Shown piece after piece: positions 1 through 23,454 of a stretch of DNA of 23,454 bases. Made by a program: the position numbers and the translations under genes. How positions within the stretch are numbered: position 1 is the first letter of the stretch; each line of letters opens with the position of its first letter. The DNA comes from a virus, in IMG/VR virus record IMGVR_UViG_3300033154_000252, positions 1 to 23,454 of that record. One strand, given 5' to 3'. A model generated the notes under the pieces. The model had not been told where the DNA came from and did no database searches. It was given only the letters and a program-made list of their open reading frames with translations.

Positions 1-1
1 T

Positions 2-316
2 GTTGGTCCTTGTACACATACGGTATACAATTACAATCCAACTACAGGTATGCCTTATGATACAATTACAACTTGCATCAGTTATACTTTAACAGATTCA
101 CTAGGTTATGTTGACACAATGAATTGTTGTTTTAATCAAGTATGGGATGGTCAGGCTTGGATGAGAATGGGTAATGCAACAGTTGGGATAGATGAGTTGT
201 ACAATATTGAAAAGCAAGACTATAGAATATTTGATGTATTAGGTAGAGAATTAATAGAAGCTCCAATAGGAGAAATGTATATTCAAAATAGAAAGAAATA
301 TATTAAGCTAAGATAA
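2..316 (+). CDS. C-terminal part of a larger phage protein with a T9SS-like tail (partial)
   Basis: The reading frame is open to the left edge of the window, so the ATG at 50 is probably internal and this is the 3' end of a longer gene. The visible part is rich in Cys, Thr, Tyr and Asn (for example a CC pair and several isolated Cys), as in an extracellular or virion-surface protein. The last 35 or so residues include YRIFDVLGRE and then KKYIKL. This resembles the IYDxxGR(E/K) start and basic KK(x)xK end of type A C-terminal domains that direct Bacteroidota proteins to type IX secretion, though it is shorter than usual and lacks a clear G-(I/V)-Y strand. The function of the whole protein cannot be told. 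A strong terminator follows 15 bases after the stop. Confidence 0.6.
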   Translation, partial: VGPCTHTVYNYNPTTGMPYDTITTCISYTLTDSLGYVDTMNCCFNQVWDGQAWMRMGNATVGIDELYNIEKQDYRIFDVLGRELIEAPIGEMYIQNRKKYIKLR

Positions 317-330
317 TAAAAAGCTTTAAG

Positions 331-365
331 ACTAAAAGGCCACTCATAGAGTGGTCTTTTTTAGT
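331..365. terminator. Intrinsic terminator between convergent genes, probably bidirectional
   Basis: An inverted repeat has arms at 331-345 and 349-365, a three-base loop (ATA), a core of GGCCACTC paired with GAGTGGTC (one G-U pair), and flanking A and T runs. Read rightward, the core is followed by TTTTTT. Read leftward it is followed by TTTT. It lies between the stop of the first rightward gene (316) and the stop of the leftward operon (383), where a shared terminator is expected. Confidence 0.9.
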
Positions 366-382
366 TTATATGTAAATAGAAA

Positions 383-862
383 TTATCTTTCCATTCTGAT
401 TGCTATTCTCATTAAGTTACCTAGTGCTCTATCTAGGATTCTTTTTTCTCTAGGTGTTAACTTTTTAAATAACTTATGATCTTTCATAGCAGGTTCAATA
501 TCTTTGTAACTGCGAATAGTGTACTTAGGATCATCAAGACCTATCTGTAAATCTAAATCTCGGTATATCTCCATAGCATCCTTTCCTAAACCATCGGTAG
601 TTTTTGCTTCATTTAAAAATGATTCAAAGGTAGGAATATGATTTTCATTTTGAGTTAACTCATCTTCATACTCTTCATCCCAGTGTGGACTTTTATTATC
701 CTCATCTCTTGTAGGATGAACATCATACCCTTGTCTTACTGGGCTATCATATGCATTAGTATCTTTGCCATCTGCTAAGTCGTCAAACATTTGTTTGAAT
801 TGTTTAACAGTACCTTTGTAATGTCTGATTGAATTTTCGTCTTGTGTTTCTTGCTTATCCAT
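383..862 (-). CDS. Hypothetical acidic protein with internal capsid-targeting-like motif
   Basis: This is the last gene (159 aa) of the leftward four-gene operon. Its ATG overlaps the upstream TAA by one base (TAATG), suggesting translational coupling. The first half is strongly acidic and hydrophilic (residues about 28-75, many D and E). Residues 77-86 read PTFESFLNEA, the same F-x-x-F-L-N-E-A motif found at the N-termini of the three genes before it. The rest is helical and ends in a basic segment (KKLTPREKRILDRALGNL). In T4 internal proteins a similar motif is N-terminal and is cut after Glu by the prohead protease. Cleavage after E85 here would remove the acidic half and leave a basic C-terminal product. 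That is inference, and no enzymatic domain is recognised. Confidence 0.75.
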   Translation of the reverse strand: MDKQETQDENSIRHYKGTVKQFKQMFDDLADGKDTNAYDSPVRQGYDVHPTRDEDNKSPHWDEEYEDELTQNENHIPTFESFLNEAKTTDGLGKDAMEIYRDLDLQIGLDDPKYTIRSYKDIEPAMKDHKLFKKLTPREKRILDRALGNLMRIAIRMER

Positions 863-1182
863 TATTTGTTTAATGTTTTTAGTAATTCATCCATATCAAA
901 TGTAAATGCGTAACCTGCGCCTTTATAACCATGATCAACCTTTACTCTAATAAACTGTCTGTATTTTTTTAATTGGTCATTTAACATATCTTCTATGTCT
1001 TTAGCAATTGCAGTTTTAGAAAATCCTGATTCTATTTCTTTATCTAATTCTTTACTGCTTGATGGCATTGCTACAATATAACCTGATAATGGCATATGAG
1101 ATATTCTATACTTAACAGCAGTGTCAGCCGTTGGCACCATAAAGTTTTTTTCATTTAAGAATTCTTTAAATTTACCTATCAT
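862..1182 (-). CDS. Hypothetical protein with N-terminal capsid-targeting-like motif
   Basis: A 106-residue protein, third in the leftward operon. Start and stop overlap both neighbours by one base (TAATG). It begins MIGKFKEFLNEK, which matches the F-x-x-F-L-N-E motif of its neighbours and resembles the T4 internal-protein leader and gp21-type site (L-x-E). The motif is followed by K rather than A. The remaining 95 residues are mixed alpha/beta with charged helices (about 42-76) and a final hydrophobic and acidic strand-helix. No transmembrane segment or catalytic motif is seen. If the leader is cut, the mature protein would start at about residue 12. A packaged internal protein is the favoured but unproven reading. 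Confidence 0.75.
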   Translation of the reverse strand: MIGKFKEFLNEKNFMVPTADTAVKYRISHMPLSGYIVAMPSSSKELDKEIESGFSKTAIAKDIEDMLNDQLKKYRQFIRVKVDHGYKGAGYAFTFDMDELLKTLNK

Positions 1183-1433
1183 TACTTTTTATATTTTTGC
1201 TTAAGTTGATGAATCTTAGTTTGATATTGTAATTTTTTAATATCAAGTTTGTCTATAGATATTCTTAATTGATAATATTCTATTGCAAAAGGATCTTCTC
1301 TATCCTGGGCAGCTCTAAATCTTTCAATGTTTTGCTGCTCTCTCCTTTTTAATCTTTCTGCTGTTTCATTTGGATTAAACTCATGCTTATCAGCTTCATT
1401 TAAATCAAAATCTTTAAAGTTACTAATGCTCAT
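1182..1433 (-). CDS. Small basic coiled-coil protein with capsid-targeting-like leader
   Basis: An 83-residue protein, second in the leftward operon, with its stop overlapping the next ATG by one base. Residues 5-14 read NFKDFDLNEA, the shared F-x-x-F...L-N-E-A motif. The rest is almost wholly charged helix: a KRREQQNIERFRAA segment at about 28-42, then a long C-terminal helix ending KLQYQTKIHQLKQKYKK that should form a coiled coil. Small size, high basic charge and a removable leader parallel T4 internal proteins and prohead-core proteins. There is no direct homology that can be asserted from sequence alone. Confidence 0.75.
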   Translation of the reverse strand: MSISNFKDFDLNEADKHEFNPNETAERLKRREQQNIERFRAAQDREDPFAIEYYQLRISIDKLDIKKLQYQTKIHQLKQKYKK

Positions 1434-1434
1434 C

Positions 1435-1914
1435 TTAAAATGTTGAATTTATAATTAGTTCTTGGATCTCGCTGATTAATTGTTTCTTTTCTCTTGATCC
1501 TTTTGGATTCCTTCCGTTAATTGCACTTATATAATTTTTATCAATTAAATAGTCTGAAATTACTGTTGCTAATACTTTAGCTCCTGATGGTTTATCTTTT
1601 CCAGCTACTTGAACCATTGCTTCATTAGTGGCAGAATAAGATTCATGAGCTTTATCTATTGCTTCATTTAAATATTTTTTAGCTTCTTTTAAATATGCTT
1701 CAGCAGTATGATCACTATTATCATTAGTTTCATACATATTTGCCTGCTCGGCCATTCCTGTTGCAACATTATTTACATGCCCAACTACAGGCTGCATACT
1801 ATATCCCGTATTAGGTATACCTGTAGCGATAGAGTATGGTTGCATATAACTAGGACCGAAACCTGCAGCTACGATAGCCTCATTAAATTTTTCGAACTTT
1901 GGTATCTTGCTCAT
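1435..1914 (-). CDS. Hypothetical protein with capsid-targeting-like leader, first gene of leftward operon
   Basis: A 159-residue protein that opens the leftward operon. It starts MSKIPKFEKFNEA, the shared motif in a shortened form (F-x-x-F-N-E-A). A low-complexity stretch rich in G, P, Y, M and V follows (about 14-55). A charged helical part then contains a second candidate cleavage site, YLNEA, at residues 81-85. The C-terminal third (about 105-159) is compact and mixed alpha/beta. The start is supported by the position of the motif and by the divergent intergenic region just upstream. The next gene begins one base after this stop. Function is unknown; a head-packaged or core protein is an inference from the motif. 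Confidence 0.75.
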   Translation of the reverse strand: MSKIPKFEKFNEAIVAAGFGPSYMQPYSIATGIPNTGYSMQPVVGHVNNVATGMAEQANMYETNDNSDHTAEAYLKEAKKYLNEAIDKAHESYSATNEAMVQVAGKDKPSGAKVLATVISDYLIDKNYISAINGRNPKGSREKKQLISEIQELIINSTF

Positions 1915-1983
1915 TGTTAAGTTTTATTTGTTTATATATTTGTAAACAAACATTGAGTTTATGCATATAAAAATAAACATATT
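1915..1983. promoter_or_regulatory. Divergent promoter region with Bacteroidota-type promoter
   Basis: This 69-base AT-rich gap separates the leftward operon from the rightward accessory genes and must drive both. On the plus strand TTG (1914-1916), 18 bases and TATATTTG (1935-1942) match the Bacteroidota sigma consensus TTG-N(17-23)-TAnnTTTG, giving a start near 1949 and a leader of about 35 bases to the ATG at 1984. The promoter is inferred. The leftward promoter was not identified with confidence. Confidence 0.5.
1927..1950. repeat. Perfect inverted repeat over the promoter core (possible operator)
   Basis: TTTGTTTA (1927-1934) and TAAACAAA (1943-1950) are exact reverse complements around an eight-base spacer that is itself the candidate promoter core TATATTTG. 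The position suggests a repressor or activator site acting on both directions. An AT-rich hairpin by chance is the alternative. Confidence 0.5.
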
Positions 1984-2193
1984 ATGTCAGAATTTTTTAG
2001 AACACAAATGGGTCGTAAATTATTAGATGCAGATCTACCCAAATTAGTAAATGTCTTAGAAAGAATTGCTATACAGATGGAGAAAAAGAATACTTTAGAA
2101 GAAAAGAGATTTAGGTTAGATGAAAAGCTAAGAAAGTTACAAATTAAAGAAGCCAATTTAAATCTAATAGGACAAGATAAAAATGGCAAATAA
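1984..2193 (+). CDS. Small coiled-coil hypothetical protein
   Basis: A 69-residue protein and the first gene rightward of the divergent promoter. It starts MSEFFRTQMGRK and continues into a single long charged helix (about 17-58, with heptad-like L, I and V spacing) that should form a coiled coil. An antisense frame of similar length over the same bases is rejected: this strand agrees with the downstream genes and has a promoter and start in place. It overlaps the next gene by 11 bases. Short proteins of this kind are common in T4-like phages, but the function is unknown. Confidence 0.7.
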   Translation: MSEFFRTQMGRKLLDADLPKLVNVLERIAIQMEKKNTLEEKRFRLDEKLRKLQIKEANLNLIGQDKNGK

Positions 2194-2449
2194 AGATATT
2201 ACATATAAACAATTTATTGCTCACATGGATAAAGGCAATAAAGTTTATATGAAAAAACCGAGGTCATGGCAGAAGTGCTGGTTTTGGTGGGAAAGCAAAA
2301 AGGAGAAATGGTTTTTAAATAAAGCATTTGATCAAAGAAACGATGGAAGAGTAGAACCAGAGCCATCAGTTTGGATAACTGCAAAACAAATGAAAAGCCA
2401 CATGGATTACATGATTAGACAAGGTTATAAATATCACATAGATGAATAA
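2183..2449 (+). CDS. Hypothetical Trp-rich small protein
   Basis: An 88-residue protein overlapping both neighbours by a few bases (11 upstream, 8 downstream). It has a cluster of aromatic residues (W at about 29, 33, 35, 36 and 43) around KCWFWWESKKEKWF, followed by a PEPSVWITAKQM segment and an amphipathic helix. It is basic overall. No signal peptide or known catalytic motif is seen. The overlaps place it in one transcription unit with the membrane protein and DnaJ that follow. Confidence 0.7.
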   Translation: MANKDITYKQFIAHMDKGNKVYMKKPRSWQKCWFWWESKKEKWFLNKAFDQRNDGRVEPEPSVWITAKQMKSHMDYMIRQGYKYHIDE

Positions 2450-2786
2450 GTTACTTTTAGCATTTTTATTGTTCTTTACTGGGCAAACTGCAATTTGGAT
2501 TCAAACTAACGGTCAATTTGTATGGCCTTGGTTTAAAAAGAATCCTCTTACTGTATCAATTATTTTTGGTACTGCAATTAGTTACATATTAATTTATGGT
2601 ACAAAGTTTATTGTAGAATATTATGATGGTCTTTTATGGCCAGGTAGATTTATCGGCTTCGGTTCAGGTATAATTTCATTCACATTTTTGACATGGTATT
2701 TTTTAGGAGAAGGTATAACACTTAAAACAATAGTATCATTAGCACTTGCATGTAGCCTAATAGGTATACAGCTTTTTTGGAAATAA
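2442..2786 (+). CDS. Four-helix integral membrane protein
   Basis: A 114-residue protein with four clear hydrophobic segments at about 3-21, 36-54, 68-88 and 93-113, joined by short loops. A GEGIT turn before helix 4 and the overall size recall small DMT/SMR-type transporters, but it has no conserved Glu in helix 1, so transport is not claimed. A holin or membrane-remodelling role is possible in a phage but unsupported. Its TAA overlaps the next ATG (TAATG at 2784-2788), indicating coupling with the DnaJ gene. Confidence 0.75.
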
Positions 2787-3613
2787 TGAAAGATCCGTAT
2801 AGCATATTAGGAGTAGATAAAAATTCATCTGATGGTGAGATTAAAAAAGCTTATAGAAAATTAGCTAAACAGTATCATCCTGATAAAGGCTCTGGTAATG
2901 AAGATAAATTTAAAGAGGTTGCTGATGCATACGAAACTTTAAGCAATCCTCAGAAGAAAGCTCAATATGATCAAAGAGCCAATAATCCTTTTGCTGATTT
3001 TGGTCATGATTTTACAGGCAGTATGTTTGAAGACTTATTAAGAAATCAAAATTTTGCTGGAGCTTTTAATCAAAGGTATGGATATAATTCTAAAGGCAGA
3101 AACACTAGTGGTATTTTACGAATATCTTTAGCTGATGCATATTATGGTACAAGCAGAGATGTTGGCATTGGAATGAAAACCATAAAGGTTGATATTCCAG
3201 CTGGAATTAAAAATGGCCAGAAATTAAGATTAAAAGGATTAGGCCAACGTGGCCAGACTGAAGAACTTAATGGTGATTTAATAATGACTATTGAAGTAAT
3301 AAATGATAGAGACTTCTTTTTAGACAATCAAGGATTGCATACAATAAAAAATATAAGTCTTTATGATGCACTGTTAGGTGGAAAGGAAAGTATTGATTGT
3401 TTTGATAAAATTATTTCTTTCACAATTCCACCAGGTACTCCTAATGGAAAGGTCCTTAGAGTAAAAGGAAAAGGGTTTCCTATTTATAAACAAGAAGGTA
3501 AGTATAGTGATTTACTTATAAGCATAATCGTAGATATACCTACAGATTTAGATGATGAAGATAAAATGTTAATAACAAAAATAAAGAATAAACACAATGG
3601 CAAAAGATCCTAA
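2786..3613 (+). CDS. dnaJ-like: DnaJ-type (class II/CbpA-like) co-chaperone
   Basis: Residues 1-65 form a J-domain with the invariant HPD at 31-33 (YHPDKG), which stimulates the ATPase of host Hsp70 (DnaK). A Gly/Phe-rich linker follows ([13 protein letters not shown]). There is no CxxCxGxG zinc finger. Two beta-rich client-binding domains follow, with the typical segments [19 protein letters not shown] and [19 protein letters not shown]. At 275 residues it is a normal length for class II. The ATG at 2786 is preferred over an in-frame TTG at 2777 because it gives the canonical J-domain start and overlaps the previous stop as TAATG. It could steer host DnaK toward folding or assembly of phage proteins. 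It overlaps the next gene by 17 bases. Confidence 0.93.
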
Positions 3614-3905
3614 AAAAGGAAAAGGTTTTAGCGATGAATTCTTAAAAAATTTATTGCTAACATTAGAACATACTGACTTTGATAGATTTATGGATTTATC
3701 ATACCACGTTTTGATGCAAAGCCCTAGTGCAGTTTTAAAAAGAAAAGATTCTATTGAAAGTAAAATAGAAAGTATAGACGGTCTTATTAAGTATTTTGAA
3801 CATGAAGAACAATATGAAAGATGTACTAATTTACAAAAACTAAAAACGATGTTATTTTTAGATGGCCCGTGGAATGATGAAGAAGAGCCTCCTGAAATTA
3901 ACTAA
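3597..3905 (+). CDS. Small helical hypothetical protein with UVR-like motif
   Basis: A 102-residue protein whose ATG lies inside the end of the DnaJ gene. It is basic at the start ([10 protein letters not shown]), helical in the middle and very acidic at the end (DEEEPPE). Residues about 63-88 (from [23 protein letters not shown]) resemble the helical hairpin of UVR motifs in UvrB/UvrC. That similarity is weak and may only reflect a charged helix pair. Function is unknown. Confidence 0.7.
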
Positions 3906-3923
3906 TAAATAATAAAATATTTA
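3904..3923 (+). promoter_or_regulatory. Putative late promoter / conserved AT box before the oxygenase gene
   Basis: AATAAATA at 3904-3911 matches the T4/cyanophage late-promoter consensus NATAAATA. The 20-base block to 3923 is 19/20 identical to the block at 8030-8049 upstream of the tail fibre. The ATG is at 3927. The block may act as a late promoter, as an A-rich translation-initiation region, or as both. Confidence 0.5.
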
Positions 3924-3926
3924 GAT

Positions 3927-4508
3927 ATGCAAACAAATTTAATTATCACGGATAATTTTTATAATAATCCAGAAGAAACAAGAGAATGGGTTTTACAGCA
4001 AGAATTTGATGTAAGAGGTAATTACCCTGGCCAAAGAACTGCCCCATGCCACACTTGGGGTTTACAAGATGTCATACAAGGTATAGTCCAACATGCAGGT
4101 GGAAATATTACTTATTTTGAAGATGCTTATACTACAGCTTGGCAATATACTACAGAAAAAGATGTTAGTTGGATTCATGCTGATAATTCAACAACATGGG
4201 CTGGTGTTTGTTACTTAACACCTAATGCTCCAGCTAATGGAGGAACTGCATTATATAGACATAAACCAACTGGGTTAGAATTTGCTCCAAGAGGTGAAGA
4301 CGGATCCTATGACCAGGAGAAAATGGATAAAATTAATTCTGATGCATATAATGCAGATGCATGGGAAATGACTGCAATGGTTGGAAATATTTATAATAGG
4401 TTAGTTTTATATAGAGGTGATATGTTTCATAAATCTATGGAATACTTTGGTAAAGACAAGTATGATGGTAGATTATTTCAAACATTTTTCTTTAACACTG
4501 AATATTAA
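3927..4508 (+). CDS. Putative Fe(II)/2-oxoglutarate-dependent oxygenase-like protein
   Basis: A 193-residue protein, probably a cupin-fold oxygenase. H84 and D86 (WIHADN), H168 (RGDMFHKS) and R182 (GRLFQ) form the H-x-D...H...R pattern of Fe(II)/2-oxoglutarate oxygenases, where the Arg binds the 2OG carboxylate. Between them lie typical strands (AGVCYLTPNAP, GGTALYRH). It looks like a family of about 200-residue phage and bacterial proteins (DUF6445-like), though this cannot be checked here. The substrate is unknown: protein, sugar or nucleic-acid hydroxylation are all possible. It stands alone behind its own candidate late promoter, with a 21-base gap after the previous gene. Confidence 0.65.
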   Translation: MQTNLIITDNFYNNPEETREWVLQQEFDVRGNYPGQRTAPCHTWGLQDVIQGIVQHAGGNITYFEDAYTTAWQYTTEKDVSWIHADNSTTWAGVCYLTPNAPANGGTALYRHKPTGLEFAPRGEDGSYDQEKMDKINSDAYNADAWEMTAMVGNIYNRLVLYRGDMFHKSMEYFGKDKYDGRLFQTFFFNTEY

Positions 4509-4534
4509 ACTAAATCATTATCATCCATATAATT

Positions 4535-4542
4535 AATAAATC
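4535..4542 (+). promoter_or_regulatory. Weak late-promoter-like box
   Basis: AATAAATC matches seven of eight positions of NATAAATA and sits three bases before the ATG of the small membrane peptide. That is too close for an ordinary promoter unless the mRNA is nearly leaderless. Confidence 0.2.
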
Positions 4543-4545
4543 ACT

Positions 4546-4713
4546 ATGGCATTATTAGAATTTATATTTCAATCTTTTTGGCATTTTATTGGTAGCATAT
4601 TTCTTTTAGCTATTATTGTACAATGGAAACCTTTTTCTTCAAGCCACCAAGGATTAACTTCAAAACAATTTGATAAGCTTATTAAAGCTCTTAAAGATAA
4701 AAAAGACTTATAA
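4546..4713 (+). CDS. Single-pass small membrane protein
   Basis: A 55-residue open frame. It starts MALLEFIFQSFWHFIG, continues into a hydrophobic segment (about 5-26, ending LLAIIVQW), and then has a polar basic tail (TSKQFDKLIKALKDKKDL). It fills the gap between the oxygenase and the tRNA genes, in the same direction as both. One transmembrane helix and a cytoplasmic basic tail are predicted. Small membrane peptides of this type are common in phages and may affect the envelope or lysis, but nothing here fixes the role. It was identified by reading the gap directly. Confidence 0.6.
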   Translation: MALLEFIFQSFWHFIGSIFLLAIIVQWKPFSSSHQGLTSKQFDKLIKALKDKKDL

Positions 4714-4721
4714 GATTAATC

Positions 4722-4794
4722 TGTCCCTTGGTGTAATTGGCAACACGTCTGGTTTTGGTCCAGAAGAGTATAGGTTCGACCCCTGTAGGGACAA
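4722..4794 (+). tRNA. tRNA-Gln (anticodon UUG)
   Basis: A complete 73-base cloverleaf. The acceptor stem is TGTCCCT with AGGGACA (4787-4793). The D stem is GTGT with ACAC. The anticodon stem TCTGG/CCAGA has the loop TTTTGGT, giving anticodon TTG (reads CAA). The T stem ATAGG/CCTGT has the loop TTCGACC. The discriminator is A4794, and CCA is not encoded. It is four bases from the next tRNA. CAA is the dominant Gln codon in the Gln-rich tail fibre downstream, a plausible reason to carry it. Confidence 0.93.
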
Positions 4795-4798
4795 CACA

Positions 4799-4873
4799 CG
4801 GGATGTAGCGTAGCCCGGTTATCGCGCCTCGTTTGGGACGAGGAGGTCGCAGGTTCGAATCCTGCCATCCCGA
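4799..4873 (+). tRNA. tRNA-Pro (anticodon UGG)
   Basis: A complete 75-base cloverleaf. The acceptor stem is CGGGATG with CATCCCG (4866-4872). The anticodon stem CCTCG/CGAGG has the loop TTTGGGA, giving anticodon TGG. The T stem GCAGG/CCTGC has the loop TTCGAAT. The discriminator is A4873, and CCA is not encoded. It is notably more GC-rich than its surroundings, as tRNAs in AT-rich genomes are. The bases from here to the ligase start (4874-4979) hold no gene that can be supported. Confidence 0.95.
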
Positions 4874-4979
4874 CAACTTTGTTTTAAAATTGTTAATAAC
4901 TTTTTGAAAAAAACAAGAGTTTATAGTTCAATTCCCAATTAAATGTATTATATTTATATTATAATAAAATAAACGGAAT

Positions 4980-6302
4980 ATGACATATTACACAAACCTC
5001 AACTATTTACAATCATTCTTAAATGAGATGAGAGATTCATCTTCAGGGAATCATAAGATTGCAACTATTAAAAAGTATGCTGATAATTCAGAAGAGAATG
5101 AAGATAGAGAATTTCTACAAAAGATTTTTGAATATACTTACAATCCATACTGGAAATATAATGTTACTTCTAAGAACTGTAAAAAGAATTCAGATTTAGT
5201 AGGACATCCAAATACTTATGGAAGTATATTTACTTTATTGGATGATTTGAAAAACCGAGTTTGTACAGGACATACTGCAATTGCAAATGTAAACCGATTT
5301 GTTTTAGAAAACAAACAATGGGAAGATATCATTTGGAATATGATTGATAGAGACCTTAAAATGGGTGCTAATACTACATCAATTAACAAAGCAGTACACC
5401 CAGATTTAATTCCTACATTTAAGGTTGCTTTAGCTAATCCTTATAATCCTAAAAGAACAGATTTTGAAAATGAAGATTGGTTTGGATCAAGAAAACTAGA
5501 CGGAGTACGTTGTATTTGCCGAAAGGAAATGAATACAGTAACATTCTTTTCAAGAAGTGGTAAAGAATTTTTAACTCTAGGCAATTTAGAAAATGAAATT
5601 TCTAAGATAGGTGGAGACTTTATATTAGATGGAGAAATTTGTTTAGTAGATGAAAATGGTAATGAAGACTTCCAAGGAATTATGAAACAGATCCGAAAGA
5701 AGGATCACCAAATTGAAAATCCTAAATTCTTTATATTTGATTATTTAACATTAGATGAATTTGATAATAAGGTTGGAACTACACCACTTACTGAAAGACT
5801 TCGTAATGGTTATGATTTATTACCAGAAGATATTAATTCTGATATGTTAGAATTTCTTAAACAAGAACAAATTTCAAATGATGGCCAATTTACTGAAATG
5901 GCAAAGGATGCTGAAGAGGCAGGATTTGAAGGAATCATGGTTAGAAAGAATGTAGGCTATGAAGGTAAAAGAAGCCATAATCTTTTAAAGGTTAAAAAAT
6001 TCCATGATGCAGAATATACTGTCCTAGATGCAATTAATGGAAATATCCGATGGACAGAAAACGGTAAACAAGTAGAAAGAGAATGTTTAAGTAGTATTAT
6101 AATTGAACATAAAGGTTGTAAAGTTAGTGTAGGATCAGGTTTCTCTAAAGAACAAAGAGAACACTATTATGAATTTCCACAGGAGATTATAGGTAAAACA
6201 GTAACTATCCAATATTTTGAAGAAAGTAAAAATCAAACTGGAGGTTACTCTCTAAGATTCCCTGTAGTAAAACATATTTATGCTAACGGAAGGGATTGTT
6301 AA
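4980..6302 (+). CDS. 30-like: ATP-dependent DNA ligase (T4 gp30-like)
   Basis: Seals nicks in duplex DNA through an adenylated lysine during replication, repair and recombination. At 440 aa it is slightly shorter than T4 gp30 (487). The nucleotidyltransferase motifs are in order: motif I KLDG with adenylated K172, followed by R178 in KLDGVR-C-I-C-R; DGE at 217-219 (motif III region); FFIFDYL at 250-256; motif IV EGIMVR at 317-322; and motif V LLKVKK at 335-340. An OB-fold region follows to the end. The N-terminal 150 residues are helical, as in the T4-type DNA-binding domain. The ATG at 4980 follows an A/T-rich leader without a Shine-Dalgarno sequence. It heads the nucleic-acid metabolism block with the HAD phosphatase and deaminase. 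Confidence 0.93.
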   Translation: MTYYTNLNYLQSFLNEMRDSSSGNHKIATIKKYADNSEENEDREFLQKIFEYTYNPYWKYNVTSKNCKKNSDLVGHPNTYGSIFTLLDDLKNRVCTGHTAIANVNRFVLENKQWEDIIWNMIDRDLKMGANTTSINKAVHPDLIPTFKVALANPYNPKRTDFENEDWFGSRKLDGVRCICRKEMNTVTFFSRSGKEFLTLGNLENEISKIGGDFILDGEICLVDENGNEDFQGIMKQIRKKDHQIENPKFFIFDYLTLDEFDNKVGTTPLTERLRNGYDLLPEDINSDMLEFLKQEQISNDGQFTEMAKDAEEAGFEGIMVRKNVGYEGKRSHNLLKVKKFHDAEYTVLDAINGNIRWTENGKQVERECLSSIIIEHKGCKVSVGSGFSKEQREHYYEFPQEIIGKTVTIQYFEESKNQTGGYSLRFPVVKHIYANGRDC

Positions 6303-6349
6303 TTACTGACACCTTTTAGGTACATCTAATGTGTTCTATAAATTTTATT

Positions 6350-6357
6350 GATAAATA
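6350..6357 (+). promoter_or_regulatory. Putative late promoter (NATAAATA) before the HAD gene
   Basis: GATAAATA matches NATAAATA exactly and lies in the 86-base gap between the ligase and HAD genes, 30 bases before the GTG start. This is the most conventional spacing of the boxes seen in this window. An A/G-rich stretch (AAAGGAAAAAAGAAAG) follows and may act as a ribosome-binding region. Confidence 0.4.
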
Positions 6358-6387
6358 ATAAAAGGAAAAAAGAAAGTATAAAATAAA

Positions 6388-6969
6388 GTGAGATTATTTG
6401 AATCAAATAGAAGAAGGTCTATAACCATATTTGATGTGGATGATACTCTTGTGGTTACTCGCAGTAAAATTAAAGTTCATAATCCAAAAACTGGTTTTTC
6501 TACTGAACTTACCCCACAAGAATTTAATACTTTTAAGCAAAGGCCAAATGATAAGATGGACTTTTCTGATTTTCAAAGTTTAGATATTCTTAAAGCTGGT
6601 AAAATTATTGAATGGGTATTTTCTATTTTAAGAAGAACTATTCAAAAAGGAAAACCTGTTGGGATTATAACAGCAAGAGATGATTCCAAACTTATTCAAC
6701 AATTTCTTGCTCATAATGGTATTAATATAAATCCTCAATACATATTTGCAATTAATGATACCTCTTTAGGATTTAAAGGATCTACTTCAGAAAAGAAAAA
6801 GGATGCATTTAGAAAATTTATAGAAATGGGATTTAATGACTTTACCTTTTTTGATGATGATGAAGAAAACATTAAGCTAGCAAAATCATTAAGTAAAGAA
6901 CCTGGTATTAAAATGAAAGCTAAACTAATTAAGAGTAAATGGATTCCAAGATTCAGCGACTTCAAATAA
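6388..6969 (+). CDS. HAD-superfamily phosphatase
   Basis: A 193-residue HAD hydrolase. Motif I is FDVDDTL with catalytic D16 and D18. Motif II is T95 in GIITARDD. A Lys cluster at 136-138 (motif III) and the acidic motif IV FFDDDEEN with D156-D157 follow. Such phosphatases use an aspartyl-phosphate intermediate and Mg2+. The DVDDTLV and ITAR pattern resembles the 3'-phosphatase half of T4 polynucleotide kinase (PseT), but there is no P-loop kinase domain. Nucleotide or 3'-end phosphatase is therefore the likely role, consistent with a ligase before and a deaminase after it. The start is GTG: no ATG lies upstream in frame in the gap, and the DxDxT strand falls at the usual distance. It overlaps the next ORF by 31 bases. 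Confidence 0.85.
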   Translation: MRLFESNRRRSITIFDVDDTLVVTRSKIKVHNPKTGFSTELTPQEFNTFKQRPNDKMDFSDFQSLDILKAGKIIEWVFSILRRTIQKGKPVGIITARDDSKLIQQFLAHNGININPQYIFAINDTSLGFKGSTSEKKKDAFRKFIEMGFNDFTFFDDDEENIKLAKSLSKEPGIKMKAKLIKSKWIPRFSDFK

Positions 6970-7412
6970 AAATAGATACATTTTCTAAAATTTTAGATAA
7001 TGTTAAAAATCTTTCAAATTCATCAACGACAAAAGTTGGTTGTATTGCATTAAGAAAAGACTTCAGTAAAATTGCAAGCTTTGGTTACAATGGATCTTAT
7101 AGTGGAGCCGGTATAAATGAAGAGACTGGTACAGAAGAAGACAGTCTTACTCCAGGTGAAAGTGGCTTTATTCATGCTGAGGTAAATATGATTGCTAAAT
7201 TTAAAGAATATGATCCTCATAATTACATTATACTTTTAACTCTTTCACCTTGTAAAATGTGTACAAAGATTTTAGTTAATGCAGGATTTAAACATGTATA
7301 TTGGATTGATGATTATCGTAACCAAGATCACCTAGAAATTTTTAAGCAGTGTAAAATCACATACGGTACAATTGATTCTTTAATTAAAGACTACCATCTA
7401 ATCATAGACTGA
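6939..7412 (+). CDS. dCMP deaminase-like zinc enzyme
   Basis: A 157-residue cytidine/deoxycytidylate deaminase family protein. The zinc site is complete: H79-A-E81, with E81 as proton shuttle, and SPCKMC with C105 and C108. The supporting segments TTKVGCIAL and SFGYNGSYSG match the start of the dCMP deaminase fold. It would convert dCMP to dUMP and feed dTTP synthesis, suiting the AT-rich genome. T4 gp cd does the same with an additional zinc site. The ATG at 6939 lies inside the HAD gene. No other ATG occurs before the domain, so this start or a nearby non-ATG start is used. Confidence 0.88.
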   Translation: MDSKIQRLQIKIDTFSKILDNVKNLSNSSTTKVGCIALRKDFSKIASFGYNGSYSGAGINEETGTEEDSLTPGESGFIHAEVNMIAKFKEYDPHNYIILLTLSPCKMCTKILVNAGFKHVYWIDDYRNQDHLEIFKQCKITYGTIDSLIKDYHLIID

Positions 7413-7437
7413 ATATATACAAAAAAAGTATATCCCA

Positions 7438-8013
7438 GTGATCTTAGAGGCAATAACATTTAAACTAGCTTTAGACTTTTTCATATTCATGAAAAAGAAC
7501 CGCATAACTTGCACAAGTATTAAGGTTGATTTTTTTGATAGAGTAAAACATGAATACATTGATTTTGCCGATGTTGCTGCAATGCAAAAATATTATGATG
7601 ATAATTATAAACCAATTGACAATTGTTTTTTAGGTGATTTAGTTTCAATACAATTCTTTTTAGCAACTAGCGAACTTTATAATTTTACAACTGAGTACAG
7701 AGCAATTGATGTTACAGAAAAGTTTACTTTAGAGACTGGGTCTGCTTTTGACCGCCAGAGGAATGCTGGAAGAAAGGTATTTATTGATAGACAAATTCAA
7801 TTAATTAAAAATGCTGTAAATGATTACCTTAAGTATTGGAGAGAACTAAGATACATTTATATAACAGGAATTTACTCACCGTGCTATGCAGAACCTGGAT
7901 GGTCCGAAAATACCTGGTGGCTTAAATCATTTAGAGAAGCATTTACAACAAGTAGAGACACATCTCAGTTTCCATATTCAGATATAACTATTGTTGAAAA
8001 TCCTCCAAAATAA
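7438..8013 (+). CDS. Hypothetical protein upstream of the tail fibre
   Basis: A 191-residue protein with a GTG start. An ATG 51 bases downstream would give 174 residues, but the omitted part (ILEAITFKLALDFFIF) is a good amphipathic helix, so the longer form is preferred. It is mixed alpha/beta and rich in aromatic residues (YYDDNY, WWLKSFREAF), without a signal peptide or enzymatic motif. Its place between the metabolism block and the fibre gene suggests a virion or assembly protein, for example a neck or tail-completion factor. That is by context only. Confidence 0.65.
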   Translation: MILEAITFKLALDFFIFMKKNRITCTSIKVDFFDRVKHEYIDFADVAAMQKYYDDNYKPIDNCFLGDLVSIQFFLATSELYNFTTEYRAIDVTEKFTLETGSAFDRQRNAGRKVFIDRQIQLIKNAVNDYLKYWRELRYIYITGIYSPCYAEPGWSENTWWLKSFREAFTTSRDTSQFPYSDITIVENPPK

Positions 8014-8029
8014 AGACATCGGAAAGAAG

Positions 8030-8049
8030 AATAAATAAAAAAATATTTA
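8030..8049 (+). promoter_or_regulatory. Putative late promoter / conserved AT box before the tail fibre
   Basis: AATAAATA (8030-8037) matches NATAAATA. The full 20-base block differs from the block at 3904-3923 at one position only. The fibre ATG is at 8056. A purine stretch (GGAAAGAAGA, 8021-8030) lies just before it. Confidence 0.5.
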
Positions 8050-8055
8050 ACATCA

Positions 8056-11000
8056 ATGGCAACGTCATTTAATAACCTACAAGAATATATTCTTTTTAGA
8101 ACAGAGGTAAGAAGAGAGCTATTCAATAGAGAGGTTGATACTAATTTTCAAATGGTATCTAACCCATGGGTAGAGTCTAGAATATATGAGATAGGTAATA
8201 TTGTTTATCATCCTGTAGTTATAGATGATCCTACAACTACTGGTGAAGATCAGGTACTCGTTTGGTGGAGAGCTAACATTAGAACTACACAAGGTGTGTT
8301 TGATACTTCTGAGTGGGATATTATTGGTGGTGTCGGTTCTGGATCTATTAGTGTATCAGGTTCAAATGGCTTTGGTAAGATTAATATAAATTCTACATTA
8401 CCTACTGGAGCTTTACAAAATGGAAGTAATGCTTTAATGAAAGCCACTGTTGGTGATGATACTTTTAATCTTATTGCTGGACAAGGGATGCAGCTTCAAT
8501 ATAACTTAGCATCTAAATCTATTGTATTAATTAATTCATTAGCCTCTAATCCAGGTGAAGCTAACCTCGGTGAAAATATAGGGCAAGGTGTAACTCACCA
8601 AGATGTTTATGCAGGTAAGTCTGGTGTTAATTTACAATTTAGAGGATTTGATGCTACTAATACTACAGGTACTGCATTATCAATTAGTACTAATAATGTA
8701 CAGGACAATATTGTTTATAATTTTAATGAGGCAAAGGTTAATCTTGCAAATTTAAATGATGGTGCACCTTTAATTGGTATGCTATCAAACGTATCAGATG
8801 TTATACCTCAACCATTAGATATTTTGCAATGGAATGCAGGTTCAGGTGTATGGGCACCAACATCATTAGGTAGTTTAGGACAACAAAACATATATACCAC
8901 TAGTTCATTAATCTTGGATGCTGATAGAATAGTTAGGTTAAATGGTGCAGTTGGTAATTTACAATTTAATAGGTCTTCTGATTTAGGAACAGGCGTTCAT
9001 ATTTCTAACCTTTCAAACCAACATCAATTACAATTAAGAAATTCTTTAGCAGACGGTGTAACTGGAATACAGCATAGTTTAGCTGGTGTTGTGAAAGCTA
9101 ACACTGGCGTATATGCTAAAGCAATAGGTGTCCCACCATCATATTATATTACAATGGGAGCTAGCCCAGGTGGCTTAACTGTAGATGCGCTAGGGATATC
9201 TGCTAATAATGAATTGTATATACCTCAATTAACAACAGATACTATGGCAGCTGTTGATGACTTTAAGGTTCCAATGGTTTCTCAAACTCTAGCTTCTGGT
9301 AGGTTTGACTCAGATGATAATTGGAGAGGTTCAGTCTATAAGACACAAGATGTTGCACAAGGTTGGGGAATAAGAACATTGCAGTTTGGAGAAAATCAGA
9401 TTATTGGTTACAATGATCAAACACCTACCTTTTTTACATCTACTATTAAATCGCTGTATACACCAATCCCTAACTTTAAAGGTTATTCTCAAAATATGAG
9501 TTTGACATATGATAGTGTTGCTGAAGGTAATAATCTTAGCCAATTTCTTAGTATTGATTTTAGTCGTTATATAGGAAGTTCTATTATAACAAATCCTGTT
9601 CCAGGAGAAACACCTGCAGCTACTAAGTATATCGGTTCTAACATATCCTTATCTTATAAAAATAGTTTAGCTATCACTGTTGGTGAAATGATATATTTTA
9701 CAGAAGCAGATGCTGGAGGTAGCCCACAAACAGTAGGATTATATTCTAATGTAGTAGATACATTTGGTCCTAATGAAAATGATGGTGAAGCAGTTTTAAC
9801 AGACTTAATTACTGATAGTGGTACATGGGCTGGTTATTTTGTAGGCTGTGTTAATATTGATAAAGGTGGATTAGTTCTTCCTTCTCTTGCAGCTAACCCT
9901 GCATGTAATGATGTTAGTGGTGGAACTATTTCAGAAAGAACATTATGGATTAATTCTGCTAATGGACATTTATATAGAGGTTATGTTGATGTTGAGGCAG
10001 GAGGAAGTGGTGGAGCAACATCATTAGGACAATTAACTGATGTTACTATTACTAATGTACAAGATGATGATCTTATTGTATATAATAGTACTACTAATCA
10101 ATGGGAGAATGCTTCATTAGCACCTTATAATTTATCTGTATTAGAAAATACTGATGGAAGTGCAAGTATTCAATTAGATGACGGTGCTGCTACTAGTGAT
10201 GTTGATTTAATACCAGGTACAAATGTAACTTTTGTAATTGATGAGGTTGCTGATACTATAACAATTAATTCTGTTGGTGAAGTTGGAGCAACTGGTCCAC
10301 AGGGTCCTAGCGGTGGACCTCCTGGTGCTACTGGCGCAACTGGTGCTACTGGTTCTATTGGGTTTACTGGAGCAACTGGTATTGGATCCCAAGGAGCCAC
10401 TGGAGCTTCTATTGTTAGTGTTAGCGGTGCATGTATTAATTCTTCTACAGATCCTAATTGGGTTGGATGGAACAATATTTTAAGTGCTGCCACTAATACT
10501 ATAAGTCATAATGGGGGTGGTGGACTTATGTCTACTGTAACTACATTTCATATTGGTAGTAGCATAGCTCACCCTTTACAAACATTACTTACCGTTGGTG
10601 ATATAATTACATTTGAAGAAAATGTTTTTACTCCACCTACTACAGGACCTGCTTCATATTTAGTTACTAATATCCAATCTACTGGTAATTATGAAGAGTT
10701 AACTGTGAATTATATAAGTGGTGGTGCATGGACACCAACCTCTGGTTCAAACCAGGATGTAAATTACTGTATATACTTACAAGGTAGCGGTGGAGGTGGC
10801 GGTGGTGCCACTGGCGCAACTGGTGCTACTGGTTCTATTGGGTTTACTGGAGCAACAGGTTCTGGTGCAACAGGTATAGGTTCAACTGGATTTACTGGAG
10901 CAACAGGAAGCCAAGGAGCTACTGGAGCAACAGGATTTACCGGTGCAACTGGTATTGGAGCAACTGGATTTACTGGATCTACTGGAGCTACTGGGGTTGG

Positions 11001-14000
11001 TGCAACTGGATTTACCGGAGCTACTGGGGCGGTAAGCGGATCAATTGCATACGGTGAAATGTATGAATTAAGTTCTACCCCAGTAGCAGGATGGAATAAT
11101 GTTTTTGATGGCTGGGATACTTCAGCAGTAGGTGAAATAAGCCAAATGTCATATGTCTCATCTGGCGGAGGTGCACAGGGTGATACTTTAGTTATTGATG
11201 CAGGTGAAGGTGGGGTTTATAAAATGAGTGGTATTTATACTATTACATCTGGTGCTAATCGTGAAATAACAGTAGGAGTATTTAAGAATGGTGTTATCAT
11301 TGCACAAACAGAAACAAGTAGAGCGTTTGCTAATAATACAAGTGGATCTTTTTCAATAAACGGTTTAGAAACATTTGCCGCGGGTGATGTGATAGATGTT
11401 AGATTTAAAACTGATAATGCATCTGCATCTACTATAACAATGAATAATGTATCTTTTACATTAACTAAAGTTGTCGGTAACGGTGATGTTGGTGCGACTG
11501 GTGCAACTGGATTTACCGGTGCAACTGGATTTACCGGTGCAACTGGTATTGGAGCAACTGGAATGCAAGGATCAACAGGAAGCCAAGGAGCAACTGGAGC
11601 TGTAGGACAACAAGGAGCAACTGGTATTGGAGCAACTGGATTTATTGGAGCAACAGGTGCAGGTGCAAGTGGAGCAACAGGAATGCAAGGATCAACAGGA
11701 AGCCAAGGAGCAACTGGAGCTGTAGGACAACAAGGAGCAACTGGAGCTATAGGTCAACAAGGTGCAACTGGTGCCGTCGGTCAACAAGGAGCAAGTGGTT
11801 TACTTGGATCAACTGGTGCAACTGGTGCAATTGGCCAACAGGGTGGAACAGGTGCAATAGGTCAACAAGGAGCAAGTGGTTTACTTGGATCAACTGGTGC
11901 AACTGGTTTCCAAGGAGCAACAGGTGCTGTAGGTCAACAAGGAGCAAGTGGTTTAACTGGCCAACAAGGTGCAACAGGTGCCGTCGGTCAACAAGGAGCA
12001 ACTGGTGCCGTCGGTCAACAGGGAGCAAGTGGTTTACTTGGATCAACTGGTGCAACTGGTGCAATAGGCGAACAAGGAGCAACCGGTGCAATAGGTCAAC
12101 AAGGTGCTACTGGCTCTCAAGGAGCTACAGGAGCAGTTGGCGAACAAGGAGCAACCGGTGCAATAGGTCAACAAGGAGCAAGTGGTTTACTCGGATCAAC
12201 TGGTGCAACTGGTGCAATAGGCGAACAAGGAGCAACCGGTGCAATAGGCCAACAGGGAGCAAGTGGTTTACTCGGATCAACTGGTGCAACAGGTGTCGTC
12301 GGTCAACAAGGAGCAACTGGTGTCGTCGGTCAACAAGGAGCAACAGGAAGTCAAGGAGCTACTGGTGCGATTGGTTCAACAGGTGCAACTGGTTTAATTG
12401 GTCAACAAGGTGGAACTGGTGCTATAGGTCAACAAGGTGCTACTGGATCTCAAGGAGCAACTGGTGCTATTGGTCAACAAGGAGCAAGTGGTTTACTTGG
12501 TGCAACTGGTGCAACTGGTGCAATCGGTCAACAAGGAGCAACTGGTTCTCAAGGAGATACTGGTTCTCAAGGCGCAACAGGTGCTATAGGTAATCAAGGA
12601 GCAGTTGGTGAACAGGGTGCTATAGGCCAACAAGGAGCAAGTGGTTTACTTGGTGCAACTGGTGCAACTGGTTTCCAAGGAGCTACAGGCGCAGTTGGAG
12701 ATCAAGGACCACTCGGTCAACAGGGAGCAACAGGTACTCAAGGTAAAATTGGTCAACAAGGAGCAACAGGTATTCAAGGTAAAGCCGGTGAACAAGGAGC
12801 AGCAGGTGAACAAGGTGCAACAGGTTTCCAAGGAGCAACAGGTGCAATTGGTGGACAAGGTGCAAGCGGTTTAACTGGGCAACAAGGAGCAACTGGATTA
12901 CAAGGCGCTGTAGGTAATCAAGGTGCAACTGGAAGTCAAGGTGCAACAGGTGCCATTGGTAATCAAGGAGCTGTTGGTGAACAAGGAGCAACTGGTTCTC
13001 AGGGAGATACTGGTTCTCAAGGCGCAACTGGTGCTGTCGGTCAACAAGGAGCAACTGGTTCTCAAGGAGATACTGGTTCTCAAGGCGCAACAGGTGCTAT
13101 AGGTAATCAAGGAGCAGTTGGTGAACAAGGCGCTACAGGAGCCCAGGGAGCCAATGGTGAACAAGGTGCCGTTGGTGAACAAGGTGCAACAGGAACTCAA
13201 GGTGCCGTTGGTGAACAAGGTGCAACTGGTTCTCAAGGTGTTATTGGTGAACAAGGTGCAACAGGTGCTCAAGGTAAAGTTGGAGATCAAGGACCACTCG
13301 GTGTACAAGGAAGTACAGGAGCGCAGGGTGCAACGGGAGTTGTTGGTAATCAAGGTGCAGTAGGAGTCCAAGGATCTACTGGTATAACTTTAGGAGCTAC
13401 TGGAGCAACAGGTGCAACGGGAGCTGGGATTCAAGGTCAACAAGGTGCAACAGGTACACGAGGAGATTATGGTGGATTCCTTACAATATATACTTCTGCC
13501 AATGTTAACACTGGAAGTTTTAGTGCAAATGATGCAAACATTGATGGACCTAATTGGAAACCTGCTGCCGGTCAGGTCAATATGTATTTAAGTGCTACAG
13601 GTAATGACCCTCAATCTGGTAATCCTATCGATTATCAAAATAGTAATACGGTATACTCTGCATGGAATGCGACAATAACGGCATCTGACAATACTGCATT
13701 CGTTAGAGTATGGGAATACGGAGATCCTGATAAAGTAAATTATTATTCATTCGCTCCTAATAATATTAGTACTACAAATGGAGTTAATGGTGGTATAGAA
13801 TTAACGAAAGGTACTTATATAGGTGGTGCTGGTATTTTAACATATACACAACCAGTATTTGGTTGGGGTATGAATGGTTATAAAGGTGCCATAGGTAACC
13901 AAGGTTCACAAGGTAATCCTGGAGCAACTGGAGCTACAGGTCCGGCGGGCTCTGCAACTGCCCCAGTACAATTGATGAATAGGTTTTCAGGATATAGAAC

Positions 14001-14577
14001 TGGAGCACCTGATTGGAATGGAAGTTTTATCAGTGGTAAATACGCAGTAGGTGGTCTTGCTCCTAACTGGGGTTCACCGGATGCAACGACTCAAAAATAC
14101 TATGAAATGCAGACGGCTCAAACAGATACCTTTGATACTGAAGATTTAATTGATGCTGCATTTATTGGTAACACAACACCAGCTGATGATTTAACTGGAG
14201 GATTTATAAGAGTAACTGGAATGGCATACTTACAAGAGCAAGTATCAAACCCTACTTATCTAGGAAGAGTTAGAATAGCAATTAAGAAATTTGATATAGT
14301 TCCTAATACTGCTGGTCCTGCAACACCAACAGATCAACCTACTGGTACAATTATGGACGCTCAAACATATCAGATATCACCTAATACAGTTCCTGGACCA
14401 TTCGGAGAATATGCATGGAGTTTTATTTTAGATACAGCTACTCTCACATTGACTCGTGAGGAGTTCTATAAATTAGGATTTGCCTTTGAAGTTGTTGATA
14501 CTGGAGGTACTGGTATTACATTGTCTTCTGATAAACCTTGGTCGATTAAGTATCGAATAGAATATGTTTACAATTAA
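8056..14577 (+). CDS. Giant collagen-like tail fibre protein
   Basis: A 2173-residue protein, by far the largest here. Residues about 33-92 resemble a carbohydrate-binding module of the CBM5/12 type (Y..GNIVYHP...VWWRA...W). Long beta-rich segments follow, including two SDV/TDV...W units common in phage fibres (around residues 250-275 and 660-690). Collagen-like Gly-X-Y tracts lie at residues 744-785, 917-993, 1146-1805 and 1941-1967. They enclose a globular insert (about 786-914), a C1q/TNF-like beta domain (about 995-1143) and a further insert (about 1806-1940). The last 200 residues are a compact C-terminal domain. Collagen triple helices in phage fibres form long rigid trimers, so the globular parts are probable receptor-binding or joint domains. 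The triplets use A, T, S, Q, I and V with almost no Pro. Confidence 0.93.
10285..10410 (+). repeat. Collagen-like coding tract 1
   Basis: About 42 residues, starting [17 protein letters not shown]. This is the only tract with several prolines. The stretch at 10331-10376 is repeated exactly in tract 2, 480 bases downstream, indicating module duplication. Confidence 0.9.
10804..11034 (+). repeat. Collagen-like coding tract 2
   Basis: 77 residues of Gly-X-Y, mostly GATG, GFTG and GIGATG. It begins after a poly-Gly hinge (codons from about 10789) and carries a 46-base exact copy (10811-10856) of part of tract 1. It ends at the C1q-like domain. Confidence 0.9.
11491..13470 (+). repeat. Main collagen-like tract of 27-bp and 18-bp modules
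   Basis: 660 residues, nearly unbroken Gly-X-Y. The sequence is a mosaic of nine-residue modules ([27 protein letters not shown] and close variants) and six-residue modules ([18 protein letters not shown]). Nine-residue modules dominate the first two thirds; six-residue modules dominate the end. Bases 11561-11624 recur exactly at 11681-11744. The tract is therefore a strong substrate for slippage and recombination. Confidence 0.95.
13876..13956 (+). repeat. Collagen-like coding tract 4 (short)
   Basis: 27 residues of Gly-X-Y ([19 protein letters not shown]...), forming a stalk between the last insert and the C-terminal domain of the fibre. Confidence 0.85.
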
Positions 14578-14612
14578 TAGATCTTAAACAATTATTATAT
14601 TTAAAGTATAAT

Positions 14613-14620
14613 AATAAATA
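14613..14620 (+). promoter_or_regulatory. Putative late promoter before the tail-gene cluster
   Basis: AATAAATA matches NATAAATA and lies eight bases before the ATG at 14629, in the gap after the fibre gene. If used as a late promoter the transcript would be nearly leaderless. Confidence 0.4.
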
Positions 14621-14628
14621 GACAACAA

Positions 14629-15162
14629 ATGCAAAAAGATAAAACCGAGAAAGTACAAGAGAAGGTGTACTATCAATGGATTAAAGGGGAAAAATCTGGT
14701 GATGTAGTTACTATTAAAGATACTGATGATAAGTGGATAAACTTTAATGAAGGTGGTAGATTAGCAAAAGATTTACAGGATGAATTTATTCAACTATTAG
14801 ATGAAGATATAGCTGGTGAGTTTGTAAACCCTACATCTACTGAAACAGATCCGTTAAATGTATCAGCAGCACAAAAGCTACCAACTGAGGTTTCAATTCC
14901 TGCTTTAGATGCTACACCAAACCCTATTAGAGTTTTATTTGATAAACAAAAGAAAAACAACAAAGTAAAACTTCTTTTAGAATTTCCAGTAAACATTCCA
15001 CAGAAAGCCGTTTACGAATTAATGAGTACTTCTTTTGATAGAAATGAAGTTAATGATGTATTGCAATCATTTATTAACGATCAATTATCTGAAGATGAAA
15101 TATTAGACTGTTTATATAATAGTATACAATCATTAATTGAGAGCAAGTATAAAGGAGAATAA
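14629..15162 (+). CDS. Hypothetical acidic phage protein
   Basis: A 177-residue protein. The N-terminal half is acidic with a low-complexity linker (about 65-95, TSTETDPLN...). The C-terminal half (about 102-177) is a helical domain starting RVLFDKQKKNNKVKLLLEFP and rich in D, E, N and L. There is no signal peptide and no known motif. The position after the fibre and before structural genes suggests a tail-assembly or virion role. A two-domain scaffold or chaperone is possible but unproven. Confidence 0.7.
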   Translation: MQKDKTEKVQEKVYYQWIKGEKSGDVVTIKDTDDKWINFNEGGRLAKDLQDEFIQLLDEDIAGEFVNPTSTETDPLNVSAAQKLPTEVSIPALDATPNPIRVLFDKQKKNNKVKLLLEFPVNIPQKAVYELMSTSFDRNEVNDVLQSFINDQLSEDEILDCLYNSIQSLIESKYKGE

Positions 15163-15178
15163 CACACTTTATAACTAG

Positions 15179-15194
15179 TAATATATAATAAAAT
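15179..15194 (+). promoter_or_regulatory. AT-rich box TAATATATAATAAAAT (possible promoter or initiation signal)
   Basis: This box, eight bases before an ATG, closely resembles those at 16853-16867, 23027-23045 and 23405-23422. It differs from NATAAATA but contains TATAAT. It may be a promoter -10 element or an A/T-rich leader replacing a Shine-Dalgarno sequence. Confidence 0.35.
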
Positions 15195-15201
15195 TAATCA
15201 T

Positions 15202-15585
15202 ATGAGCGAGACTGCAAATCAAACTATACCTAATCGTCGCCAAAGAAGAGCGGCTATGAAACACCAAGGAATTTTAAAAATGAAAAGTAAATTATCATTA
15301 AAAGATTGGCTTGAAGTTTGTAAAAAGACTAGAGAAAAAGGAAATGAAATTCATACTGCAAATTTAGAGAATGCAGACCAAGCGCTATCAGCAAAATTAG
15401 AAGAATTAGAATCTATTAAAATGTCTCAGTGGAAAGAAGAGGGATATACTGATAAAGAGATTGAGCAATTAAGAGAAGTGTTTGCTATGACAATGGTTAA
15501 AGATAAATCTACTTGGCATACTGATAAAAAAGTTGCAAGAAAAACATTAAAAGAACTAAGATTAAAATTACAAGAAAGATCATAG
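15202..15585 (+). CDS. Hypothetical basic helical protein
   Basis: A 127-residue protein with a basic start (NRRQRRAAMKHQG) and otherwise long charged helices (about 30-75, 78-95 and 104-125). It is probably an assembly or nucleic-acid-contacting protein, but no family can be named with confidence. Its TAG is directly followed by the ATG of the next gene with no gap (15586), so the two are probably translated in sequence. Confidence 0.7.
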   Translation: MSETANQTIPNRRQRRAAMKHQGILKMKSKLSLKDWLEVCKKTREKGNEIHTANLENADQALSAKLEELESIKMSQWKEEGYTDKEIEQLREVFAMTMVKDKSTWHTDKKVARKTLKELRLKLQERS

Positions 15586-15918
15586 ATGATTAAGATAGTT
15601 TTAGAATCTGCCAGAAATGGCGTAATCAAAAAAGTCATAGATGATAATCATGGTGGAGGTAGGGAACATTTTACTTCAACTGATGTTTATGAATCAAATG
15701 AAAATGACAGGAATCAATTTAGTTATATAAAAAGATTCTTTTTTGATTTGTGCGATGACCTTGGGTTAGAGCCAGGTAGTAAATTTGATAAAGATGTATT
15801 AGATATTAATACACGCTGGGGAACTCACTTTGAACCAACAGCTAAAGATATCGAATTTAAAATTAAATCTCTTAAGAGTGAGCTTAAGGAACTAGAAGAA
15901 TGGAAGAAGAACATATAG
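15586..15918 (+). CDS. Small hypothetical protein
   Basis: A 110-residue protein that starts immediately after the previous stop. It contains VIDDNHGGGREHF in the first third, a middle alpha/beta part (YIKRFFFDLCDDLGLEPG) and a C-terminal charged coiled-coil helix (IEFKIKSLKSELKELEEWKK). It overlaps the next gene by 19 bases. The function is not recognised. Confidence 0.7.
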   Translation: MIKIVLESARNGVIKKVIDDNHGGGREHFTSTDVYESNENDRNQFSYIKRFFFDLCDDLGLEPGSKFDKDVLDINTRWGTHFEPTAKDIEFKIKSLKSELKELEEWKKNI

Positions 15919-16292
15919 AATTTAATTTCATATACTCTAATGATGCATTGCGTGTCAAAACATTTTTAGGTAATGTACCTAGAAGTATAGAGTGTATAAA
16001 TTATATGGATATATTTAATAAGCTTACAAAAAATGATTTTTATCAATTTGAGCCATCTGATGCCGTAGTATCATCTTACTTAATGAGGCAATTACAAAAT
16101 GCAATTAACCGTAATATATCTACAACGATATTTTATGTTTTAGGTAATCTTAACAAAGAAACGGTTGGAGGAATACAGGAGTACGTAGAATCATTATCAT
16201 CTAAACCTATAACTTATAAAATTTATCATTCACCTGATATTATGGTCAACGGCACAGCTGAGCTATTTGATGACATAATAGAATTTGAATGA
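15900..16292 (+). CDS. Hypothetical protein in tail cluster
   Basis: A 130-residue alpha/beta protein with alternating hydrophobic strands (IEFNFIYS, STTIFYVLGN, PITYKIYH) and an acidic end (FDDIIEFE). It overlaps both neighbours; the downstream overlap is the four-base ATGA form, so coupling is likely. No known domain is seen. It may be a baseplate-assembly factor by position only. Confidence 0.7.
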   Translation: MEEEHIEFNFIYSNDALRVKTFLGNVPRSIECINYMDIFNKLTKNDFYQFEPSDAVVSSYLMRQLQNAINRNISTTIFYVLGNLNKETVGGIQEYVESLSSKPITYKIYHSPDIMVNGTAELFDDIIEFE

Positions 16293-16852
16293 AAACTCAT
16301 AGGATATTTAACAAAGGACAAAACGTCTATTGCTTATTAGCATCACACACCAACCCTAATATACTTTTACCAGTTAAGGGTAAAATTATAGACTCTAAAT
16401 GGGATCCTGTTAATCCTCTTTATCAAATTCGTATTATTAAGTTTTATGATAGTATGAAATTTCTAAAAAAGCATTTCTTTGATATGAACTTCAGGCACGT
16501 GTTTGAAAACCGAGCAAGAAAAATGATACTTAAAGCAGAGGATTATAAAACTGCAAAGGTATTAGAAGAAAGGTTAAATGAAAAAGATAGAGAAAGGTTT
16601 TATGTCATAGTTGAATCTGTAATGTGCAAAAAGACTAAAGTTGGATTATCTGAATTATTTGAAAAGGTTCAGTTTTATATGATATCAAAAAACCTAAAGG
16701 AAATTAAAGAGATATCAGCAAGACCTTTTTTCAGAGGACCTTTATCTTTAGATAGCACTAACGAATTTGACGCCAGGTATAAAAAAGGCTGGTCTGATAA
16801 ATTTGAAAAAGATAACTTAGACATTACTAAGTATCTAAAAAGCTTAAGTTAA
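16289..16852 (+). CDS. Hypothetical protein, possibly tail assembly
   Basis: A 187-residue basic protein. Residues about 11-55 are beta-rich, with an SH3-like pattern (GQNVYCLLA...VKGKIIDSKWDPVNPLYQIRIIKFYDS). A helical pair around RARKMILKAEDYKTAKVLEERLNEKDRERF follows, and the tail is Lys-rich. The helical pair recalls UVR-type hairpins, but weakly. It begins by ATGA overlap with the previous gene and ends 26 bases before the next structural gene. Confidence 0.7.
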   Translation: MKTHRIFNKGQNVYCLLASHTNPNILLPVKGKIIDSKWDPVNPLYQIRIIKFYDSMKFLKKHFFDMNFRHVFENRARKMILKAEDYKTAKVLEERLNEKDRERFYVIVESVMCKKTKVGLSELFEKVQFYMISKNLKEIKEISARPFFRGPLSLDSTNEFDARYKKGWSDKFEKDNLDITKYLKSLS

Positions 16853-16867
16853 ATATATAATAAAAAT
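16853..16867 (+). promoter_or_regulatory. AT-rich box ATATATAATAAAAAT upstream of the structural gene
   Basis: Nearly the same box as at 15179-15194, placed 11 bases before the ATG at 16879. The same two readings apply (promoter -10 or A/T-rich initiation leader). Confidence 0.35.
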
Positions 16868-16878
16868 AAGATACGACT

Positions 16879-18513
16879 ATGGCAAAGTTTGGACAAAAGA
16901 TAAGAGACTTAAATGACTCTATTTTTCCAGGGCCTAATAAAAATAATGATCAAATATTAGGCGTATTTGGTGGAGAGAGTGTAGGCTTTGCTAGATCTTT
17001 GGCTGATACCGTTGCAACTAGTTTTTATTCAGCTGATAATGCAGCAGAAGCTTCAGGTGATACCATCCCTAAAGGTATGTCAGGTAAAAAAATCGTAGGT
17101 TCAATAGCTAATAAGTACGCACTATTTAACTTCCAAGGAATGTATGGAGATTTTGCAACTGACCAAGGATTTAAAGGTAATTACATGGATACTGAAAGAG
17201 CCGCTGGTAAACTGATGGGTGGAGAGGCAGGTAACAAACCTACTGTCATGAAAATAATAAATTACTTTAATGAAGCACATCCAAAAATAGGATATACTGC
17301 TTCTAATTTTTTATATTCTAAATATTATAAGAAGATACCAGTTAATCATTTAATTACTCTTAGAAGGTTTCCTATGCCAGTTAAAGATAACATATTTAAG
17401 TTTTCGGAATCACAGGCAGTTAAGCAAGAAGTTAAAGATGGTGAAAAACCACCACCAGAAGATCCAATAGTAGTCGGTGATACTTCACAAGTAGCAGGTG
17501 TAACTGCAATTACTTATATGGGTGAAACTGCTGGTAATAAATTAGAGGACATTATGAATATGTCATTTGGTTTAACCTTTAAGGAACTGAAAGGTGAAAT
17601 GGAAAAAATTGAAGGCGGCGGAGATGGTGGATATACTCAGCAACCTTTTTATAATAAAATTGGTGGTATAGGTAGAGCGATTGCTAATCAAGCTAAAGGG
17701 CAAGGTTCAGGTGATGTGTTTAGAAAGCAACAAGGTTACGGATCACAGAGTGGAGATCGACTTGGTAGTACTTACGCAAACTTTGTATTAGGTCCTATTA
17801 ATGTTGTTAATACAACTCAAGTAAGAGATAGAGGTATAAACTTTACTAATGATATTAAACTAAATTTTGAATATGAATTAAAATCATTAGCTTATGTTAA
17901 TCCAAAAATAGCAATGATTGATATTATTAGTAATATGTTAACTATGACAACTAATAATGGAGCATTCTTTGGTGGTGGGCATAGGTATTATGGATCTGCT
18001 GGTTTTGTAGCTAGTCAGTTTGGAGATATTTCAAAATTAAGACAAGGTGATTTTTCTGGTTATGCAGGCAGTGTAGTTAATGATATTGAAGGTGGATTTA
18101 AAAGTGTATTTGGTAATGCTGATGGTGGATTTGATTTTGATTCAATCATAAGTGGTGGGATTGAAACAGCCAAGAATTATCTAGGTGGCTTATTAGGTAA
18201 TTTATTAGGCGGACAGGTTGGTGGTAATAGTGGTACTGGTGCAACCAAAGCTTTCATTAGTGGTGAGCCTACTGGTGATTGGCATTTAACAATTGGTAAT
18301 CCATTGAATCCGATTGCAATGATGGGTAATATGATATGTAAAAATGCTAATATGACATTAGGTGCAGGATTAGGTTATGATGATTTTCCAATGGAGGTAA
18401 AATTTGAATTAGATATGGCTCACGGAAAGCCTAGGGATAAAGGAGATATAGAAAATATGTTTAATGCAGGTAAAGGTAGAATATATGCATCTGCTAATAA
18501 GGCTGAAATGTAG
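16879..18513 (+). CDS. Large tail/baseplate structural protein (candidate tube-initiator type)
   Basis: A 544-residue protein with Gly-rich, low-Cys composition typical of virion proteins. It has an alpha/beta middle (ITLRRFPMPVKDNIF at about 159-173) and a Gly/Ser linker. The C-terminal domain contains GDWHLTIGNPLNPIAMMGNM and FPMEVKFELDMAHGKPRDKG, a beta-rich pattern suggestive of tail-tube-like or tube-cap proteins (T4 gp48/gp54). That identification is tentative. The gene directly precedes the LysM/gp53-like and hub genes, as in many contractile tails. The stop at 18511-18513 may be premature: a different frame remains open for 56 further codons and no independent start is available (see the next entry). 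Confidence 0.7.
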   Translation: MAKFGQKIRDLNDSIFPGPNKNNDQILGVFGGESVGFARSLADTVATSFYSADNAAEASGDTIPKGMSGKKIVGSIANKYALFNFQGMYGDFATDQGFKGNYMDTERAAGKLMGGEAGNKPTVMKIINYFNEAHPKIGYTASNFLYSKYYKKIPVNHLITLRRFPMPVKDNIFKFSESQAVKQEVKDGEKPPPEDPIVVGDTSQVAGVTAITYMGETAGNKLEDIMNMSFGLTFKELKGEMEKIEGGGDGGYTQQPFYNKIGGIGRAIANQAKGQGSGDVFRKQQGYGSQSGDRLGSTYANFVLGPINVVNTTQVRDRGINFTNDIKLNFEYELKSLAYVNPKIAMIDIISNMLTMTTNNGAFFGGGHRYYGSAGFVASQFGDISKLRQGDFSGYAGSVVNDIEGGFKSVFGNADGGFDFDSIISGGIETAKNYLGGLLGNLLGGQVGGNSGTGATKAFISGEPTGDWHLTIGNPLNPIAMMGNMICKNANMTLGAGLGYDDFPMEVKFELDMAHGKPRDKGDIENMFNAGKGRIYASANKAEM

Positions 18514-18677
18514 GAACTAGTAGTATTCAAAAAACTCAGTCAGGTGCAACTGCAGGTCAGGTTAAAAGTAAAGATATTTCAAATCTTAAAAAGACAACTG
18601 GAAGCGCATCCCCGGCAACAGAGGCAACTAGCGGTGAATATGTTTCTAGTGTTGTTAGTATGCTAATTGATTCATAA
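18507..18677 (+). other. -1 frame continuation of the structural gene (frameshift or lost base)
   Basis: A frame offset by -1 from the 544-codon gene is open from 18507 to the TAA at 18675-18677 and has no usable ATG except six codons from its end. Its translation (GTSSIQKTQSGATAGQVK... ending VVSMLIDS) is normal coding-like, Ser/Thr/Ala-rich sequence. It fills exactly the space before the next gene at 18691. A single extra base near 18512 would fuse it to the upstream gene as AEM-(x)-GTSS. No classic X-XXY-YYZ slippery heptamer lies in the allowed window 18505-18513. An assembly or sequencing indel, or a true mutation, is thus more likely than programmed slippage. Confidence 0.6.
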
Positions 18678-18690
18678 AAAATAATTAAGG

Positions 18691-19227
18691 ATGGATATAA
18701 AATCATTAACTTTAAAAAACTTATTAAGTATTGAAAGAACAGGTGAACAGTATTATGATTTAACTGCTCCTTCTTTTAAATATGATAAAGCTGCTGGTCT
18801 TAAGGCTTTACATTATGTTATGCAAGATGAGGCTGGTAGAATTGATAAGATATGCGAAAGATATTTTGGAACAGGTGAATATGTTGATGCATTATGTATT
18901 GTTAATAATATCTTTAATCCGTTTTCAGTACAAGAAGGTGATGTTTTAGTCATACCTAATTTAAGTGAAATTAATTTGGTTTATAAAAGACCAAACCCTG
19001 CATCTAGGCCTAATCCTGTTATGAAGCCTTATGTTGATACTGGTGTTCAAAGTGTGGAAGATCAATCTCGTATACAAAGGTTAGCTCAAAAAGCTAAGTC
19101 AAAAAAATCAGGAGTTAAAACTCCATTACCACCAAACGTGCTACAGCAAGGACAAGACGCTAAGACATATGAAGGTGGAAATATTCAATTAGGAACTAAT
19201 TTACCAACTAGAAATAGAAACAATTAA
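18691..19227 (+). CDS. Baseplate protein with LysM-like domain (gp53/Afp7-like)
   Basis: A 178-residue protein. Residues about 47-91 (AGRIDKICERYFGTGEYVDALCIVNNIFNPF, then EGDVLVIPNL) fit the LysM-like fold: an initial helix, W/Y...IxxxNxIxNP, and a closing strand after a G-D turn. In contractile tails this fold occurs in T4 gp53 and in the Afp7/LysM tube-associated adaptor, which link the hub to the wedges or tube. A basic, Pro-rich disordered tail follows (about 98-178). AAGG four bases before the ATG is one of the few Shine-Dalgarno-like sequences here. Hub and spike genes follow directly, which supports the assignment. Confidence 0.7.
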   Translation: MDIKSLTLKNLLSIERTGEQYYDLTAPSFKYDKAAGLKALHYVMQDEAGRIDKICERYFGTGEYVDALCIVNNIFNPFSVQEGDVLVIPNLSEINLVYKRPNPASRPNPVMKPYVDTGVQSVEDQSRIQRLAQKAKSKKSGVKTPLPPNVLQQGQDAKTYEGGNIQLGTNLPTRNRNN

Positions 19228-19233
19228 TAAGAT

Positions 19234-20718
19234 ATGTCTACACAGATTGAAAGAAACATATTAACAATAATAGAACCTACTATTGAACTAGATGAGTTAT
19301 TTATACCTGATGCTGAAAGTGGTACAGATAATTCTGACGGTGTAACTATGAAAGAAAAATTATCTAAATTTTCTTCTATCATTCCTTTGATTGTAATTAA
19401 TCAATACCAAGTTCAAATGGATAGGCTTAAATATTTTTCTTTAGAATCTACTGGGTTTTATCCAACATTAACAGTTAGATTTGCTGATACTGATGGACTT
19501 TTTACTGCAAGAAATTATCCTAAAGATGGAGATATAATTCAACTTTACATTAGGTCACAAGGTGAAGAAACTACATTTAAGCCTATAAGAATTGATTTTA
19601 CTATTATTGATTGTTCTCCAGCTGGTGGAGGTGGTGGAATGACCGCTAAAGAATATAACATATTTGGTAGAATGTTTATTCCTGATTTATTTACTGAAAA
19701 GGTTGAATATGAAGAAAATGTTACAAGCTGGGATGCATTATCAAATATAGCAGAAAGATTAAAAATAGGTTATGCTTCTAATGTTGAAGATACAGCAGAT
19801 CAAATGACATGGACTAATCCTAATGACACAACTGAAACTTGGATACAAGACATAGTTGCAAATAGTTATTTAAGTGACGAAACATTTTTTACAAGCTACA
19901 TTGATCCATATTATTACTTAACAATGGTAGACGTTAATAGATTATTTGATCAAGATAAGTCTGAGTTAGAAGTAAGCCAAAGTTTTAGTACAAATGCATC
20001 TGATACTTATGGAGCAGATGGTGCAACCGGTGAAACTCCGTTTCCTAACCTATTATCTAATTTAATTCAAATGCAAGGGGGTGCAAGATATCTATCTAAA
20101 TATAAACCTACTAATAAGAGTGGAGAAATAAGTAAAGCAAATGGATATAAAAGATATACTCAGTATTGGGATTTAGAAGCAAAGCAATGGATTAGTGAAT
20201 TTGTGGATCCTCTTACTAATGGTACTGAAGGTACAATACCAGCAACAAAAGGTAGAGTAATAAACGGTGAACCAGAAGGCCCTAGAAATAGTCAAGTTAA
20301 ATACAAATATTTAGGTACACAAGGCGATAATGTCCACCCTGAATTTCAATATGCTGTAGTTCAAAATTATCAAAATAATTCTGAAATAGAAAAAATGGGA
20401 ATGGAAGTAGAATTAGATACTGTAAATCCTGCTTTAACTAGATATAGTAGAATTTATCTTTTGATTTTTGAATATGGATCTCCAGTTAAAACTGTATTAA
20501 CTGAACAGCGAGATGGTGTAGCTCAAACAGGCGATCCAGCTCCACAAGATAGAGAAAGGTCAGATGAAGATGAACCTAAAGGTCCAGGTAGTGGAATTCT
20601 TAATGAATATTTAAGTGGCTTTTATGTTATAACTGGTATTGAATATTTGTTAACACAACCAGGGCCACTAAGAATGAGATTACAATTACAGCGTAGGGAA
20701 TACACTCCAACGACTTAA
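19234..20718 (+). CDS. Baseplate hub-like protein (gp27/late control D-like candidate)
   Basis: A 494-residue, largely beta-rich protein. The order of elements is an N-terminal segment (LDELFIPDAE), a beta region with VQMDRLKYFSLESTGFYPTLTVRF, a middle domain with DALSNIAERLKIGYASN, an acidic and Pro-rich linker (about 428-453), and a terminal strand pair (GFYVITGIEYL and PLRMRLQLQRREY). Early strands, a helical peptidoglycan-hub-like middle and late strands resemble the hub that carries the spike in T4 (gp27) and Mu/P2 (gpD). The gene lies between the LysM-like protein and the gp5-like spike. Sequence similarity is too low for certainty. Confidence 0.6.
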   Translation: MSTQIERNILTIIEPTIELDELFIPDAESGTDNSDGVTMKEKLSKFSSIIPLIVINQYQVQMDRLKYFSLESTGFYPTLTVRFADTDGLFTARNYPKDGDIIQLYIRSQGEETTFKPIRIDFTIIDCSPAGGGGGMTAKEYNIFGRMFIPDLFTEKVEYEENVTSWDALSNIAERLKIGYASNVEDTADQMTWTNPNDTTETWIQDIVANSYLSDETFFTSYIDPYYYLTMVDVNRLFDQDKSELEVSQSFSTNASDTYGADGATGETPFPNLLSNLIQMQGGARYLSKYKPTNKSGEISKANGYKRYTQYWDLEAKQWISEFVDPLTNGTEGTIPATKGRVINGEPEGPRNSQVKYKYLGTQGDNVHPEFQYAVVQNYQNNSEIEKMGMEVELDTVNPALTRYSRIYLLIFEYGSPVKTVLTEQRDGVAQTGDPAPQDRERSDEDEPKGPGSGILNEYLSGFYVITGIEYLLTQPGPLRMRLQLQRREYTPTT

Positions 20719-20724
20719 TAAATA
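20717..20724 (+). promoter_or_regulatory. Putative late promoter before the 355-residue structural gene
   Basis: AATAAATA matches NATAAATA. It overlaps the end of the hub gene and lies 16 bases before the ATG at 20741, with an A-rich leader (AATATAAAAACAATAAAAAT). Confidence 0.4.
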
Positions 20725-20740
20725 TAAAAACAATAAAAAT

Positions 20741-21808
20741 ATGCCTTTAGTAGATTTAACTAGCCCTGCAGGAATTAACGGAGTATCTCAGTTAGCTGGA
20801 CCTTACGGAAACCTTTTAGGTGGGTCATCTTTCCCGAGCAGTTATGAATTTGCTAAAAGATTTGTTAATAATTCAAAATCTGCATATGGGTCAGGTGCTA
20901 ACGGAGTAACCTCATTAGATGATCCTACTTATCTTGGCTTCAGTTTAATGTTTGATATATCATCACCATTATTTAATGGCGCCACATCAGGACCTGGATC
21001 TGGTATAAACGATGGAGAATTTACAGTTGAGAATACTGTTAATCAAGGTATAGCTGCTGCGGGTCAATTATTTAATAAAACTTCAAAAGAAAAACCTGGT
21101 GGAGATTTAAATACACCAAGCGGTGCATCTGCTATTGGTTACCTAGAAGCCATAGGTGAAGTAAATCGAGCTAAATATCTAAAAGCATTTATTCAAGGCA
21201 TACAAGAAATTAACAATACAAGACCTTATTATTTTCAAACCATAGCAGGAATACAAGAGGCTTGGCAAAAATCTACAGACTTTTCAATTGATCCTTATAC
21301 TGGAAGTAGCGGTGAAGAAGGTATTACTATAGGATGTTTAGAAGCAATAGATTTAAAATTAACTGCATTATTTAGTTTATATAAAATGGCTGTGTATGAT
21401 AGTATGTACAAGCGATTTATTTTGCCTAAAAATTTAATGAAGTTTGATGTATATGTTTATGTTCAAGAAATAAGAAAATTTAAAACCACAAGAAATTGGT
21501 TACAGGCAACAAACCCTAGTACTACAAATTCTTCTGATTCTTATGTAAATCAAAACGCATCACAAGTAGGTTTTAAATTTACTGATTGTGAATGGGATCC
21601 TAGAGCATCTGGAAAAGTATTTGAAGGTGTAACTAATTCAGGTGGTGAAATAACCACTACTGAAATTAAATGGACTTATGCATTAATGGAAAATGTTTCT
21701 CAGTTTGCTGGTTATGATAATAAATTAGATGCAAGTAAAGTACAAACAGATAATCAATTTTTTGGTAAAGTAAAAGCGTTATCCAGTTCAATTAGGAAAT
21801 GTGTTTGA
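20741..21808 (+). CDS. Tail/baseplate structural protein
   Basis: A 355-residue protein with a Gly/Ser-rich N-terminus (LTSPAGINGVSQLAG), a helical middle (about 130-190) and a beta-rich C-terminal domain containing FDVYVYVQEIRKF and then DCEWDPRASGKVFEG and EIKWTYALMEN. The C-terminal pattern of a domain with long strands and a short insert is like tube-fold virion proteins, so this may be a second tube-type or hub-associated subunit. The small gene that follows overlaps or abuts it (TGATATG). No enzyme motif is present. Confidence 0.65.
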   Translation: MPLVDLTSPAGINGVSQLAGPYGNLLGGSSFPSSYEFAKRFVNNSKSAYGSGANGVTSLDDPTYLGFSLMFDISSPLFNGATSGPGSGINDGEFTVENTVNQGIAAAGQLFNKTSKEKPGGDLNTPSGASAIGYLEAIGEVNRAKYLKAFIQGIQEINNTRPYYFQTIAGIQEAWQKSTDFSIDPYTGSSGEEGITIGCLEAIDLKLTALFSLYKMAVYDSMYKRFILPKNLMKFDVYVYVQEIRKFKTTRNWLQATNPSTTNSSDSYVNQNASQVGFKFTDCEWDPRASGKVFEGVTNSGGEITTTEIKWTYALMENVSQFAGYDNKLDASKVQTDNQFFGKVKALSSSIRKCV

Positions 21809-21809
21809 T

Positions 21810-22109
21810 ATGACACAAGTTACTTTAGGTGGTATAGGAAACCCTCAGGCTTTACGTAATGCTTTAGTTGGTGCAGCAGTTCAAGGTAATGAAGATGGTT
21901 TAAAACTATTTGGTCAAAATGAAAATATTAGCCAAAGACTTGGGGATAATCCATTAGGTACCGCCGATGAACCTAACCAAACTATTGCAGGCAATACTCA
22001 AGCGTTTGATCCTGTTACTCCACCTAGTGAGTTTAGTGGTGGTAATGCATTCGGTCCATCATGCCCTCCAAATAATTCAACTATAACTAACGAAAATATT
22101 TTTAACTAA
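21810..22109 (+). CDS. Small Asn/Gly-rich hypothetical structural protein
   Basis: A 99-residue protein (102 if the GTG at 21801 is used). The ATG at 21810 is preferred because it comes one base after the previous stop. It is rich in N, G, Q and P, with little secondary structure in the last 50 residues (PVTPPSEFSGGNAF, CPPNN). This suggests an extended linker or a hub-spike connector. Its TAA overlaps the spike ATG as TAATG, so the two are co-translated. Confidence 0.65.
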   Translation: MTQVTLGGIGNPQALRNALVGAAVQGNEDGLKLFGQNENISQRLGDNPLGTADEPNQTIAGNTQAFDPVTPPSEFSGGNAFGPSCPPNNSTITNENIFN

Positions 22110-23029
22110 TGGGAAAGGTTAATCCAGCAAATTTTAATGCCGATGATTTGCGAACTACACAATGGGTAGGAATCGTTGAAGATACTAATGATGATATCTT
22201 TGAAGGGAGATGTAAGATTAGGGTATATGGTAAAATGGATGACCGTGTAGATCCTGAAGATCCTGAAAGTGCTTTTATTATTCCTACTGCTGCTTTACCG
22301 TGGTCAAGGCCACATCAGTTAATGTATGGAGGTAGTAATAGTGGAAGTGGTAAATTTGAAATTCCTAAACTAGGCTCAATAGTTAGGATCACGTTTGACA
22401 ACGGAAATTTTTATCAACCAGTTTATCATGAAAATGTTTATCCTTCTGATGAAACAAAAGCGGAGATAGAAGCATCATATCAAAATTCTCATGTATTAAT
22501 ATATGATACGGCTTTCGGTTTAACTGGTGCATTAGAAGATGGGGTATCTGAAGCAACAAATGAAAGAGAAGGTGAACATATTAAAGTTTTCTTTACAGAA
22601 GAAAAAGGATTAATGATGGACTATACTACAACCGAAGGTCCAACAACTGTTAATGTAAAGCCTGATAACTCTGTTGAAATAATAAATGCAAACGGAGATT
22701 CAATTATAATGCTTAATGATGGTAATATAACATTTACACACTCGGCTCAGTTTACAATTAACAGTGGAGCTGATACTGTAATTAATGCTACAACTAACAC
22801 TGTTGTTAATTGTGTTGAGGCTAAGATTAATGCTTCTGCTGAAACTCATGTTAATTCACCACGTATTAAACTAGGAGAAGCAGCGGCGGAGTCAGTTATG
22901 AAAGGTGATACATTTAGAGCTTGGGTAGATGGGCATACACATGTTGCAAGTAAATCAGGTACGCCGACTAGTCCACCTATTGTACCATCACCAGGTGGTG
23001 CATACAGTTCAAAGAATACAACTGACTAA
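22109..23029 (+). CDS. 5-like: Baseplate spike (gp5/gpV-like), no lysozyme domain
   Basis: A 306-residue membrane-puncturing spike. Residues about 15-115 form the OB-fold that sits on the hub (VGIVEDTNDDIFEGRCKIRVYGKM at 20-43, PALPWSR-type turn, and GSIVRITFDNGNFYQPVY at 89-106). A linker follows. Residues about 175-265 are short repeated strands with N, T and V (DSVEIINANGDSIIMLNDG..., TVINATTNTVVNC), expected to wind into the trimeric beta-helical needle. The C-terminus has GHTH (275-278) and then a Ser/Pro tail, as in gpV-type tips, where the His pairs may bind metal. T4 gp5 has an inserted lysozyme between the OB-fold and the needle. Here that space is too short to hold one, so cell-wall cutting must come from elsewhere. 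Confidence 0.85.
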   Translation: MGKVNPANFNADDLRTTQWVGIVEDTNDDIFEGRCKIRVYGKMDDRVDPEDPESAFIIPTAALPWSRPHQLMYGGSNSGSGKFEIPKLGSIVRITFDNGNFYQPVYHENVYPSDETKAEIEASYQNSHVLIYDTAFGLTGALEDGVSEATNEREGEHIKVFFTEEKGLMMDYTTTEGPTTVNVKPDNSVEIINANGDSIIMLNDGNITFTHSAQFTINSGADTVINATTNTVVNCVEAKINASAETHVNSPRIKLGEAAAESVMKGDTFRAWVDGHTHVASKSGTPTSPPIVPSPGGAYSSKNTTD

Positions 23030-23045
23030 TATATAAACTATAAAT
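23027..23045 (+). promoter_or_regulatory. AT-rich box TAATATATAAACTATAAAT before the 97-residue gene
   Basis: Overlaps the spike stop. It contains TATAAATC (7/8 to the T4 late box) at 23039-23046 and shares TAATATATAA with the boxes at 15179 and 23405. The ATG follows 14 bases later. Confidence 0.35.
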
Positions 23046-23059
23046 CAAACAATTAAATT

Positions 23060-23353
23060 ATGCCATTAGTATTATCTCAGATTCAGGCAGGAATGGAAAA
23101 AGCCTGGTTAGAAGCCAATAAAGCAGGTAGAAAAGCAGGAAAGGATAACCTGGAACATATAAAAGATGGAGGAGATCCCTTTAAGATGCCAGTTTCAGCC
23201 GCTACAATTGAAGAAGCACAGGCCGAAAAATTTGGTGAAATTGCCGGTTTGGAAATTGATAAGTACATAAAATCAGGATTGGTATCTACTACTGTAACGA
23301 CGGTGGGAACAGCAACAGCTCAGGCAGGTTCTGGTACAGGTGCCATCACATAA
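23060..23353 (+). CDS. Small hypothetical phage protein after the spike
   Basis: A 97-residue protein. The N-terminal two thirds are amphipathic helix (QIQAGMEKAWLEANKAGRKAGKD, EEAQAEKFGEIAGLEIDKYIKSG). The C-terminal part is small-residue beta, TTVTTVGTATAQAGSG. Such short proteins next to spikes often belong to the baseplate or tail tip, but nothing here fixes the role. It has neither a PAAR nor a gp25 pattern. Confidence 0.65.
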   Translation: MPLVLSQIQAGMEKAWLEANKAGRKAGKDNLEHIKDGGDPFKMPVSAATIEEAQAEKFGEIAGLEIDKYIKSGLVSTTVTTVGTATAQAGSGTGAIT

Positions 23354-23404
23354 TGAAACAAACAACTAACTTATATGTATAATTAATATTAGATACATAA
23401 AGAG

Positions 23405-23422
23405 TAATATATAATCTATAAT
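23405..23422 (+). promoter_or_regulatory. AT-rich box TAATATATAATCTATAAT before the last gene
   Basis: Fourth copy of the TAATATATAA-type box, 23 bases before an ATG at 23446. This spacing is compatible with a promoter and a short leader. Confidence 0.35.
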
Positions 23423-23445
23423 TTTAACTTCTTAAAAAATAAAAA

Positions 23446-23454
23446 ATGACCGAA
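23446..23454 (+). CDS. Start of a further gene (partial)
   Basis: An ATG-ACC-GAA start (M-T-E) follows an A-rich leader (CTTAAAAAATAAAAA) and the box at 23405. The gene runs off the window, so its identity cannot be told. In this context a further baseplate gene is likely. Confidence 0.4.

Follow-up and report, generated by a model that had tools for sequence, protein, structure and literature searches.

For phage proteins that enter the host with the DNA and act against its defences, the internal proteins of phage T4 serve as the model. The 23,454-base virus record analysed here (hereafter the window), itself a fragment, carries a minus-strand operon of four unlike genes and raises the question of whether their products are of this kind. 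An earlier note on this DNA had pointed to a motif common to all four products and had read it as a T4-like signal for head targeting and cleavage by a prohead protease. From the comparisons described below, we consider it quite probable that the operon encodes internal head proteins or polyproteins of a T4-related marine phage, with targeting by an FxxF leader, cleavage after Glu by an S77 protease and exchange of cassettes. This reading draws on leaders held in common, a protease gene in a collinear relative and an excess of sites at module borders; packaging and cleavage are suggested by the T4 analogy together with the border statistics.

A motif common to four adjacent genes

Adjacent ORFs of the operon either share one base or sit one base apart (Table 1). 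The motif F-x-x-F-(0-2)-N-E is present in 4/4 operon ORFs and in 0/26 of the remaining window ORFs (30 greedy ORFs), as the earlier note had claimed for the four products. It had also held that such sharing is hard to obtain by chance, and composition-preserving shuffles agree, since the motif arose anywhere in the protein in 0.13% of cases for gene 1435-1914, 0.38% for 1182-1433, 0.31% for 862-1182 and 0.17% for 383-862. The motif closes an N-terminal leader of 11-13 residues in three of the four genes, the number given in the note, and is internal in the fourth (383-862). The T4 leader MKTYQEFIAEA quoted there for comparison is correct and opens two T4 ORFs. When the genes were compared with the T4 type, which has a short N-terminal leader with a gp21-type E↓A (the arrow marks a predicted cut or a module junction) and unlike bodies, three of the four agreed with it, 862-1182 having E↓K instead of E↓A, and 383-862 departed from it in its internal site.

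Searches of PHROGs and Pfam gave no usable match for the four operon proteins; at E <= 0.5, Pfam returned nothing for three of them, including 862-1182, and for the fourth only matches below the curated cut-off. The 2 to 15 recognised domains that characterise polyvalent proteins were not found in them. Next to the operon, the hairpin at 334-360 has a minus-strand fold of -12.1 kcal/mol (z -3.67) and a terminator-like prediction on both strands.

Table 1. Positions of the operon genes, their predicted parts and the adjoining hairpin in the window (arrow, predicted cut or module junction).
Feature	Position	Strand	Description
Gene 1435-1914	1435-1914	minus	159 aa ORF; motif FEKFNE, residues 7-12
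Leader MSKIPKFEKFNE	1879-1914	minus	residues 1-12; predicted cut E12↓A13, from motif and homologues
Body of 1435-1914	1435-1878	minus	conserved middle, then C-terminal module after SATNE98↓AMVQ
Gene 1182-1433	1182-1433	minus	83 aa ORF; motif FKDFDLNE, residues 6-13
Leader MSISNFKDFDLNE	1395-1433	minus	residues 1-13; predicted cut E13↓A14
Body ADKHEFNPNETAERLKRREQQ.. of 1182-1433	1182-1394	minus	coiled-coil-like by eye
Gene 862-1182	862-1182	minus	106 aa ORF; motif FKEFLNE, residues 5-11
Leader MIGKFKEFLNE	1150-1182	minus	residues 1-11; predicted cut E11↓K12
Body of 862-1182	862-1149	minus	small alpha/beta domain (predicted model)
Gene 383-862	383-862	minus	159 aa ORF
N-terminal domain of 383-862	629-862	minus	residues 1-78; own N-terminus without leader
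Internal FESFLNE	608-628	minus	residues 79-85, between two modules; predicted cut E85↓A86
C-terminal module (AKTTDGLG..) of 383-862	383-607	minus	from homologue comparison
Probable bidirectional terminator	334-360	both	between operon and convergent plus-strand ORF ending at 316

Leaders, sites and modules in homologues

Homologue rows were counted for all four genes with ORFs under 75 aa left out. For 1182-1433, NE follows FxxF or FxxY in 24/24 distinct rows. In the window, the body of this protein follows the bare leader; in L045, L047 (which is the contig G003 described below), L048, L049, L050, L007 and L074, between one and three other cassettes come before it, and in these seven relatives the junctions from cassette to body read TE↓A, VE↓A, DE↓A, AE↓A or NE↓A. 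For 862-1182, the leader is conserved better than the body: M1, I2, L9, N10 and E11 are invariant across 11 aligned sequences (the window plus 10), among which whole-protein identity to the window goes down to 35%. One of the 12 homologue rows of this gene is an ORF call that begins 3' of the leader, though tblastn covered residues 1-106. The predicted model of 862-1182 (pLDDT 68.5 overall and 57-58 across residues 1-20) places a low-confidence helix at residues 3-10, in the leader, and gave no fold match in PDB and BFVD at E <= 0.001.

At the leader site of 1435-1914, (N/D)E is kept in 16/24 distinct homologue rows; the other eight retain FxxF (as PxFxxF) without NE, and the same eight carry a different C-module. 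The C-module beginning ATNE↓AMVQ is swapped for (L/V/I)NE↓GTDISSWNQ in 8/24 rows, a module similar to the GTDISSW type also ends the G003 leader gene 77476-78051, and L074 has an additional cassette, flanked by two sites, at the C-module site. By pattern, the body contains a further candidate site, YLNE84↓A. No relative turned up when genome contigs were scanned with the alignment of 1435-1914, and the predicted model of this protein (pLDDT 54.3) was too poor for a fold search.

The N-terminal domain of 383-862 is retained in homologues in which the C-part is different or missing. The site is present in 15/15 rows with the TTDGL-type module and in 0/12 rows without it (one of the 12 being a tile-cut duplicate of another row); in these 12 of 27 rows the downstream module is missing or substituted. 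In L041, a leader and the C-module of 383-862 are encoded as a gene of their own. Because 383-862 has its own N-terminus without a leader, its packaging is unexplained by a T4-type tag. The conserved leader and variable body that the earlier note had proposed to look for in homologues are seen for 862-1182 and 1182-1433 and in part for 1435-1914 and 383-862, and the reverse arrangement, a conserved body without the leader, which it had named as speaking against its reading, occurs in part, in the 8/24 rows of 1435-1914 and 12/27 rows of 383-862 described above.

A gp21-type protease in a collinear relative

Genomic context was provided by G003, a 181,663-base IMG/VR contig to which 25/30 window ORFs could be matched, 24 with their order preserved. 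Its gp21-type head protease (Peptidase_S77; 18182-19903, E 6e-16) has the portal gene as one neighbour and the major capsid gene as the other. By eye, this protein has T4-like GEL(N/D)HP and SSR segments, which we take to hold the catalytic residues. The protease continues into a long tail that is repetitive and contains NE sites, and the chain may combine protease and scaffold; long tailed versions are likewise found in PTm1 and pT24, and the PAU version is short. Applied to seven phage records, the same S77 model was positive for T4, PTm1, PAU, pT24 and one uncultured phage and negative for phi4:1 and crAss001.

The search for a gp21-like protease that the earlier note had proposed had a divided outcome among the 16 records with operon homologues: the collinear G003 was positive, and the other 15, which are fragments of 14-84 kb, gave no S77 match. 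A portal was looked for in two of these 15 fragments and was absent from both. The S77 protease was present in 13/20 records picked from 74 rows that matched modules of two leader-like genes in G003, several of the 13 looking like near-copies of one phage (same score); the sole record above 130 kb without the protease among those 20 ends inside the portal gene. By its collinearity with G003, the phage from which the window comes probably encodes such a protease as well. The window product 20741-21808 is distantly related to proteins of Tenacibaculum phages PTm1 and pT24, Sphingomonas phage PAU and Lak phages.

The capsid N-region reads HNHKLYE↓DA in 8/8 S77 relatives' records (three near-identical), and the G003 capsid has HYHNLNE↓SV ahead of the conserved region, with L-x-E as in T4; in the capsids of PTm1, PAU and pT24 no clear L-x-E was seen at the aligned column. 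The LYE↓D and LNE↓S sites of the capsids and the sites in the protease tail are putative cut sites.

Several other window features were recorded. The ORF at 8056-14577 encodes a 2173-aa fibre with collagen-like GATGxxG repeats, the G003 counterpart being far shorter (1237 aa). Genes for tRNA-Gln and tRNA-Pro occupy 4722-4874, and 51 bases of the tRNA-Gln are 92% identical to the counterpart in Cellulophaga phage phi4:1. The 193-aa product of 3927-4508 matches the minor coat family phrog_1644 (2.7e-34), and its best G003 match sits elsewhere in that genome.

Leaders elsewhere in the genomes of relatives

We searched the genomes of G003 and a second relative, G019, for further leaders. Because a wider leader regex had been composed after inspecting the leaders of the window, G003 and G019, these genomes provide no held-out test for it, and the motif of the earlier note, fixed beforehand, was therefore run on both. 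It occurs within the first 30 residues of 4/210 G003 genes (200 shuffles: mean 0.21, max 2) and of 5/201 G019 genes (500 shuffles: mean 0.19, max 2), with 0-1 in six control phages; the genome-wide search that the note had proposed thus gives over-representation at N-termini in these two relatives. Among the G003 genes, 120258-121157 and 121159-121644 are the operon counterparts, 177704-178030 has a clear leader and 140864-142156 is not leader-like; three of the five in G019 are leader-looking. The wider regex matched 5/210 genes in G003 and 7/201 in G019 (means 0.31 and 0.32; reached in 0/500 shuffles; controls 0-1), the fifth G003 match and one of the seven in G019 not being leader-like. Regex B gave 5 matches in G003, 6 in G019, 2 in T4 and 0 in the remaining five controls. 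A loose leader regex did not set G003 apart from the controls and was rejected as too weak (8 in G003 vs 3-4 expected), and in an unbiased N-terminal triple-pattern scan PAU stood out and G003 was not above the control phages.

By eye, about 20 G003 genes open with a leader of the MKxIKxFxxF..NEA type, and 4 of them pass the wider regex. The leader-like genes of G003 are mostly clustered near 73-78, 92-97 and 172-181 kb. When G003 genes were ranked by NE[AGS] excess, the protease was among the top ten and the other nine were all leader-like (uncorrected p 2e-4 to 0.04). The G003 protease ORF contains 4 NE[AGS] vs 1.1 expected, and the protease ranks first in PTm1 and pT24.

Some leader-like proteins of relatives have recognisable domains. 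G003 50058-51275 and G019 32280-33233 are ATP-grasp proteins with YheCD-type matches, possible head-delivered ligases, and the former also matches a PHROG annotated as ribosomal protein S6 glutaminyl transferase; others have a CaMKII_AD/SnoaL-like match or a weak AAA match. These matches suggest that enzymes may be among the cargo. A cytidylyltransferase-like domain occurs in L149:452-2311, which has a module in common with the leader-like gene at the G003 end.

A further set of leaders was seen in PAU (JQ362498), in which 19 genes have an MK(T/S/G)(L/I)..L(Y/F)E-like start (e.g., 106051-113735) according to a regex composed after inspecting PAU genes. A or S follows (Y/F)E in 15/19 of them (shuffle mean 0.02, max 1), their bodies have no mutual BLASTP match at E <= 1e-3, and several adjoin the S77 protease and capsid gene. 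In the unbiased scan, LYE was the top PAU pattern, with 16 genes vs 1.5 expected. Judged from these sequences, the MKTLxxLYE set of PAU is a second leader type.

Sites at module borders

Homologues of the four operon genes differ by entire modules, and we surveyed module borders in 1584 distinct ORFs from 138 sources. This is a non-random sample, its loci having been obtained via leader genes, and control motifs were scored on it too. Sharp borders were grouped into 62 families by sequence beyond the motif, and a family was counted if at least half of its pairs had the site on both sides. By this measure, (N/T/D)E↓(A/G/S) stands on both sides of the border in 10/62 families against 2.7 expected, a single-side expectation (Poisson p 5e-4), and 19/62 families have a both-side site in at least one pair. 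Eleven control motifs at the same 62 borders gave 0-2 families each. In the greedy grouping described below, some control motifs showed a mild one-sided excess ([LIV]E[AGS], 3 and 5 vs 1.5 and 1.4).

Other treatments of the borders were compared. Unfiltered borders, with no identity filter and with the collagen-like fibres included, gave 144/1806 vs 61 expected. A greedy grouping that kept related families apart (sharp borders, proteins above 14% glycine removed, one representative each) gave 11/63 with the site against an expectation of 2.2-2.8; its both-side expectation of 0.13 presumes independent sides and was not used. Single linkage of motif-containing 12-mers was rejected, as the shared motif chains groups together and collapses them to 34 families, 1 of them with the site. 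A tblastn search with a multi-cassette homologue against 50,697 phage records returned nothing at E 1e-3.

Proposed maturation and alternative explanations

Under the reading that we prefer, the FxxF leader would draw each precursor into the prohead core, as the T4 capsid targeting sequence does, and the gp21-type serine protease of the phage would cleave after Glu at (N/T/D)-E↓(A/G/S/K) and release the bodies inside the head. Where a protein has several modules, as in 383-862 and the C-terminal part of 1435-1914, these cuts would divide a polyprotein into small proteins. Two further steps, injection along with the DNA and an effect on host defences, are putative. We propose that relatives swap, gain and lose cassettes at the sites because any site-bordered cassette would mature identically. 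The targeting and protease reading of the earlier note is supported in part, by the S77 gene of G003, the N-terminal motifs of two relatives and the module swaps; in 383-862 the motif is an internal junction and not a leader. For the broader notion of a modular prohead polyprotein system, in which many head-delivered proteins evolve by exchanging cassettes bordered by prohead-protease sites, we lean only slightly towards acceptance; if true, a new cassette would be packaged by a pre-existing leader and released by the same protease.

Three other explanations compete with this one. The leader motif could mark scaffold or core proteins, like T4 gp22, gp67 and gp68, that are degraded in maturation and not delivered, which we regard as rather unlikely. 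T4 core proteins are indeed fragmented by gp21, the same protease that processes the internal proteins (PMC9026906), the 1182-1433 body looks coiled-coil-like, and G003 22041-23111, directly after the capsid gene, combines a leader with coiled-coil-like composition (its profile matches are below the cut-off). Against degradation, strict-pattern cut sites are few in the window bodies, with two in 1435-1914 and, beyond leader or junction, none in the remaining three, and other leader-like proteins have enzyme-like domains (ATP-grasp, CaMKII_AD/SnoaL-like). Alternatively, NE(A/G/S) may be no more than a flexible linker or recombination seam, with swaps arising through shared short DNA or tolerance of fusions and no cleavage. 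The sites are short and the strict two-sided site is missing in 52/62 sharp border families, so swapping also takes place elsewhere. We nevertheless judge this account unlikely. The clear both-side excess is limited to (N/T/D)E(A/G/S) and is not seen for the reversed motif or for E(N/T/D)(A/G/S); the same site stands beside the N-termini of unlike proteins, a position that calls for no linker, and is present in the tail of the protease itself. A DNA hot spot is made less likely by codon use at the sites, which is close to the genome background (AAT is in mild excess in G003), and the site DNA is diverse (49 distinct 9-mers at 110 sites in G003, 50 at 105 sites in G019).

It is also conceivable, though very improbable in our estimate, that FxxF serves for docking to a partner shared by these proteins, such as a scaffold, portal, replication or decoration protein, with neither packaging nor cleavage. 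In its favour, the leader is a short helix in the low-confidence model, and the eight rows of 1435-1914 that retain PxFxxF without Glu indicate that FxxF can persist apart from the cut site. Bodies, however, are exchanged at the Glu rather than at FxxF, and some rows of 383-862 read VTE↓GRKTTDGL, having lost FxxF and kept E↓G; docking and cleavage can, in any case, coexist, as they do in T4. The preferred reading of targeting followed by cleavage predicts the exact new N-termini of the mature proteins. With a readable leader and cut-site rule, candidate head-delivered proteins could be listed from sequence in uncultured marine phages, and cassette exchange at maturation sites would account for new injected proteins without new targeting signals.

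Comparison with known systems

Targeting leaders and gp21 processing are already known. T4 gp21 recognises L/I-X-E and cleaves behind the Glu, and IPIII needs no more than its first 10 residues for packaging (PMC9026906); T-even internal proteins have only the capsid targeting sequence (CTS) in common, and IPI* shields DNA from a restriction enzyme (PMC3012670). The proteins described here resemble T4 IPI-IPIII and Alt, with their CTS, in their short N-terminal leaders, which have E↓A and aromatic spacing, and in their unlike bodies, and the collinear G003 has an S77 protease as T4 does. They differ from the T4 internal proteins in their leader consensus, F-x-x-F-x-N-E, in the internal site of one window gene and in the multi-cassette proteins of relatives that exchange cassettes at the sites, for which we found no T4 counterpart in the sources consulted. 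Neither this leader set nor an exchange of cassettes at prohead-protease sites was found described in searches of the open PMC literature.

The ejection (inner body) proteins of SPN3US and phiKZ, cut by gp245 and gp175, are likewise packaged in the head and cleaved after Glu at a short motif, with several cuts inside one propeptide (PMC5694885, PMC10052503). In those phages several propeptides exceed 100 residues, with AXE as the motif in SPN3US, whereas the leaders here have 11-13 residues and cassettes are exchanged at the borders. The polyvalent proteins found in phages and conjugative elements are also multi-domain, shuffled and thought to be delivered with the DNA (PMC5512222). For one of them, P1 DdrB, self-cleavage by a built-in MPTase domain has been proposed (PMC5512222), in contrast to the separate prohead protease predicted here to cut at cassette borders. 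The PAU MKTLxxLYE set resembles the present one in belonging to an S77 phage and in having a common leader with a (Y/F)E end on unlike bodies, with a different consensus.
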